Shown here: piece after piece, positions 1 through 64,000 of the stretch
Position numbering within the stretch: the stretch's first letter is position 1
How the letters are laid out: each line of letters opens with the position of its first letter
Assembly: GCA_913050325.1 (NCBI GenBank)
Contig: CAJWZP010000003.1
Span: 1 to 64,000 of the forward strand
DNA from: an uncultured bacterium
GTDB taxonomy: Bacteria; Desulfobacterota_D; UBA1144
Direction of reading: 5' to 3'
Length of the DNA stretch: 64,000 bases
Program-made: the position numbers and the translations under genes
The notes under the pieces: generated by a model
What the model saw: only the letters and a program-made list of their open reading frames with translations
Database searches by the model: none
Told to the model about the DNA's origin: nothing

Positions 1-36
1 TCTTCTGCAGGCTTAGCTTCTTCTGCAGGCTTAGCT
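1..36 (-). repeat. 18-bp tandem repeat in the rpsP tail
   Basis: Two perfect copies of an 18-bp unit (1-18 and 19-36) encode EAKPAE-type hexapeptides at the C-terminal end of S16. A partial third unit follows at 37-42. The array may extend beyond the left edge of the window. Confidence 0.85.
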
Positions 37-329
37 TCTTCTGTTTCTACTTGCTTTTTTGGTTTTCTTTTAGGTTTTGTACTTACAAGTTCACCATATT
101 TTTCAGGATCATAAAGTTTTAAAACCCTATTGCTAAGTTGAGCACCTTTATCTATCCAATTCTGAATTTTTTCTTTATCCAATTTAACACCACTAGGCTC
201 TTGTAAAGGATCATAGGTTCCTAGTATTTCTAAAAATTTTCCATCCCTTGGTGAACGAGAACTTATTGCAACAATTCTGTAAAAAGGTCTTTTCTTCCTT
301 CCCAATCTAGATAATCTTATTTTAACCAT
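1..329 (-). CDS. rpsP: 30S ribosomal protein S16, 3' end cut by the window edge
   Basis: Ribosomal protein S16, a component of the small subunit. The reverse strand reads MVKIRLSRLGRKKRPFYRIV at its start, the classic S16 N terminus, followed by the conserved segment ending EILGTYDP. The start ATG at 327-329 is preceded by a strong GGAGGAATT ribosome-binding site (330-338). The conserved domain (about 80 residues) is followed by a lysine-rich linker and an acidic/alanine/proline tail made of an 18-bp tandem repeat, which continues past base 1, so the C terminus is not seen. It lies 30 bp downstream of ffh on the same strand, and an ffh-rpsP pairing is common in bacteria. Confidence 0.95.
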   Translation of the reverse strand, partial: MVKIRLSRLGRKKRPFYRIVAISSRSPRDGKFLEILGTYDPLQEPSGVKLDKEKIQNWIDKGAQLSNRVLKLYDPEKYGELVSTKPKRKPKKQVETEEAKPAEEAKPAE

Positions 330-359
330 AATTCCTCCGTCACTTAATAATGATTAAAT

Positions 360-1691
360 TTATGAAAAATTCAATAAATTTTTAGAATTTTTTTTCATCT
401 TACCCATGTTCTTGCTCATTTTTTTCATTTGTAAAAATTTTTTTATAAGTGAGTTTATATCCTGAACTGCTGTACCACTTCCTTGAGCAATCCTTCTTCG
501 CCTACTACCATCCAAAATATTATGGTTTTCTCTCTCTTTTGGAGTCATTGAATCAATTATAGCAATAGTTTTTTTCATTTCATTATTTGCTTTTGCCATA
601 GCATCCTCATCTTGAGAAAATTTTCCCATTCCAGGAATCATAGAAATCGTATTTTTAAGTGATCCTATTTTATTCATAGAATTAATTGCACTTTTAAAAT
701 CGTTTAATGTAAAGTCATTATTTTTTATTTTTTTTGATAATCTTGCCGCTTCTTCTTCACTAACTGATTCTGATGCTTTTTCTACTAATGATACAACGTC
801 ACCCATTCCTAGTATCCTAGAAGCCATTCTATCGGAATGAAAAACTTCAAGTTTATCTAAAGTTTCACCCGACCCAAAGAATTTAATTGGCTTTTCGGTT
901 ATATATTTTGCAGATAATGCTGCACCACCTCTAGTATCGCCATCTAATTTAGTTAAAACTATTCCGTCAATTCCAATTTCATCGTTAAATGTTTTAGCAA
1001 CATTTAATGCTTCTTGACCCAACATAGAATCAATAACTAATAAAGTTTCATTGATTTGAATTTCTTTTTTAATTTCTTTTAGTTCATTTAACATTTCAGT
1101 GTCAATTTGAGTTCTACCAGCAGTATCAATTATAAGAGTGTCTGACCCTGAATTATATGCTTTTTCTTTCGACTTTTTACATGTGTCTATAACATTATTA
1201 TTTTCATTATTGATAAAGTTTATTTTTGCTTGTTTAGATAGAATTTCTAATTGTTCAATAGCTGCAGGTCTATATACATCTACTGAAACTAATGAAGGAT
1301 TTCTTTTTAATTTTTCTTTTAAATACTTTGCTAATTTTGCAGCAGTGGTGGTTTTACCTGAACCTTGAATACCAATAACTAATATTGTTGCAGGCGGTTT
1401 AACTTTTATATTTAATTCAGGTGATTTCTCTCCTAAAAGTTCTACGAGTTGATCATTAAATATTTTAATAAACTGCTCTGCAGGAGATACGCTATTTAAG
1501 ACATTTTGACCTATTGAATTTTCTTTTGTTTTATCTATTAAATCTTTTACAACTTTATAGTTAACATCAGCCTCTAAAAGACTTAATCTTATCTCTTTAA
1601 GAGCATCCTCAATATTATTATCACTAATTACAGAATTTCCACGTAATTTTTTAAAAGAAGAATTTATTTTTTCTGTAATTTTTTCAAACAT
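360..1691 (-). CDS. ffh: signal recognition particle GTPase Ffh (SRP54)
   Basis: GTPase that binds signal peptides of nascent membrane and secreted proteins and docks with FtsY. At 443 residues it has the usual length. An N-terminal helical bundle (about 1-85) precedes the G domain: G1 loop GIQGSGKTT at 107-115, DTAGR at 189-193, TKLDGD at 247-252. The methionine-rich M domain (about 325-443) contains the SGTAVQDIN segment of the RNA-binding region. Its partner SRP RNA lies at about 23586-23640 in this window. No Shine-Dalgarno sequence is visible before the ATG. Instead a TATAAT lies six bases upstream, suggesting a leaderless mRNA. Confidence 0.97.
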   Translation of the reverse strand: MFEKITEKINSSFKKLRGNSVISDNNIEDALKEIRLSLLEADVNYKVVKDLIDKTKENSIGQNVLNSVSPAEQFIKIFNDQLVELLGEKSPELNIKVKPPATILVIGIQGSGKTTTAAKLAKYLKEKLKRNPSLVSVDVYRPAAIEQLEILSKQAKINFINNENNNVIDTCKKSKEKAYNSGSDTLIIDTAGRTQIDTEMLNELKEIKKEIQINETLLVIDSMLGQEALNVAKTFNDEIGIDGIVLTKLDGDTRGGAALSAKYITEKPIKFFGSGETLDKLEVFHSDRMASRILGMGDVVSLVEKASESVSEEEAARLSKKIKNNDFTLNDFKSAINSMNKIGSLKNTISMIPGMGKFSQDEDAMAKANNEMKKTIAIIDSMTPKERENHNILDGSRRRRIAQGSGTAVQDINSLIKKFLQMKKMSKNMGKMKKNSKNLLNFS

Positions 1692-1697
1692 AAAAAG

Positions 1698-1703
1698 ATT
1701 ATA
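1698..1703 (-). promoter_or_regulatory. -10 element of a possible leaderless ffh promoter
   Basis: Reading the minus strand, TGTTATAATCTTTTTATG contains an extended -10 (TGnTATAAT) with only six bases between the hexamer and the ffh ATG. With normal spacing, transcription would begin at or next to the A of the start codon. No good -35 hexamer is visible, which fits an extended -10 promoter. This is inferred from sequence only. Confidence 0.5.
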
Positions 1704-1723
1704 ACATTATTAGATTACGCTTT

Positions 1724-4279
1724 TTAAGAATCTATCTCTTTATTATTTTCTTCTTTATTTTTATTAGAAATTTTTTCAATTTCAAATTTAGGAATAAATT
1801 TTTTATCTAAATAAACTTTAGCTTTAAAGAAAGGTCGCCTAGCAGTTTTCTTTTTAGATTTAAATTGTAATACAGATGTTTTTTCACCGGCAAAAATTTT
1901 CTTTGCTTCATCGATTGGTAAAGATTCTTTTTTTTGCTCCTCTTCATCATACGAATTAAGGTAAGGAGAAAGCATAAATTTGGATATTTTGTATTCACCC
2001 TTTTTACCAAAATAATAAAATTTTTCATCATGTCTTACTTCAGAGTTTACAAATTCATATGAACCTAGACTTTCTAATGAATTAAAGTCGAAATCTTTTT
2101 TTGCGTCATTTTGTCCCCAATCTAATTCGCACTTTCCTGAATTAGTAAAAACCAAAAAAGCATCATAGAAAGTCCCAAATCTCCTATTAACAAAACCATT
2201 TAATTTCCCAATTTTTCCTTCTTTACCATCAAATGATTTTACTAATTCAATTACTTCATCCTTAGATATAGGTCTTCCGGACATGACCTTACTAATATTG
2301 AAAGATTCATCAGGTTTATCTGTTGTATATCTATTAAATGTTTCCATAATGGGCAATCCTGTTATAGGGCAGTCTATACCCAAAGGTTTAATAAACTTGT
2401 CTGTGTCAACATTAGTAACTTTAGCCCTTTGTATTATTTCATCCCTAAACTGTTCAATCTCATTAATGAATTTCTCATATGAATAACCATTTTGCTCCAT
2501 ATTCTTTAATTTAAGTTCCCATTCTCCAGTTAAATTCGGAGAAGTTAATTTAGTAATTTCTAAAACATCTAAATCTTGTATTAGCTTCTTTCCTCTAATT
2601 GTAGACATTAAGCATTTTCTATCATTTTCATCTTCAGTTCTCATTATATAATTTTCTTTAATTAAATCTTCAATAGTTTGTGCACGAGTAGCTGGTGTAC
2701 CAAGCCCCTTATTTTTCATTAATTGAACTAATTCCTCATCTTCAATATCACTTCCTGCAGTTTCCATTGCTCTTAGCAGTGTTGAGTCGGTATATTTTGG
2801 TTTTGGGTTTGTTAAATGTTCTGTTTTATCAATTTTTATACATGTTGCTTCTTCATCATCTGAAATATTATTTAATATTGTTTCTTTTGTAGTACTATCC
2901 AGAACTTCTTTCCAACCTTTATCTATTAATATTTTTCCTCGGGTTCTGAAAGTATGACCATTTACAACAGTATCTCTTGTAGTTTCATCAGTAATTGTAG
3001 GTGGATAGAAAACCGCTAAGAATCTTTTTACGATTAGATCATAAATTTTTTCTTGTTGTTCGTTTAATTTACTTTTACTCGGGAAATTACTTGTTGGAAT
3101 TATAGCAAAGTGGTCACTTACTTTTGAAGAGTCAAATATTTTCTTATTATCTTTTTTAACTAATTTATTTTCAATTATATGATTTGAAAATTTTGAGTAT
3201 TTATCACCAATAGAATTGAGTAAATTTTCTACCTCTGTATTGTAATTATCTGGCAATCTTCTAGAATCAGTTCTAGGATATGTTATGAAACCCTCTCCTG
3301 ATATTGGCTGATAAAGACTCTGAGCAATTTTAAGTGTTGTACTTGCGGTAAAACCGAATCGACTATTAGATTCTCGCTGAAGAGTAGTTAAATCAAATAA
3401 AGGTTCAGAATATTCTTTTTTTTGTTTTTTTGATTCTGTTATAACACCAGTTTCACTATTACATTCTGAAATAATTTTATTTACAAGTTTCTCATCAAAT
3501 ATTCTATCGGATTTTCTTGTTCTTTTTATTTCATCATTCATTTGGGTATTATCAAAATTTGAATCAACATAATATCCCTCATAAGACCCAGAGTTAATAT
3601 TAAATTGAGCACTTATTTGAAAATATTTTTCTTTTATAAAGTTATCAATTTCATCATCTCTATTAACAATTATTGCAAGTGTAGGAGTTTTAACTCTTCC
3701 AATAACTTGTTTATTAAAACTTAAATTGTAGGTCCTACTTGACCAAGCAGTTACCGCCCTTGTACCATTCATACCGATTTTCCAATCTGCAATTGACCTG
3801 GCCAATGCTGCATTTGCTAACCCTTCATAATTATTTGAACTTTTTAGATTTTGAAATTCTTTAAGTATTTCATCTTTTGTCATTGACTGCAGCCATGCTC
3901 TAAAAAAAGGTTTATTTATTTTTAAAAAAGTCATTATTTGATTAAAAATTAATTCACCTTCTCTAGCAGCATCACATGCATTTACTATTGATGTAACATC
4001 ATCTCTTTTTGCTAATTTTTTTATTAAATCTAATCGTGGTTTTGTTCTTGGAATAGGACTTAGACCATCGGGACCGTTTAAAGGTAATGAATCAAGATCC
4101 CATTTTTTTTTAGGTTTATCATATTGTATTAGATGACCTTGTGCTGATGTTACTAAATACTTATCATTTTCAAAATAATCTAAGTTTTTTGATTTAATTT
4201 TTTTTACTGATAGCGCAGAGGCTATTAGATTTGCCACACTTGGTTTCTCTGCTACGATTAAATATTTACCGTTATCCAT
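1724..4279 (-). CDS. topB: type IA DNA topoisomerase, TopB (topoisomerase III) family
   Basis: Relaxes or decatenates DNA through a 5'-phosphotyrosine intermediate. The Toprim domain opens the protein (EKPSVANLIASAL from residue 11, DAAREGEL at 103-110). The catalytic tyrosine is Y334 in GFITYPRTDSR. At 851 residues it is longer than E. coli TopB (653). The extra C-terminal region carries two copies that look like the topoisomerase C-terminal repeat (around 690-735, beginning SGRPISKDEVIELVKSF, and around 785-830), a type seen in TopB-like enzymes of several phyla. No CxxC zinc fingers of the TopA type are visible. It lies 32 bp upstream of ffh on the same strand. Confidence 0.9.
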   Translation of the reverse strand: MDNGKYLIVAEKPSVANLIASALSVKKIKSKNLDYFENDKYLVTSAQGHLIQYDKPKKKWDLDSLPLNGPDGLSPIPRTKPRLDLIKKLAKRDDVTSIVNACDAAREGELIFNQIMTFLKINKPFFRAWLQSMTKDEILKEFQNLKSSNNYEGLANAALARSIADWKIGMNGTRAVTAWSSRTYNLSFNKQVIGRVKTPTLAIIVNRDDEIDNFIKEKYFQISAQFNINSGSYEGYYVDSNFDNTQMNDEIKRTRKSDRIFDEKLVNKIISECNSETGVITESKKQKKEYSEPLFDLTTLQRESNSRFGFTASTTLKIAQSLYQPISGEGFITYPRTDSRRLPDNYNTEVENLLNSIGDKYSKFSNHIIENKLVKKDNKKIFDSSKVSDHFAIIPTSNFPSKSKLNEQQEKIYDLIVKRFLAVFYPPTITDETTRDTVVNGHTFRTRGKILIDKGWKEVLDSTTKETILNNISDDEEATCIKIDKTEHLTNPKPKYTDSTLLRAMETAGSDIEDEELVQLMKNKGLGTPATRAQTIEDLIKENYIMRTEDENDRKCLMSTIRGKKLIQDLDVLEITKLTSPNLTGEWELKLKNMEQNGYSYEKFINEIEQFRDEIIQRAKVTNVDTDKFIKPLGIDCPITGLPIMETFNRYTTDKPDESFNISKVMSGRPISKDEVIELVKSFDGKEGKIGKLNGFVNRRFGTFYDAFLVFTNSGKCELDWGQNDAKKDFDFNSLESLGSYEFVNSEVRHDEKFYYFGKKGEYKISKFMLSPYLNSYDEEEQKKESLPIDEAKKIFAGEKTSVLQFKSKKKTARRPFFKAKVYLDKKFIPKFEIEKISNKNKEENNKEIDS

Positions 4280-4350
4280 AGAAACGCAAATTTAAATAAA
4301 TATGGCAATTATGTCAAATTATACTCAATCAAATATATACCTAACTAACT

Positions 4351-5331
4351 TTAATCATTAATATATTTTTTTTCTCTATACCACTCAATTATTTTTGATA
4401 ATATTTTCTTTGCATTCATATATTTAAAATTAAAATCATTACAAGATTTTGATGAATCAGCCATCGCACCAATCATAATTGCTTTGAGACCCTCAATTGG
4501 TAATTTAGGTCTTTGACGATTAAAAAATGAAAACAAATGTGATAAATAAGAAACTAAATATAATTTCCATTGAGGTGTTACAGAGTTCAATTTAGGAATT
4601 TGCATAATTTCACAAACATAATCAAAAACATCAGATATTCTGATATTTTCACCTACAATTACATATTTACTTTTTGGCTTGGATTTCATTGATTGAATCA
4701 TAATCTCTACGACATCATCAATGTGCACAAGAGGAATGTATGAATCAGGACAAAACTTTTCTTTAATTTTTTTATTTGCAATTCCAATGACTGTTTTCCC
4801 AAAAGTTTTAAAATCATTTGGGCCTGTTATTACACCGGGATTTAAAATAATTATTGGAAGACCTTTATCAACAAAAATATTTACTTCTTTTTCAGCATAA
4901 TATTTTGATTTACTATATGTGCTTTCAAAATCTTTTTTATGAACAGAATTCTCATCAGCCATAATTCCTTTTGGTTGCCGAATTGCCGCGACGCTACTGA
5001 CATGTATTATTTTTTTAACAGATGTTTTTTCTAATTCATTTAATAAATTAATTGTTCCATTAACATTTGTTTCAAAATAATCATTTTTATTTCTAAGCCA
5101 CCATGTTGCTATGTTACCAAGATGAAAAACGATATCCGCATTATTAAATTTATTTTTTATGGTATCAGGAAATCTTAAATCACCCAAAAAACAATCGTAG
5201 CCTCTCGATATATAGAAATCTAAATCAGTTTTATTTCGAACCAACAAAGTAACATTGTGTGATTCTTTTTTTAATCTTTCAATTAAAAAATTACCAACGT
5301 AACCAGTTGCTCCAGTCACAAAACAATTCAA
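4351..5331 (-). CDS. extended SDR: NAD-dependent epimerase/dehydratase
   Basis: NAD(P)-binding Rossmann oxidoreductase, 326 residues. The N terminus MNCFVTGATGYVGNF has the GxxGxxG nucleotide motif, and VSSVAA followed by YSKSKY supplies the Ser and YxxxK catalytic residues of extended short-chain dehydrogenases. Overall it resembles the dihydroflavonol-4-reductase / hopanoid HpnA / 3-beta-HSD-like group, but the substrate cannot be read from sequence. It starts 9 bp after a small unknown gene on the same strand and is probably cotranscribed with it. Confidence 0.85.
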   Translation of the reverse strand: MNCFVTGATGYVGNFLIERLKKESHNVTLLVRNKTDLDFYISRGYDCFLGDLRFPDTIKNKFNNADIVFHLGNIATWWLRNKNDYFETNVNGTINLLNELEKTSVKKIIHVSSVAAIRQPKGIMADENSVHKKDFESTYSKSKYYAEKEVNIFVDKGLPIIILNPGVITGPNDFKTFGKTVIGIANKKIKEKFCPDSYIPLVHIDDVVEIMIQSMKSKPKSKYVIVGENIRISDVFDYVCEIMQIPKLNSVTPQWKLYLVSYLSHLFSFFNRQRPKLPIEGLKAIMIGAMADSSKSCNDFNFKYMNAKKILSKIIEWYREKKYIND

Positions 5332-5340
5332 ATTAAACCT

Positions 5341-5757
5341 CTAAGGAACAATTATTTTCTTTTCTTCGTGAATGATCTTACCTTTTTCGCCTGCTTGCTC
5401 TTGTGATGCTTTTATTAAAGATAAAGCTCTTTCTTCAATTAATTTAAATAAATTAACTTGAAAGTCTTTATCAGGTGCACAAACTCTTGGTAATATGTGA
5501 CCTAAAGTTGCAAGCTGAACTAAAAATAAAACATTAGCTTTAACAGCTTCATCAGGAATATCTTCACCAGCGTTCTGTTTGAATTCTTTAGTGAAGAATG
5601 ATTCAAGTTCTTGAACTACTTCGGATAAATAATAAACCGGAGTTTTAGGTTGAGATTGAAGACCAGAATTAAAAGCTTGAGCTATTTGCATCCTTATAGT
5701 ATTTAGAAGTTGCTCCTCAGCACTTGGTTGAGGACTTTCTTTATTTTCGTCAGACAT
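5341..5757 (-). CDS. conserved-looking protein of unknown function (138 aa)
   Basis: I do not recognise this family. The protein is soluble, with a polar N terminus (MSDENKESPQPSAEEQ), a helical middle containing VVQELESFFTKEF and one cysteine in RVCAPDKDF, and a charged tail ending KKIIVP. There is no signal peptide or membrane segment. It is the first gene of a likely two-gene unit with the SDR epimerase and is divergent from the ThDP enzyme at 5815. Codon use matches the neighbours. A GGGG-containing stretch (TAAGGGGTATAAAATG on the minus strand) lies just upstream of the ATG. Confidence 0.75.
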   Translation of the reverse strand: MSDENKESPQPSAEEQLLNTIRMQIAQAFNSGLQSQPKTPVYYLSEVVQELESFFTKEFKQNAGEDIPDEAVKANVLFLVQLATLGHILPRVCAPDKDFQVNLFKLIEERALSLIKASQEQAGEKGKIIHEEKKIIVP

Positions 5758-5814
5758 TTTATACCCCTTATTTTTTTATAACAATATATTATACTGTTAT
5801 TTGGTATAAAGGAT

Positions 5815-7491
5815 ATGAATAATAAAGTTGAAGGCGGTTTTGCACTAGTAAAAACACTTAAGGATTTAGGTGTAAAAGATATTTTCACACTTGCTGGTGG
5901 ACACATAAATCCCATCTATAATGCATGTAAAGAATTAGGAATTAGATTAATTGACACCCATCATGAACAAGGAGCTTCTATGGCTGCTGACGCATATGGA
6001 AGGGTTACTAAAACACCTGGAATTTGTCTAATCACCGCAGGCCCTGGTCTCACCAATACAGTTACAGGTATGTCAGGTGCATTTTTATCAAATTCTCCAT
6101 GTATTTTTTTATCAGGTAAATCAGGGATTGAGGAAAATGATAGACTTCCACTTCAAGAGGTTGACCAAGAAGCAATGGTTAGACCTGTAACTAAATGGGC
6201 TAAAACAGTATATGATACAAAACGTATTCCTGAATACACAGCTAATGCATTCAAAATGGCATTAGCGGGTAGGCCTGGACCAGTTTATTTGGGCCTTCCA
6301 CATGAAGTTTTATATGAAAAAACTAATTTTAATGAATTTGATCAACCACAAACTAACTTTCCTTCTAATCCTGAAGTTTCAGATGAAGAAATAAATAAAA
6401 TAATTGATGCAATATCTTCTTGCTCCAGACCTCTAATAGTGGCAGGTAGTGGATCTTGGTATTCAAATTCTTCATCAGAAATTACAAGTTTTATAGAAAA
6501 TTTAAATGTTCCAATTTACACGTTAAATTTTGGAAGAGGTATTGTATCCGATTTACATCCAAATTGTTTAGGACAAGCAAGCCCATCAGCAATGAATGCT
6601 TTTAAAAGAGTTTCATCAGAAGCTGATTTAATTATATTACTGGGTGTAAGATTAAGTTTATACATAGGTTGGGGTAGAACATTTAATCCAGATGCAAAAG
6701 TGATACAAGTTGATATTGAACCTGAGGAAATTGGAAGAAATAGATTTGTAGATTTTCCGATTATTTCAGATGTAAATAAATTTTTAACAAAATTAAATTC
6801 TAATATTTCAGATACTAAAAATTTTAAAGATTGGATGAATTTAACCAGAGACTGGAAAGAGTTAGAATGGAAAGAAGTTGAAAAATTAAAATCTGATAAT
6901 TCAACTCCAATGCATGTTCTAAGAGTTGTTAATGCTGTTGAAGAAGCTCTGGGTGGAGAATGTATGATGTGTATTGATGGTGGAGATACACAAGCTTGGA
7001 CTGATTCATCCTATGTAATAAAAGAACCTGGAAACTATGTAAAGGGAGGACCTCTAGGTTGTATGGGAGTAGGAGTACCTTTTGCCATAGGATCTAAAGT
7101 AGCTTTTCCTAACAGACAAGTAGTTCTTATAAGCGGTGATGGAGCAGTTGGTATGAATCTTATGGAATTTGAATCTGCAGTTAGACACAACATTCCATTT
7201 TTATGTATTGTTTGTAATGATAAGTCCTGGGGAATGACTAAGCATCAACACTGGTTAAATTACGGTAAAGAAAATACTCCTACGGGCCATGAGATGCCAT
7301 TTATAAATTTTCATGAAATTGTTAAATCAATGGGTGGATATGGTGAGCTAGTTGAGAATCCTGAGGATTTAATTCCTGCAATTGAAAGATCAATCAAATC
7401 AGGTCTGCCATCTTTAATCAATGTTATTACTAATCCTGATGCAACTAGTGCTGCAACTCATGCAATAACCGCTATGATGACTCCAAAGTAA
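5815..7491 (+). CDS. ThDP-dependent enzyme, ILVBL / 2-hydroxyacyl-CoA lyase 2-like
   Basis: Thiamine-diphosphate enzyme of the acetolactate-synthase superfamily, 558 residues. The catalytic glutamate is E51 (HHEQGAS). The Mg-ThDP motif is intact, GDG at 441-443, followed by the NDKSWGM segment. The N-terminal run FTLAGGHINP ... TAGPGLTNTVT is much closer to animal ILVBL (HACL2, which cleaves 2-hydroxyacyl-CoAs in alpha-oxidation) than to anabolic acetolactate synthase. The real ilvN-ilvC cluster is elsewhere (47396-50511). Function as a 2-hydroxyacyl-CoA lyase is inference; a generic 2-oxoacid decarboxylase or a true AHAS are alternatives. GGAT four bases before ATG is a weak ribosome-binding site. 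Confidence 0.8.
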   Translation: MNNKVEGGFALVKTLKDLGVKDIFTLAGGHINPIYNACKELGIRLIDTHHEQGASMAADAYGRVTKTPGICLITAGPGLTNTVTGMSGAFLSNSPCIFLSGKSGIEENDRLPLQEVDQEAMVRPVTKWAKTVYDTKRIPEYTANAFKMALAGRPGPVYLGLPHEVLYEKTNFNEFDQPQTNFPSNPEVSDEEINKIIDAISSCSRPLIVAGSGSWYSNSSSEITSFIENLNVPIYTLNFGRGIVSDLHPNCLGQASPSAMNAFKRVSSEADLIILLGVRLSLYIGWGRTFNPDAKVIQVDIEPEEIGRNRFVDFPIISDVNKFLTKLNSNISDTKNFKDWMNLTRDWKELEWKEVEKLKSDNSTPMHVLRVVNAVEEALGGECMMCIDGGDTQAWTDSSYVIKEPGNYVKGGPLGCMGVGVPFAIGSKVAFPNRQVVLISGDGAVGMNLMEFESAVRHNIPFLCIVCNDKSWGMTKHQHWLNYGKENTPTGHEMPFINFHEIVKSMGGYGELVENPEDLIPAIERSIKSGLPSLINVITNPDATSAATHAITAMMTPK

Positions 7492-7524
7492 TAACAGATA
7501 TTGATATATTATTTCCTAAAAGAA

Positions 7525-9324
7525 TTATTCTTTATTTGACAAGACCGCCATAAAGGCTTCCTGAGGAATTTCTACATTACCAACATTTTTCATTCGCTTT
7601 TTACCTTTCTTTTGTTTATCTAGAAGTTTATTTTTTCTTGTTACATCTCCACCATAAAGTTTAGCAGTAACATCTTTTCTAAAAGCTTTAACAGTTTCTC
7701 TAGAAATTATTTTAGCTCCTATTGCGGCTTGAATAGCAATTTCAAATTGCTGACGTGGAATAAGCTCTTTTAATCTTTCTACAAGCTCTTTACCTCTGTA
7801 GTAAGAATTATCTTTATGTGTGATGAGTGATAAAGCATCAACTATTTCACCATTAATTAATATATCAAGTTTAACGAGATTGTTTACTTTTAATTCACTC
7901 TGCTCATAATCCATTGAACAATATCCTTTGGTTATCGATTTAACTTTATTATAAAAATCATAAATCATTTCTGACATAGGGAGTTCGTACTCTAAAACTG
8001 CTCTATCTTCAGATATAAAATTTATGTTTTTTTGTATTCCTCTTCTTTTTTCACAAATATCCAATAGTCCACCCAAATATTTTTTTGGAGTATAAAGACT
8101 TATGTTTACAAATGGTTCACTTATGGAATCAATTTGACTCCTATCAGGTAAAAGTTTTGGGTTATCAACTCTAATTATTTCAGAATTAGTTTTTTTAACC
8201 TCATAAACAACTGTCGGTGAAGTTATAATCAAAGATAAATCAAACTCCCTTTCCAGTCTTTCTTTAACAATTTCCATATGAAGTAAGCCCAGAAATCCAC
8301 ACCTAAAACCAAAACCTAATGCAGCGGAATTTTCTGGTTCATAATCTATAGAAGAATCATTTAGACTTATTTTTTCTAAAGATTCTTTTAGATTTTCGTA
8401 AAAATTTGAATCAACAGGATATAGCCCACAAAATACCATTGGCTTTATATCCTTAAATCCTTTTAATGGCGAAGTGGCAGGATCAGATGATATTGTTACC
8501 GTATCCCCAACTTTGGCATCACTAATTTTTTTAATTGATGCTGTTAAAAAACCTACTTCTCCGGAAGATAATAGATCAACATTTTTAGCCTCCGGACTGA
8601 AAACACCTAAATTTCTTATTTCATAGGTTTTGTCAGATGACATTAATTTAATCGTTTCTTTATTATTTATTTTTCCATCAAAAACTCTTATTAAGAGCAC
8701 TACACCTAAAAACGAATCAAACCAGCTATCAATGATTAACGCTCTAGTTTTATTTATTTGAGGCTTTTCTGGGGGAGGAATTTTGTTAATAATTTGGTCA
8801 AATATATCTTCAATTCCTTCACCAGTTTTAGCACTTACATAGAGTGCTTCACTACAATCAATTCCAACAGCATTTTCAATTTCCTCACAGACTTTTTCGG
8901 GATCTGCAGCAGGTAAATCAATTTTATTAATTATGGGTAGAATTTCTAAGCCCATATCAGCTGCCAAAAAGGCATGAGCAAGTGTTTGAGCTTCTACACC
9001 TTGTGCAGCATCAACTACAAGTAAAACTCCTTCACAAGCCATTAGACTTCTGGAAACTTCATAAGAAAAATCAACGTGTCCAGGTGTATCTATTAAATTG
9101 AAGATAAATTCTTCACCATTCTTAGATTTATAATTAATACGGACAGATTGAGCTTTTATTGTTATTCCTCTTTCACGTTCAATATCTAAGTTATCCAAAA
9201 ATTGATTTTGCATATTTCTTTTTGAAACTGTCTGAGTAATCTCAAGTATTCTATCAGCTAGAGTTGATTTTCCGTGGTCAATATGGGCAATTATACAAAA
9301 GTTTCTTATGTTACTTTGATTCAT
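7525..9324 (-). CDS. lepA: elongation factor 4 (LepA) GTPase
   Basis: Ribosomal GTPase that can back-translocate stalled ribosomes. 599 residues, the standard length. The N terminus has the translational-GTPase G1 motif AHIDHGKST (about 12-20), RERGITIK (switch I, about 50-57), DTPGHVDF and NKIDLPAADP. The LepA-specific C-terminal domain is present, including AKLYGGDVTRKNKLLDKQK and the end region GNVEIPQEAF. It lies 29 bp downstream of the DUF1015 gene, but has a TATAAT immediately upstream of its own ATG. Confidence 0.97.
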   Translation of the reverse strand: MNQSNIRNFCIIAHIDHGKSTLADRILEITQTVSKRNMQNQFLDNLDIERERGITIKAQSVRINYKSKNGEEFIFNLIDTPGHVDFSYEVSRSLMACEGVLLVVDAAQGVEAQTLAHAFLAADMGLEILPIINKIDLPAADPEKVCEEIENAVGIDCSEALYVSAKTGEGIEDIFDQIINKIPPPEKPQINKTRALIIDSWFDSFLGVVLLIRVFDGKINNKETIKLMSSDKTYEIRNLGVFSPEAKNVDLLSSGEVGFLTASIKKISDAKVGDTVTISSDPATSPLKGFKDIKPMVFCGLYPVDSNFYENLKESLEKISLNDSSIDYEPENSAALGFGFRCGFLGLLHMEIVKERLEREFDLSLIITSPTVVYEVKKTNSEIIRVDNPKLLPDRSQIDSISEPFVNISLYTPKKYLGGLLDICEKRRGIQKNINFISEDRAVLEYELPMSEMIYDFYNKVKSITKGYCSMDYEQSELKVNNLVKLDILINGEIVDALSLITHKDNSYYRGKELVERLKELIPRQQFEIAIQAAIGAKIISRETVKAFRKDVTAKLYGGDVTRKNKLLDKQKKGKKRMKNVGNVEIPQEAFMAVLSNKE

Positions 9325-9332
9325 ATGAAAAA

Positions 9333-9338
9333 ATTATA
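9333..9338 (-). promoter_or_regulatory. -10 element of a possible near-leaderless lepA promoter
   Basis: On the minus strand TATAAT is followed by eight bases (TTTTTCAT) and the lepA ATG, with no Shine-Dalgarno sequence. With standard spacing the transcript would start within two bases of the start codon. The call rests on the hexamer and its position only. Confidence 0.45.
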
Positions 9339-9353
9339 AACGAAATTAGATAT

Positions 9354-10544
9354 TTAATATAATTTATTAAATACCATTCCAGTTGCTACCTTAGGATAAA
9401 AATATGTAGATTTTTGAGGCATCTTATCATTATTCAATACTACTCGCATAATATCTGAGGGTATAAATTTAGGAAGAATAATTCCCAATGATGACTCAAT
9501 TATTGAGGATTTTGCATCTTCTAAGCTTTTGAAAAATTCTATCTTGTCATAGTTTTTATTATATTTATGAATTATTAGTTCTTGAGTAGCATAAACACTC
9601 ATAGAGTAGAATTTTTCTAGATCTTGTTCTTTTATTTTACATTTAATTTTTTTATTTTCAGAATTAGAAATAATTATAAATTCATCAGGTTGAAGACTAA
9701 TTTCATCAAGATTTTTAGCATCCTCAATAATTATAAAATCGTTTACTAAATTAGATATTATTTCTTTTGAATTTGAAACATTTTGTAAGATTCTATGAGT
9801 AGGATTGATTAATAATCCTTTTTGATTTGAACCTGCTAAATAAAAAAGGGCAAACTTTGATTCATCAGTATCTATTTCTTTCATGTAGTTTAAAGAAGTT
9901 TCATATCTATGATGCCCATCAGCTATTAATATTTCTTTATCGATGAAATATTTTTCAATTTCTTTAATCATACTTTCATCATCAATTTTCCAAATTAAAT
10001 TTGCAATTCCATCAAGGGACTGAGCATCAATTATAGGCTTAAGATTATTAATTTTATCATATGTTATTTTATTAAATTTGTTATCAGAATCATCAAATAC
10101 ACCAAATATTGGACTTAAATTAGTTCTACATGCGCGTATTAATTTTAATCTATCTTCTTTTGGTCCACTAAAAGTCTGTTCATGTGGCAAGATTACCCTC
10201 TTGTTAAATTCTTCTAATTTTACCAAACACATAATCCCGAATCTTTGATAGTTTTCATTCATAAATTCAAATTTTTGTAAATAAGGATAAATAGCATGTT
10301 TGTTCTCTTGAATTAAAATTTCACTTTCGAACCACTGGTTTAGTTTGTTTTTAGATAGATTATATTTTTCATCGCCAATGCCATCGTTAAAATCAATGTG
10401 TACTACATTATGTTCGCTAGAATTTAAGAGTTTTTTTTGTTGATCCGAATTAATTACGTCATATGGAGGCGCTATCACATCTGAAATATTTGATATTTTA
10501 TTTTGGTTATATCTAAATCCTTTTAGTGCCCTGATTACTGCCAT
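9354..10544 (-). CDS. DUF1015 family protein
   Basis: 396 residues. The family signatures are visible: N-terminal ALKGFRYN ... VIAPPYDVI, RLKLIRACRTNLSPIFG in the middle and ILIADGHHRYETSLNY near residue 210. DUF1015 proteins are widespread in deltaproteobacteria, clostridia and archaea and have no firmly assigned role that I can state. The start ATG lies one base after the tsaC stop, and its ribosome-binding site (GGAGGT) is embedded in the last codons of tsaC, so the two are translationally linked. Confidence 0.9.
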   Translation of the reverse strand: MAVIRALKGFRYNQNKISNISDVIAPPYDVINSDQQKKLLNSSEHNVVHIDFNDGIGDEKYNLSKNKLNQWFESEILIQENKHAIYPYLQKFEFMNENYQRFGIMCLVKLEEFNKRVILPHEQTFSGPKEDRLKLIRACRTNLSPIFGVFDDSDNKFNKITYDKINNLKPIIDAQSLDGIANLIWKIDDESMIKEIEKYFIDKEILIADGHHRYETSLNYMKEIDTDESKFALFYLAGSNQKGLLINPTHRILQNVSNSKEIISNLVNDFIIIEDAKNLDEISLQPDEFIIISNSENKKIKCKIKEQDLEKFYSMSVYATQELIIHKYNKNYDKIEFFKSLEDAKSSIIESSLGIILPKFIPSDIMRVVLNNDKMPQKSTYFYPKVATGMVFNKLY

Positions 10545-10545
10545 T

Positions 10546-11157
10546 TTAAATGACCTCCATTATTTTTTTTGATGGGATATCACCTTCTCTCAACAGATTA
10601 ACATTATTATTAACAATATTAATTATTGTTGAACCTTTAGATTCTTTTATATCTCCATAATCTACAATGAAATCAACTTTACTAGAAAATTCATTTATTA
10701 AAAAAGAAGAATTATATATATTTTGATTCCCACTTACATTAGCGCTAGTTGATATTATAGGAAAATTAATTTTACTAAATAAATTTATCACAAAATCATG
10801 TGAAGATATTCTACAGCTTATTTTACCATTATCACCAACAAGATTTTCATTAAAATTATCACTTTTTTTCGGTTCTAGTAAAATCGATAATTTACCAGGC
10901 AGAAAAGTCTTTATAATTTTCTTTTCTAAAGCATTTATATAAAATAGGTCATTTAGCATTTTAAAATCTTTAAATAATAAAGACATTTTTTGTTTCACAT
11001 TCCTATTTTTAATATTAAATATTTTAGTTATTGAGTCTTGATTTGAATAAATACAACCTATACCATAAAGAGTTTCAGTTGGATAACAGAAAACTGAACC
11101 GTTTAAAATCAAATTAGTTAAATGATCAAAATTTATGTTTTTTTCAGAAAATATCAA
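10546..11157 (-). CDS. tsaC: L-threonylcarbamoyladenylate synthase (Sua5/YciO/YrdC family)
   Basis: Makes threonylcarbamoyl-AMP from threonine, bicarbonate and ATP for t6A modification of tRNA position 37. 203 residues, the short form with a YrdC domain and no Sua5 C-terminal domain. Seen: CYPTETLYGIGC, the basic KNRNVKQKMSLL segment (KxR-type ATP site), SCRISSHDFV, and ISTSANVSG. Other pathway genes in the window are tsaE (39089) and tsaB (46741). It follows purE by 3 bp and precedes DUF1015 by 1 bp. Confidence 0.9.
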   Translation of the reverse strand: MIFSEKNINFDHLTNLILNGSVFCYPTETLYGIGCIYSNQDSITKIFNIKNRNVKQKMSLLFKDFKMLNDLFYINALEKKIIKTFLPGKLSILLEPKKSDNFNENLVGDNGKISCRISSHDFVINLFSKINFPIISTSANVSGNQNIYNSSFLINEFSSKVDFIVDYGDIKESKGSTIINIVNNNVNLLREGDIPSKKIMEVI

Positions 11158-11160
11158 AAT

Positions 11161-11649
11161 TTATTTGTTATGTTTATCTGCGGCTTTCATTACTTTTTTC
11201 TTGAGATTTTGTCTAAAATTATTCAAAGATTCTTTAACCTCAGGATATTTCACAGACAATATTGAAGCTGCAAAAATTCCTGCATTTCTAGCACCACCTT
11301 TACCAATTGACATAGTAGCAACAGGTATGCCTGGAGGCATTTGAACTATAGACATTAAAGAATCTAAACCATTGAGACATGATGAATCAATCGGAATCCC
11401 TATTACAGGCAAGGTAGTATATGAGGCAACAACACCTGGTAAATGAGCGGCCCATCCTGCAGCTGCAATTATTACTTCAACGCCTCTTTCTTCAACGCTA
11501 TTCATATATTCCTCTAACAGCTCTGGAGTTCTATGAGCAGAAGCAATTCTTAAATCATAATCAATTGAAAGTTCTTCTAGTACAGTACAGGCATCTGATG
11601 CTTTCTCTAAATCAGAATCACTTCCAACAATAATAGCTACTTTAGGCAC
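11161..11649 (-). CDS. purE: N5-carboxyaminoimidazole ribonucleotide mutase
   Basis: Class I PurE converts N5-CAIR to CAIR in purine synthesis. 162 residues. Signature segments are GSDSDLEKA at 9-17, ASAHRTPE near residue 37 and AAGWAAHLPGVVA near 66. The initiator is GTG (MPKVAIIVGSD). First gene of a tight purE-tsaC-DUF1015 unit, divergent from the DUF3891 gene at 11696. No purK is adjacent. Confidence 0.95.
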   Translation of the reverse strand: MPKVAIIVGSDSDLEKASDACTVLEELSIDYDLRIASAHRTPELLEEYMNSVEERGVEVIIAAAGWAAHLPGVVASYTTLPVIGIPIDSSCLNGLDSLMSIVQMPPGIPVATMSIGKGGARNAGIFAASILSVKYPEVKESLNNFRQNLKKKVMKAADKHNK

Positions 11650-11695
11650 AGTTTTAAGGTATCTTGTTTATAGGGATTTTTCAATAGGTTTTTTT

Positions 11696-12439
11696 ATGAT
11701 AACAAGAATTTATGATGAGGATATTTGCTTTGTAACACAGCATGACCATGCCATGGTTTCTTTGGAAATATTAAATATGATAAGTAAAGATATTTTAGAT
11801 AATTCAAATGATATTGAAAATTTAAAATATGCCGTTAGAAATCATGACCTTGGGTGGATAGATTATGATAAATATCCAAAAATTTCGGATACTTATGAAG
11901 TTTATACTTTTCAGAATGTAGATTATGAGATTCAAAATGAATTGTGGTTAAAAAGTATATCTTTATGCAATAATCCATATTCAGCAATTTTGATATCTGA
12001 ACATTTTAAATATTTAATTTTAAATTCTAATAGACCAGATAACGTAAAAAAACTCTTCTTAGAAAAAGCTGATTCAATAATTAGATCAATGTTTAAAGGT
12101 AAAGTTCCAAATTTTGATAATCTAAATAATTTTAAATTTGACTTGAGCTGTCTTCAAATTACTGATTTATTATCATTAACTTTATGTCGAGAAAAAATTA
12201 TGAAAGATTCACTTTTTCCACCTGTTTACATAAATGATAAACAGGAATTTGATTATAAAATAAAAAAAATTGATAAATCAGTATATAAATTTACTTCAGG
12301 TTTTTTTGAAAAAAAAGAGAACTTAATTGAAATACCTTACAGGCAAATTGAGGCAGAATTAATTCAAACACCAAAAAAAATGAAGAAATCATTTATAGAT
12401 GCGGAAGTCAAGTATAGAAGGATTTATCTTATCAATTGA
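11696..12439 (+). CDS. DUF3891 family protein
   Basis: 247 residues. The N-terminal ICFVTQHDHAMVS and the later AVRNHDLGWIDYD carry paired His/Asp residues arranged as in DUF3891, which looks like a divergent HD-type metal-binding fold. A hydrolase activity is plausible but unproven. The 3' end overlaps the convergent acyl-CoA synthetase by 8 bp. No obvious ribosome-binding site; the ATG follows a T-rich stretch. Confidence 0.75.
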   Translation: MITRIYDEDICFVTQHDHAMVSLEILNMISKDILDNSNDIENLKYAVRNHDLGWIDYDKYPKISDTYEVYTFQNVDYEIQNELWLKSISLCNNPYSAILISEHFKYLILNSNRPDNVKKLFLEKADSIIRSMFKGKVPNFDNLNNFKFDLSCLQITDLLSLTLCREKIMKDSLFPPVYINDKQEFDYKIKKIDKSVYKFTSGFFEKKENLIEIPYRQIEAELIQTPKKMKKSFIDAEVKYRRIYLIN

Positions 12440-13967
12440 TTTCAATATAGTCGTTAAAATCAATTGTTTTTAAAAAATTCCTTTTTATTTTTTGAGTTGA
12501 TGTTTTTTCAAAATCACCATTTGTAATATATATTTGTGAAATTCTTTTATAAACTTCATTATTGTTGTTAATATTTTCAATTATATCTTTTATCTTTGAA
12601 TCTTCTAAATTAAGAAATTCATCTTTTAATTTTATTATTGTTATTATTTTTTTATTATCTTTACTAAAAATTATCGATTCTTCAATTTCAATGTTTTGAT
12701 TTATTTGCTCTTCAATTTCTTCAGGATAAATATTTTCTCCACTGGGTCCAATAATAACAAATTTTTTTCTTCCAGTGATATATAGAAAATTATTATCATC
12801 CAACTTTCCTATATCTCCAGTATTCATAAATCCATCATCCATGATGCTGTCTGTTTCAACTTTATTTTTATAATATCCTTTGAATACATTTGGACCTTTA
12901 AAAAAAATAATTCCATTACCTTCTTTATCTTTTTTTCGTATTTGAATTTGTGATTGATTAACAATTTGTCCTACTGACCCAATCATATAATTATTTGGAC
13001 AATTTACTGATATTAGAGGGGAGGCTTCAGACAAACCATATCCTTGATAGATTCTTAATCCAATATCATTAAAAAAAAATTCTGTTTTTTTATCTAATGG
13101 GGCTCCACCGCAAAAGAAGAAATCAAGTTTTTGTAGTCCAAGGTTTCTTCTAGTTATAAAACCTATTATATTTGGGTTTAATTTATATAATAATTTCAGT
13201 ATCTTAGATTCATTAATCTTTCTTGTTAAACCATATTTAATTTTTTCTAACAATAAAGGAACTACAGGAAAAATGTTTGGTTTAAACGCTTTTAGTTCTT
13301 TAGTCATTGTTTTTAGATCCAAAGAAGAACAAAAATGTATTTTGTTTTTTAAGCTTATATTTAAAAGTATATTACAAGTTAATTCATAAACATGGCTTAA
13401 GGGTAAAATTGAAAAAGTTCTGAGTCTTTTTGATAAAGATATTTTTGATTTAATTTGATATAAATTGGAAATTATATTATTGTGACTCAACATCACCCCT
13501 TTTGGATTACCTGTTGTACCCGACGTAAATAAAATAATAGCGATATCATTAGGATCGATATTTTGAAAATTAATTTCTCTTTTATCATTTGAAATATTTC
13601 TTATATCTTGAAAACTTAAACTTTCTATTCCAATTTTTTTATTGTTGTCGCATATAGAAAAAAGGCTATCAGATAAACGGATTATATTATTCGTTGCATT
13701 AAAGTTTAGTTTTGAATCTATTGGTACGCATGTAAATCCTGCTTTGATAATACCAAAAAAACTTACTATCCATTCGATTGAATTTTTTCCAAATAAAGCG
13801 ATGTTTGAGTTTTTTGGCAATCCTTTTTTTTTAAGCTCATATGCAACATTTGTTGACCATTGATTAATCTTATCAAATGTAACTTCATGAAGCATATTTT
13901 CTTCATATTGTGATAATCCAATAATTTCTGATGAGGAATTTTCAATTAAATCTAACAAATTATTCAT
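12432..13967 (-). CDS. AMP-forming acyl-CoA synthetase / ligase
   Basis: ANL-superfamily adenylate-forming enzyme, 511 residues. The P-loop is LFTSGTTGNPKGVMLSH (near residue 148), the A5 motif is YQGYGLSEASP (near 312), and NTGDIGKLDDNNFLYITGR precedes the C-terminal domain, where STQKIKR supplies the expected catalytic lysine. It is most like fatty-acid/long-chain acyl-CoA ligases, though the acyl specificity cannot be read. Together with etfAB and the HACL2-like enzyme it suggests fatty acid handling. The sigma-54 promoter of amt starts 51 bp upstream on the opposite strand. Confidence 0.88.
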   Translation of the reverse strand: MNNLLDLIENSSSEIIGLSQYEENMLHEVTFDKINQWSTNVAYELKKKGLPKNSNIALFGKNSIEWIVSFFGIIKAGFTCVPIDSKLNFNATNNIIRLSDSLFSICDNNKKIGIESLSFQDIRNISNDKREINFQNIDPNDIAIILFTSGTTGNPKGVMLSHNNIISNLYQIKSKISLSKRLRTFSILPLSHVYELTCNILLNISLKNKIHFCSSLDLKTMTKELKAFKPNIFPVVPLLLEKIKYGLTRKINESKILKLLYKLNPNIIGFITRRNLGLQKLDFFFCGGAPLDKKTEFFFNDIGLRIYQGYGLSEASPLISVNCPNNYMIGSVGQIVNQSQIQIRKKDKEGNGIIFFKGPNVFKGYYKNKVETDSIMDDGFMNTGDIGKLDDNNFLYITGRKKFVIIGPSGENIYPEEIEEQINQNIEIEESIIFSKDNKKIITIIKLKDEFLNLEDSKIKDIIENINNNNEVYKRISQIYITNGDFEKTSTQKIKRNFLKTIDFNDYIEIN

Positions 13968-14017
13968 AACTATATATTTACATATTTACAGTATTAAAAA
14001 ATATTAAATTTCTTAAT

Positions 14018-14032
14018 TGGCACAAAGGTTGC
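14018..14032 (+). promoter_or_regulatory. sigma-54 (RpoN) promoter of the first amt gene
   Basis: TGGCAC-AAAGG-TTGC matches the -24/-12 consensus TGGCAC-N5-TTGC exactly, with the required 10 bases between GG and GC. The transcription start would fall near 14044, giving a leader of about 27 nt to the ATG at 14071. I did not find a convincing NtrC palindrome upstream. Nitrogen-limitation control through NtrC is what this arrangement usually means. Confidence 0.85.
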
Positions 14033-14070
14033 CTTTAGATTTATGAATAAAGTAATTGGAGGTTAATAAT

Positions 14071-15354
14071 ATGAAAAAAAGTAAGAATTTTATATTATTT
14101 CTTATGTTAGGTTTTTCAACTCTTTTTCTAACGAATTCAGCTTCTGCTACAGGTTCACCTGAAGAGACAGCATTTATTTTTAATACTTTGTTATTTTTAA
14201 TATGTGGTTTCTTGGTAATGTGGATGGCAGCTGGCTTTGCTATGTTAGAAGCTGGGATGGTAAGATCTAAAAACGTATCAACAATATGTCTTAAAAATGT
14301 AGGTTTATATGCAATATCCGGAATCATGTTTTATGCTGTAGGATACAATTTAGCATATGGCATTGCTGAGGGTGGATATATGGGATCTTTTTCCATGTTT
14401 GCTCCAGGTGAGGACATTTCAACTGGTTATGCTTCACATTCTGATTGGTTTTTTCAAATGGTCTTTTGTGCAACAACTGTTTCTATTGTCTCTGGAACAA
14501 TAGCTGAAAGAATTAAAGTTTGGTCTTTTTTTCTTTTTGCCGCAATTTTATCAGGAATCATCTATCCAATAGAGATGGGATGGCAATGGGGTGGTGGATG
14601 GTTGTCTGCAATGGGATTTTCTGATTTTGCAGGTTCAACTTTAGTCCATGCTGCAGGAGGAGCTGCCGCACTAGCTGGGGCGATTATAATTGGCCCTAGA
14701 TTAGGTAGATTTGTAAATGGTAAATCTATTCCAATACCGGCATCAAGTATTCCTCTCGCTACGCTTGGCACCTTTATTTTGTGGCTAGGATGGTTCGGAT
14801 TTAATGGTGGATCACAGTTAGCTATATCTTCATTAGATGATGCAGCAGCGGTATCTGATATATTTGTAAACACTAATCTTGCAGCTTGTGCGGGACTTAT
14901 TACAGCAATGATTGTATCGCAATTGATGTTTGGTAAATGTGATATTACTTTTGCTTTGAACGGTGCTTTAGCTGGACTTGTTTCCATAACTGCTGAACCA
15001 TTGATGCCAAGTGCAACAATGTCGATGATGATTGGAGCAGTTGGTGGTATCATCGCAGTCTTTGGAACCAAATTTTTTGAAAGTATTCAGATTGATGATG
15101 TAGTAGGTGCCTTACCTGTTCATCTTTTAGCTGGAATTTGGGGAACAGTAGCAGTAGCAATCTCAAATCCTGATACATCATTTATGACGCAGTTAATAGG
15201 TTCATTGTCAGTTATTGGATTTGTGTTTGTTTTATCAGCAGCAGTATTTATGGTACTAAAAGCAACTGTTGGATTGAGACCAAGTTCAGAAGAGGAAGAA
15301 TTAGGATCAGATGCAAGTGAAGTAGGAATTGAATCATATCCATACTTTAAATAA
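14071..15354 (+). CDS. amt: ammonium transporter, Amt family (first copy)
   Basis: Inner-membrane ammonium channel, 427 residues with the start chosen here. ATG 14071 is preceded by GGAGG at 14058-14062; a TTG at 14056 lies inside that upstream region and is not used. A signal-peptide-like N terminus ends around NSASA. Conserved Amt features are the central-pore histidine segment STLVHAAGGAAALAGA, GWFGFNGGSQLA and HLLAGIWGTVA, with about eleven membrane spans. The C-terminal tail after the last helix (GLRPSSEEEE) is the part that normally contacts a PII protein; no glnK/glnB gene is adjacent. Preceded by a sigma-54 promoter. Confidence 0.95.
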   Translation: MKKSKNFILFLMLGFSTLFLTNSASATGSPEETAFIFNTLLFLICGFLVMWMAAGFAMLEAGMVRSKNVSTICLKNVGLYAISGIMFYAVGYNLAYGIAEGGYMGSFSMFAPGEDISTGYASHSDWFFQMVFCATTVSIVSGTIAERIKVWSFFLFAAILSGIIYPIEMGWQWGGGWLSAMGFSDFAGSTLVHAAGGAAALAGAIIIGPRLGRFVNGKSIPIPASSIPLATLGTFILWLGWFGFNGGSQLAISSLDDAAAVSDIFVNTNLAACAGLITAMIVSQLMFGKCDITFALNGALAGLVSITAEPLMPSATMSMMIGAVGGIIAVFGTKFFESIQIDDVVGALPVHLLAGIWGTVAVAISNPDTSFMTQLIGSLSVIGFVFVLSAAVFMVLKATVGLRPSSEEEELGSDASEVGIESYPYFK

Positions 15355-15378
15355 AAACTGATTATTTAGCCTAACCAG

Positions 15379-15447
15379 ATATCTCCTTGGTTGGCGGCAA
15401 TAGGCATGCTTGGCATGCTTATTGCCTATAGATATATAAGGAGATAT
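15379..15447 (+). promoter_or_regulatory. nested inverted repeats that can sequester the second amt ribosome-binding site
   Basis: The outer arms (ATATCTCCTT at 15379-15388 and AAGGAGATAT at 15438-15447) are perfectly complementary, and the right arm is the ribosome-binding site of the next gene. The inner arms (15396-15409 and 15413-15426) pair over 14 bases with one G-U and a 3-base loop. RNA reading through from the first amt gene would hide the ribosome-binding site. RNA started at the internal sigma-54 promoter (start near 15437) would lack the left arm. Confidence 0.65.
15411..15425 (+). promoter_or_regulatory. sigma-54 (RpoN) promoter of the second amt gene
   Basis: TGGCAT-GCTTA-TTGC has the invariant GG and GC of the -24/-12 promoter with correct 10-base spacing, and one change (C to T) in the sixth -24 base. 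Predicted start is near 15437, directly in front of the AAGGAG ribosome-binding site, so the leader would be only about 15 nt. The promoter sits within the right half of a hairpin-forming inverted repeat. Confidence 0.78.
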
Positions 15448-15451
15448 TGTT

Positions 15452-16705
15452 ATGGTTAATTTTCTTTTAAATGGTACTAAATTAGTACCTTTTTTATTTA
15501 TTTTTTTAATTTTAGGTCAAAATGCATATGCTAATGATACATTAGATTCAGGAGATACTTCTTGGATTTTAGCATCTACAGCTTTGGTCCTCTTTATGAC
15601 TTTACCTGGATTAGCTCTTTTTTATGGTGGCTTAGTTAGATCAAGAAATGTCTTATCTGTTTTCATGCATTGTATTGCGTTAGCATGCCTGATGTCTATA
15701 TTCTGGGTTCTTTTTGGATATTCAATTGCATTTGGTGATGGTTCAAACGAATATTTCGGTGGATTTTCTAAAATATTTTTAAATGGTATTAACATTGAAA
15801 GTTTGTCAGGAACAATTCCTGAATATGTTTTTGTTGGTTTTCAAATGGTCTTTGCAGTTATCACTCCTGCTTTAATAATTGGTGCTTATGTAGAAAGAAT
15901 AAAGTTTTCTTTTGTATTACTATTTTCGACATTATGGATGTTGCTCTGTTATGCTCCTGTGACCTATTGGGTTTGGGGTGGTGGTTTTTTATTTAATATG
16001 GGAACTGTAGATTTGGCTGGTGGATTAGTAGTTCATGAAACAGCTGGTTTGGCAGCACTAGTTGTTGCTGTATTTTTAGGACCTAGAAAGGATAAAAATA
16101 AACCTCCACATAATCCTGGATATGTGATGTTAGGGGCGGCAATGTTATGGGTAGGTTGGTTTGGATTTAATGCCGGGTCACAACTTGCGGCAAATGGAAG
16201 TGCAGGTTTGACTTTACTTGTAACTCACATTTCAGCATCAGCTGCTTCTTTATCTTGGGCAGGATATGAATATTTTAAATATGGAAGAGCATCACTAGTT
16301 GGCCTTGTTACAGGAACAATTGCTGGATTAGCAACAATTACACCAGCTTCTGGATCGGTTACTCCTATTGAGGCATTAATTATTGGTTTCACAGCTGGGA
16401 TTGCGTGTCAAGAAATGTGTACTATAGTAAAATCTAAATTAAATATTGATGACTCTTTAGATGTTTTTGCTGTTCATGGATTTGGTGGGATTCTTGGAAC
16501 TCTAATGATTGCATTGTTTGGTTATGCAGGATGGTATGAGCAGATTTTTGGTGTGCTAACTGTAGGTATTTTTACTATATTAATTACGTTCATAATTGTA
16601 GTTGTTGTTAAAAGTTTAGTTGGCATAAGAGTATCAAGTGACGATGAAAATAGTGGTTTAGATTTAGCTGAACATGGAGAAAAAGCATACGATATAAATA
16701 GCTAA
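15452..16705 (+). CDS. amt: ammonium transporter, Amt family (second copy)
   Basis: 417-residue paralogue of the preceding transporter. It has a signal-peptide-like N terminus (to about NAYA), then ALFYGGLVRSRNVLSV, GGLVVHETAGLAALVVA (the conserved pore histidine), GWFGFNAGSQLA and VHGFGGILGTLM. ATG is preceded by AAGGAGATAT at 15438-15447. The sequence is clearly diverged from the first copy, so this is an old duplication or two subfamilies rather than a recent tandem copy. Its 3' end is 4 bp from the convergent tautomerase gene. Confidence 0.95.
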   Translation: MVNFLLNGTKLVPFLFIFLILGQNAYANDTLDSGDTSWILASTALVLFMTLPGLALFYGGLVRSRNVLSVFMHCIALACLMSIFWVLFGYSIAFGDGSNEYFGGFSKIFLNGINIESLSGTIPEYVFVGFQMVFAVITPALIIGAYVERIKFSFVLLFSTLWMLLCYAPVTYWVWGGGFLFNMGTVDLAGGLVVHETAGLAALVVAVFLGPRKDKNKPPHNPGYVMLGAAMLWVGWFGFNAGSQLAANGSAGLTLLVTHISASAASLSWAGYEYFKYGRASLVGLVTGTIAGLATITPASGSVTPIEALIIGFTAGIACQEMCTIVKSKLNIDDSLDVFAVHGFGGILGTLMIALFGYAGWYEQIFGVLTVGIFTILITFIIVVVVKSLVGIRVSSDDENSGLDLAEHGEKAYDINS

Positions 16706-16709
16706 TTAA

Positions 16710-16895
16710 CTATTTATCTGATAATGGTTTGCCACCTACACCCCATTGATTTCTGGGTATTTCGTCAATTTGTACATACGTTGATGAAGGTGGTTTTCCT
16801 GCAACTTTTTCTAATGTTTTTGTTATCTCGCTAATAATATCTCTTCTCTGTTCATCAGAAAGATTTCCAGCAACTTTAACATTTACATAAGGCAT
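16710..16895 (-). CDS. 4-oxalocrotonate tautomerase family protein
   Basis: 61-residue tautomerase-superfamily subunit. Mature proteins begin with the catalytic proline: here P2 in MPYVNVKVAG. The remaining signature includes LSDEQRRDIISEITKTLE and STYVQIDEIPRNQWGVGG. These small enzymes form hexamers and use keto-enol substrates; the in vivo substrate is unknown. It starts 3 bp after the stop of the tiny zinc-ribbon gene on the same strand, and the two are probably one transcript. Confidence 0.9.
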   Translation of the reverse strand: MPYVNVKVAGNLSDEQRRDIISEITKTLEKVAGKPPSSTYVQIDEIPRNQWGVGGKPLSDK

Positions 16896-16898
16896 AAT

Positions 16899-17075
16899 TT
16901 AACATCCAAATAATATAATAAATTTTTTGCCACAACAGTGGCACTCTTTATCAGGTTTCTCTTCCCCATCATTATTTTCTTCTGTTTGATTACTAACAGG
17001 AAACAAAGAACTTCCACAATGTGGACAATCTTTGTGAAAAGCTGAAATAGGTTCAATTTTAGGAGAAGAGTCCAT
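16899..17075 (-). CDS. small zinc-ribbon protein (58 aa)
   Basis: A 58-codon reading frame with two cysteine pairs, CPHCG (residues 17-21) and CHCCG (45-49), spaced as in a zinc ribbon, plus a terminal cysteine. It starts MDSSPKIEPISAFHKD and ends FIILFGC. The function is unknown; nothing marks a catalytic site. Support comes from the paired CxxC motifs, typical codon use and the 3-bp gap to the tautomerase gene. No Shine-Dalgarno sequence is seen; a terminator-like stem-loop ends about 20 bp upstream of the ATG. Confidence 0.7.
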   Translation of the reverse strand: MDSSPKIEPISAFHKDCPHCGSSLFPVSNQTEENNDGEEKPDKECHCCGKKFIILFGC

Positions 17076-17095
17076 AGAATAATGTTACAATAAAA

Positions 17096-17148
17096 AGAGG
17101 TCCTAAATCAAGGCGTCACCCCGTAAAAACTAACCTTACAGGACCTCT
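17096..17148 (-). ncRNA. structured leader, attenuator or small RNA upstream of the zinc-ribbon gene
   Basis: Perfect 9-bp arms AGAGGTCCT / AGGACCTCT (17140-17148 and 17096-17104) enclose 35 bases. An inner AAGG/CCTT pair and a G/C-rich core (GGGGTGACGCC on the minus strand) stand out in this AT-rich DNA. On the minus strand the closing arm runs straight into TTTTTATT, like an intrinsic terminator. A TATATT at 17151-17156 on the same strand would place the transcript start near the base of the stem. It does not match a riboswitch or housekeeping RNA that I recognise. Confidence 0.45.
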
Positions 17149-17225
17149 AAAATATACTAACTAAATCTTTTTTTTTGTCATTTTAATTTTATAAAAAATT
17201 CTAATTTATTATTTTTATATTCTAT

Positions 17226-17231
17226 TATAAT
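17226..17231 (+). promoter_or_regulatory. -10 element of a possible leaderless radA promoter
   Basis: TATAAT is followed by six bases (AAAAAC) and the radA ATG at 17238, with no Shine-Dalgarno sequence. This is the same geometry as at ffh and coaX. The inferred start point coincides with the start codon. Confidence 0.5.
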
Positions 17232-17237
17232 AAAAAC

Positions 17238-18578
17238 ATGCTTTATATTTGTACTAATTGTCAGCAAACCTCACCTACCAAGCTAGGTAAATGCTATAAT
17301 TGTCAAGAATGGAACACTTTTGAAGAAAAAAAAGATGAAAAAGTAGTAAAAATTTTCAAAAATACCAAATTACATAAATTATCAGACATCAAACATGATA
17401 ATCAAAAAAGAATAAAGACTGGCATTAAAGAATTAGATAGGGTTTTGGGTGACGGATTAATAATGGGTTCATCGATTTTAATGGGTGGTGAGCCTGGAAT
17501 AGGAAAGTCAACATTAGCACTTCAATTATCTCAAAAATTATCCATAAATCATTCAGTTATGTATATTTCTGCAGAAGAATCATTATCTCAAATTAAGTCA
17601 AGATCTGAAAGATTACAAATATCATCCAACAATCTTTTTATTTTGGATGATAAGGAATTAAATCAAATTTTTGTCCACACTGAAGAATTAAAGCCAGAAA
17701 TTATAGTTGTAGATTCTATTCATACGCTTGATTCCGAAAATACTGATACGATTCCAGGCTCAATTTCACAGGTAAGGTCCATAACACATTCATTAACTGA
17801 TTATTGTAAGAAGAAAGGTTTGATTTTGATTTTAATTTGTCATATTACAAAAGATGGAGTAATTGCTGGACCAAAAACTTTAGAGCATCTTGTAGACACT
17901 GTTTTATATTTTGATCACATAGATTCTGATGATTTAAGATTACTAAGAACCACAAAAAATCGTTATGGCCCAACTAATGAGATTGGTATCTTTAAAATGG
18001 AATCCAAAGGTTTGTTAGAAATAAATGATTCAGAAGAAATTTTTATATCGAAAGAAAATGACAATAGTTTTGGGACATCTATTACGACTACAATCGAAGG
18101 GTCCAGGTCTATCTTGGTTGAAGTCCAGTCATTGGTTTCTCAACCACTTCAATCATATGGGAAAAGATTTAGTAATGGCATTGAAATAAATAGGTTAATG
18201 ATGTTGGTTGCAATTATAGAGAAGTTTACAAGAAATAAATTATCCGATAAGGATGTTTTTATAAATATTTCTCAGGGTTTAAAGATTAAAGAAACCGCAA
18301 TTGATATGGCAATATTAGCATCACTAATTTCAAGCTTAAAAAATATTCAAATTTCATCTGACATTGTTTTCCTAGGGGAGGTTGGTCTAAACGGAGAATT
18401 TAAAAATATATCCAAAATGGAAAAAAGAATATCTGAATTAAATAGATTAGGTTTTAAGAATTGTGCTTTACCAAGTAAATTTCAAAATGATTCAAAAAAT
18501 TTACCCTTAAAAGATATAAAATTTATTTTTTTAAAAAATATCTTTGAACTTGAAACATTTTTAGGTGATAAAATTTGA
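17238..18578 (+). CDS. radA: DNA repair protein RadA
   Basis: RecA-like helicase that promotes branch migration during recombination. 446 residues. An N-terminal C4 zinc finger (CTNCQQ ... GKCYNCQEW) precedes the ATPase core with Walker A GGEPGIGKST near residue 85. The RadA-specific KNRYG motif is present (TTKNRYGPTNEIG), and the C-terminal Lon-like domain (about 290-446) contains VFLGEVGLNGEFK. It overlaps murI by 4 bp (TTGA), so the two are translationally coupled. Confidence 0.96.
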   Translation: MLYICTNCQQTSPTKLGKCYNCQEWNTFEEKKDEKVVKIFKNTKLHKLSDIKHDNQKRIKTGIKELDRVLGDGLIMGSSILMGGEPGIGKSTLALQLSQKLSINHSVMYISAEESLSQIKSRSERLQISSNNLFILDDKELNQIFVHTEELKPEIIVVDSIHTLDSENTDTIPGSISQVRSITHSLTDYCKKKGLILILICHITKDGVIAGPKTLEHLVDTVLYFDHIDSDDLRLLRTTKNRYGPTNEIGIFKMESKGLLEINDSEEIFISKENDNSFGTSITTTIEGSRSILVEVQSLVSQPLQSYGKRFSNGIEINRLMMLVAIIEKFTRNKLSDKDVFINISQGLKIKETAIDMAILASLISSLKNIQISSDIVFLGEVGLNGEFKNISKMEKRISELNRLGFKNCALPSKFQNDSKNLPLKDIKFIFLKNIFELETFLGDKI

Positions 18579-19354
18579 AAATAGGAATTTTTGATTCTGG
18601 TATTGGTGGATTAACTGTTTTTAGAGAATTGATAAAAAAATTACCAGATCATCATTATATTTATCTTGGTGATACAGCTAGATTGCCATATGGTACAAAG
18701 TCGAAGAAAACAGTATTAGAATATTCAATTAATAATGCTAAATTTTTACTTGATAAAGGCTGTGATATTATTGTAATTGCATGTAATACTGCTTCTTCTT
18801 ATTCAACTTTAGAATTAAAAAAATATTTTAATATACCTATTTTTAATGTAATTGATGCAGGCATAGCTGGTATTAAAAAAAAGGAAAATTCAAAGGTAGG
18901 AATTATTGGAACACCGTCTACTATACTTAGTAATTCATATCAAAAAAGATTAAAAAAGAAAAAAATTAAAAAAATTTTTGCAAAACCTTGTCCAATTTTT
19001 GTTCCAATAGTTGAAGAGGGACTTATTAAAAATAAATATGCTGATAAAATAATTAGTGAAAATATTAAAAATTTTAAAAAAATTAATTTAGACTATCTAA
19101 TTTTGGGCTGTACTCATTACCCTTTTTTGAAAAAAATAATTAAAAAGAATATCGGAGAAAATGTCGAAATAATAGATTCAGCAATTCATATAACAAAACA
19201 AATTAAGCAATATATTTTGAAAAACGGATTAAAAAATACAAAAAAAAATAAAAAAGATATTTATTTAACTGATAAATCAAAGTACTTTGAAAAAGTTGTT
19301 AAAAAACTATTTCCATCAATTAAATTAACAATTAAGCTAGTTGACATCAGATAG
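18575..19354 (+). CDS. murI: glutamate racemase
   Basis: Converts L- to D-glutamate for peptidoglycan. 259 residues. Signature segments: IGIFDSGIGGLTVF, GDTARLPYGTKS, the first catalytic cysteine in IACNTASS (near residue 71) and the second in LGCTHYPF (near 183). The initiator is TTG overlapping the radA stop (TTGA). Its stop codon lies within the left arm of a 14-bp inverted repeat. Its presence implies a peptidoglycan wall. Confidence 0.95.
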   Translation: MKIGIFDSGIGGLTVFRELIKKLPDHHYIYLGDTARLPYGTKSKKTVLEYSINNAKFLLDKGCDIIVIACNTASSYSTLELKKYFNIPIFNVIDAGIAGIKKKENSKVGIIGTPSTILSNSYQKRLKKKKIKKIFAKPCPIFVPIVEEGLIKNKYADKIISENIKNFKKINLDYLILGCTHYPFLKKIIKKNIGENVEIIDSAIHITKQIKQYILKNGLKNTKKNKKDIYLTDKSKYFEKVVKKLFPSIKLTIKLVDIR

Positions 19355-19374
19355 TTTTCACTATCTGATGTCAA
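19341..19374. terminator. stem-loop between convergent murI and etfA
   Basis: A perfect 14-bp inverted repeat (19341-19354 and 19361-19374, loop TTTTCA) separates two convergent genes, and its left arm includes the last codons and stop of murI. The position suits a bidirectional terminator, but neither strand shows a proper T-run after the stem, so it may instead protect 3' ends. Confidence 0.6.
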
Positions 19375-19380
19375 AATAAT

Positions 19381-20355
19381 TTAACCAAGTTTTTTAATTT
19401 CGTCGGTTAACGCAGGTAATATATCAAACAAATCACCACATATTCCATAATCACATTTTTGAAATATTGGAGCATCTGGATCTTTATTAATTGCAACAAT
19501 TACTTTAGATGAACCCATACCAGCATAGTGTTGAACAGATCCTGAAATTCCCACAGCGACGTATAAATTAGGTGACACTACTTTACCTGTCTGACCAACT
19601 TGCATCTCATATGGAACCCAGCCTGAATCTACAGCAGCCCTGGATGCACCAGCACCAGCACCAATTGAATCAGCAAGATCATAAACAATTTGAAAATTTT
19701 CTCCATTTGCCATGCCTCTACCACCTGAAACAATTTTATCTGCTTCAGTTAATTCAGGTCTTTCTTTAGGAATAATTTTTGTTTCAACGACTTTATAATT
19801 TTCATCAGCTGGTAATTCAACTGATTCTGCTATAACTTCAGGTGAGCCTGAACCTTCTATTGGTTTGAATGCATTTAATCTAACAGTGGCAATCATAGGT
19901 TTGACATCATGAAATGCAATTGTTGCAATTGATTTACCAGAATATTTATATTTTTTTATTTCTAAAGCAGATGATGAATTTATATCAACATCAATAGAAT
20001 CAAGTGATAATCCAGCACTTGTTCTTGATGCAACACGAGGTAAATAATCTTGATTTTTTAAAGTATTACCACCTATAACTATATCAGGGTTATGTTTTTT
20101 AATAACCTCTGATAAGGCTGTCGCATATAATGAAGGATTAAAATCACTTAATGCAGGATTTTCAACCTTGTAAAATTTTTCTGCACCATATTTTCCCAAA
20201 TCAGCTTCGATTGCACCAGCATTATCGCCAACATAAATTGCACAAACTGTTGCACCATTTTTTTCTTTTAATTTTAAAGCAGCTGCAAGACCTTCATAAG
20301 TTACATTTCTTACAACATCCTGAGCTTTGTCTACTAATACCCATATTTCACTCAT
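19381..20355 (-). CDS. etfA: electron transfer flavoprotein alpha subunit
   Basis: FAD-binding subunit of ETF, which carries electrons from acyl-CoA and other dehydrogenases to the quinone pool. 324 residues. The C-terminal FAD domain is clear: SGGRGMANGENF, ADSIGAGAGASRAAVD, GQTGKVVSPNLY, GISGSVQHYAGM and AINKDPDAPIF. A GGAGG ribosome-binding site precedes the ATG, 9 bp after the etfB stop. Confidence 0.96.
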   Translation of the reverse strand: MSEIWVLVDKAQDVVRNVTYEGLAAALKLKEKNGATVCAIYVGDNAGAIEADLGKYGAEKFYKVENPALSDFNPSLYATALSEVIKKHNPDIVIGGNTLKNQDYLPRVASRTSAGLSLDSIDVDINSSSALEIKKYKYSGKSIATIAFHDVKPMIATVRLNAFKPIEGSGSPEVIAESVELPADENYKVVETKIIPKERPELTEADKIVSGGRGMANGENFQIVYDLADSIGAGAGASRAAVDSGWVPYEMQVGQTGKVVSPNLYVAVGISGSVQHYAGMGSSKVIVAINKDPDAPIFQKCDYGICGDLFDILPALTDEIKKLG

Positions 20356-20364
20356 AATTTCCTC

Positions 20365-21180
20365 CTAAATGATTTTTGCCTCTTCTCTCAACAGTTTTGC
20401 AAGGTCAGCTGATGCCTGAACTGCTTCAGCTCTACCATCAAGAACCTTCAGGCTTCTTGAAATTGTTGGAATTTCAATTGAATTAACTGAAATTCTAGAT
20501 CCTGCAGCACCAAGTGCTTCTCCAGAAATTCCAATTTCATCACCATTAATACCATCGGGTCCAACTTCTTCGCAAGGTTTCTTTTTGGCTTTCATAATAC
20601 CAGGCAAAGATGCATAACGAGGCTCGTTAATGCCTTGTTCAACGGTAATCAGTGCAGGAAATTTTAATTCTCTTACTTCTTCTCCTCCTTCAATAACAGA
20701 GGTAACTTTTACAGTTTTACTAGCATCATCAACTTCAACTTTCGATGCTAATGTTGCTTGTGGGATTCCAATTTCTTCAGCAACTTGAATTGGAACTTGA
20801 CTCGATTCTTCATCAATCCATTTCTTACCAGCAAATATTAAATCAATATCACCTAGTGCTTTAATTTTAGAACCAATAACTTTACCAAGCGCATATGGAT
20901 CCATATCTGCAAAAGATTCGTCTTTGATGTGAACTCCAGAGTCTCCACCCATTGCTAGAGCTTGCCTTAGTGCATCAACAGATCTATCAGCACCAACTGT
21001 TAATATAACAACTTCAGCTCCAGTTTTTTCTTTGATTTGTACAGCTTCTTCCACGGCATATTCATCAAAAGGATTAAGAATCCATTTGATATCATCGGTT
21101 TTTATACCATTTCCATCAGAATTTGCTTGAATTTTCGCTTCTGTATCAGGCGTTTGCCTAACTATAACTAAAATTTTCAA
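20365..21180 (-). CDS. etfB: electron transfer flavoprotein beta subunit
   Basis: AMP-binding partner of EtfA. 271 residues. It begins MKILVIVRQTPDTEA and contains WILNPFDEYAVEEAVQIKE, TVGADRSVDALRQALAMG, LIFAGKKWIDEESSQVPIQVAE and the ETF-beta signature region near VIEGGEEVRELKFPALITVEQG. The initiator is TTG after GGAGGGG. It is the first gene of a two-gene etfBA unit. Confidence 0.95.
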   Translation of the reverse strand: MKILVIVRQTPDTEAKIQANSDGNGIKTDDIKWILNPFDEYAVEEAVQIKEKTGAEVVILTVGADRSVDALRQALAMGGDSGVHIKDESFADMDPYALGKVIGSKIKALGDIDLIFAGKKWIDEESSQVPIQVAEEIGIPQATLASKVEVDDASKTVKVTSVIEGGEEVRELKFPALITVEQGINEPRYASLPGIMKAKKKPCEEVGPDGINGDEIGISGEALGAAGSRISVNSIEIPTISRSLKVLDGRAEAVQASADLAKLLREEAKII

Positions 21181-21266
21181 TTTTCCCCTCCAGTGACTTT
21201 ATACTAAAAAAGTACCTAGAAAATTTTAAGGAATTGATATCTAAAGTCAAGGAAGATTAAGAATAT

Positions 21267-21869
21267 TTACATTCTTTTTCTATCAATAAAAGATTTGGCC
21301 AATGTATTTTTATCAATATAGTCGACTTCAGAGCCAATAGGCATACCAATTGCAATTCTAGATATTGATTTACAGTAGTTTTTTATCTCACCAAAAATAA
21401 ATTGAGCGGTAAATTCACCATCACTTGTGGGATCAGTAGCAAAAATAATTTCATCATAATTGGTTTTTTTTATTTTTGATATTAATTTCTCAATATTTAA
21501 ATCTTTAGGGCTTACGCCTTTACTTGCGGATAAGAGACCTTGCAATACATGATATTGACCGTTGTAATGTCCACCTTGTTCAATTGATATTAAATCAAAT
21601 ACATTTTCGACAATACAGAGTAATTTTTTATTTCGGGATTTATCAGAACATATGCAAGATTTATTAAAAATGAAATTATTACAAATATGGCAAATCTTAA
21701 CTTTTTTTCTGGCTTCAACCATTGATTTTGCAATTTGCAAAGTAAGATCCGGGGGATTTTTCATTAAATATAGGGCCAATCTAGAAGCCGTTTTTTCTCC
21801 TATGCTAGGAAGTTTTGATAAAGATTCAATTAGTTTATCAAATTCTTTTCCTAATATTTTCTCACTCAT
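21267..21869 (-). CDS. recR: recombination mediator RecR
   Basis: Works with RecF/RecO to load RecA on gapped DNA. 200 residues. The helix-hairpin-helix region (LPSIGEKTASRLALYL) is followed by the zinc finger CHICNNF ... CICSD, then a Toprim domain (LLCIVENVFDLISIEQGG, ATDPTSDGEFTAQFI). Last gene of the conserved dnaX-ebfC-recR block; the ATG is 5 bp after the ebfC stop. Confidence 0.96.
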   Translation of the reverse strand: MSEKILGKEFDKLIESLSKLPSIGEKTASRLALYLMKNPPDLTLQIAKSMVEARKKVKICHICNNFIFNKSCICSDKSRNKKLLCIVENVFDLISIEQGGHYNGQYHVLQGLLSASKGVSPKDLNIEKLISKIKKTNYDEIIFATDPTSDGEFTAQFIFGEIKNYCKSISRIAIGMPIGSEVDYIDKNTLAKSFIDRKRM

Positions 21870-21874
21870 ATTCT

Positions 21875-22204
21875 TTATAGCATTCCAGGCGGGATACCCA
21901 TAGAAGCGGCTATACCATCCATTTTTTCTTTTATTTTTTCTTTTCCTCTATCAATTGATTCGTTTACAGCTGCTTGGATCAAATCTTGAATCATTTCTTT
22001 ATCTCCGGATGAAATTATTTCATCTTCTATATGAATTGATACAATTTCTCCCTTTGCTTTAGCAGTAACTTTTACCATCCCACCTCCTGCCGAACATTCA
22101 ACAATCTCATTTCCCGCATTTTCTTGAGCCTCCTCCATTTGTTTTTTCATTTTTTCTGCTTGCTTCATCATATTTTTCATATTTAAATTACCTGGCATTT
22201 TCAT
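21875..22204 (-). CDS. ebfC: nucleoid-associated protein, YbaB/EbfC family
   Basis: Small DNA-binding protein, 109 residues. The N-terminal stretch MKMPGNLNMKNMMKQAEKMKK is the typical methionine- and lysine-rich coiled coil, followed by the YbaB core with the GGGMVKVTAKAKGEIVSI segment. It sits between dnaX (1 bp gap) and recR (5 bp gap), the usual location. Confidence 0.94.
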   Translation of the reverse strand: MKMPGNLNMKNMMKQAEKMKKQMEEAQENAGNEIVECSAGGGMVKVTAKAKGEIVSIHIEDEIISSGDKEMIQDLIQAAVNESIDRGKEKIKEKMDGIAASMGIPPGML

Positions 22205-22205
22205 T

Positions 22206-23576
22206 TTAATTCTCCTTTTCTACCTCTAAAATCCTACAATCAAAATTTTCAAACAAATTTTTAATAGATTTTGATTCAAATAGTCTATCTTTATTTTCTT
22301 TAAAATTAAAATTGTCATGACTAGCTTCATTATTTTCTAAATTGGTATCATTAGAGCCATTTATTATATCGGATTTATTAGGCTCAACATCTTTATTCAA
22401 TAAATTTTTTTTTAAATTATTACTTTTTGTTTTTTTAACTTTTTTTTTTGAATCGGTTGAAACGGCTTTGGATTTATCATTGTTATTTAAATCTTCAATT
22501 TTGAAATAATCCGAGATAAGACATAATTTGATGATAGTTGTTTCAATTAAAACATCAGAATTTGAACTCTTGTATATTTTTTCATAAGAATTAATTAAAT
22601 TATCAAATATGTTTTCAATTTCATGAAGATTATAGTTTTCAAATTCAGCAAGGACCTTATCATTTAGAATTTCTACCGAAGAATCCTCGGTATCCACATT
22701 AAGTTTTGAGTAAATTATATTTCTAATAAAATATAAAATTTGATTGATAAATTTTTTACTATCAAGTCCTGATTTTCTAATTTCAGATATAATTTCTAAT
22801 GCCTTCTTAGTATTAGAATCTAAAATTTCTTTGGTAATTTCAATTACTTTATTTTTTGGAGCAATACCAAGTTTTTTTATTGCCTCTGAAAAAGAAATTT
22901 CACTATCTAAACTATTTGATAATAGTTCTAAAATACTCAGCGAGTCTCTTGCTGATCCGTTGGCTTCTTGTGAAATCAAATTAATAGAATCATTATCAAT
23001 TATAATTTTTTCATTATTACAGACAGTCTCAATTAAATTATTTAATTTTTCAGCATTCAAACTTTTAAAGTTTATAACTTGGCACCTTGATGATATTGTT
23101 AAAGGTATTTTTTCAACTTCAGTAGTAGCCAATATAAAAACAGTATTTTTATTTGGCTCTTCAAGAGTTTTTAATAAAGCATTGAATGCAGCTTTAGAAA
23201 GCATATGGACTTCATCTATTATAAATACTTTATGGCTGCATTTAATTGGTGAATAATTTGAAATTTCGATAACTTCACGAATTTGATCGACACCGTTATT
23301 TGAAGCTGCATCAATTTCTATGACATCTAAGCATTTTCCATTATCAATATCAGAAGCAATATCAGAATCCTCAGATATTTCATTAGAATTAATAGCTTTT
23401 GCAAAAATTCTAGCCATTGAAGTTTTTCCTATACCTCTTGATCCACAAAAAATTAATGCATGCGGAATTGAATTATTTGATATAAAACTCTCTAGAATAG
23501 TAATTGGGGTTTCTTGACCAATAACTTCTTTAAAAGTCTTTGGTCTATATTTTCTTGCTAAAACTATATACGACAT
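22206..23576 (-). CDS. dnaX: DNA polymerase III tau/gamma subunit
   Basis: Clamp-loader ATPase. The start used is the ATG at 23574-23576, giving MSYIVLARKYRPKTF, the canonical DnaX N terminus, and 456 residues. An upstream in-frame extension would translate through tRNA-Ser and SRP RNA and is rejected. Seen: Walker A-type GSRGIGKTS, DEVHMLSKAAFNALLKTLEEP, and the SRC sensor (TISSRCQ). The zinc-binding cysteine cluster usual after Walker A is largely missing (one Cys in GKCLDV). The tail is lysine/asparagine-rich. A run of ten A residues (22440-22449) may give a short gamma form. There is no ribosome-binding site; the SRP RNA ends about 10 bp upstream. Confidence 0.95.
   Translation of the reverse strand: MSYIVLARKYRPKTFKEVIGQETPITILESFISNNSIPHALIFCGSRGIGKTSMARIFAKAINSNEISEDSDIASDIDNGKCLDVIEIDAASNNGVDQIREVIEISNYSPIKCSHKVFIIDEVHMLSKAAFNALLKTLEEPNKNTVFILATTEVEKIPLTISSRCQVINFKSLNAEKLNNLIETVCNNEKIIIDNDSINLISQEANGSARDSLSILELLSNSLDSEISFSEAIKKLGIAPKNKVIEITKEILDSNTKKALEIISEIRKSGLDSKKFINQILYFIRNIIYSKLNVDTEDSSVEILNDKVLAEFENYNLHEIENIFDNLINSYEKIYKSSNSDVLIETTIIKLCLISDYFKIEDLNNNDKSKAVSTDSKKKVKKTKSNNLKKNLLNKDVEPNKSDIINGSNDTNLENNEASHDNFNFKENKDRLFESKSIKNLFENFDCRILEVEKEN
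22439..22449 (-). promoter_or_regulatory. A10-G slippage site in dnaX
   Basis: The coding strand reads TC-A10-GTTAAA around codon 379. A -1 ribosomal shift, or insertion of one A by polymerase slippage, gives AAA-AGT-TAA, a stop after one serine and hence a protein of about 380 residues. That is the gamma-type product known from E. coli (A AAA AAG) and Thermus (A9). Its use in this organism is inferred. Confidence 0.6.
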
Positions 23577-23585
23577 AACATAATT

Positions 23586-23640
23586 GGGCCGGCCTGCTAC
23601 CGTTGCTACATTTCTGTCCTGGCGGAATTCACAAGCCGAC
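23586..23640 (-). ncRNA. ffs: signal recognition particle RNA (small bacterial type)
   Basis: The minus strand has the diagnostic helix-8 core: GTGAATTCCGCCAGG, then ACA-GAAA-TGT (stem with GNRA tetraloop), then AGCAACGGTAGCAGG. The flanks extend the hairpin by about ten pairs (GTCGGCTTGT with GCAGGCCGGC). It lies between tRNA-Ser and dnaX, where SRP RNA is also found in deltaproteobacteria. Its length is bounded by the tRNA (ends 23650) and the dnaX ATG (23576), so the RNA is about 55-65 nt, shorter than the usual 95-115. The ends are approximate. Confidence 0.88.
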
Positions 23641-23649
23641 GAAAATTTT

Positions 23650-23736
23650 CGGAGAGTGTGGGATTCGAACCCACGAGAGGGTTGAACCTCTACACGCTTT
23701 CCAAGCGTGCGCCTTCGGCCACTCGGCCAACTCTCC
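23650..23736 (-). tRNA. tRNA-Ser (GGA)
   Basis: 87 nt on the minus strand. The 7-bp acceptor stem GGAGAGT/ACTCTCC has discriminator G. It has the long variable arm of class II tRNAs, T-loop GGTTCGAATCC, and anticodon loop TTGGAAA with anticodon GGA. CCA is not encoded. The SRP RNA begins about 10 bases after its 3' end and dnaX follows. Confidence 0.96.
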
Positions 23737-23814
23737 AATAAAAATATTTTAACATTTAAATTAAAATAAGCTTTATTAATATTAATTAAATTAATTTCAG
23801 GTAAATTTTTTTAT

Positions 23815-24363
23815 ATGAAAAAGTGGGAAATCGTAAATAAAGAATATCTTAATAATCTAAAAATATTTGATTTGTATAAGTATAAAATTCAATCCCCCTA
23901 CACAAATGGAAAAAAAGAGTTTAATTTTTACATTTTTGATTCTGCGGATTGGATTAATATATTACCAATTACAAAGAAAAACGAAGTCATATTCGTTGAA
24001 CAATACAGGGCAGGTACAGACTCTATTACACTAGAATTACCAGGTGGAATGATTGATAGTGGAGAAACAGTTTTGAAATCCGCCAAAAGAGAGCTTTTTG
24101 AAGAAACTGGATATAAATCTAAAAGTTGGAAAAAGCTAGGATTCGTTCACCCAAATCCTGCAATTTTAAATAATTCTTGTCATACTTATCTAGCTGAAGA
24201 TGTTGAATGTATATCAACCCCGCAAAATTCTGGAAGTGAGTTTACAAAAGTAAAAAGTATTCATTTGGATAAATTAGAGGAATTAATTATCAATAAAAAA
24301 ATTACTCATGGCTTAGTAATAAATGCAATTTATTGGTATAAATTATTTTTAAGTAAAAGATAA
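23815..24363 (+). CDS. Nudix hydrolase, ADP-ribose pyrophosphatase-like
   Basis: 182 residues with a complete Nudix box (GGMIDSGETVLKSAKRELFE followed by ETGY; positions about 82-105), which binds the divalent metal and cleaves nucleoside diphosphates linked to another moiety. The preceding IFVEQYRAGTDSITLELPGG and the following FVHPNPAILNNSCHTYLAE resemble ADP-ribose/ADP-sugar pyrophosphatases (NudF-like). The stop codon (24361-24363) directly abuts the first base of a tRNA-Leu gene. No ribosome-binding site is visible before the ATG. Confidence 0.88.
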   Translation: MKKWEIVNKEYLNNLKIFDLYKYKIQSPYTNGKKEFNFYIFDSADWINILPITKKNEVIFVEQYRAGTDSITLELPGGMIDSGETVLKSAKRELFEETGYKSKSWKKLGFVHPNPAILNNSCHTYLAEDVECISTPQNSGSEFTKVKSIHLDKLEELIINKKITHGLVINAIYWYKLFLSKR

Positions 24364-24447
24364 GGGCGAGTGGCGGAACTGGTAGACGCGGTGGCCTCAA
24401 AAGCCATTGAATTTCGATTCGTAAGGGTTCAAGTCCCTTTTCGCCCA
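24364..24447 (+). tRNA. tRNA-Leu (CAA)
   Basis: 84 nt. Acceptor GGGCGAG pairs with TTCGCCC (one G-U), discriminator A. D-arm TGGCGGAACTGGTAGACGC, anticodon loop CTCAAAA giving anticodon CAA, long variable arm, T-loop GGTTCAAGTCC. CCA is not encoded. The first base follows the Nudix stop codon with no gap. Confidence 0.95.
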
Positions 24448-24481
24448 TTTAAAATATTTATGTATTATATAATTTATAAAA

Positions 24482-24931
24482 ATGGATATTAAAAAATTTT
24501 TAGATAAAAAGTTTTTATTTTTCCTTTTCTTTTCACTTGATGGGAGAATAAATCGTAAAACCTGGTGGTATTCACAAATTTTTTTAATTGTTGTGGCTAT
24601 TTTGGTTCTTATTCCACTTGGAAGTATCATGGAAGCTTTAGACTATGGCGACCCAGAAATAGAGAAATTTATTCAATTTTTTGTCCTAGTTGTTTCTTTT
24701 TTAGGTGTTTTTTTAGATGCAAAAAGACTACAAGACAGATCTATTAATGGTTTAATTGCTTTAATCCCATATTTACTTTCTATCCCTTATCAATTTGGAT
24801 TCGTTTCAGAGGCAATAATTAAATTTTATGTTCTAGTTATTTTGGCAACAAGAATATATATTTTTGTTAATTGCGGATTTATAAAAGGTGATGAATTGGA
24901 AAATAAATATGGAAAAATTCAAGAAGATTAA
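24482..24931 (+). CDS. DUF805 family membrane protein
   Basis: 149 residues. The DUF805 pattern is visible: SLDGRINRKTWWYSQI at the start of the first membrane helix, then a second and third hydrophobic segment, with DAKRLQDRSINGLIAL between helices. The role of this family is unknown. It lies downstream of tRNA-Leu and overlaps the convergent MoeB-like gene by 4 bp at its stop. Confidence 0.8.
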   Translation: MDIKKFLDKKFLFFLFFSLDGRINRKTWWYSQIFLIVVAILVLIPLGSIMEALDYGDPEIEKFIQFFVLVVSFLGVFLDAKRLQDRSINGLIALIPYLLSIPYQFGFVSEAIIKFYVLVILATRIYIFVNCGFIKGDELENKYGKIQED

Positions 24932-26046
24932 TATCTCGGCATTTTTTCATCAAATTTTGCAGCCCATGCATCAATTCCACCTGCAAGACTTCTAACTTTT
25001 GTGTATCCCATACCTTTTAGAATTCTAGTTGCTTGTAAACTTCTCATTCCATGATGACAATAAACAATAATATCATCAGCCAAGTCAAGTTCATGTATTC
25101 GTGAAGTTAAATCACCTAGAGGTATTAACTTAGAGTCATTTAAATTACAGATTTCATATTCTCCTGGTTCTCTAACATCTAAGAGTTTTACTTTACTATT
25201 TGAGGCTTTGATAGTATTTAACTCATCAACAGAGATTTCCAATTCACTTTCTGATTCCTCTTTATTGTTTATTCCACAAAATTCCTCATAATTAATAAGC
25301 TTTTCAATCTTTGGAGTATCTGGATTTTTTCTTAATTTTATTTCTCTGAATGACATTTTTAGTGAATCATACAAAAGGAGCCTTCCACTTAAAGTTTCTC
25401 CAACTCCTAATAATATTTTTACTGTTTCAGTTGCTTGGATAACACCAATTATTCCAGGAAGTATTCCTAAAACTCCTCCTTCCGCACATGATGGTACCAT
25501 GCCAGGAGGTGGGGGTTCTGGATATAAATCTCTATAGTGAGGACCATCTTTATAATTAAAAACTGTTGCTTGGCCTTCAAACCTAAATATACTTCCATAA
25601 ACATTAGGTTTATTAAGTAAAACACAGGCATCATTTACAAGATATCTTGTTGCAAAATTATCTGTTCCATCGACAATTACATCGTAATCTTTAAAAATAT
25701 CTAATGCATTATCTGCAGACAATCTTATGTTATAGGTATTAATGTTTATATCCGAATTTAATTCTAATAATCTTTTCTTTGCGGATTCAACTTTTAATTC
25801 ACCAACCCTATCTTCAGCATGAAGTATTTGTCTTTGTAGATTGCTTAAATCAACAACATCGAAATCTACTATACCAATTGTACCTATACCGGCAGACGCT
25901 AAATATAAAGCAAGTGGTGATCCAAGCCCACCAGCACCTATACATAATACTTTAGCTTCAGTTAATTTTTCCTGGCCTTTAACTCCAACTTCCGGCATTA
26001 TTAAATGCCTACTATATCTTCCAATCTGATTTTTTGATAATCCCAT
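24928..26046 (-). CDS. moeB: ThiF/MoeB-type adenylyltransferase fused to a rhodanese domain
   Basis: Activates the C-terminal glycine of a ubiquitin-like sulfur carrier (MoaD/ThiS type) by adenylation. 372 residues. The E1-like N-terminal domain has GAGGLGSPLALYLASAG, then DFDVVDLSNLQRQ and VDGTDNFATRYLVND. The catalytic cysteine region is PSCAEGGVLG. The C-terminal rhodanese domain (about 270-372) has the persulfide cysteine in CHHGMRS. The two CxxC pairs that bind zinc in E. coli MoeB are both absent (RDLYPEPPPPG, and NPDTPKIEK where related proteins have CxxC). Which carrier it serves is unknown. Confidence 0.9.
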   Translation of the reverse strand: MGLSKNQIGRYSRHLIMPEVGVKGQEKLTEAKVLCIGAGGLGSPLALYLASAGIGTIGIVDFDVVDLSNLQRQILHAEDRVGELKVESAKKRLLELNSDININTYNIRLSADNALDIFKDYDVIVDGTDNFATRYLVNDACVLLNKPNVYGSIFRFEGQATVFNYKDGPHYRDLYPEPPPPGMVPSCAEGGVLGILPGIIGVIQATETVKILLGVGETLSGRLLLYDSLKMSFREIKLRKNPDTPKIEKLINYEEFCGINNKEESESELEISVDELNTIKASNSKVKLLDVREPGEYEICNLNDSKLIPLGDLTSRIHELDLADDIIVYCHHGMRSLQATRILKGMGYTKVRSLAGGIDAWAAKFDEKMPRY

Positions 26047-26197
26047 TTGAACCTCTTAAAAGTAAAAAATATAGCACAAAAAAAATTTTTTAGAACTATT
26101 TATTACATTTTTGATATAATTTGTGTTTTTAAACGTAATTAAGTAGAATCAATTAAATTTATTTTTAATATTGTAAGGAAAAAGGTTAAAATAAAGC

Positions 26198-28203
<2,006 letters not shown>

Positions 28204-28205
28204 AT

Positions 28206-29735
28206 ATGTATAGCAAAGTTCTTATTCTAGATTTTGGTTCCCAAGTTACAAAATTGATTGCGAGAAATGTCAGAGAACTTAATGTCTATTGTGAAATTAT
28301 TTCATACGATACTAACATAGATAAAATTAAACAATTAAAACCTGATTGCATAATATTCTCGGGTAGCCCTGCAAGTATTTATGATAAGAAACCACCGTTA
28401 TTTGATAAAAAATTATTAGATATAAATTTACCAATATTAGGAATATGCTATGGTGCACAGTTGATATCTAAAATTTATAAATCAAATGTAAAAAAATCTA
28501 AAATTAGAGAGTTTGGACCAGCAAAATTAATAAAAAATAAAAATCATAAAATTTTATTGGGGATAAAAAATAATAGTGTCTCATGGATGTCACACGGCGA
28601 CACAATTGTTAAGCTTGGAAAGAATCTTGAAGGTTTAGCAAAGTCAGAGTTTGGATCTATTGCTCTTTTTAAGCATAAAAATAAAAATATTTTTGGAACT
28701 CAATTTCATCCAGAGGTTGTTCATACATCTTTTGGTAAAGATTTTCTTTCAAACTTTATTTTTAACATTGCAAAATGTAAAAGTAATTGGAGGCCAGGAA
28801 AATTAATAAAAAATAAAACAGCTGAAATAAAGAAACAGATTGGAAATGGAAGAGCAATATCTGCAATTTCTGGAGGAGTTGATTCAAGTGTTTCCTCAGT
28901 ATTGGTAGCCAAAGCTATAGGTTCAAAGCTTAAATCATTTATAGTTGATACAGGTCTAATGAGAAAAAATGAAGTAAAGTTAATTATTCCAAATTTAAAG
29001 AAACTTGGAGTAAATCCTAAGATTATAAATGCCTCAAAATTATTTTTTAAAAGATTAAAAGGTATTACAAATCCGGAAAAGAAAAGAAAAATTATTGGTA
29101 AAACTTTTATTGAACTTTTTGAAAAAGAAGCGAATAAAACTAATGCTGATTTTCTTGTTCAAGGAACTCTATATCCTGATGTAATAGAAAGCGTTAGCAT
29201 AAGTGGTCCTTCAGCAGTTATAAAATCTCATCATAATGTTGGTGGTTTACCCAAAAGAATGAAACTATCATTAGTCGAACCTTTGAGAGATTTATTTAAA
29301 GATGAAGTAAGAGTTTTAGGAAAAAGCTTGGGTATAGAAAAAGATTTGATTGGAAGGCATCCATTTCCAGGCCCTGGTTTAGCAATAAGAATACTTGGAG
29401 AAGTAACAGAGGAAAGAGTTAAAATTCTTCAAGAGGCAGATGATATCTATACAAGATTATTAAAAGAAAAAAAATTATATGATCAAATATGGCAGGCTTT
29501 TTGTGTATTAATTCCTATTAAGACTGTTGGTGTAATGGGCGATGAAAGAACCTATGAAAATACTATAGCTATTAGAGCAGTTAATAGTACAGATGGCATG
29601 ACAGCCAGTTGGTCTAGAATTCCATATGATGTTTTAGATTTAATTTCTTCAGAAATTATTAACTCGGTTAAAGGTATAAATAAAGTTGTTTTTGATATTT
29701 CAAATAAGCCACCAAGTACTATTGAATGGGAATAA
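28206..29735 (+). CDS. guaA: GMP synthase (glutamine-hydrolysing)
   Basis: Converts XMP to GMP. 509 residues. The N-terminal class I glutamine amidotransferase has catalytic C81 (GICYGAQ) and the His/Glu pair in GTQFHPEV. The ATP-pyrophosphatase P-loop is SGGVDSS (near residue 223), and the C-terminal dimerisation domain ends with KPPSTIEWE, the usual GuaA terminus. The second gene of a guaB-guaA operon, 2 bp after guaB. Confidence 0.97.
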   Translation: MYSKVLILDFGSQVTKLIARNVRELNVYCEIISYDTNIDKIKQLKPDCIIFSGSPASIYDKKPPLFDKKLLDINLPILGICYGAQLISKIYKSNVKKSKIREFGPAKLIKNKNHKILLGIKNNSVSWMSHGDTIVKLGKNLEGLAKSEFGSIALFKHKNKNIFGTQFHPEVVHTSFGKDFLSNFIFNIAKCKSNWRPGKLIKNKTAEIKKQIGNGRAISAISGGVDSSVSSVLVAKAIGSKLKSFIVDTGLMRKNEVKLIIPNLKKLGVNPKIINASKLFFKRLKGITNPEKKRKIIGKTFIELFEKEANKTNADFLVQGTLYPDVIESVSISGPSAVIKSHHNVGGLPKRMKLSLVEPLRDLFKDEVRVLGKSLGIEKDLIGRHPFPGPGLAIRILGEVTEERVKILQEADDIYTRLLKEKKLYDQIWQAFCVLIPIKTVGVMGDERTYENTIAIRAVNSTDGMTASWSRIPYDVLDLISSEIINSVKGINKVVFDISNKPPSTIEWE

Positions 29736-29813
29736 AAATTTTATTTTATCATATTCTTTATTTTGATTTATATAAATAAATGAAATTTAAAATTTGATAG
29801 TTATATTAGTTTT

Positions 29814-30101
29814 ATGAAATCATGGTTTGAATTAAATCATCTAAGAATTGCAGATTCATTGAATAATAGGCCCAAGAAAAATATATTATTTCTTTATTTT
29901 ACACATATGACTATTGGTATTAGAGAAGCATGTAAGCAATTTCTAATGGCTTTAGCAAGCTTAATTCATGCATTTTTACCACCTTTGTTTAATTTTAAAT
30001 TGTTAGAAATGGTCATTAATCAAGCTATTGGATTACACAAATATTTACCACAACACCCTGATTGGAAAAAACTTAAAAATGAACTTAACAAAGATTCTTA
30101 G
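29814..30101 (+). CDS. DUF6356-like small membrane protein (95 aa)
   Basis: A short protein with one central hydrophobic helix. FLYFTHMTIGIREACKQFLM followed by LIHAFLPPLFNF resembles the DUF6356 pattern (FxxHPxSVGExYxEHM then IHALxP). The family has no known function. The 3' end overlaps the next gene by 23 bp. Upstream lies about 78 bp of AT-rich spacer after guaA. Assignment is by eye. Confidence 0.6.
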   Translation: MKSWFELNHLRIADSLNNRPKKNILFLYFTHMTIGIREACKQFLMALASLIHAFLPPLFNFKLLEMVINQAIGLHKYLPQHPDWKKLKNELNKDS

Positions 30102-30765
30102 CGAAGGAACTATTATTCATTCCAGTGGAACTACTGGTCCAAGTAAACCAATTTATCAACCAGTAAGTAAAATAAAGGCAGCAAATAAGATTGCAAGAGA
30201 TGTTCAAGAAATTAATAAAAAAAGTAAAATTTTAACTGTTTGTAAACTAGATCACGCAGGCGGATTGCTTGCCCAAACACTTCCTGCTTTTGAGATTGAT
30301 GCCGAAGTAAAAATAGAAAATTTTAATGCATTTAGATGGGTACAAATTATCAACAAGTTTACTCATTCACATCTTACACCCGGCATGGCAGAAGCTGTAA
30401 CAAAAACTAAATCTTGGAGAGACTTAGATTTATCTGGGATAGTTATTACTTGTGGAAGTGATAGAGTTTCGCATGATTGTATTCAAGATTTTATTAATAA
30501 AGATTGCACTTTTATAGTAAATTGGGGTATGAGCGAGGTTGGACCCATCGCTATTAATAAAATTTTTAAAAAAGGTATGCAAATAGATTATTTAGAGGGT
30601 TATTCATTAATGGGAGATACATCTTTTATTAACACCAAGATAATTAATAATGAACTTTTTGTTAAAGGTGAAATTTGTGTTTTTGATGATTGGTTTGCCA
30701 CTGGAGATTTAATTAAAAAAATTAATAATAATTATTGGTTTGATAAAAGAAAAGACCAATTTTGA
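30079..30765 (+). CDS. miniature ANL (AMP-binding) domain protein
   Basis: 228 residues from ATG 30079 (MNLTKILSEG), overlapping the previous gene by 23 bp. It holds the middle of an adenylate-forming enzyme: P-loop IHSSGTTGPSKPIYQP near residue 14, WGMSEVGP near 148, and the TGDL aspartate near 210. It starts right before the P-loop and stops at the hinge (KRKDQF). The N-terminal subdomain (about 120 residues) and the whole C-terminal domain with the catalytic lysine are absent. It could be a stand-alone adenylation core, a decayed ligase, or a MenE-like fragment. Confidence 0.7.
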   Translation: MNLTKILSEGTIIHSSGTTGPSKPIYQPVSKIKAANKIARDVQEINKKSKILTVCKLDHAGGLLAQTLPAFEIDAEVKIENFNAFRWVQIINKFTHSHLTPGMAEAVTKTKSWRDLDLSGIVITCGSDRVSHDCIQDFINKDCTFIVNWGMSEVGPIAINKIFKKGMQIDYLEGYSLMGDTSFINTKIINNELFVKGEICVFDDWFATGDLIKKINNNYWFDKRKDQF

Positions 30766-31093
30766 TATATAATATTTTTATGGATAAAGTTTATAAAATT
30801 TTATTAGCAATTATAGGAATAAGTTTAGTTTTTTTGAATATTCAATTAGCTTATCAATATTCTAATATTGATAATAAAGTTATTACTATAAAAGTTATTC
30901 AAGATAAACAATAGTTTTAAAAATATTATAATTAGTTAATTTATTAATATGTGTAAAACAACTAAAATAATTTTAACTTCAATAATTTTGTTGGAAATTT
31001 ACATGTTCATTTCAATATAACTATGATTAGGCTTCTATTTACTATTCTGATTGTTTTTTTTACATCATATATTTATTTTTACTTAAAATAAAT
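30766..31093. other. 328-bp spacer with only micro-ORFs
   Basis: This AT-rich stretch lies between the mini-ANL gene and the convergent secreted protein. It holds a 44-codon frame preceded by TATAAT (30780-30914) and two shorter hydrophobic frames of 23 and 22 codons (30949-31020, 31023-31091). No RNA gene, repeat or terminator is convincing here. Confidence 0.5.
30780..30914 (+). CDS. possible single-span membrane microprotein (44 aa)
   Basis: The frame MDKVYKILLAIIGISLVFLN... has one hydrophobic helix followed by a short polar tail. TATAAT at 30768-30773 lies six bases before the ATG, as at ffh and radA. There is no homologue I recognise, and such hydrophobic frames arise by chance in AT-rich DNA, so this is tentative. 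Confidence 0.3.
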   Translation: MDKVYKILLAIIGISLVFLNIQLAYQYSNIDNKVITIKVIQDKQ

Positions 31094-31477
31094 CTATCTG
31101 CACTCATCAGCTTTTAAAGTTATATTGTTAATGAATTCACCTGAAAAAGAGCTAAACTGATACTGAACGTCCTTTAAGCCTAAAAGCAAATTATATGTAT
31201 CAGGATTTTCACACATATTTTTCGTAGCTCTTTGTTTGTAACCTGGACCTAATTGATTTTTAGACCATGAGGTTTGATACATATATATAAGCCTCGCACC
31301 ATCATCAAAAGACATACACGTTGTAAAATCCATCACTAACTCATCACTTAATACCATGGGAGTTTCAGCATTAACACCATCTGAAATCTGTAGACATTCT
31401 TCAAATGAATATTTATAATTGGCAAAAACTGAACTTGAAAACAAAATTAAAAAAAAAATTATAAAAAAATTTTTCAT
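31094..31477 (-). CDS. secreted protein of unknown function (127 aa)
   Basis: The N terminus MKNFFIIFFLILFSSSVFA is a good Sec signal peptide with a VFA cleavage site. The mature part has four cysteines (about positions 29, 54, 88 and 126), an even number that could form two disulfides, and aromatic-rich segments such as IYMYQTSWSKNQLGPGY. It is probably periplasmic. I do not recognise the family. It is followed on the same strand, after 30 bp upstream, by the glycosylase gene. Confidence 0.7.
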   Translation of the reverse strand: MKNFFIIFFLILFSSSVFANYKYSFEECLQISDGVNAETPMVLSDELVMDFTTCMSFDDGARLIYMYQTSWSKNQLGPGYKQRATKNMCENPDTYNLLLGLKDVQYQFSSFSGEFINNITLKADECR

Positions 31478-31507
31478 ATAATAATTTTAACATTAAAATC
31501 AAAAAAA

Positions 31508-32113
31508 TTAATACTGAACAATTTCAGGATCTACAGTTCGCCATATGTACCATGTGCCAACACTGCAGTAAGGGTTCCATTTATTTCTAAGAAGATTAAG
31601 ATATTTCTGATTAGGTGGATACTGAATTTTATAATTTTTTGATATTCCTTTTAAAAATCCAATATCTTGAATTGGAAAAATATTTAATCTATTTTGATTA
31701 AATAATAAAAACATTTCTGAAGACCATTTTCCAATCCCTTTATTTAAGGAAAGATAATTGATTGCATCCTCATCATTCATATTTTTTAATTTATTTAAAT
31801 TAAAATTCTTATTTATAAAATTATTAGCGAGTTCCTTTATATAAGTAATCTTTTGTCTTGAAAAACCACATGATTTTAATTCTTTATCTGAGAGATTTCT
31901 GATATTTTTAGGTGTTATTTGTTTTATTTTTATATTTAATCTTCTCCAAACAGCCTCGGCTGAGGCTACAGATACTTGTTGCCCTACAATTGATTTACAT
32001 AAGGAATAAAATGGATCGTTCTTGGTAATTAGCTCTCCATCATATTTTCTTATTATTTTTGCAATTATCTTATCTTTTAGAGATAAAGAAATTCTTGCGT
32101 GAGTCCACAACAT
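31508..32113 (-). CDS. DNA-3-methyladenine glycosylase, AlkA-like (HhH-GPD)
   Basis: Base-excision glycosylase of the HhH-GPD superfamily, 201 residues. Seen: FYSLCKSIVGQQVSVASAEAVW (conserved QQ helix), the helix-hairpin-helix LNKGIGKWSSEMFLLF (near residue 130) and the catalytic aspartate in FPIQDIGF (near 147). It lacks the N-terminal domain of E. coli AlkA, as many bacterial homologues do. No iron-sulfur cysteine cluster is present, which argues against Nth/MutY. It is divergent from the methyltransferase at 32136. Confidence 0.85.
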   Translation of the reverse strand: MLWTHARISLSLKDKIIAKIIRKYDGELITKNDPFYSLCKSIVGQQVSVASAEAVWRRLNIKIKQITPKNIRNLSDKELKSCGFSRQKITYIKELANNFINKNFNLNKLKNMNDEDAINYLSLNKGIGKWSSEMFLLFNQNRLNIFPIQDIGFLKGISKNYKIQYPPNQKYLNLLRNKWNPYCSVGTWYIWRTVDPEIVQY

Positions 32114-32135
32114 AAAGTAATTTTACCAACATTAT

Positions 32136-32762
32136 ATGGTTATAAATAAAATAAAAAATCTATTTAAAAGTAGATTGTCTGTTGAGGATTCGATTCCCAA
32201 AGTTAGCTTAGAAAAAAAGCATATGCAAAATTGCGAACTTTTATTAAACAGAGAAGAGTTACTGGATAAAATTCCTAAAAATTCTATATTAGCAGAGATT
32301 GGTGTGGATGAAGGTGACTTCAGTGAAAGGTTATATAAAAAGTGTGATCCCGAATACCTATATCTGATAGATTTATGGTCTTCAAAAAGATATGGTGAAA
32401 AAAAATTCAATATTGTTAAAAACAGATTTTATGATCAATTAAAAAAAGATGAAGTTAAAATTTTTCGTGACGATTCTATAAATGTAGTTTCAAATTTCAA
32501 TGATAATTTTTTTGACTGGATTTATATTGATACCGATCATAGCTTTAATACAACTTATAAAGAATTAATAACTTGGAAATCAAAAGTTAAAAGAAATGGA
32601 ATTATTTCAGGCCATGATTATATGATGGGTAATTGGAAAAAAACTTATAGATATGGTGTTATTGAAGCTGTTCATAAATTTTGTGTTGAATATTCTTGGG
32701 AAATGGTTTTTCTAACAATAGATCAAACAGAGAATCTTAGTTTTGCGATTAAGAGGATTTAA
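32136..32762 (+). CDS. class I SAM-dependent methyltransferase-like protein
   Basis: 208 residues. SILAEIGVDEGDFSERL is a motif I-like glycine/acidic loop, followed by YLYLIDLWSS and by DWIYIDTDHSFNTTYKELITW, which resembles the Methyltransf_24 / CmcI-TylF group. HDYMMGN near residue 163 could supply metal ligands. The substrate is unknown. The 3' end overlaps the next convergent gene by 4 bp. No ribosome-binding site is seen. Confidence 0.7.
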   Translation: MVINKIKNLFKSRLSVEDSIPKVSLEKKHMQNCELLLNREELLDKIPKNSILAEIGVDEGDFSERLYKKCDPEYLYLIDLWSSKRYGEKKFNIVKNRFYDQLKKDEVKIFRDDSINVVSNFNDNFFDWIYIDTDHSFNTTYKELITWKSKVKRNGIISGHDYMMGNWKKTYRYGVIEAVHKFCVEYSWEMVFLTIDQTENLSFAIKRI

Positions 32763-33082
32763 ACCCTGTCCATAATCCATTTAATTCTATTAGAAATTAT
32801 CTCTGCAATATTTATTTCATCGTTTTTGTAATAAAACTTATATTCTTCTTTGGTATCTTTAATTATTATTTTTTCATATAAACTTGCTAAATCATTAGGA
32901 TTAATTTTCTCATCAGATTTTTTGAATTCAAAATGAAAATAAAAATTATTATATTTAAAAGAAACTATAGAATGATTTTTATCATTTCTTAATTTTTTAA
33001 AATTTTCAAGAAATAGTAAATTTAACTCTTCTTTAATATAATTATTTTTAATTTGATTAAGTTCGTCTACACTCATTCCCAT
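32759..33082 (-). CDS. unknown protein (107 aa)
   Basis: Small, highly charged protein (MGMSVDELNQIKNNYIKEEL...) with no signal peptide, membrane segment or catalytic motif that I can identify. Two possible Met starts lie close together (positions 1 and 3). It overlaps the convergent methyltransferase-like gene by 4 bp. Codon use is like the neighbours. Confidence 0.55.
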   Translation of the reverse strand: MGMSVDELNQIKNNYIKEELNLLFLENFKKLRNDKNHSIVSFKYNNFYFHFEFKKSDEKINPNDLASLYEKIIIKDTKEEYKFYYKNDEINIAEIISNRIKWIMDRV

Positions 33083-33170
33083 TTAGAATCATCCTTAAAA
33101 TAAATTATATAAAGTAATAAAAAGAATAATATTTAATAAACATCCACCAGGTAAATTAAAAAAAAACATT

Positions 33171-33353
33171 CTATTTTTCTTTCCTTTTATTGTAATGCAG
33201 GAATATGGCCAAACCTATAATTAGAATTCCTACGAAAGCCGGAACTCTGAATAAAGCAATTATAAAACCAAAAAAAGCGCCAAGTATTCCACCTTGACCT
33301 AAAATCAATATTAATATTCCAAAAATAATTAAAAATTTATTTAAATTACTCAT
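33171..33353 (-). CDS. small two-helix membrane protein (60 aa)
   Basis: The sequence MSNLNKFLIIFGILILILGQ begins the first hydrophobic helix, followed by a glycine-rich turn (GGILGAFFG), a second hydrophobic segment and a basic tail (HYNKRKEK). The predicted topology is two membrane spans. It resembles short DUF-type membrane proteins, but I cannot name a family. Located in the patch of small genes at 32759-34402. Confidence 0.55.
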   Translation of the reverse strand: MSNLNKFLIIFGILILILGQGGILGAFFGFIIALFRVPAFVGILIIGLAIFLHYNKRKEK

Positions 33354-33519
33354 TTTTTTAATATCATATGTTTTTATTTATATCTAATATTACATTTTTT
33401 TTCTAATATTGATATTATATTAGTATGATTCAATTAATTGATCTTATAAAAAGAAAACCTTTTTCATTCCTAGCAATATTAATTGGAATGATATTAGTAT
33501 ATTTTGGATATTAGAATTA

Positions 33520-33795
33520 TTAATCCTCTAAAAAAGGTTCTAGCTCTTCTGCTAACTCTGGGTCTATATTTTTAACATCTTGCAGTGAATAAAAGTCATT
33601 CTTTATATTAGTTGAAATGTTTTGAAGATGAGCATCGTAAATTTTTTTTGCTCCTTCAAATTCTTCTCTTATGTCTTCACTGTTTTCGTCAGAAGGTTTT
33701 ATATTATTATACTGCTCTCTTAATGAATTACGGCTTTTTTTAAGTTTTAGCCACCCATCTCTAAGTGCTAATATTATAGCATCAGCTTTTCCCAT
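33520..33795 (-). CDS. unknown coiled-coil protein (91 aa)
   Basis: Acidic, helical protein (MGKADAIILALRDGWLKLKK at the N terminus; acidic end ELAEELEPFLED). The heptad-like spacing in the middle suggests a coiled coil. It is the last gene of a four-gene run on the minus strand (34402 to 33520), 5 bp after the DUF4177-like gene. The function is unknown. Confidence 0.6.
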   Translation of the reverse strand: MGKADAIILALRDGWLKLKKSRNSLREQYNNIKPSDENSEDIREEFEGAKKIYDAHLQNISTNIKNDFYSLQDVKNIDPELAEELEPFLED

Positions 33796-33800
33796 TATTT

Positions 33801-33995
33801 TTAAACGCTTTTCTTCAGAAAAAACCTGTCATTTAAAACAGAAACAAGTTCCCATCCATCTTTTCCCAGATTATTTAATTTATCCATAATTAAAGTGTCA
33901 ATATCTTCACGAGCAGAGTTTTCATATATGTCTAATTCGTGAGATGATGGCGTTTGTAATTCTTCTAACTTAAGAATTTTATATTCGAAATTCAT
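33801..33995 (-). CDS. DUF4177-like small protein (64 aa)
   Basis: MNFEYKILKLEEL at the start and LNNLGKDGWELVSVLNDRFFLKK at the end reproduce the DUF4177 pattern (YEYKVV ... LNxxGxxGWELV ... FKR). The family is small, alpha/beta and of unknown role. The start codon overlaps the preceding gene's stop as ATGA (33992-33995). Confidence 0.7.
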   Translation of the reverse strand: MNFEYKILKLEELQTPSSHELDIYENSAREDIDTLIMDKLNNLGKDGWELVSVLNDRFFLKKSV

Positions 33996-34180
33996 AAAGA
34001 CTCCAAGTCTTCTTTCTTTTCTTCATCTTCACTTAATTCTATTTTAACTTCTTCCATATTTTCTGTTACATCATCTAACTCAGCAACAAATTTATCATAT
34101 TCTTCTTTGCTGATCCTGTTCTCTTGCAAATAAATATTTAACATCCTTAAATCATAAGGATTGATTGACCTGTTATCCAT
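33992..34180 (-). CDS. unknown small acidic protein (62 aa)
   Basis: Starts MDNRSINPYDLRMLNIYLQE and ends in a strongly acidic tail (ELSEDEEKKEDLESL). The N-terminal half (LRMLNIYLQENRISKEEYDKF) reads like a short helical motif. No function can be given. It is cotranscribed with the DUF4177-like gene (4-bp overlap) and follows the cysteine-rich gene by 18 bp. Confidence 0.6.
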   Translation of the reverse strand: MDNRSINPYDLRMLNIYLQENRISKEEYDKFVAELDDVTENMEEVKIELSEDEEKKEDLESL

Positions 34181-34198
34181 TATATCCTCTATATATAA

Positions 34199-34402
34199 TT
34201 ATTTTGCAGCACCGACTGACTGATTTTTACAAATTTCACAATCACAGCCAATCATCCAACCGAAAACCTGAGACTCTTTGTTACATTGAGTACAAGAAAT
34301 AGTGTAAAGATGACCTTCACGTCTTTCTTGAGCTTTTTTAACTTCCCAGCTACTTACTGGTTCACCTGGGCAGTCCCAACATATTCTTTTTAGTTTATCC
34401 AT
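34199..34402 (-). CDS. small cysteine-rich, probably zinc-binding protein (67 aa)
   Basis: Cysteines are arranged as CWDC (about 9-12), CTQC (37-40) and CDCEIC (53-58), with GWMIG before the last group. The pattern suggests two zinc sites. It is the first gene of the four-gene minus-strand run; the ATG is preceded by GGAGGAATTTCC on the minus strand, a good ribosome-binding site. The function is unknown. Confidence 0.65.
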   Translation of the reverse strand: MDKLKRICWDCPGEPVSSWEVKKAQERREGHLYTISCTQCNKESQVFGWMIGCDCEICKNQSVGAAK

Positions 34403-34457
34403 GGAAATTCCTCCAACCCTAATATTTTTACAAAATATAAGGCTTTGTCAATAATGA

Positions 34458-34463
34458 TATAAT
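34458..34463 (+). promoter_or_regulatory. -10 element of a possible near-leaderless coaX promoter
   Basis: TGATATAATAGTATTATATG contains an extended -10 (TGnTATAAT) with eight bases to the coaX ATG at 34472 and no Shine-Dalgarno sequence. The start point would be at or within two bases of the start codon. Confidence 0.45.
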
Positions 34464-34471
34464 AGTATTAT

Positions 34472-35239
34472 ATGAAAATGTTATTAGATATAGGTAATTC
34501 GATGACAAAAATATGCCTGAATAAAGGCATATCGATTAAAAATATAAAAAAAATTGAAAATAAAAAAATTAAAGATTATGAAAAGAATTTAAAAAATATA
34601 TTAGTCAATTTTAAAAAAAATAAAATTGAAAAAATATTTATTTCATCTGTAAATTTGAAGATATTGAATATCACAAAAAAAACTATTAGAAAAATATTTC
34701 CACAATTAGATGTAAAAATTCTTAAAAACTATGATTTTAAAAACTTTAAAATTAAATATAAAGAAATTCATAAGTTTGGGTCAGACAGATTCTTTAACTG
34801 TATTGGTGCTAAATATATTTTAAATAATAAAAATTTAATAATTATTGATATTGGGACTGCAACAACTGTTGATGTAGTATCTTCAGATTTTGAATATTTA
34901 GGTGGTCAAATATTTAGTGGTCCGCTAACCTCATATAGTACTTTAATTTCAAATACATCCATGATTGGAAATCATGATCTTTTAATAAGTAAAAAGATTC
35001 TAGGTAAATCTACTGCTCAATGTTTATCATCAGGTTTTATTTATAGTAATTCTATAATGTTTGAAGGTTTAGTGAAAAAAATCCAAAAAGAATATAATAA
35101 AAAATTTCAAACATTAATCACTGGTGGTTTATCAAATATATTTAGTAAGTTTCTACCAAAAGATTTTATAATAGATCAAGAACTTACTTTAAAAGGAATA
35201 ATGTTTTATATAAATGAAATTAATAGGTCTAAAATATAA
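34472..35239 (+). CDS. coaX: type III pantothenate kinase
   Basis: Phosphorylates pantothenate at the start of coenzyme A synthesis. 255 residues. It has MLLDIGNSMTKICL at the N terminus (actin-like ATPase phosphate 1), KFGSDRFFNCIGAKY near residue 105 (pantothenate site), and IIDIGTATTVDVVS near 128. It lies upstream of an unknown gene that overlaps it by 26 bp. In other bacteria coaX is often next to birA, which is not seen here. Confidence 0.9.
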   Translation: MKMLLDIGNSMTKICLNKGISIKNIKKIENKKIKDYEKNLKNILVNFKKNKIEKIFISSVNLKILNITKKTIRKIFPQLDVKILKNYDFKNFKIKYKEIHKFGSDRFFNCIGAKYILNNKNLIIIDIGTATTVDVVSSDFEYLGGQIFSGPLTSYSTLISNTSMIGNHDLLISKKILGKSTAQCLSSGFIYSNSIMFEGLVKKIQKEYNKKFQTLITGGLSNIFSKFLPKDFIIDQELTLKGIMFYINEINRSKI

Positions 35240-35555
35240 AAATATTCGCTTATATTGTTTAACAATATTTGATAAAAAATATAGATTTTTTTTATTTTAT
35301 GATCTTATAGATCTAAATAAAAAAAATTCTGCTATATCCATTGAAGTTCATGAAAATTATTTATTAGAAAATAATTATCTCATTGATAAAACTGTTTTTG
35401 ACTTAGATAATAAAGAATATGAAGTACTAGAAAACAAAGAATTAAAGTTAAAAGTAAGAATCTTTTTCAAAGATAGACCATTTACTCTAAATAGTCATGT
35501 TCCATTTTATGGAAAAATATATAAAAATAAAATCTTTGAAAATTTCGTTGTTTAA
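35214..35555 (+). CDS. unknown protein (113 aa)
   Basis: MKLIGLKYKNIRLYCL begins inside the last codons of coaX (26-bp overlap). It looks like a beta-rich protein (alternating hydrophobic stretches, FDKKYRFFLFYDLIDL, KLKVRIFFKDRPF). There is no recognisable family, signal peptide or membrane helix. No better start exists downstream until well into the frame, and the frame extends unbroken, so the overlap is probably real. Confidence 0.5.
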   Translation: MKLIGLKYKNIRLYCLTIFDKKYRFFLFYDLIDLNKKNSAISIEVHENYLLENNYLIDKTVFDLDNKEYEVLENKELKLKVRIFFKDRPFTLNSHVPFYGKIYKNKIFENFVV

Positions 35556-35601
35556 AATTATAGTTTTTGAAATATTATTAATAAAGGTAATAATATTTAA
35601 T

Positions 35602-36318
35602 ATGAAGACTGTTTCATTGCATGACTTAATAGTTAATTTGCAAGAAAAAGAAATTGCCTTAGGACCTGATCCAAAAGCAACAGTTAGCATGTATTCTGAA
35701 CTGGGACTTATTCCACCGCCAAGGATTAAAGCTCAGTCCTCAAATGATTTACCCCCAGAAATTTCTTACCCGATAGATACAATAAATAAAATTATTGAGA
35801 TCAAAGATCTTAAGCGAAAAGGTTTAAGGTTGGAAGAGATAAGAGACTCATATGCTTTAGATTATGTTAAAGATGCTATACAAGATATAATGACCAGCCA
35901 TGATGATAATAAAATTAAAGAAATGGCTATTTTATTATTCGAGCAAGATGATAAATTGTCTGGCGTACTTGAAGCACCTATTTTAAAAGTTATAGAGACA
36001 AAAAATTCTAAAGAACTAAATAATTTATTATCGCTTTTTGCTAGTCAAAGCTTATTTGCAATGAATGATGCAAATGAACTTTTAGAAAAATATAATGTTA
36101 ACCAGGCAAAAAAATCTTTGTTTAAATCCATCTTTTATCTATCAGTCATTTGTCTTAGATTAGCTAGAAACAATAAAGATAAAGCTTTAGAGGACTTAGC
36201 ATTTGAAATATACAATAAGATGGTACTAGGTCCTATTGAAAGAGCTAGTAAAAAAGTTCAAGAAGAATTTAAATTATCATTTGAAAAACACATAAGGTCT
36301 AAGAAGGTTGGTTCATAA
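35602..36318 (+). CDS. MerR-type transcriptional regulator-like protein
   Basis: 238 residues from ATG 35602, chosen because the longer frame from 35497 would run through the previous gene and adds a hydrophobic stretch unlike a regulator. The N-terminal region has a MerR-like winged helix: YSELGLIPPPRI near residue 30, then IKDLKRKGLRLEEIRD, the usual MerR wing pattern. The C-terminal part is helical (LLSLFASQSLFAMNDANELLEK) and unlike a metal-binding MerR tail; no Cys is present there. The target genes are unknown. It overlaps the convergent cimA by 20 bp. Confidence 0.7.
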   Translation: MKTVSLHDLIVNLQEKEIALGPDPKATVSMYSELGLIPPPRIKAQSSNDLPPEISYPIDTINKIIEIKDLKRKGLRLEEIRDSYALDYVKDAIQDIMTSHDDNKIKEMAILLFEQDDKLSGVLEAPILKVIETKNSKELNNLLSLFASQSLFAMNDANELLEKYNVNQAKKSLFKSIFYLSVICLRLARNNKDKALEDLAFEIYNKMVLGPIERASKKVQEEFKLSFEKHIRSKKVGS

Positions 36319-37867
36319 GCTTATATTCAAAGCTGTCAATTAGGGCTTTCCAACTTGCTTGAACAATATCCGCAGAAACTCCGATTGTTGACCACGAGTC
36401 TTTCATATCACTGGTTTCAATTATGACTCTAACCAATGATTCTGTTCCTTTACTACCTGAGACGACTCTAACTCTGTAATCCTTTAATGTTAGATTCTTA
36501 AGGTTAGGATATTTTTCTATCAAGATTTCTCTCAGTGCATTATCAAGTGCATTAACAGGACCTGACCCTTTGGCGCTATTTTCTATGGTCTCATTCTTAA
36601 TTTTTATTTTAACTCTTGCTGATGATTCCGAAGATGGAATTATTTGTCTAGTATTTATCTCGGTTTCAAGTAACTCAATTTTAGATTTATATCTGCCTGA
36701 TATTTTTTTTACTAATAATTCAAATGATGCATCAACATTCTCAAATTCATAACCTTCGTTTTCAAGTGACTTTAATTGTTTTAATATCATGGATAGCTTA
36801 TCATCAGCTATATCTTCAATTCCAAGTTCTTTAAGTTTATATATGATATTACTTTTTCCTGATAAATCAGAAACTAAAACTCGTCTTTTATTTCCAACTG
36901 TATTTGGCTCAATATGCTCATAAGTGGCTGAATCTCTCATGACTGCACTTACATGAATACCACCTTTATGAGCAAAAGCACTTTTACCAACGAATGGTAA
37001 TTTATTATTTATTGGCAAATTCGCAAGTTCGTTAATAAAATTCGAAACATCAGAAAGTTTTCTGAGATTCTCCTCTGGTATACAATTTATATTCATTTTT
37101 AAATTTAAATTCGCAATGATGGAGCACAAATTAGCATTACCACATCTCTCTCCATAGCCGTTAATAGTTCCTTGAACTTGTGTTGCTCCACTTAGTACAG
37201 CTTGGATTGCATTTGCTACTCCAAAGTCTGAATCATTATGAGTGTGTATTCCAATTATTGTTTTTTTAAATTTTTTAACAACATCTGTAACTATTTCAGA
37301 AATCTCCCAAGGTGTAGTACCTCCGTTAGTGTCACATAATATAAGACCATCAATACCACTATCATATGCCGCTTTTAAAGTTGATAAAGCATATTTGGAA
37401 TTTGATTTATAACCATCAAAAAAATGCTCAGCGTCAAAAAAAACCTCATTTGTTCTTGTTTTAAGATATTCTACCGAATCGGATATTATTTCAAGATTTT
37501 CATCATTAGATATTTTTAATGCTTTTTCTACATGAAAATCCCATGTTTTTCCAACTATTGTAATTACAGGAGTTTCTGATTTTAATAAGGATTGTAAATT
37601 TATATCTTCATCACATGTATTACCAGCTCTTCTGGTGCTTCCAAATGATGTTATTTGAGAGTTAATTAATTTTTCTTTTTTTATTTTTTCAAAAAATTCT
37701 TCGTCTCTATTATTTGACCCAGGCCATCCGCCTTCAATATATTTAACACCCAATTCATCAATTTCATGTGCAACTCTTATTTTATCTTCAACCGAAAATG
37801 ATATACCTTCACCCTGAGTCCCATCTCTTAAAGTTACATCATAAGCATCAACTTTTTTTTTCATCAA
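36299..37867 (-). CDS. cimA: (R)-citramalate synthase
   Basis: Condenses pyruvate and acetyl-CoA to citramalate, the entry to a threonine-independent isoleucine pathway. 522 residues. The DRE-TIM metallolyase core begins DVTLRDGTQGEGISFSVEDK and contains EGGWPGSN, GIHTHNDSDFGVAN (metal histidines) and the HKGGIHVSAVMRD segment. The C-terminal LeuA dimer/regulatory domain follows (about 390-520). The GGWPGS substrate signature and length separate it from leuA. It overlaps lysC by 4 bp (ATGA). A cimA-lysC pairing is typical of Geobacter-like genomes. Confidence 0.92.
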   Translation of the reverse strand: MMKKKVDAYDVTLRDGTQGEGISFSVEDKIRVAHEIDELGVKYIEGGWPGSNNRDEEFFEKIKKEKLINSQITSFGSTRRAGNTCDEDINLQSLLKSETPVITIVGKTWDFHVEKALKISNDENLEIISDSVEYLKTRTNEVFFDAEHFFDGYKSNSKYALSTLKAAYDSGIDGLILCDTNGGTTPWEISEIVTDVVKKFKKTIIGIHTHNDSDFGVANAIQAVLSGATQVQGTINGYGERCGNANLCSIIANLNLKMNINCIPEENLRKLSDVSNFINELANLPINNKLPFVGKSAFAHKGGIHVSAVMRDSATYEHIEPNTVGNKRRVLVSDLSGKSNIIYKLKELGIEDIADDKLSMILKQLKSLENEGYEFENVDASFELLVKKISGRYKSKIELLETEINTRQIIPSSESSARVKIKIKNETIENSAKGSGPVNALDNALREILIEKYPNLKNLTLKDYRVRVVSGSKGTESLVRVIIETSDMKDSWSTIGVSADIVQASWKALIDSFEYKLMNQPS

Positions 37868-39087
37868 CCTAAATTGAACTCCCTATGCAACCCCTTTATC
37901 GCTTTCTTACAAGCAGATTTATTAATAACACATGATATTTTAATTTCAGAAGTACTTATCATAGTTATGTTTATTTTAGCCTTTGCTAGTGCAGTAAACA
38001 TTCTTGTTGCTACTCCTGTATATATTTTCATTCCTGCACCCACAATAGATATTAAAGCAATTTTTTCATCTTTTATTAAATCTGAATAAGTTAACTTAGA
38101 TTTATTTTCTTTTAGGATTTTAACTGTTTTGTTAACGTCCTCTTTCGGTACTGTAAAAGTTAGATCAGTTTCACCTTGGGTACTAATATTTTGGACTATC
38201 ATATCAACTACAATTCCAGCTTCCCCGATAGGTTTAAATATTTTGCTGGCTATTCCAGGAGTATCTTTAATGCCTATTATTGAAATTTTTGCTTGTTTAA
38301 GATCATGTGTAATACCAGATACAATTTTTTTTTCTTTTGTTGGAATTTCTTTTTCATTCATAACTATTGTTCCTTTCTTTTCTAAATTAAATGTTGATCT
38401 TACATTTAATTTTATGTCTAATTTATTCGCTAGTTCGACAGCTTTAGATTGTAAAACTTTTGACCCTAAGCTGGACATTTCTAACATTTCTTGATAAGAA
38501 ATATAATTAATTTTTTTTGCCCTCTTGTAAAGACTTGGATCAGTAGTATATATTCCATCTACATCATCTTTTAATAATTCACATTTTTCAGCATTTATGG
38601 CTCCTGCTATTGCCACAGCTGATAAATCTGAACCACCTCTACCCAAAGTGGTTACATCTCTATTGTTATTAATTCCCTGAAACCCAGGAATAATAACTAC
38701 ATAGTCTTTTTTAAGAAATTTTTTAATCTCTTTGGTATCAACGGATTGGATAGTTGCTTTCATATGTGTATTTGTAGTTAATATATTTATTTTTTCGGGT
38801 CCTAATGTTATAGCATTTATATTTATTTCCATCAGAGCCATAGCCAAAAGACTTGATGAAACTCTTTCACCTGTTGAAATAATATTATCATATTCCTTTC
38901 CATTAGGAATTTTAGAAATAGAATTAATTAAATTTAATAATTTATCCGTCTCTCCCGCCATTGCTGAGACAACAATAACTAAATTTAATTTATCTTTTTT
39001 TAAACTCTTAATGTTACTAGCAATTTTTTTTATTTTGCTAATATTTGCAACACTAGTACCACCATATTTCTGTACAATTATTTTCAT
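37864..39087 (-). CDS. lysC: aspartate kinase (monofunctional)
   Basis: First step of the aspartate family pathway. 407 residues. The kinase domain opens VQKYGGTSVANISKIKKI and has STGERVSSSLLAMAL, GFQGINNNRDVTTLGRGGSD and KDDVDGIYTTDP. Two ACT domains occupy about 265-407 (VSGITHDLKQAKISI, and ALISIVGAGMKIYTGVATRMF), implying feedback control by lysine and/or threonine. It lies 1 bp after tsaE and overlaps cimA by 4 bp. Confidence 0.95.
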   Translation of the reverse strand: MKIIVQKYGGTSVANISKIKKIASNIKSLKKDKLNLVIVVSAMAGETDKLLNLINSISKIPNGKEYDNIISTGERVSSSLLAMALMEININAITLGPEKINILTTNTHMKATIQSVDTKEIKKFLKKDYVVIIPGFQGINNNRDVTTLGRGGSDLSAVAIAGAINAEKCELLKDDVDGIYTTDPSLYKRAKKINYISYQEMLEMSSLGSKVLQSKAVELANKLDIKLNVRSTFNLEKKGTIVMNEKEIPTKEKKIVSGITHDLKQAKISIIGIKDTPGIASKIFKPIGEAGIVVDMIVQNISTQGETDLTFTVPKEDVNKTVKILKENKSKLTYSDLIKDEKIALISIVGAGMKIYTGVATRMFTALAKAKINITMISTSEIKISCVINKSACKKAIKGLHREFNLG

Positions 39088-39088
39088 T

Positions 39089-39514
39089 TTATTTTATATC
39101 TATTTCTCTTGCATTAATATTATCTTCTATAAATTTAAAATAAATACACAATATTTTTTTTTGATATTTTTTTAATAGATTTAAATAATTATCAGGCCAT
39201 TCTATAAATATTAAATTGGGATTATTTTCTAAAATATCAAATAAGCCAATTGTATCAAGTTCTTCTTCATTTTTAACCCTGTATAGATCTAAATGATTTA
39301 TTACAACATTTTTAAATTCATATGTATTTAAAATTAAAAAGCTTGGACTGGAGACAACATCTTTAATCCCCAGAAAGTTACAGTATTTTCTAACAAAAGT
39401 TGTTTTACCAGCTCCCAAATCACCAAAAAGTAAAATAATATTTCTTTTATTTCTAATTCTATCTATTTCATTTATAAGTTTTGAAAGTTCCTGGAGTTTA
39501 ATTATTTTATTCAT
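39089..39514 (-). CDS. tsaE: tRNA t6A biosynthesis ATPase TsaE
   Basis: P-loop ATPase needed for threonylcarbamoyl transfer with TsaB/TsaD. 141 residues. Walker A is LFGDLGAGKTTFVRKYC (near residue 31); SSPSFLILNTYE and NHLDLYRV follow, with IFIEWPDNY near the end, all family signatures. It overlaps nnr by 8 bp and is 1 bp from lysC. tsaC and tsaB are elsewhere in the window. Confidence 0.93.
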   Translation of the reverse strand: MNKIIKLQELSKLINEIDRIRNKRNIILLFGDLGAGKTTFVRKYCNFLGIKDVVSSPSFLILNTYEFKNVVINHLDLYRVKNEEELDTIGLFDILENNPNLIFIEWPDNYLNLLKKYQKKILCIYFKFIEDNINAREIDIK

Positions 39515-41072
39515 TTATGAAAAAATCAGGTCTTTGACTATCTCCTTTTTTAATAACCTCAAATGTTTTTGAAAGATTACTAATGATATCCCTTGCTAGT
39601 ATTCCTCTTTTTATATTTTTTTGTGATATTGCATCTCCTGTTCTTCCATGTAAGTAAGTTCCAAGTATTGCGGCATTTTCTATTTTATAGCCTTGAGCAG
39701 ATAGGCTTCCAATAATACCAGCAAGTGAGTCACCCATTCCCCCCGTAGCCATACCATTATTTCCCGAACTATTAATATAGACATTTCCATTTGGTAAAGC
39801 TATAACGGTTCTAAAGCCTTTCAAAACTGTAATCAAATTATTTTTCTTAGAAAAATTCCTTGATATAATTTCTCTATTATTTTGTATTTCTGAAATTTTT
39901 GAATTTAAAAGACTACTCATTTCACCTGGATGAGGAGTAATAATTATTTCTCTTTTATATTTTTTTAAAGTTTTGATATCCTCACCAAAGCTATTAAGAC
40001 CGTCAGCATCTAAAATTATTTTCGAATTAAATTCTAATAAAATATTTTTAATTAAATTTTTAAATCTAACTTGAGAAGACATTCCAGGGCCAATAATAAT
40101 TGATGATGGAGATTTAGAAATTTTATTTTTAAGAATATTTATAAAATTTTTATCATCAAAAGTTGAATTGTCTTTATAGTTTGGAATTTCAATTATAATT
40201 GCTTCAGGTAGATTTTTTTTTACTACGTCAGAAATTGATTTTGGCACACATATTGTAACCAATCCACAACCCGCTTTGTAGGCAGATAATCCGGCTATTG
40301 TTACAGCACCTGGCATATTCTTTGATCCTCCAATTATTAAAACATGTCCATGTGAACCCTTATTTGAAGAGTTATCTCTTTTTAGTATTAAATTTTTAAA
40401 AAAAATATCATTTAAATAAAAGTTTTTTGTATCTTTCATTAATGATTCGGGAGTTCCCAAATTTACGATATAAATTTTTCTTGAATTCTTAAAACCAGGA
40501 TGATTAACCAACCCAACTTTTAAAATATCATAGGTTATCGTAACATCAGAGATTATAGAGATTCCTAACTCATGACCGCTTGTAGCACACTGTCCTGAGG
40601 GTATATCAAGAGAACACACTTTTGTTTTAGATTTATTTATTAAATTAATTAAATTATAAGTTTTTGTATTTTTTAGGATTTTTCTGTTAAGACCAATACC
40701 GAAAATTCCATCAATTATTAAATCAAATTCATTTAATTTTTTATTATCTATTTTTTGTAATACTTTAATTTTTAATTTTTTTATAATTTCTTGGTTTTTG
40801 ATATATTCAAATGACTTTTTTTTATTTGATTTTATGAAGAATAATTCCACAGAAATATTTCTAAGGTGTAAATATTTAGCAATTACTAATCCATCACCAC
40901 CATTATTTCCAAAACCAATTATTAATAAAACTTTTTTAGGATTGAGTTTTTCCATTATAATTTCAAAAGATTTATAACCGGCTACCTCCATTCTAGTTAT
41001 AGGTAACATTTTGAAATCTTTAGATGCTTTGTAATCAATTTTTTGTGCCTCATTTTTATCTGCGATATTCAT
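39507..41072 (-). CDS. nnr: bifunctional NAD(P)H-hydrate epimerase / ADP-dependent dehydratase
   Basis: Repairs hydrated NADH and NADPH. The N-terminal NnrE epimerase has GFGNNGGDGLVIAKYL, and the C-terminal NnrD dehydratase has the glycine-rich IIIGPGMSS and NGMATGGMGDSLAGI. The start at 41070-41072 (MNIADKNEAQKID) aligns with the usual N terminus of this family; a longer frame from 41102 adds ten residues. 521 residues in the form chosen. First gene of the nnr-tsaE-lysC-cimA unit. Confidence 0.92.
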   Translation of the reverse strand: MNIADKNEAQKIDYKASKDFKMLPITRMEVAGYKSFEIIMEKLNPKKVLLIIGFGNNGGDGLVIAKYLHLRNISVELFFIKSNKKKSFEYIKNQEIIKKLKIKVLQKIDNKKLNEFDLIIDGIFGIGLNRKILKNTKTYNLINLINKSKTKVCSLDIPSGQCATSGHELGISIISDVTITYDILKVGLVNHPGFKNSRKIYIVNLGTPESLMKDTKNFYLNDIFFKNLILKRDNSSNKGSHGHVLIIGGSKNMPGAVTIAGLSAYKAGCGLVTICVPKSISDVVKKNLPEAIIIEIPNYKDNSTFDDKNFINILKNKISKSPSSIIIGPGMSSQVRFKNLIKNILLEFNSKIILDADGLNSFGEDIKTLKKYKREIIITPHPGEMSSLLNSKISEIQNNREIISRNFSKKNNLITVLKGFRTVIALPNGNVYINSSGNNGMATGGMGDSLAGIIGSLSAQGYKIENAAILGTYLHGRTGDAISQKNIKRGILARDIISNLSKTFEVIKKGDSQRPDFFINE

Positions 41073-41211
41073 ACTAAAATCATAAACCACTAAAAAGTCC
41101 ATTCCAATAGGTAAAATTTAAAGAATTCTCTTAAAAAATAATTAAAAGTTAAATAGTTTAATTATTAGTAAATTTTTTGCATTATAGTAATATTGGTTAT
41201 ATATAATTGTT

Positions 41212-42189
41212 ATGTTAGATAAAAATAAATCTTTTATAGACTCACTAAGTTTTTCAGCTTTAGGCTTATCTAAATTTATTAAAACTAAGATAAGTAATTC
41301 TCCTAAATTAATAAATTTAGAAGTAACAAAGTTGTGCAACGCTAGATGTGATTTTTGTGATTACTGGCAAACTAGAAACGAAGAAAGACTTGATAACTAT
41401 ACAGATTTAATTAAGAAAATTGACCCTTTAGTTGTGATGGTTACTGGTGGAGAGCCAATGTTAAGAAAGGATATAGTTGATATTATTAAGCAAATTAAGT
41501 CAGCATCTTTTTTTACTTATACAGGAATCATTACCAAAGGTGATTTATTAAATATGGATAAAGCATCCAAGCTTTATAAAGCTGGTATCGATCAAATTGC
41601 AATATCTTTAGATTTTTTAGGTGATAGACATTCTGAAAATAGGGGAGTGAAAGGACTATGGGATCATATTTCAAAATTAATCCCCGAGATATCAAAAAAG
41701 TTAAAAAGAACAATTTCTATAAATACAATTATCATGGATGATAATCTTGATGAGATTACAAATATGGCAAGACAAGCTAAAGAATGGGGCGCAAATATTT
41801 CTTTTAGTTCTTACTCTGTTATGAAGGCAAACAATGATAGTCATTTCGTTAAAGATGAAGTTAAAAAGGTTGAAAATGTTATTAATGAACTTATAAGCTT
41901 AAAAAAGCAATGGAAAGATACTATTGTTTCTAGTGATTATTACTTGAGTCAAATTCCAGAATTTTTTAAAAAAGGCTATGGTCCTGAATGTAATGCTGGT
42001 AGTTCTTTCATAACTGTTACACCTGATGGTTTTGTAAAAAGATGTTCAGAGATGCCTGCGGTTTGTCATTATACTGATTTTAAACCTGGATATTTTACCA
42101 AAACAGATTGTGCTACTTGCTGGTTTGGATGCAGGGGCGAAACCCAAGCTCCAATTTTAGCAAAGGGTAAAGAACTTATCGGTCTTTAG
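41212..42189 (+). CDS. radical SAM protein with SPASM-like C-terminal cysteines
   Basis: 325 residues. The radical-SAM cluster motif is CNARCDFC (CxxxCxxC, near residue 42), followed by VMVTGGEPMLRKDI, the GGEP SAM-binding motif. The C-terminal part has the extra cysteines CNAGSSF ... RCSEM and CATCWFGCRGE, which look like a SPASM/twitch auxiliary iron-sulfur domain. Such proteins modify peptides or act in cofactor or lipid pathways; no precursor peptide or partner gene is evident next to it. It overlaps the convergent cysS by 14 bp. No Shine-Dalgarno sequence; TATAAT lies four bases before the ATG. Confidence 0.85.
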   Translation: MLDKNKSFIDSLSFSALGLSKFIKTKISNSPKLINLEVTKLCNARCDFCDYWQTRNEERLDNYTDLIKKIDPLVVMVTGGEPMLRKDIVDIIKQIKSASFFTYTGIITKGDLLNMDKASKLYKAGIDQIAISLDFLGDRHSENRGVKGLWDHISKLIPEISKKLKRTISINTIIMDDNLDEITNMARQAKEWGANISFSSYSVMKANNDSHFVKDEVKKVENVINELISLKKQWKDTIVSSDYYLSQIPEFFKKGYGPECNAGSSFITVTPDGFVKRCSEMPAVCHYTDFKPGYFTKTDCATCWFGCRGETQAPILAKGKELIGL

Positions 42190-43537
42190 TTTTCCATAAA
42201 GTTTGTTCTTTTTCGTCAATAAGAATAAATCCTTTTTGTTCGGCTTCATTCCTTAATTCATCTGCAAGTTCCCAATTTTTATTTTTTCGTGCTTCATTTC
42301 TTTTAGAAATTAAATTATTAATAAAGGATGAATCAATATTGCTAGTTTCACTATCATGTTCAAATATAGATGTCCAATTAGTGATACCCATTACTTGCTC
42401 AAAAATTTTTACCTGATCAATATTACTAGGATTTATTTTTCCATCATTTATATATTTAAAAAAAATACCTATTGCTTTCGCTGTATTAAAATCATCATGC
42501 ATTGCTTCCATCCAAAGATTATTAAAATCTGTTAAATCAATAGACTTCGGTTTTGATAACATAATTTTATTTTTTGCTTTTTTTAAACTCTTTTCTATTT
42601 CAATTAACTTTTCCTCTGATAAATCAACAGGAGTTCTGTAATGATGGGAAAGAAAAAAAATTCTTATCAAAATTGGGTGCCATCTTGTTAAAGCATCTTT
42701 TATATTTATCATGTTTCCTAGTGATTTCGACATTTTTTCTTTATTAATATTTATCAGTCCATTGTGAATCCAATAATTTGCAAAATTACCAGAATTAATA
42801 CATTCAGACTGTGCTATTTCGTTTTCATGATGAGGAAAAATTAAATCTCTACCGCCACCATGGATATCAAAATTTTTACCTAAATGTTTGCAGCTCATAA
42901 CTGAGCATTCAATATGCCACCCTGGTCTACCATTGCCCCATGGACTTTCCCATGAAGGTTCATTATTTTTAACTTTTTTCCATAATGCAAAATCCAATGG
43001 ATTTTTTTTATTTGGATTGAATTCTATTCTATTATTTTCAATCATTGAATCTGTACTCTGGTTAGATAACTTTCCATATTCCTTAAATTTATCAATTTGG
43101 AAATAAACATCTCCATTAATTTCATATGCAAAATCTTTATCAATAATTTCTTTTATTAAATCAATAATCCCATTTATATTTTGGGATACACAAGGTTCGT
43201 GGTCAGGACTTATACATCCAAGATTTTTCATATCTTCTATATATTCTTGTTTGTATTTATTTGCAATATCTTCAGATTTTTGATTAAGTTCATTAGCTTT
43301 TTCAATAATTTTATCATCTATATCTGTAAAGTTTTTAACATAATTAACTTTAAAACCAATTTGTCTTAGGAATCTAACAATCACATCAAAAACTATTGCA
43401 GACCTTGCATGTCCCATATGTGAACTTGAGTAAACAGTTGGGCCACAAACATAAATTCCTACATTTCCAGGCACTAAAGGTTTAAATATCTCCTTGGAAT
43501 TAGTAAGAGAATTATAAAGATGAATGTCTTTTTTCAT
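42176..43537 (-). CDS. cysS: cysteinyl-tRNA synthetase
   Basis: Class I synthetase charging tRNA-Cys. 453 residues. The HIGH-type motif is YVCGPTVYSSSHMGHARSA (C31 is the first zinc ligand), and KMSKS is intact (KEKMSKSLGN, near residue 265). GWHIECSVMSCKHLG and FPHHENEIAQSE carry the other zinc ligands. The C-terminal ARNEARKNKNWELAD region is the tRNA-binding end. The gene is followed upstream by the enoyl reductase-like gene with no gap (43538). Confidence 0.95.
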   Translation of the reverse strand: MKKDIHLYNSLTNSKEIFKPLVPGNVGIYVCGPTVYSSSHMGHARSAIVFDVIVRFLRQIGFKVNYVKNFTDIDDKIIEKANELNQKSEDIANKYKQEYIEDMKNLGCISPDHEPCVSQNINGIIDLIKEIIDKDFAYEINGDVYFQIDKFKEYGKLSNQSTDSMIENNRIEFNPNKKNPLDFALWKKVKNNEPSWESPWGNGRPGWHIECSVMSCKHLGKNFDIHGGGRDLIFPHHENEIAQSECINSGNFANYWIHNGLININKEKMSKSLGNMINIKDALTRWHPILIRIFFLSHHYRTPVDLSEEKLIEIEKSLKKAKNKIMLSKPKSIDLTDFNNLWMEAMHDDFNTAKAIGIFFKYINDGKINPSNIDQVKIFEQVMGITNWTSIFEHDSETSNIDSSFINNLISKRNEARKNKNWELADELRNEAEQKGFILIDEKEQTLWKTKDR

Positions 43538-44341
43538 TTAAGATAGTTCTTCCCCACCATCAACTCTTATAATATTTCCAGTTATCCAATTAGCTCCAGG
43601 ATGAGATAAAGCAACAATACTTCCTGAAACATCTTCAGGCAACGTTAACCTATTACTAGGGTTTGCTCTCAGAGCTCCATCAACAATATCTTGATTACCA
43701 GGTATTTTTTCTAATGCAGGAGTAAGTGTTACACCCGCACAAATAGAATTAGCACTTATGCCAACAGGTGCAAGTTCAAAAGCAAGTTGTCTAATATGAG
43801 ATTCTAAAGCTGATTTGGCTGCAGAAACTGGTCCATATGTAGGCCAAATTTTTCTACTTCCAGCACTAGACATAGCAAATATACTTGCATTGGAACTGAA
43901 CAGGCTTCTATGATGAATATCTTGTGTCCAATATACTAGTGAATTTGCCATAACATCCAAGGTCATATCCATATTTTTTTGGGTAACATTTTTAGAACTA
44001 TCTTCAGAAACATAGGGTTTAAGAGATCCAAAAGCAAGTGAATGAAGAAGTATTTTTATTTTTTTATCACTATTCCCAATAATATCTTCTATTTCATTAA
44101 GACATTCATTTCTTTTTTCTTCATCTGCTGCATTAATATTGTAAAACTTGGCAATTACATTATTTGACTCAATGTAAGAAATAATCTCTTCAACATTTTT
44201 CATTGTTCCTTTTCTATCAAGATGTACACCAATTATGTTTACACCATAATCGGATAATTTTTTTGAAACCTCAGCACCAAAGCCACTAGAAGATCCAAGA
44301 ATTAATGCCCATTGCCCTTCAAGCCAATTTTCTATATTCAT
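43538..44341 (-). CDS. enoyl-ACP reductase-like short-chain dehydrogenase
   Basis: 267-residue SDR. The N terminus WLEGQWALILGSSSGFGAEV holds the nucleotide motif. The catalytic pair is YGPVSAAK, i.e. Y-x6-K, the spacing of FabI/FabL enoyl-ACP reductases rather than the Y-x3-K of ordinary SDRs, and HSLAFG precedes it as in that group. It reads as a FabL/FabI relative, so fatty-acid elongation is likely. Preceded by an AAAGGA ribosome-binding site; the stop is immediately followed by the cysS start (43537). Confidence 0.8.
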   Translation of the reverse strand: MNIENWLEGQWALILGSSSGFGAEVSKKLSDYGVNIIGVHLDRKGTMKNVEEIISYIESNNVIAKFYNINAADEEKRNECLNEIEDIIGNSDKKIKILLHSLAFGSLKPYVSEDSSKNVTQKNMDMTLDVMANSLVYWTQDIHHRSLFSSNASIFAMSSAGSRKIWPTYGPVSAAKSALESHIRQLAFELAPVGISANSICAGVTLTPALEKIPGNQDIVDGALRANPSNRLTLPEDVSGSIVALSHPGANWITGNIIRVDGGEELS

Positions 44342-44414
44342 TTTAGTATCCTTTCAATTTTAATAAACAGTTTACGCATTAAGGAGTTAGATTCAAGGTA
44401 TATTAAATATTGTA

Positions 44415-45656
44415 ATGAAAAACAATATTGAAATTATTACTACTGGTGATGAAATTTTATCGGGCATAACTCAAGATACCAATTTTTCATGGCTATCAAA
44501 TCTTATTTTTGAGACAGGCTCTAAGGTTAGATATAAACAATGTATTGGTGATAATTTAGAAGATATTTTGAAAGCATTAAATGTTGCAAGTTTAAGATCT
44601 AATATAGTAATTTTTACTGGAGGATTAGGCCCAACTGATGACGATTTAACAAGATTAGCCGCTAGTAAATTTTTTGATAAAAAGCTTAAATTAAATAAAA
44701 AATCTGAGCAGAAAATCAAGAAAATTTTTTTCAATAGGAAAAGAAAATATTCATTTACTAACAAAAAACAAGCTATGTTTCCAAATGAATCAAAAATTAT
44801 TGTAAATCCTTTTGGAACAGCTGATGGTTTTATGATGACTAAAGAATCTAGTAAATTTTATTTTCTACCTGGTGTACCAAAAGAGTTAAAAGCTATGATT
44901 AGTAAATATGTTTTAAAAGACATTAAAAAAAGTATAAGAGATTCAAAGAAATTCATGAGTTATAAAATGATTAAAGTATATGGATTACCTGAGTCAGAAG
45001 TTGCAGAAAAATTAATCGGTATTAATAAAAAAAATACTGACATTGGTTACAGACCAAGTAACTTTGAAATCCATTTAAGAGTTCTCGCAAATGGAACATC
45101 AAAGAAAGAGTCTGATAAAAAACTAAATATTGTATGTGATAAAATTAAAAAAAGATTAAATGAATATATTTTTTCATATGATCAAGAAGAAACTTTGTTT
45201 CAAGTTGTTTTTGACATTCTATTAAAAAAGCGAATGAAAATATCTTTTGCCGAATCATGTACTGGCGGGATGATTAGCAATGAGCTTACTAACATATCAG
45301 GTTCTTCAAAGGTATATGGGTTTGGCTTAAACACTTATAGTAATAGTGCAAAAACAAAAATTTTAAACGTTAGTGATAGTCTATTAAAAAAGTATGGGGC
45401 TGTTAGTAGAGAAGTTGTTAGGGTAATGGTTAAAAATTTAATTAAATTATCAAAAAGTGATATTGGTATTGCTGTATCAGGTATTGCAGGCCCCTCGGGC
45501 GGATCAAAAAATAAGCCTGTAGGTACTGTATTTGTAGCTTATTATTTGAATAATAAGATAATTACACGTAAATATTTTTTTACTGGAACTAGAAAAAGTA
45601 TTAAACTCAGAACAACTTTAGAAGTTTATGATTTCATAAGAAAAAACCTACTTTAA
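44415..45656 (+). CDS. cinA: CinA-like protein (MoCF domain plus nicotinamide-nucleotide amidase)
   Basis: 413 residues. The N-terminal MoCF-like/COG1058 domain starts IEIITTGDEILSGITQDTN and has VIFTGGLGPTDDDLTR. The C-terminal PncC domain (about 255-413) begins ISFAESCTGGMISNEL and ends with GIAVSGIAGPSGGSKNKPVG. It removes or recycles damaged pyridine nucleotides (NMN deamidation), a role close to that of nnr. It lies just before recA, the common cinA-recA neighbourhood. Confidence 0.93.
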   Translation: MKNNIEIITTGDEILSGITQDTNFSWLSNLIFETGSKVRYKQCIGDNLEDILKALNVASLRSNIVIFTGGLGPTDDDLTRLAASKFFDKKLKLNKKSEQKIKKIFFNRKRKYSFTNKKQAMFPNESKIIVNPFGTADGFMMTKESSKFYFLPGVPKELKAMISKYVLKDIKKSIRDSKKFMSYKMIKVYGLPESEVAEKLIGINKKNTDIGYRPSNFEIHLRVLANGTSKKESDKKLNIVCDKIKKRLNEYIFSYDQEETLFQVVFDILLKKRMKISFAESCTGGMISNELTNISGSSKVYGFGLNTYSNSAKTKILNVSDSLLKKYGAVSREVVRVMVKNLIKLSKSDIGIAVSGIAGPSGGSKNKPVGTVFVAYYLNNKIITRKYFFTGTRKSIKLRTTLEVYDFIRKNLL

Positions 45657-45712
45657 AATAATATGGAAAGAAATGTTTAAATACTGTATATTACAAAAAA
45701 AGGAGAAAATTT

Positions 45713-46738
45713 TTGCCCGATTCTAAAAAAGATTTACAAGAAAAAGACGATTCAAAAGATAAATTAAAAGCTATCGAATCCACTATAAATTCTATAGAAA
45801 AACAGTTCGGAAAAGGTTCAATTATGAGACTTGATGGTGACTCATTAAAAGATGTTGTTTCAATATCTACAGGATCTATTTGTATTGATAGCGCATTAGG
45901 TGTTGGTGGATTTCCAAGAGGAAGAATCATTGAAATCTATGGACCTGAAGCATCAGGGAAGACCACTTTAGCTTTGCACGCAATAGCAGAAACACAAGCA
46001 AATGGAGGTGTAACCGCTTTTGTTGATGCTGAGCATGCCTTCGATCCAACTTATGCCAAGGGTATAGGAATTAAAAATGAAGAACTACTAATATCTCAAC
46101 CTGATTATGGTGAGCAAGCTCTAGAAATTGTAGACCAGTTAATAAGAAGTTCGGCAGTAGATATGGTTGTTGTTGATTCAGTTGCAGCTCTCACACCTAA
46201 GTCAGAATTAGACGGGGAGATGGGTGATACTCATGTTGGACTTCAGGCAAGGTTGATGTCCCAAGCTTTAAGAAAGATAACTGCTACTGTATCAAGGTCT
46301 AAATGTACTGTTATTTTCATAAATCAATTACGAATGAAAATAGGGGTTCCCTCATATATGAGTCCAGAAACAACAACTGGTGGTAATGCTCTTAAATTTT
46401 ATTCCTCCGTGAGACTTGATGTCAGAAGAATTGCATCGATTAAAACTCCCGAAAGTGTTGTAGGAAATAGAGTAAGGGTTAAAGTTGTGAAAAACAAAGT
46501 AGGGCCTCCTTTTAGAGAAGCTGAGGTTGATATAATATTTGGAAAGGGTATTTCAAAACTTGGTGAACTAATTGATTTAGGAGTTGAATTTGGCTTTGTT
46601 GATAAAGCAGGCGCTTGGTTTTCTTATTCAGGGGAAAGGATTGGCCAAGGAAGAGACAATGCTCAAAAATTTCTTTTAGAAAACAATGATTTGAGAAAAC
46701 AACTTGAAAAACAAATAAAAGAAAAAATCAATTTATAG
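45713..46738 (+). CDS. recA: recombinase RecA
   Basis: Strand exchange and SOS co-protease. 341 residues. It starts at TTG 45713 ([11 protein letters not shown]) with AGGAG at 45701-45705, seven bases upstream. Walker A is [14 protein letters not shown]; loop 1 [13 protein letters not shown], then [11 protein letters not shown] and [14 protein letters not shown] are standard. No clear LexA palindrome is seen upstream. tsaB follows after 2 bp. Confidence 0.98.
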
Positions 46739-46740
46739 AC

Positions 46741-47373
46741 ATGTCTATTTTATCAATTGATACATCACTCAAGAATACTAGTATTAATATCATTTCAGGT
46801 AATGACTCAACAAATAAAATCTTACTTTCTGATAAGCCGAATCATTTTGAAGTTTTGTTGCCATTACTAAATGATGCAATAAAAGAATTAGAAATAAATT
46901 TAGAAGATATTAGTCAAATAAGAGTTAATACAGGACCTGGAAATTTAATGTCTCTTAGAATTGGAATAACAGTCGCTAATGTTTTGGCTTCAAATTTACA
47001 TATTCCAATATATGGTATTTCATCTTTTTATGCATATAATTTTCTAGCTAAAAATGATTTGAAAGATGTAATTGTTGCAATTTATATAAGAAATAATAAA
47101 TACTCCTTTGCTAGATTTAAGAAAAATACTAATATTATTTCAGAATATGATTTAAGAATATCAAAAGATAATTTTAAAGATGTAAATATTAGAAACAGTG
47201 TCCTTATTTCAGATATATTGGCTGATGAGTATCTACTTAACTTAGGTTTTCAAAAACAAAATCTTACAGCCGAAAACTTTAATAATCTTAATATGGATGA
47301 AATTAATTTTTTTATACAAAATGCAGTACCCATTAAACCAATTAATGATCATTCATATGTAGTTAATAATTAA
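46741..47373 (+). CDS. tsaB: tRNA t6A biosynthesis protein TsaB
   Basis: Partner of TsaD in threonylcarbamoyl transfer. 210 residues. It begins MSILSIDTSLKNTSINI (actin-like ATPase fold) and has NTGPGNLMSLRIGITVANVLA, the TsaB core motif. The middle is diverged. No RimI fusion is seen. It follows recA by 2 bp and precedes the ilvB-like gene by 22 bp. Confidence 0.85.
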   Translation: MSILSIDTSLKNTSINIISGNDSTNKILLSDKPNHFEVLLPLLNDAIKELEINLEDISQIRVNTGPGNLMSLRIGITVANVLASNLHIPIYGISSFYAYNFLAKNDLKDVIVAIYIRNNKYSFARFKKNTNIISEYDLRISKDNFKDVNIRNSVLISDILADEYLLNLGFQKQNLTAENFNNLNMDEINFFIQNAVPIKPINDHSYVVNN

Positions 47374-47381
47374 AATTAATA

Positions 47382-47387
47382 TATAAT
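47382..47387 (+). promoter_or_regulatory. -10 element of a possible near-leaderless promoter for the ilv cluster
   Basis: TATAAT is followed by eight bases (TAAAAATT) and the ATG of the ilvB-like gene at 47396, with no Shine-Dalgarno sequence. It would provide a start point for ilvB-ilvN-ilvC independent of recA-tsaB. Confidence 0.4.
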
Positions 47388-47395
47388 TAAAAATT

Positions 47396-48937
47396 ATGAA
47401 AAAATTTTTAGGAGCAGAACTTTTCTTTGAAACCCTATATAAACTAGGGATTAAAATTATTTTTGGTCTCCCAGGAGGATATGTTTTAAAAATTTATGAT
47501 GTAATGCCATCATATTCTAAAAAAATAAAACATATTCTTACCAGGCATGAACAAGCTGCAACTCATATGGCAGATGGATTTTCTAGAGCAAGTGGATTAC
47601 CTGGAATTATTCTATGTACATCTGGACCAGCAGCAACAAATACAATAACAGGAATTTCTACTGCATATGATGATTCGGTCCCAGTTCTAATCTTTACAGG
47701 ACAAGTTCCAACACCTTTTTTAGGTAGCGATGCATTTCAAGAAGCTGATCATATAGGGATAACAAGAACTTGTACAAAACATAATACTTTGGTAAGAAAA
47801 ACTGTTGATTTACCAAAAGCAATTGCAGAGGCTTTTTATATTTCAAATACAGGTAGGACTGGACCAGTTTTAGTTGATATGCCCAAGGATGTATTAATTA
47901 GTGAGAGTGAATTTAAGTTTCCTAAATCTATTCAACTTAAAAGCTACAAAGATAAATTTCCATTAATTAAAAAAGATTATATGAGCTTTATAGAGAAATT
48001 TAAAAATTCTAAAAAACCTTTATTTTTGTTTGGGAAAGGCGCATGTAGTTCTGATTCAAGCTCTAAAATTAAAAAAATATTAAATAATTTTAAATTACCC
48101 GCTGTTACTTCATTACTAGCACTGGGCCTTTTAAATAAAAGTAAATATAACTATGGATTAATTGGAAGTCATGGATCAGATTCCTCTTCAAAACTCTTAA
48201 AAGATTGTGATCTATTAATTTCTATTGGCTGTGATTTAAAAAAAATTGTTTCAGAGGATGAATTAAAAAATAAGAGTGTCATTAATATCAATATTGATAA
48301 GGTAGATCTAAATAATAAAAGAAAATCAAATTTAAATATTCATTGTGATTCAACAGAATTTTTAAATAAATTATTAAAAGAAAAAAATGTTAATTTTTCC
48401 TGGGATTCTTTAGAGCTAGAGGAATTGAAAATGCTTGATATTAAGAATAAAGATAAAGAAATAAAATCAAATCCTAAGGCATACGTTATGCATAATATTT
48501 CCAAACTGCTACCTGAAAATACAATTTATTGTAGTGACTTTAGCTATGAAGATGTAAACCTCCAAAAATTTCTAAATATTACGGATTACAAAAATAATAT
48601 TCTTTCTGGTGGGAATGGAACTCCGGGATATGGTTTTCCAGCTGCAATTGGGGCGACTTTTTCTAGACCACGAAATAAAGTTGTTAGTATATCATCAGGT
48701 AAAAATTTCCAATTTAATATGCAAGAGATGATAGTTGCAGTTGAGCAGAAAATTAACCTAACTATAATTGTTTTAAATGATACTCATAAGAGTAAATACA
48801 AAGGTCCAAACTATGAATTACTAGCAAAATCCTTTGGAGTTAAATCTATAAGAGTAAAAAATAATAGTAATTTCGAAAAAAATATTAAAAGCTTTTTGAT
48901 TCGTAAGGGCGTTACATTAATCGAAATTCTTATTTGA
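47396..48937 (+). CDS. ilvB: acetolactate synthase large-subunit homologue with a degenerate ThDP site
   Basis: 513 residues, about 50-70 shorter than usual. The N-terminal half is ordinary: catalytic E52 in RHEQAATHMADGFSRA, SGPAATNTITGI, FLGSDAFQEADHIGITR, and the TGRTGPVLVDMPKD region. The C-terminal ThDP domain is not. The GDG motif that binds Mg-ThDP is SGKN at 434-437 (aspartate lost). GTPGYG replaces the usual GTMG. About 20 residues of the mobile loop after LN are missing. It is followed by ilvN and ilvC. It could be non-catalytic, structural, or a divergent active enzyme; the HACL2-like gene at 5815 has an intact motif. Confidence 0.82.
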   Translation: MKKFLGAELFFETLYKLGIKIIFGLPGGYVLKIYDVMPSYSKKIKHILTRHEQAATHMADGFSRASGLPGIILCTSGPAATNTITGISTAYDDSVPVLIFTGQVPTPFLGSDAFQEADHIGITRTCTKHNTLVRKTVDLPKAIAEAFYISNTGRTGPVLVDMPKDVLISESEFKFPKSIQLKSYKDKFPLIKKDYMSFIEKFKNSKKPLFLFGKGACSSDSSSKIKKILNNFKLPAVTSLLALGLLNKSKYNYGLIGSHGSDSSSKLLKDCDLLISIGCDLKKIVSEDELKNKSVININIDKVDLNNKRKSNLNIHCDSTEFLNKLLKEKNVNFSWDSLELEELKMLDIKNKDKEIKSNPKAYVMHNISKLLPENTIYCSDFSYEDVNLQKFLNITDYKNNILSGGNGTPGYGFPAAIGATFSRPRNKVVSISSGKNFQFNMQEMIVAVEQKINLTIIVLNDTHKSKYKGPNYELLAKSFGVKSIRVKNNSNFEKNIKSFLIRKGVTLIEILI

Positions 48938-48983
48938 TTCATATATAATGATTTTATTGTTAATTTAACAGAGGAGATTTACT

Positions 48984-49463
48984 TTGAGACATGTAATATC
49001 AATTTTGGTTGATAATGAACCAGGTGTATTGGCAAGAATAGCTGGTTTGTTTACTGCAAGAGGTTTTAATATTGAAAGTTTGTGTGTAGCAGAAACCGAA
49101 AAACCTTCTTATTCAAGACTAACTCTAGTAACATCTGGTGATGATTGGATTATTGATCAAATCATAAAAAGATTTGAAAATATGATAAATGTTATAAAAG
49201 TTGATGATTTTAAATATGAGGAAAGTATTCAGAGAGAACTTTTAATTGCTAGGGTTTTTCCAACTTCAAAAACAAGGTCTGAGGTTCTAAGGGTAGCTGA
49301 CATATTTAGAGCCAAGGTTGTAGATGTTGGAACTAAGTCATATGCCTTGGAAATAACAGGTAGTAAAGATAAACTAGAAGCATTTGTATCCATTTTGAAA
49401 CCACTTGGTCTTAAAGAAATTAATAGAACAGGATTAATCTCTTTAAAGAGAGAAAAAAATTAA
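48984..49463 (+). CDS. ilvN: acetolactate synthase small (regulatory) subunit
   Basis: ACT-domain regulator of acetolactate synthase, 159 residues. It begins RHVISILVDNEPGVLARIAG, the IlvN signature. GLFTARGFNIESLCVAETE is conserved, and the second ACT-like half follows (ELLIARVFPTSKTRSEVLRVA). The initiator is TTG with GAGGAG upstream. It would normally pair with IlvB; the adjacent IlvB homologue lacks a normal ThDP site. Confidence 0.94.
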   Translation: MRHVISILVDNEPGVLARIAGLFTARGFNIESLCVAETEKPSYSRLTLVTSGDDWIIDQIIKRFENMINVIKVDDFKYEESIQRELLIARVFPTSKTRSEVLRVADIFRAKVVDVGTKSYALEITGSKDKLEAFVSILKPLGLKEINRTGLISLKREKN

Positions 49464-49482
49464 AAAACTAAAATATATATAG

Positions 49483-50511
<1,029 letters not shown>

Positions 50512-50513
50512 AT

Positions 50514-51161
50514 ATGAAGATTGATTATAAATGGACCGTAGCTAAAGAAGGATATATTCCTATCTTTGTCTCAATTTTTATAACCTGGTTATTGACTGCT
50601 TTTTTTGGAGTATCTTTTTTATCAATCATTGTTTTTCTGATTCTTTTATTAATAATATATTTTTTTCGTGATCCTGATAGGATAATGCCTCATGATGAAG
50701 GATTGTTGTGTCCCGCTGATGGTAAAATTATTACTGTTGATATTTCAAAAGAACAAGAATTTTTTAATAAAGATATGAAGCGCGTGTGCATTTTTCTTTC
50801 TTTATTTGATTGTCATATAAATAGAGCTCCTGATGATTTGGAAATTATGGAAACTAGATACTACCCTGGTGAATTTTTTTTTGCTAACTCAGATAGAGTT
50901 ATAGAAAATGAGAGACTCTATATAAGATTTAAAACAAAAAAAAATGAAGATATTGTTATGATCCTATATGCAGGTTATGTTGCTAGACGGATTGTACCTT
51001 ATGTTAAAACAGGTGATAAATTAAAAAAAGGTGATAGAATAGGAATTATTAAATTTGGATCTAGAGTAGATATATATGTACCTACCAACTTCCATACAGA
51101 GTTTAGAACAGGAGATAATGTTGTCGCTGTAGAGACAGTTTTATTCAAAAATGAAAAATAA
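50514..51161 (+). CDS. psd: phosphatidylserine decarboxylase, short (archaeal-type) form
   Basis: Makes phosphatidylethanolamine from phosphatidylserine. 215 residues. Two N-terminal membrane segments precede IIYFFRDPDRIMPHDEGLLCPADGKI, the family signature. FLSLFDCHINRAP and the pyruvoyl-forming cleavage site IKFGSRVDIYVP (Gly-Ser, near residue 182) follow. It overlaps pssA by 11 bp, a coupled pair. Confidence 0.94.
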   Translation: MKIDYKWTVAKEGYIPIFVSIFITWLLTAFFGVSFLSIIVFLILLLIIYFFRDPDRIMPHDEGLLCPADGKIITVDISKEQEFFNKDMKRVCIFLSLFDCHINRAPDDLEIMETRYYPGEFFFANSDRVIENERLYIRFKTKKNEDIVMILYAGYVARRIVPYVKTGDKLKKGDRIGIIKFGSRVDIYVPTNFHTEFRTGDNVVAVETVLFKNEK

Positions 51162-51909
51162 AAAGATAATATCTTTAATACCAAATTTGCTTACTTCTCT
51201 AGCACTGTTAATGGGCCTTCTGGCTATATTTAATTTATATCAATTTCCAATTGATAGCCAAAATTTATTTTCAAATTCAAAAAGTTTCTGGTGGAGCTGT
51301 ATTTTTATTTATGCCGCAGCTTTTTTAGATTTTGTAGATGGTAAAATAGCAAGGCTTTTAAATCAAGATTCAGAATTTGGTATGCACTATGATTCTTTTA
51401 GTGATTTGATATCATTTGGACTTGCTCCATCATTGTTAGCCTATAATGTTTATTTGTTTCAATTTGAAAAGTTTGGATTAATTTGCTGTATTTTTTATAT
51501 ACTTTGTGTTGCTTTAAGGCTTGCAAGATTTAATACTTTAGATCATGATGAAAAAGAAAATTATTTTATAGGACTTCCAAGCCCAATGGCGGCAGGCCTT
51601 ATTGTCTCAATAATATTAATTAGTTTTAAATTTAATTTCACTCTAGATGTTACTAGCCCATTACTATTATTAATTATTCCATTATCAGGCTTATTAATGG
51701 TAGGGAATGTTATTTTTATAAAGAAATTACCAAATAGAAATATAAGTAGATTTAATTTTTTAATTATAATTTCAATTCTTTCATTAGGAATATTAACAAA
51801 TATAGAAATTGGTTCTTTTATATTTTTTTATTTTTATTTATTTTTTTCATTTTTTAAGTACTTTGTATTTAAATTAAAGAAGAAATCAAAAGAGATTAAG
51901 AATTCATAG
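51151..51909 (+). CDS. pssA: CDP-diacylglycerol-serine O-phosphatidyltransferase
   Basis: Makes phosphatidylserine. 252 residues with six or more membrane spans. The CDP-alcohol phosphotransferase motif is complete (DFVDGKIARLLNQDSEFGMH followed by YDSFSDLISFG). The N terminus IISLIPNLLTSLALLMG is typical. The start lies inside the end of psd. The M16 peptidase gene follows after 6 bp. The pair implies phosphatidylethanolamine in the membrane. Confidence 0.94.
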   Translation: MKNKKIISLIPNLLTSLALLMGLLAIFNLYQFPIDSQNLFSNSKSFWWSCIFIYAAAFLDFVDGKIARLLNQDSEFGMHYDSFSDLISFGLAPSLLAYNVYLFQFEKFGLICCIFYILCVALRLARFNTLDHDEKENYFIGLPSPMAAGLIVSIILISFKFNFTLDVTSPLLLLIIPLSGLLMVGNVIFIKKLPNRNISRFNFLIIISILSLGILTNIEIGSFIFFYFYLFFSFFKYFVFKLKKKSKEIKNS

Positions 51910-51915
51910 ATAAAA

Positions 51916-54504
51916 ATGGATAATTTAAAACAATACAACTTAAAAAATGGCTTAAAGGTTATTTTAAAAGATATCCCAGAATCCACAGTTTCATCTGTAT
52001 ATGTATGGGTTAATACAGGTAGTTCTTACGAAAATGATTCCGAAAGAGGATTGGCCCATGTTCATGAGCATATGATTTTCAAGGGTACAAGTAAGTTGGG
52101 CGTAGGAGAAATTTCAAAGAAAATTGAGTTTCTTGGGGGAGAGGTTAATGCATTTACTTCTTTTGATGAAACAGCATATTATGCAACAGTTTCAAATGAT
52201 TTTGTTCCAGAAATTTTAGATATTTTTTCTCAATGTATGTATGATGCCTCGTTTGATTCCGATGAATTAAGTAAAGAATTGGAAGTTATATTAGAAGAAA
52301 TTAAACGTGGTAATGATTCTCCATCAAATAGATTATGGGACATGGTTTTTAAGTCTGTTTTTTCAGACAATGATTATGGATTACCAATTATTGGAACTCC
52401 CGAATCAGTATCAAATTTTAAAAAATCTGATGTGGTTGATTTTTATAAAAAATGGTATGTTGCATCAAATATGTCTTTGATTATTGTTGGAAACTTGCGA
52501 GATAATATTGAGAAACATATTGAAAATTATTTTTCTAACTTACGATCTGATGACATACCATCTATGAATAAGAATTTTTTCTCTACTCAAGAAAAAACTA
52601 ATATAAATTTTGAAAAGATGGATATAAATGAAACTTATTTCAATATTTCATTAACTTCACCTGATGCTTCAAATTTATCTTATGCCGCTTTTGATATTTT
52701 TTCATCTATATTAGGTTCCGGTGAAAGTTCCATTCTTTATAGGAAAATTAAAGAAGAACTTGGTTTGGTTACATCAATATCATGTGGAAATTATACTTTG
52801 AGACATAATGGACTCTTTTATATTACTGGTACGACCAATAGAGATGATATTTTTAATACAATATATAAAATAATAGAAATTCTATGTGATAATATTTCTG
52901 GAAATTTTGATGATGTTCAATTAGAAAGAGTCAAAACTGATATATTAATTAACGATATTTATAATCAAGAAACAGTTCAAAGTCAGGCAAGAACAATCGG
53001 CTCATATATCTCAAATAATAAAAATTTGGATTATTTAGAAAAGTATAAAAAAAAGATTGCTGACCTAAACAAAAATGAAATAATTTCAATTGTAAGCGAG
53101 CAATTTAAACCAGAAAATTTAAATTTTAATTTCTTATCGCCTCTAAAATCAGATTTAAAAAAGCCCGATAATTTTCAAGAAAAAATAAGTACTTTTTTTA
53201 AATTTAAAGAAAATATTAATAATTCAGATATTAAATTTAAATCTCAAAAATATACTATAAAAAAAATTGATTCGTCACTCATCCAAGAATTTAATTTAGA
53301 TTCAGGAATAAAATTAATATCATTACAAAATGAAAAAACACCTCTAATTGCTTTAAGAGCTATCTCTCTTGGTGGATCTAGTCATGAGACCCCAGAGAAT
53401 AATGGTGCTTTTGGATTAATCAGTGAGATGTTTATACGTGGAAGTGATAAGTTTTCAAAAGATGATATTGCTCTAAAGACAGAAATTTTAGGTTCAGAAA
53501 TTTCTGGTTTCTCAGGAAGAAATTCTTTTGGATTAAAAATGATTGGACCATCTGATTATTTAAAGAAACTTGTTCCCATTTTTGGAGATGTTCTATTAAA
53601 TCCAAAATTTTTAGATAAAGAATTTGAAATTTCTAAATCTGATACTAAATCATATTTATCAAAATTATCGAAAAATTCTGCTTCGGTAGCAAGTGATAAA
53701 TTTCATGAATTATTATTCCCCAATCATCCATATGGATTGAATCAGTTTGGTTCACTCAGCTCAATTGACTCATTAAATGTAAGTGATGTTAGTAATATAT
53801 ATAATGAATATCTTCACAAAGATAATCTTGCATTATTTGCAGTTGGGAATTTTGATACTTCTGAATTAATAAATGAATTAAACAAAGTCATTTCAGTTAA
53901 TGAAAGCAATATAGTTTTTCCTGATTTAGATAATCTTCAAAAAATTGAAAATAACATTACTCAAGACTTTAATATTGGAGATAAGCAACAATCTCATATC
54001 ATGATTGGTACTTATGCTCCAAATATAAAATCAGAAGATAGATTTGCATTTCATATTATAAATTCTGTTTTATCAGGTATGGGTGGCAGATTATTCATTG
54101 AATTAAGAGATAAAAAAAGCTTAGCTTATACTGTTACATCTTTTTATACTCCTTTAATAGAATATGGCTATTTTGGTGCATATATTGGATGTTCACCTTC
54201 TAAAAGAGACGAGAGTATAAAGGAAATCAATAATCAAATAGAGTTATTAATTGAAAATGGTATTTCTGATAATGAAATTGTTAGAGCTAAAAATTCATTA
54301 ATCGGTAAAAATGATATTTCACTTCAAAGAAATTCATCTATAAGTTCTAGAATATCAATCCCATATATTTATGGTCTTGATCCTAACGAGCCTTTTTTAT
54401 TTGCTGAAAATATCAATAATGTTGATAAATCGCAAATAAATAATGCAATAAAAAAATATCTACAAGATGCTAAGTTTGTTTCGGTAAGTGTTAATCCAAA
54501 TTGA
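51916..54504 (+). CDS. M16 family zinc metallopeptidase, fused double-domain
   Basis: 862 residues made of two M16 halves. The N-terminal half has the inverted zinc motif HVHEH at 48-52, with the downstream acidic ligand region ELEVILEEIKRG. The C-terminal half starts near residue 455 (LISLQNEKTPLIALRAIS) and has no HxxEH, so only the first half can be catalytic, as in pitrilysin/PqqL-like proteins. GGRLFIELRDKKSLAYTVTSF near residue 720 is the conserved R/Y motif. No signal peptide is seen. Probably a protein or peptide processing enzyme. Confidence 0.92.
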   Translation: MDNLKQYNLKNGLKVILKDIPESTVSSVYVWVNTGSSYENDSERGLAHVHEHMIFKGTSKLGVGEISKKIEFLGGEVNAFTSFDETAYYATVSNDFVPEILDIFSQCMYDASFDSDELSKELEVILEEIKRGNDSPSNRLWDMVFKSVFSDNDYGLPIIGTPESVSNFKKSDVVDFYKKWYVASNMSLIIVGNLRDNIEKHIENYFSNLRSDDIPSMNKNFFSTQEKTNINFEKMDINETYFNISLTSPDASNLSYAAFDIFSSILGSGESSILYRKIKEELGLVTSISCGNYTLRHNGLFYITGTTNRDDIFNTIYKIIEILCDNISGNFDDVQLERVKTDILINDIYNQETVQSQARTIGSYISNNKNLDYLEKYKKKIADLNKNEIISIVSEQFKPENLNFNFLSPLKSDLKKPDNFQEKISTFFKFKENINNSDIKFKSQKYTIKKIDSSLIQEFNLDSGIKLISLQNEKTPLIALRAISLGGSSHETPENNGAFGLISEMFIRGSDKFSKDDIALKTEILGSEISGFSGRNSFGLKMIGPSDYLKKLVPIFGDVLLNPKFLDKEFEISKSDTKSYLSKLSKNSASVASDKFHELLFPNHPYGLNQFGSLSSIDSLNVSDVSNIYNEYLHKDNLALFAVGNFDTSELINELNKVISVNESNIVFPDLDNLQKIENNITQDFNIGDKQQSHIMIGTYAPNIKSEDRFAFHIINSVLSGMGGRLFIELRDKKSLAYTVTSFYTPLIEYGYFGAYIGCSPSKRDESIKEINNQIELLIENGISDNEIVRAKNSLIGKNDISLQRNSSISSRISIPYIYGLDPNEPFLFAENINNVDKSQINNAIKKYLQDAKFVSVSVNPN

Positions 54505-54544
54505 TTTTGGACTACTTAATCAGTATATTAATACCTTGATTTTA

Positions 54545-54626
54545 GGGAGCGTGGCGGAATTGGTAGACGCACTAGATTTAGGATCTAGCGCCTTCGGGTG
54601 TGGGGGTTCGAGTCCCCCCGCTCCCA
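54545..54626 (+). tRNA. tRNA-Leu (TAG)
   Basis: 82 nt. Acceptor GGGAGCG/CGCTCCC with discriminator A. D-arm TGGCGGAATTGGTAGACGC, anticodon loop TTTAGGA giving TAG, long variable arm, T-loop GGTTCGAGTCC. CCA is not encoded. The tig start codon follows 14 bases later, so tRNA and tig may share a transcript. Confidence 0.95.
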
Positions 54627-54640
54627 TATTGGAGATTTAA

Positions 54641-55963
54641 ATGAGTTTTAATATTGAAGAAATAAGTAATACTGAAAAGCTGGCTAAAGTTGTTATTGAA
54701 AAAAGCCTAGTAAAGGCTAATCACGATTCTGTGGTTAAGTTGTTTCAAAAAGATGCAGACATAAAAGGTTTTAGAAAAGGAAAGGTTCCATTAAATGTAG
54801 TTGAGTCATTATATTCAAAACAAATTAACGAAGAACTAAAGTCAAGATTAATTAACATAAGTGTTCGTGATTTATCAACAGAAAAGAAATTTAATATTGT
54901 CAGGACATCAAATCTTGAGGTTCAAGAGTTGAATAAAGAATCAGACTTTGAATTTAAAATAAATATTGAAATAATTCCCGAATTCAAATTAAAAGAATAT
55001 AAAAAAATAAAAGTTAAAAAGGAAGTTTTTAAACTAGACAAAAAGGATTTTAATTCTGCTAAGGAAAATGTTCTAAATAATTTTGCCAAAACTGAAGAAG
55101 TTTCTAAACGTAAAAAAGTGAAAAAAGGTGATTATGTTGAAATAAGTTTTTCCGGGTTTCTGAATGATAAAGAAATAGAAAAATTAAAAAGAGATAATGC
55201 AATTGTTCAAATAGGAAATGATTCTTTAATTCCAGACATTGAAAAAGAGATACTAAAATTAGAAAAAGGAGAAGAATCTAATTTTAATGTTGAATATCCA
55301 AAAGATTTTCCAATTGAAGAAGCAGCTTCAAAAATAATCAATTGTAAGTTAAAAATTATTAAAATATTAAAAAAAGTTGTTCCAAAAATTGATAATGATT
55401 TTCTTCAAAAAATTGGAATTGCTTCTGAGGAAGATCTTGATAAAAGAATCAATGATGATTTGAATGCGTCATTAGAACAGAAATCAATTTCATCTTTAAG
55501 AAAAAATTTGTTTGATAAACTTATTGATGATAATGACTTTGATTTTCCTCAATCCTTTGTCGGAGATGAAAAAATTCGTCTAGAACAAGATTATAAAAAT
55601 AAAATGAACCAACAAGGAATTAAGGTTGAGGATTTGGATGAAAAAACTCAATCTGTTATTGCTGATTCAGCATTTAGAAATGTTAAAATCGCTCTAATAT
55701 TTGCAGAAATTTCAAAACTTGAAAAGATATTTGTTGAAAATAATGAAGTTGAAGACTATTTAAAAGCATTCGCTGTTTCTCAAAACACACCACCAGAAAA
55801 AGTAATTAAATACTATAAAGAGAATAATCTATTAGAGGATGTCAGAGTAAAATTAACAGATGAAAAAGTAATAAATTTTTTGATTGAAAATGCTGATGTT
55901 AAAGAAGTAAAAGCAGATTCGAAAGAAAAAAAGGAAAAAAAGGAAAAAAAAGAAAAAAAATAG
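54641..55963 (+). CDS. tig: trigger factor
   Basis: Ribosome-associated chaperone and peptidyl-prolyl isomerase. 440 residues. The ribosome-binding loop is DIKGFRKGKVPLNVVESLY (near residue 37-55, GFRKGK). The FKBP-like domain (about 150-235) has GDYVEISFSGFL. The C-terminal helical chaperone arms extend to about 415. A low-complexity KEKKEKK tail closes the protein. A GGAG ribosome-binding site precedes the ATG. First gene of the tig-clpP-clpX-lon block. Confidence 0.95.
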   Translation: MSFNIEEISNTEKLAKVVIEKSLVKANHDSVVKLFQKDADIKGFRKGKVPLNVVESLYSKQINEELKSRLINISVRDLSTEKKFNIVRTSNLEVQELNKESDFEFKINIEIIPEFKLKEYKKIKVKKEVFKLDKKDFNSAKENVLNNFAKTEEVSKRKKVKKGDYVEISFSGFLNDKEIEKLKRDNAIVQIGNDSLIPDIEKEILKLEKGEESNFNVEYPKDFPIEEAASKIINCKLKIIKILKKVVPKIDNDFLQKIGIASEEDLDKRINDDLNASLEQKSISSLRKNLFDKLIDDNDFDFPQSFVGDEKIRLEQDYKNKMNQQGIKVEDLDEKTQSVIADSAFRNVKIALIFAEISKLEKIFVENNEVEDYLKAFAVSQNTPPEKVIKYYKENNLLEDVRVKLTDEKVINFLIENADVKEVKADSKEKKEKKEKKEKK

Positions 55964-56019
55964 AAAATTAATTAAATTTCTTAATTGACTATAATTATTA
56001 CTTAATTAAAATCAAATTA

Positions 56020-56628
56020 ATGAACGAATCTTTTTATGTCCCTATGGTTGTAGAACAAAGTTCTCGTGGTGAGAGAGCTTTTGATATATATTCAAGGTTG
56101 CTCAATGAAAGAATAATATTTATTGGTGGACCGATAGATGATAATCTTGCAAATATTGTAGTAGCTCAAATACTATTTTTAGAATCAACAGATAAAAAGA
56201 AAGATATAAACATTTATATAAATTCTCCTGGGGGAAGTGTTACCGCGGGTTTAGCAATTTATGATGCAATGCAATATGTTACTTCTCATGTTTCCACCAT
56301 GTGTTTTGGTTTAGCAGCAAGTATGGCTGCTGTAATTTTAGCTAGTGGTGAAGATGGAAAAAGATATTCACTACCAAATTCAACAATAATGTTACATTCA
56401 GTCGGCACTCAATTGGGTGGTCAATATCACGATCTTGAAAAAGAAATGGAGGAGACAAAAAGAAAGCAAAATATTATTTCTCAGATACTATCTAAGCATC
56501 TTAAAAAAGATTTTGAATTAATTTCAAATGATATTCAAAGAAATTTTTACCAAACTGCTGAAGAAGCTTTGAATTATGGATTAGTTGATTCCATAATTTC
56601 AAAAAAAGGAGATATCAATGGCAAATGA
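56020..56628 (+). CDS. clpP: ATP-dependent Clp protease proteolytic subunit
   Basis: Serine protease ring of ClpXP. 202 residues. It starts [39 protein letters not shown], the catalytic serine in [14 protein letters not shown] (near residue 102) and the histidine in [12 protein letters not shown] (near 127) are clear. The catalytic Asp would lie near 176. It overlaps clpX by 11 bp. No ribosome-binding site is seen; TATAAT lies 24 bases upstream of the ATG. Confidence 0.96.
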
Positions 56629-57889
56629 TTCATCTAAAGAAAATTTACATTGCTCTTTTTGTGGAAAAAATCAAAAAGAAGTTAAAAAGTTAATTGCTGG
56701 ACCAACTGTTTATATATGTAATGAATGTGTTGATTTATGCAATGAAATTATTGACGATGAAGATATTAAAGTAAATGAATCCGAAAATGATGAACAAATT
56801 TCTAAACCATCTGAAATATGTGAGCATTTGGATTCATATGTTATTGGTCAGGAGGAAGCAAAAAAATATTTGTCAGTTGCAGTCTATAATCATTATAAGC
56901 GAATCAATTTTAACTCCTTGCCAAAAAAGAAGAATGATCCTTTATCAGATATTGAAATTCAAAAGAGTAATATAATGCTTATTGGGCCTACTGGTTCTGG
57001 AAAAACTCTTCTAGCTCAAAGTCTTGCTAAATATTTAAATGTTCCTTTTACTATTGTTGATGCAACTTGTTATACCGAGGCAGGTTATGTGGGTGAAGAT
57101 GTAGAAAATATGTTGGTTAGTCTTTTACAAGCAGCAGATTTTGATGTCAAAAGTGCCGAGAAAGGAATTATATATTTAGATGAAGTTGATAAATTAGCCA
57201 GAAAAAGTGGAGATAGTCCTTCAATTACTAGGGATGTCTCAGGAGAAGGTGTACAACAAGCTTTATTAAAAATAATTGAGGGTGCAACAGTAAATGTTCC
57301 ACCAAAAGGTGGAAGGAAGCATCCTCAACAAGAATTTATACCCATAGATACATCAAACATTTTATTTATATTGGGTGGCTCTTTCAGTGGACTAGAAAAG
57401 ATAATAAGTGAAAGAGTAGGAAAAAATTCAATCGGTTTTGTTTCTCAAAACGATGAAACTGAAGAAAAAGTTGAATCAAATAATGTTAGATCTGAAGATT
57501 TGGTTAAATTTGGTTTTATTCCTGAGTTTATAGGAAGAATTCCAGTAGTAACATCTTTAAATCAATTAGATGAAAATGCTCTGATTAGGATTCTTACAGA
57601 ACCAAAAAATGCATTAATAAAGCAATATCAGAAGTTAGTGAGTTTAAACGATGATGTCCAATTAGAGTTTACAAATGAAGCTCTAATATCCGTGGCAAAA
57701 GAAGCTTTAAAAAGAGGTACGGGTGCAAGAGGCTTGAGATCTATCATTGAAAATTCAATTCTAGATATAATTTATGACATCCCCACTCAACCTGGTCTAA
57801 GTAAATGTGTAGTTACTGATGAAGTAATTAATGACAATAAGAAACCTTTAATGTCTTTCGAAAATAGCAAAAAAACTGGAAGTAACTGA
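56618..57889 (+). CDS. clpX: ATP-dependent Clp protease ATP-binding subunit ClpX
   Basis: AAA+ unfoldase. 423 residues. The N-terminal zinc domain is [11 protein letters not shown] ... [10 protein letters not shown]. Walker A is [12 protein letters not shown], then [19 protein letters not shown], Walker [29 protein letters not shown], and the RVGKNSIGF pore-loop area. [12 protein letters not shown] contains the sensor 2 arginine. It has AAAAAGGAG before the ATG, inside clpP. Confidence 0.97.
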
Positions 57890-58004
57890 CCAAAATATAC
57901 AGTTTTTTCGCTTTTTTTGTTATTTTTATCTATTTTTCTTGCATAAAACGTATTAATGGTTAACTTCAATATATAGAGTAAATATATAGCTCTGGAGGTC
58001 TTTT

Positions 58005-60410
58005 ATGAGTAACCCTGTTTATACTATTCCCCTTTTACCACTTAGAGATGTTGTTATTTTTCCTCATATGGTGGCTCCCCTTTTTGTTGGGAGAGAAAAA
58101 TCTATTCGTGCACTTGAAGAGGCAATGAAAAATGATAAGAAAATTCTACTTTCCGCACAAAAGGATGCAAAAACAAATGATCCTGGCCCTGAAGATATTT
58201 ATTCAATCGGCACTATTGGGACTATCGTACAAATGTTAAGGTTGCCCGATGGAACTGTTAAAGTCTTGGTTGAAGGTAAAAATAGAGCGAACTTAAAATC
58301 ATTTAATGATGAAAATAAGTTCTTTTCTGTTGAGGTAGAAGATTTAGAAGAAAAAACAGAAACAAATTCTGAAACTAATGCAATCATGAGAACACTTGTG
58401 GAGGCTTTTGAAGATTATATTAAATTAAATAAACGAGTACCAACTGAAACATTAGCTACTATATCAGCTATCGATGATGCGAGTAAATTGTCTGATACTA
58501 TAGCTTCACATCTGACTTTCAAATTATCTGATAAACAAGAAATACTTGAGAATCTTGATTCATCTAATAGATTGGAGGCTATTTATGAAAAAATCCAATC
58601 AGAGCTAGAAATTTTACAAGTTGAGAAAAAGATTAGAAATAGAGTAAAAAAACAGATGGAGAAAGCTCAAAAAGAATATTATTTGACCGAACAAATGAAA
58701 GCAATTCAAAAAGAATTGGGCGATAAAGATGACTTCAAAAGTGAGATATTAGAATTTGAAGAGCAATTAAAGAAAAAAGAAATGCCTGATGATATTAGGA
58801 CAAGAATAGAAAAAGAAATTAAAAAACTAAAGGGTATGTCTTCAATGTCCGCCGAAGCAACGGTGGTTAGAAATTACATAGACTGGTTAGTGAATCTCCC
58901 TTGGAATTCTGATTTAACTGAGGATGAAATTTCTATTGATAATGCTCAAAAAGTTTTAGATAATGATCATTTTGGTTTGGAAAAGCCAAAAGAGAGGATT
59001 ACTGAGTATTTGGCAGTTAGAGCTTTAACTACTAAGCAAAGAGGACCTATTCTATGTCTAGTTGGACCTCCTGGTGTTGGTAAAACATCTTTGGCGAAGT
59101 CAGTTGCTAATGCTATGGGCAGAAAATTTGTAAGGATTTCACTTGGTGGTGTTAGAGATGAGGCGGAAATAAGAGGCCACAGAAGAACTTATATTGGCGC
59201 ACTCCCTGGAAAAATTATTCAGGGTATGAAGAAAGCAGGTACAAAAAACCCAGTTTTTCTTTTAGATGAGATTGATAAAATTGGTGCTGATTTCAGAGGT
59301 GATCCTGCTTCTGCATTACTTGAAGCATTAGATCCTGAGCAAAATTCTACTTTTAATGATCATTATTTAGAAGTGGACTATGATTTATCTCAAGTATTGT
59401 TTATTACTACTGCTAATGTTTTACATACCATTCCCTGGGCACTTCAAGACAGAATGGAAATTATAAAATTATCTGGTTATACAGAATTAGAAAAGAAAAA
59501 AATTGCTGAAAAATACTTAATACCTAAGCAGCTTGAAAACAATGGTTTAACAGATAATAATGCATCTTTAACAGAGAAGGCTCTTGATTTCTTAATTCAA
59601 AGATATACAAGAGAGGCTGGTGTAAGAACTTTAGAAAGAGAAATTGGTAGTGTTTGCCGAAAGACAGCCAAAGAAGTTGTAAAGAATGGTAAAGATTTTT
59701 CATTAAAAGTAACTCCAAAAATAGTTCAAAAGTATTTGGGTATTCCAAAATTTAAACATGGAGAAATTGAAGATAAAAGTCAAATTGGTATGTCAACCGG
59801 TCTAGCTTGGACTGAAGTAGGCGGTGAACTTTTAAATGTTGAAGTTTCAGTAGTCCCTGGAAAAGGCTCTTTTACTGTTACTGGTAAATTAGGTGAAGTA
59901 ATGCAAGAATCAACGAAAGCTGCAATGAGCTATGTCAGATCACGTGCAAAAAGACTTGGTTTAGATAGAAATTTTTATCAAAAAATAGACATTCATGTTC
60001 ATGTTCCTGAAGGAGCTCAACCAAAAGATGGACCTTCTGCCGGTATAGCAATTTCAACTGCTATTATTTCTGCATTGGTTCAGAAAGAAGTTAAAAAAGA
60101 TGTTGCAATGACTGGAGAAATAACTTTACGAGGAAGAGTTTTACCGATTGGTGGCTTGAAAGAAAAAATCTTGGCTGCTCATCGTGGTGGTGTAAAGGTA
60201 GTCCTTATACCAGATGAAAATGAGAAAGATTTGGTAGACATTCCTAAAGAAGTTAAAAAAGATATCAGCATTCATAGCGTTAAACACATGGATGAAGTAA
60301 TATCTCATGCAATTATTTCTAAGGATCCTATTCTTAAAGATTTAGTTTTACCTGATATGCCAGTGGATGTTGGGATTGAAGATAATGCAAAACCTTTAAA
60401 CCTGTCTTGA
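58005..60410 (+). CDS. lon: ATP-dependent protease Lon
   Basis: AAA+ serine protease. 801 residues, slightly longer than E. coli Lon (784). The N-terminal substrate domain starts [20 protein letters not shown]. Walker A is [15 protein letters not shown] (near residue 350), then [20 protein letters not shown]. The catalytic Ser is in [13 protein letters not shown] (near 680), with Lys in [13 protein letters not shown] (near 723). GGAGG ribosome-binding site at the ATG. It lies 115 bp after clpX; this gap holds AT-rich DNA with no clear heat-shock promoter. Confidence 0.98.
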
Positions 60411-60446
60411 CTTTTAACTCTCCCGAGATAGTATAGAAATCTTATC

Positions 60447-60518
60447 GGGCGCTTAGCTCAGCGGGAGAGCGCTTCCCTTACAAGGAAGATGTCACAGGTT
60501 CAAATCCTGTAGCGCCCA
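60447..60518 (+). tRNA. tRNA-Val (TAC)
   Basis: 72 nt. Acceptor GGGCGCT/AGCGCCC with discriminator A, D-loop TTAGCTCAGCGGGAGAGC, anticodon loop CTTACAA giving TAC, T-loop GGTTCAAATCC. CCA is not encoded. It lies 36 bp downstream of lon and 11 bp before tRNA-Asp. Confidence 0.95.
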
Positions 60519-60529
60519 TTTAAAATAAT

Positions 60530-60603
60530 GGGGTCGTAGTTCAGCTGGTTAGAATGCCGGCCTGTCACGCCGGAGGTCGCGGGTTCGAATCCCGTCGGCC
60601 CCG
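60530..60603 (+). tRNA. tRNA-Asp (GTC)
   Basis: 74 nt. Acceptor GGGGTCG/CGGCCCC (one G-U) with discriminator G, D-loop TAGTTCAGCTGGTTAGAATG, anticodon loop CTGTCAC giving GTC, T-loop GGTTCGAATCC. CCA is not encoded. The DUF4301 gene starts 9 bases after it. Confidence 0.96.
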
Positions 60604-60612
60604 TTAAGGAAG

Positions 60613-62058
60613 TTGAATATTAAGTTGGAAAATCCTAATCTTAAAATTCCTGGAATTAGTCAAAATTCATATAGAGATCAAATATCAATATTAAAAGATG
60701 AAAAAAAAATTGATAAGCTTGCATTACATAAGCCTTGCAAGATAAATGATGGAATCATACCAATTGATTATTTTAATGATTTGGAATCCTACTCTATAGG
60801 AGATCAAGAATCATCATGTTCTTTTATTCCAGCATCTGGATCTGCAACCAGAATGTTTAATATTGAATCACATGAAGAATATTTTATAAAAAATATTAAA
60901 AAGCTTCCTTTTTTTAATATTATAAAAGAAGATTATATGCAAAAGAAAAAAGGTATTATTGATTCATTAAAACAAAAAGATTTTAAGAAATTCAATACAA
61001 TTTATTCTCAAATTTTGCAAAAATTTATTAATTTACCTAAAGCTATCTTACCTCTACATAAAATCAACGATTTTCATATTTCGCCAATTGAAGAGATTGT
61101 TTTTTTAAATTCATTATTATCCAAGAATAGAAAAATCTATTTAACTATCCCTAATGGTTATCAGGATAAGATATATAAAAATTTAAATGAATCAGAATTT
61201 TTAAAAATAAATAAAATTAATTTTGAAGATAATTTAGATTTTTCTTTCCAAAGTATTAAGACTAATAGTATCTGTCTTCTTAATAACAATGAATTACTCA
61301 AGAGTTCCGATGGTAATATTTATACTCATCCCTCAGGACATGGCGCATTATTAGAAAATATCAATAATATAAAAGAAAAGTTTTTTTATATTCATAATAT
61401 TGATAATATTTGTCCTAATAATTTTTCTAGAAGAATTTTAAATATTAAGAAAATGAACAAGATTATTTCTTTTATTAAATTAAATTTTGATAAAATTCTT
61501 AATAATTGTCTCAAAAATGATTCGAAGAGTATCGAATCTGATAACTTTTATAATACTTTTATAAAGAATTTTTTACCAAATATATATAAACAAAACTTGG
61601 ACAGTAATGATATACAATCACTTGCTATAAAATTAAATAGACCATTAAGAGTATGTGGTTTTATACAAGATAAAAATTCTAAAGGCGGTAAGCCATTCTG
61701 GGTTAAAGATAAAAATGATATTAGTTTACAAATTGTAGAAGAATCACAAATTGATTTAAATGATTCGAGTCATAAAAAACTTTGGAATCAATCTATTTTT
61801 TTTAACCCTGTTGAAATGGTTTGTTGTAATAGAGATTTTAATGATAATAAATTTAATCTTTTAAATTTTAGCAATCAGAGACAACATATGATTGTAAATA
61901 AAAAAATTTTTGGTCAAGAGGTTAGATTTATTGAAAAACCAGGCCTTTGGAATGGTTCAATGTACAATTGGAACTCAGTTTTTATTGAAATTGAGCCCGA
62001 ATCATTTACACCTGTAAAAAATATTTGTGATTTGTTTTTAGATATTCATCAGCCATAA
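60613..62058 (+). CDS. DUF4301 family protein
   Basis: 481 residues, close to the family norm. The signature FIPASGSATRMF near residue 75 is the DUF4301 motif (GFxPASGAATRMF), and THPSGHGALLENI near 236 and DKNSKGGKPFWVKD near 353 look like sugar-nucleotide-transferase-like phosphate loops. The start is uncertain: TTG 60613 follows AAGGA (60606-60610) with only two bases between, and another TTG lies at 60625. The function is unknown; it is found in Bacteroidetes and some deltaproteobacteria. It is transcribed directly downstream of two tRNA genes. Confidence 0.8.
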   Translation: MNIKLENPNLKIPGISQNSYRDQISILKDEKKIDKLALHKPCKINDGIIPIDYFNDLESYSIGDQESSCSFIPASGSATRMFNIESHEEYFIKNIKKLPFFNIIKEDYMQKKKGIIDSLKQKDFKKFNTIYSQILQKFINLPKAILPLHKINDFHISPIEEIVFLNSLLSKNRKIYLTIPNGYQDKIYKNLNESEFLKINKINFEDNLDFSFQSIKTNSICLLNNNELLKSSDGNIYTHPSGHGALLENINNIKEKFFYIHNIDNICPNNFSRRILNIKKMNKIISFIKLNFDKILNNCLKNDSKSIESDNFYNTFIKNFLPNIYKQNLDSNDIQSLAIKLNRPLRVCGFIQDKNSKGGKPFWVKDKNDISLQIVEESQIDLNDSSHKKLWNQSIFFNPVEMVCCNRDFNDNKFNLLNFSNQRQHMIVNKKIFGQEVRFIEKPGLWNGSMYNWNSVFIEIEPESFTPVKNICDLFLDIHQP

Positions 62059-62077
62059 TTTATAATTATTTTTATTT

Positions 62078-62167
<90 letters not shown>

Positions 62168-62245
62168 AAGTAGTTGTTTTAGGTTAATTATTTATGGCAA
62201 AATAATTTAGTAAATAATTCTTTAATTTGGAATTTAAAAGTTAAT

Positions 62246-62320
62246 GCGCCTGTAGCTCAGTTGGATTAGAGTGCCAGATTACGGCTCTGGAGGTCGAGGG
62301 TTCGAGTCCTTCCAGGCGCG
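62246..62320 (+). tRNA. tRNA-Arg (ACG)
   Basis: 75 nt. Acceptor GCGCCTG/CAGGCGC with discriminator G, D-loop TAGCTCAGTTGGATTAGAG, anticodon loop TTACGGC giving ACG, which is normally converted to ICG by TadA. T-loop GGTTCGAGTCC. CCA is not encoded. The convergent trmH-like gene ends 1 bp away. Confidence 0.95.
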
Positions 62321-62321
62321 T

Positions 62322-62987
62322 TTATTTTTTTTTGATATTTTTTAATATTAAATCAACATTTTTTATAGATCTCTTAATCCATTCAAATCTTAATGCTTTT
62401 TTTTCATCATTTGAAAGATAAATTCTTTTTTTGTTATTTCTAAGCTTAAAAATAATATTACTTAAAATTATTGCACAAGATACAGAAATATTATAACTCT
62501 CAGTGAAACCATACATTGGTATTGAAATTATTTCATCACAATTTCTTATTAAATTATCACTAAGTCCTTTTTCTTCATTTCCAAATGCAATAATTATCTT
62601 TTTATCAAACTTAATTTTTGATATATCAATAGTTGAATCTTCAAAATTTGGTACTGTCCCGATTATCTTATAACCACTTTTTTTAATACCGTCTATATAA
62701 TGTTTATAATCTTCATTATCAGCTTTGGTCTTAATAGTTAACCACTTTTCAGCACCCAAAGAAACATTCTTTCCTGATTTCTTAATTTTATCTGATTTTA
62801 AGGAATAAATATCTTGAATGCCTAAATTATCACAAGTTCTCATAACCGCACTTATGTTATGGGATTGATATATATTTTCTAATAAAACTGACACAAACCT
62901 CGTTCTTTTTGATAATACAAGGTCAATGTTTTGTTTTCTATTTTTTGATATTAATTTCTCTAAAATATCTTGATATTTTTGATTCAT
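62322..62987 (-). CDS. trmH: SpoU-family 2'-O-methyltransferase, TrmH-like
   Basis: 221 residues. The SPOUT knot motifs are FGNEEKGLSDNLI and IPMYGFTESYNISVSCAIIL. The N-terminal TRFVSVLLENIYQSHNISAV followed by MRTCDNLGI is the pattern of TrmH (tRNA Gm18 methylation), rather than the rRNA enzyme RlmB. Its 3' end abuts tRNA-Arg. The start at 62985-62987 (MNQKYQDILEK) follows AATTGGAAAATAAAAA, a weak ribosome-binding region. Confidence 0.88.
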   Translation of the reverse strand: MNQKYQDILEKLISKNRKQNIDLVLSKRTRFVSVLLENIYQSHNISAVMRTCDNLGIQDIYSLKSDKIKKSGKNVSLGAEKWLTIKTKADNEDYKHYIDGIKKSGYKIIGTVPNFEDSTIDISKIKFDKKIIIAFGNEEKGLSDNLIRNCDEIISIPMYGFTESYNISVSCAIILSNIIFKLRNNKKRIYLSNDEKKALRFEWIKRSIKNVDLILKNIKKK

Positions 62988-63037
62988 TTTTTATTTTCCA
63001 ATTATAAATCCTAGGATATCATATTAGATAGTAAATT

Positions 63038-64000
63038 ATGTCAAAAAAAGATATTTTGGTTACTGGAGATAGACCTACAGGTAGTTTGCACTTAGGACAC
63101 TATGTTGGTACCTTAGAGAATAGATTAAAATTACAAAATGATTATGAGTGTTTTTTCCTCATTGCAGATTTACATATGCTCACAACTCATAATGAAAGAG
63201 TTAGTGAGCTTAGAGAAAATATTGAATCTTTAGTTATTGATTGGCTGTCTATTGGACTAGATCCAAATAAATCATGTTTTTATCTTCAATCACTTGTTCC
63301 AGAGATAAATGAATTAACTTTACTTCTCTCAATGATTTGCTCAGTTCCGAGAGTTCAAAGAATTCCAACACTTAAAGAAAAAACTGCACAGATGGGTGAT
63401 AATGAAAATTATTCAGTAGGTTTATTGTCATATCCTATATTGATGTCTGCTGATATTCTTATTTTTAATGCAAATAAAGTTCCAGTAGGTGAGGATCAAC
63501 TTAGTCATGTTGAGCTTGCTCGTGAATTGTCAAGAAGATTTAATTCTTTATATGGTGAAACAATTGTTGAGCCTGAACCCTTAGTAAGTGAGTTTTCAAG
63601 GTTAGTAGGAATCGATGGAAAAAGTAAAATGAGTAAATCATTAAACAATTGTATATATCTATCGGATAATGAAGACCATGTGATAAAAAAAGTAATGAAG
63701 ATGTTTACCGATCCAAATAGAACGAGTCCAGATGTACCAGGAAAGATTGAAGGTAATCCAGTATTTATTTATCATGATATATTTAATAAAGATACCGATG
63801 AGCTTAATGACTTTAAAGATAGATATCGCAAGGGAAAGATAGGTGATGTAGAAGTAAAGAAATCATTAGCAAAGAATATAAATAGCTTTCTAGAGCCAAT
63901 AAGAGAAAAAAGAGCTCAAATTTTTAAGAACAGAGGAGAATTATTTGATATAATAATAGAAGGTTCAAAAAGAGCTAGAAAAATAGCTAAAGAAAATATA
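63038..64000 (+). CDS. trpS: tryptophanyl-tRNA synthetase, 3' end cut by the window edge
   Basis: 321 codons are open to the last base with no stop. MSKKDILVTGDRPTGSLHLG carries the HIGH-type motif (HLGH), and the KMSKS motif appears in GKSKMSKSLNN (near residue 197). DENYSVGLLSYPILMSADIL-like sequence and VPVGEDQLSHVELARE are the conserved Trp/ATP pocket. Bacterial TrpRS is about 330 residues, so only the last few are missing. No Shine-Dalgarno sequence precedes the ATG. Confidence 0.95.
   Translation, partial: MSKKDILVTGDRPTGSLHLGHYVGTLENRLKLQNDYECFFLIADLHMLTTHNERVSELRENIESLVIDWLSIGLDPNKSCFYLQSLVPEINELTLLLSMICSVPRVQRIPTLKEKTAQMGDNENYSVGLLSYPILMSADILIFNANKVPVGEDQLSHVELARELSRRFNSLYGETIVEPEPLVSEFSRLVGIDGKSKMSKSLNNCIYLSDNEDHVIKKVMKMFTDPNRTSPDVPGKIEGNPVFIYHDIFNKDTDELNDFKDRYRKGKIGDVEVKKSLAKNINSFLEPIREKRAQIFKNRGELFDIIIEGSKRARKIAKENI

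Follow-up and report, generated by a model that had tools for sequence, protein, structure and literature searches.

A conserved run of ten A in dnaX of an AT-rich uncultured bacterium is a probable site of programmed slippage

The 64,000-nucleotide stretch of DNA analysed here (the window) carries a dnaX gene with ten consecutive A on its coding strand. The question is whether this run serves to produce a short gamma subunit beside full-length tau, or follows from a lysine-rich linker and an AT-rich codon bias. In Escherichia coli, dnaX makes gamma by programmed -1 ribosomal frameshifting on the word A_AAA_AAG. The product of the window gene belongs to the DnaX tau/gamma family, with a score of 363.6 bits against TIGR02397 (cut-off 250) and Pfam matches to PF13177 (residues 21-173), PF22608 (182-216) and PF12169 (236-360, domain III). 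The gene is followed by a YbaB/EbfC-like gene and then recR, both named by inspection of their translations. The run lies in the linker beyond the domains shared with gamma, and a 380-residue product ends about 20 residues past Pfam domain III.

On the coding strand, the site reads GAT TCA AAA AAA AAA GTT AAA, with ten A at 22449-22440 and a G at 22439. The A10-G span that an earlier note on this DNA had proposed as a slippage site is thus present, but the E. coli word is not, as the in-frame reading is A_AAA_AAA and then G. The -1 frame continues AGT TAA, confirming the immediate stop that the note had reported; the predicted products would be a tau of 456 residues and a gamma of about 380. 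The note had also cautioned that ten A are not decisive by themselves, and we agree: synonymous resampling gives a run of at least A10 in the linker with P of about 0.27. The linker is rich in lysine, and 85% of lysine codons are AAA. The same linker holds a second, shorter run, possibly accessory to the main one, and G003 is the one relative with anything similar. The features are listed in Table 1.

Table 1. Features of the dnaX locus, in window coordinates
Feature	Position	Strand	Basis or remark
dnaX, full-length product tau (456 aa)	22206..23576	-	TIGR02397; Pfam DNA_pol3_delta2, DNAX_ATPase_lid, DNA_pol3_gamma3
Domains I-III (residues 1-360), common to predicted gamma and tau	22497..23576	-	Pfam
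Candidate A10 slippage run, third base of codon 376 and codons 377-379	22440..22449	-	sequence
-1 frame stop TAA, one codon past the run; would end a 380-aa gamma	22435..22437	-	
+1 frame stop TAA, nine sense codons on; read in transcripts with A9 or A12	22412..22414	-	
Second A-run in the same linker, A9 from codon 388	22405..22413	-	sequence
Tau-only conserved C-terminal tail FNFKENKDRLFESKSIKNLFENFDCRILEVEKEN, residues 423-456	22209..22310	-	conserved in 14/14 family copies

The run was followed through a family sample of 14 genomes, of which 13 yielded dnaX (one with two copies, one with a partial gene), giving 14 copies from five genera. Every copy has an A-run in the linker, with A9 in three, A10 in nine and A11 in two. 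The run begins in all three codon phases, and the residues around it vary (SKKKV, PKKKV, LKKKI, QKKS, QKKN, EKKS, EKKKL and KKKT). In the QKKS, QKKN and EKKS copies, bases of the non-lysine codons complete the run, which indicates that the DNA is conserved rather than the protein. The expectation of the earlier note that the run would be kept while surrounding codons vary is therefore borne out across A9-A11, and AAG lysine codons, which it would have taken as evidence to the contrary, occur inside the run in none of the 14 copies. With each copy's own amino acids held fixed, runs of at least A9 are expected in 7.1 copies and seen in 14; for at least A10 the expectation is 3.9 copies and the count 11 (P of about 1e-5, copies taken as independent). 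Such P values are optimistic because copies within a genus share ancestry. As a control, 15 neighbouring gene families with 177 members were aligned, and a run of at least A10 was found only in dnaX (10/13); the runner-up family (window 18575-19354, forward strand) has A9 near codon 222 in 4 of 12 orthologues within the genus. One bin, G005, contains two different dnaX copies, L090 (G005:C12) and L096 (G005:C6), which are either two paralogues or the result of a mixed bin. Both carry A10, and they account for two of the four A10 runs in that whole genome.

Stops in the shifted frames are close to the run throughout the family. A -1 stop follows within eight codons in all 14 copies, so the conservation predicted by the earlier note holds for a nearby stop; the immediate stop, one codon on, is found in five copies only. 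The -1 distances are no shorter than in the rest of the AT-rich linker, and no significant enrichment was found among the 14 copies. The +1 stop follows within nine codons in 14/14 copies and is nearer than background (P of about 0.003-0.004, copies taken as independent). All 14 copies have nearby stops in both shifted frames, as in the Thermus-type arrangement, and both stops fall within five codons in nine of them, compared with 4.3 expected from synonymous resampling.

Downstream of the run, the intervening linker could not be aligned, and the C-terminal tail is highly conserved in all family copies. This conservation implies selection on the full-length product as well, and given this tau-only tail both tau and the predicted gamma look useful. 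The tail may serve to contact polymerase alpha, if it works as in E. coli tau. The genus of the window lacks about 75 tau residues between linker and tail (22311-22439 compared with L087-L096) that are present in other genera, and it still has the A-run and the tail.

The genome itself is about 1 Mb with 28% GC, and A10 occurs at only eight places in 1.0 Mb when both strands are counted. Avoidance was estimated from 382 predicted coding sequences in 415 kb of this genome, with synonymous codon shuffling as expectation; additional family stretches were left out, as they had partly been picked for holding A10. Sense-strand runs of at least A8 are near expectation (310 seen, 321 expected), and those of at least A9 fall to 0.63 of it. 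Runs of at least A10 are depleted about tenfold (4 seen vs 39.1 expected, or 0.10), and runs of at least A11 are absent from this sample (13 expected). Long A-runs are strongly avoided in this genome, and dnaX is an exception. The A10 in dnaX stands out because the genome otherwise avoids such runs and because a run is kept in every relative. By the criterion of PMC1088944, the sharp onset of avoidance at A10 suggests a slip-prone machinery, although mutational instability or ribosome sliding could also produce it. The other sampled coding A10 runs lie in genes that on inspection resemble coaBC, ispD and argG (L130:4327-5529, L130:49-633 and L142:2240-3430), the argG-like gene having its run at codons 2-4. 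SAR11 genomes of like AT content give A10 counts of 147-303 each, and no conserved dnaX A-run was found in them, so AT content does not explain the present case.

The site shares features with each of three known dnaX systems. Like the E. coli gene, it would end gamma one codon after a slip into the -1 frame, and a single tRNA-Lys (UUU) was found. It differs from the E. coli site in its much longer run than seven and in having no in-frame AAG, Shine-Dalgarno-like stimulator or stem-loop. The dnaX of Thermus thermophilus undergoes transcriptional slippage at A9 (Larsen et al. 2000, as reported in PMC5009743 and PMC1088944). As far as it is described there, the Thermus site resembles ours in being a pure A-run of the sense strand placed after the gamma domains and ahead of the tau tail, with tau in the zero frame and stops nearby in both other frames; the window run exceeds the minimum of at least nine A taken for this type. 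Compared with that description of Thermus, our case differs in having A10 (A9-A11 in relatives) in a 1-Mb genome of 28% GC, and in that one tRNA-Lys was found where Thermus has two. The GeneTack survey (PMC3711429) lists two-ORF dnaX genes with ten A for which transcriptional slippage was predicted. These share the A10 with our gene but need a slip to make tau. In the family copies the tau frame stays open rather than ending at the run, and it is gamma that would need the slip.

We consider it likely that programmed slippage takes place at the A10 run, most likely during transcription; the site is real and conserved, and probably functional. RNA polymerase would slip on the ten A, so that the number of A varies among the mRNAs. 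Those that keep the frame (A10, A13 and so on) would encode tau, and the others would reach a stop 1 to 9 codons on in either shifted frame, giving a gamma of about 380-388 residues. Such a gamma would retain the ATPase and oligomerisation domains I-III and lose the conserved tail together with the remainder of the linker. That slipping occurs, as well as the step at which it acts, the tau:gamma ratio and the role of the tail, is what we infer from the DNA. The Thermus type is favoured over the E. coli type because the run is long and purely A, has no AAG, no consistent Shine-Dalgarno word and no stem-loop, and has stops in both frames, all of them characters that PMC1088944 and PMC5009743 report for Thermus.

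The closest competitor is programmed -1 ribosomal frameshifting, in which tRNA-Lys would slip back by one base on A_AAA_AAA and the ribosome would end after one serine, yielding the same 380-residue gamma from an unchanged mRNA. The word is present in frame, a single tRNA-Lys (UUU), as found here, promotes slipping of the ribosome in E. coli, and five copies have the -1 stop one codon on. We nevertheless regard it as unlikely. An A7 would suffice for it, yet A9-A11 is kept against a genome-wide avoidance, and the stronger word A_AAA_AAG occurs in frame at the site in 0 of 14 copies. Nor is there a consistent stimulating element: 12 of 14 copies, the window's among them, have nothing like a Shine-Dalgarno word within 40 nt upstream, and no downstream stem-loop was found in the window copy (-1.5 kcal/mol, z +0.58) or in relatives (z -1.7 to +0.8). 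In addition, the +1 stops are nearer than background, which a -1 slip does not need. Ribosomes might instead slide on the iterated AAA codons in a non-programmed way, pausing, sliding and ending at nearby stops to leave a diffuse gamma. E. coli ribosomes do slide on A-runs and end early (PMC4363877), and such sliding would also account for the avoidance of long A-runs. However, robust truncation in that E. coli system needs A11, and A9 or A10 gave little truncated product (PMC4363877). Most copies here are A9-A10, and we find this account improbable.

Equally poor in our judgement are the prospects of a run without any slippage function, in which a lysine-rich linker and AT-rich codon bias produce the A and KKK(V) is retained because the protein needs it, perhaps to contact DNA. 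An AAA fraction of 0.85 among lysine codons and the resampling result for a single linker agree with it. Against it, most other KKK stretches of the genome are interrupted by AAG (23 of 100 isolated KKK consist of nine A, with 60.7 expected), at least A9 is found in all 14 copies even where only KK is encoded, and neither neighbouring families nor SAR11 have such conservation. The least probable reading, and a very improbable one, is phase variation or a homopolymer assembly error. Homopolymers are mutable and error-prone, and two Fibrobacteraceae loci do show A11 with a split frame, but in 14/14 family copies the neighbouring sequence compensates for the length of the run (A9, A10 or A11) and the tau frame stays open, a pattern that random indels would not leave.

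The DnaX tree places the family on a long branch, apart from other members of its class and next to no named phylum. A proteorhodopsin-like gene is present in family genera g1 and g3 (for example L198, G000:C2:97714-98358) and absent from g2, g4 and g5. PMC8115339 describes marine pelagic Dadabacteria of clades I and II, and the genome and proteorhodopsin pattern here match that description, from which we infer that the family belongs to these bacteria. Our literature search returned no mention of dnaX together with Dadabacteria. Slippage in dnaX is already known as a type, from the A9 of Thermus and the A10 of the GeneTack genes, and this lineage appears undescribed for it. Comparative tools find no new coding sequence where a slip truncates the product, a limit noted in PMC1088944, and so say little on whether uncultured bacteria make a separate gamma subunit. 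A homopolymer kept against genome-wide avoidance offers a test from sequence only that is usable in AT-rich genomes. Its retention here suggests that even a streamlined 1-Mb genome maintains a clamp loader with two subunits.

Within the class, conservation of the run does not reach beyond the family: among 18 loci from other families, one has at least A9. The word A_AAA_AAG was considered as an ancestral signal in the class and set aside; it occurs in three of six loci examined, at scattered positions. Among low-GC dnaX genes of other phyla, runs of at least A9 are near expectation (10/20 vs 8.2 expected), so that one A9 run in a genome of this kind carries little weight. Fibrobacteraceae belong to an unrelated phylum, have genomes of 36-55% GC and carry A9-A11 at the corresponding linker place in 30/30 loci (L200-L229; also L017, L024, L028, L031 and L035). 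Their site mostly reads xxA AAA AAA AAA GTA/TTA xxT GA, with -1 and +1 stops usually two and one codons on, and both stops are very close in 21 of 26 one-ORF copies compared with 1.7 expected from synonymous resampling. As a candidate slippage signal, it is stricter than that of the window and the stronger case. It is probably of independent origin, and common descent with losses is a possible alternative. We tentatively propose, at somewhat less than even confidence, that homopolymer slippage in dnaX arose repeatedly in bacteria that purge long runs, with selection at the DNA level both here and in Fibrobacteraceae, and that an A11 (G076, G105) switches the gene between needing a slip for gamma and needing one for tau. 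If true, A10 would be permitted in dnaX and in hardly any other gene of these genomes. The frame is split at the run in L209 and L224 (Fibrobacteraceae, A11) and in L061 (a Crocinitomicaceae MAG, A10), for which assembly error is possible; in these loci the zero frame closes just past the run and a different frame stays open through the tau tail, resembling the two-ORF genes of GeneTack.

Follow-up and report, generated by a model that had tools for sequence, protein, structure and literature searches.

The ilvB homologue at positions 47396–48937 of the stretch of DNA analysed here (64,000 nucleotides, henceforth the window) sits beside ilvN and ilvC but has lost the Mg-ThDP motif of acetolactate synthase (ALS, also acetohydroxyacid synthase, AHAS), which raises the question of what such a protein could do. 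The initial annotation considered three answers, namely that the protein is a catalytically dead scaffold for IlvN, that it works in a heteromer, or that another ThDP enzyme, for example the one encoded at 5815, provides the activity.

The IlvB Orthologue of the Window

The homologue, here termed subunit A, comprises 513 aa and is encoded, like all features of the window given below, on the plus strand, in a frame that is open as initially described. It contains the three ThDP-enzyme Pfam domains, of which Pyr (alpha) is intact whereas FAD (beta) and PP (gamma) are degenerate, and aligns with ALS large subunits over its whole length. As a single chain it does not qualify as an ALS, lacking the GDG Mg-ThDP motif and scoring 427 bits on TIGR00118 against a cut-off of 538 bits. 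On the numbering of Arabidopsis (At) AHAS, used for all residues given below unless stated otherwise, residues S434, G435, K436, and N437 of A occupy the column of the GDGS motif (At 537–540), so that the Mg ligand Asp538 is replaced by Gly435. The alignment thereby bears out the substitution of SGKN for GDGS noted at the outset, although its codons are 48695–48706 and not 48692–48703 as first given, an offset of three bases. The change of GTMG to GTPG (M513 to P) and the absence of about 20 residues from the mobile loop are likewise borne out; what is left of the loop motif NNxHHGMVRQW is encoded at 48776–48808, with Asp or Glu at the position of the Mg ligand Asn565. Two further losses had gone unnoticed. 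The C-terminal lid is entirely gone beyond At 645, and in the middle domain the segment SIGCDLKKIVSEDEL (48221–48265) replaces the ARFDDR motif, R373, D376, and R377 of RFDDR (At 373–377) being D, K, and I in all 14 A sequences of the family. The N-terminal half was correctly described as intact. The catalytic Glu52 of A (At E144, within HEQ; codon 47549–47551) is kept in 14 of 14 sequences, as are nearly all other Pyr-side residues, including the motifs PGG, TSGP, GQVP, and DAFQ. Structure prediction of the A monomer from a 10-row alignment reached a modest confidence (pLDDT 66), sufficient to recover the AHAS fold and too low for the pocket.

The homologue search comprised 61 genomes and, as it extends outside the class, appears to cover all available class members. 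Judging from the literature on the group (PMC8115339), the family carrying A corresponds to the marine Candidatus Dadabacteria. An A orthologue with the identical set of losses is present in all 14 family genomes, which represent five genera. The position of Asp538 is Gly in every one of them, within the pattern S/T-G-x-N (x being K, T, N, I, or A). A sequencing or assembly error, named initially as a possible refutation, is ruled out, since homology continues in frame on either side of SGKN, which excludes a frameshift, and since the Gly recurs in all 14 genomes, which excludes a misassembly. The ratio dN/dS, calculated according to NG86 with some pairs saturated, stays well below 1 in each domain of A and is lowest in the Pyr domain (Pyr 0.02–0.05, middle 0.12–0.29, PP 0.05–0.19). 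The loss of an essentially invariant motif could in itself indicate a decaying pseudogene or an assembly artefact; the open frame, the recurrence of the same losses in 14 assemblies from five genera, and the constraint on each domain have virtually refuted that reading.

The intact regulatory subunit gene ilvN (48984–49463; 195 bits on TIGR00119, cut-off 56.9) and ilvC (49495–50511), encoding the next enzyme of the pathway, follow A in the order recA-tsaB-ilvB-ilvN-ilvC, which is the ancestral order of the class. Relatives with an intact GDG at this locus, initially named as a further possible refutation, do exist, but outside the family: there, a canonical IlvB with GDGS is encoded within tsaB-ilvB-ilvN-ilvC, and recA is seen where the locus reaches that far. 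Such relatives place the loss on the family stem, and the observation of a genuine loss stands. A is accordingly the orthologue of canonical IlvB at the ancestral ilvB locus, and its PP and FAD halves were lost on the family stem while ilvN and ilvC persisted beside it. The genome of the window also contains ilvD and leuA. As a separate observation, the adjacent tsaB (46741–47373) diverges fast, with about 32–44% identity within the family; the adjoining recA shows 81–95%.

A Second Paralogue with Complementary Losses

The question whether the genome encodes another IlvB, raised in the initial annotation, can be answered in part affirmatively. A second paralogue that had been missed, subunit B (577 aa), is encoded near leuA on another contig of the same genome (G000:C1:169834-171564 without the stop codon, minus strand); no further IlvB at canonical score was found in this genome or in any of the 14 family genomes examined. 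The PP and FAD domains of B are canonical. RFDDR (R373, F374, D375, D376, R377) is present in 11 of 11 B sequences, and the GDG-N Mg-ThDP motif, the mobile loop with QW, and the C-terminal lid are kept, apart from H567, which one genome lacks, and a single unread base at D538. In the Pyr domain, B has lost the conserved ThDP and substrate pocket, with the exception of the catalytic Glu (kept in 10 of 10 readable sequences) and some others, e.g., K220. With 636 bits on TIGR00118, above the cut-off of 538, B would be annotated as an ordinary ALS; half of the invariant positions of its Pyr domain are lost despite this score. In B, dN/dS (NG86) is lowest in the PP domain, at about 0.01. The predicted monomer structure (10-row alignment, pLDDT 62) is of modest confidence and too low for the pocket.

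B was found in 11 of the 14 family genomes, with A and B both present, for example, in G001. It was not found in G003 and G010, where the contig stops at, or short of, the site expected for B, or in G004, which is 80% complete and in which the neighbourhood gene was not found either. A and B do not share an operon. Where B loci could be read at length, a 265-aa gene, rnpA, and yidC (the latter two named by eye) lie on one side, and leuA lies on the other where the contig is long enough (G000, G006, G007, and G008). The 265-aa gene (L034:8002-8799 on G000:C1) lies 31 bases downstream of B, is conserved in the family loci read, has no Pfam match, and is possibly co-transcribed with B. In one genus, a 703-aa gene that resembles catalase-peroxidase by eye (L071:8912-11023 in G007; L159 in G010) is inserted between the two. 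Two acetoacetate-decarboxylase-like genes lie between leuA and B in G000 and G007 and are absent from G006 and G008 (L034:10682-12659 on G000:C1, the first matching PF06314; homologues in L069–L071 and L074–L076). They are mostly 89–97% identical between genera, their neighbours being far more diverged, and a recent transfer or an unusual constraint is possible.

The losses in A and B are mirror images of each other. On the Pyr side, G120, G121, G169, P170, Q195, V196, P197, D204, A205, and Q207 are kept in 14 of 14 A sequences and lost in B. On the PP/FAD side, M351, H352, R373, D375, D376, R377, Q487, H488, M513, D538, N565, M570, W574, and the lid are lost in most or all A sequences and, bar isolated exceptions or bases that could not be read, kept in 11 of 11 B sequences. 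The same picture emerges from a set of columns not chosen by hand, namely all those invariant in the canonical sequences of the class, Arabidopsis, and E. coli (57 in the Pyr domain, 92 in the middle plus PP domains): A retains 51 of 57 Pyr columns versus 29 of 92 elsewhere, and B retains 28 of 57 versus 87 of 92, the Fisher values of 1e-12 and 2e-10, respectively, being indicative as columns are not independent. Identity to canonical sequences in the Pyr, middle, and PP domains is 0.70, 0.19, and 0.36 for A and 0.43, 0.59, and 0.66 for B. The stems leading to A and B measure 0.38 and 1.61 in the Pyr tree and 3.6 and 0.45 in the PP tree. A and B thus display complementary and conserved losses in paralogues, of the type known from deoxyhypusine synthase (DHS).

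A Putative Heteromeric Acetolactate Synthase

In AHAS, as known from the yeast and Arabidopsis structures, an active site combines the Pyr domain of one chain with PP and FAD domains belonging to its neighbour, and the FAD and substrate residues lie on the PP side. In ThDP enzymes of this group, whose site is assembled from Pyr and PP domains, the catalytic Glu belongs to the Pyr domain, and the GD-N motif is part of the PP domain (PMC2831816); in a model of the Thermus ALS, the active site also lies between neighbouring monomers (PMC4701669). Since the site spans the two subunits in this manner, an A:B dimer would possess one complete site. A would supply the Pyr half with the catalytic Glu52 and the surrounding pocket, and B the PP half (Mg-ThDP held via GDGS/N/H, RFDDR, mobile loop, and C-terminal lid) together with FAD, leaving one dead site, in which Pyr of B would meet PP of A. 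Neither A:A nor B:B homodimers would contain an intact site. IlvN would presumably regulate the A:B complex. We consider it probable (roughly 0.8), on the strength of these sequence patterns, that A and B form an obligate heteromeric ALS that arose by reciprocal degeneration. From the same patterns we infer that A and B would bind each other, that the mixed site would be active, and that acetolactate would be its product. Since none of the family genomes examined encodes a further IlvB of canonical level, and since ilvN, ilvC, ilvD, and leuA are retained, an A:B ALS would be the simplest account. Of the three initial options, the heteromer has thereby gained support through a partner with the complementary half-site.

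Several observations count against a heteromer. The catalytic Glu persists in B, where a heteromer should leave the Pyr site idle, B was not found in three of 14 genomes (two contig-end cases and the one that is 80% complete), A and B do not share an operon, and new conserved residues occupy 28 of 63 lost Pyr positions of B. The retained Glu, the conservation of the altered pocket residues, and the passing score of B where A fails (636 and 427 bits against 538) would suit an arrangement in which B, its Pyr pocket rebuilt, is the ALS on its own, A serving IlvN as a regulatory or scaffold subunit without catalytic function. This arrangement appears unlikely. B lacks G120, G121, G169, P170, Q195, P197, and Q207, which canonical class members share with Arabidopsis and E. 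coli without exception, and there is no reason for a scaffold to retain its Pyr catalytic positions in 14 of 14 sequences under the strongest constraint in the protein. The complete retention of catalytic and ThDP-pocket residues in a Pyr domain with the lowest dN/dS of A likewise speaks against the initial option of a dead IlvN scaffold.

As the sequence does not reveal substrate specificity with certainty, an A:B heterodimer with a composite site might catalyse a different ThDP reaction, with acetolactate formed by another route or branched-chain amino acids imported. The ALS-type residues of B (RFDDR, MVxQW, and the PGG of the lid) and of A (GQVP, SDAFQE, and K), the position of A with ilvN and ilvC and of B near leuA, and the presence of ilvD render this quite improbable. 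Still less probable is that A and B are pseudoenzymes and that the ThDP enzyme at 5815–7491 or one on contig C2 provides the ALS activity. Both carry an intact GDG motif and the Glu; however, the former, which would be outside the proposed system, has PRK05858 as its best NCBIfam match, with a score below cut-off, stays below the cut-off of the NCBIfam ALS models listed, and lacks both RFDDR and the MVxQW loop. Its similar-scoring homologues coexist with a normal IlvB across the class, which makes it a poor ALS candidate, contrary to the suggestion made initially. Furthermore, a mirror-image retention of halves would not be expected of pseudoenzymes.

The remaining puzzle of the proposed A:B enzyme concerns its dead site. 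Of the positions lost, 25 of 128 in the A middle and PP domains (R373D, D376K, R377I, Q487Y, D538G, S540N, and W574Y, for example) and 28 of 63 in the B Pyr domain (G120N, G121S, T167D, G169D, P170T, Q195H, and V196F, for example) have a new residue that is fixed in 90% or more of the family. The Pyr half of B is therefore not simply decaying. As many lost canonical residues on both sides have been replaced by one fixed residue, we tentatively suggest that the dead site was remodelled into a conserved pocket or plug of a new kind, e.g., a regulatory site, although this is a doubtful proposition. The new residues may represent a structural plug, a regulatory pocket, or slow drift. The Glu retained by B belongs to this same puzzle, the least understood part of the system.

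Origin of the Pair

The genomes G039 and G045, which belong to another family of the class, carry a canonical-level IlvB and, in addition, a B-like paralogue with a degenerate Pyr domain (L047 on G039:C8; L066:7798-9531 on G045:C6), in which much of the Pyr pocket is already gone and HEQ is intact. B groups with these copies with a support of 98/96 in a tree of the middle and PP domains from which A was left out as a check for long-branch attraction; the PP domain alone does not resolve the grouping. B is an older paralogue. A plausible order of events would begin with a duplication. The copy would then have lost its Pyr half, which the original would have complemented, and in the family of the window the original would finally have lost its PP half. 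The B-like gene could have spread either by descent or by transfer. The class thus seems to hold successive stages, namely a canonical IlvB alone, a canonical IlvB with a Pyr-degenerate B-like copy (G039 and G045), and the divided A and B pair, which makes the order and the cost of each step testable.

Relation to Known Systems and Implications

The proposed pair resembles the biosynthetic AHAS (IlvB/IlvN; TIGR00118) in fold, gene order, small subunit, and predicted reaction, and each half-site has the canonical residues. In contrast to AHAS, whose catalytic subunits are homomeric and carry all residues in one chain, A and B each lack the opposite half and would form at most one site per dimer. 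Split-gene transketolase (PMC7661550) is the nearest ThDP case, its Pyr and PP parts residing on different chains of which neither is active alone, and the mammalian pyruvate dehydrogenase E1 heterotetramers named in the same source likewise assemble their ThDP site from Pyr and PP parts on different chains. In both, a gene has been cut into domains, whereas A and B are full-length homologues with half of their sites predicted to be dead. In soluble guanylate cyclase, the subunit interface is pseudo-symmetric, one of its two sites being functional and the other degenerate. This enzyme is a heterodimer of homologous subunits (PMC3765644), as A and B would be; in contrast to A and B, it is an unrelated eukaryotic enzyme with a role in signalling. 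The nearest mechanism known to us is that of the trypanosomatid deoxyhypusine synthase DHSc/DHSp (Afanador 2018, as cited in PMC7581365). This eukaryotic enzyme differs in fold, cofactor, and reaction, and the losses in A and B span whole domains of a ThDP enzyme. Neither DHS nor split-gene transketolase is a match at the level of membership; by its residues and context, the A/B pair is assigned as a putative ALS. No earlier report of such a division of ALS subunits, and nothing relevant on AHAS heterodimers or ThDP pseudoenzymes, was found in the open-access literature searched.

The pair also holds a warning for annotation, as B would be labelled a normal ALS and A would be marked as dead or doubtful, each label being misleading. 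If the proposed division is true, it would represent a transition from a homo-oligomer to an obligate heteromer by reciprocal loss of half-sites, legible in sequence, in a central metabolic enzyme of bacteria. The replacement of one gene by two in a streamlined genome would then call for an explanation and, if the dead site was indeed rebuilt, one of the two identical sites of the enzyme would have been turned to another use.
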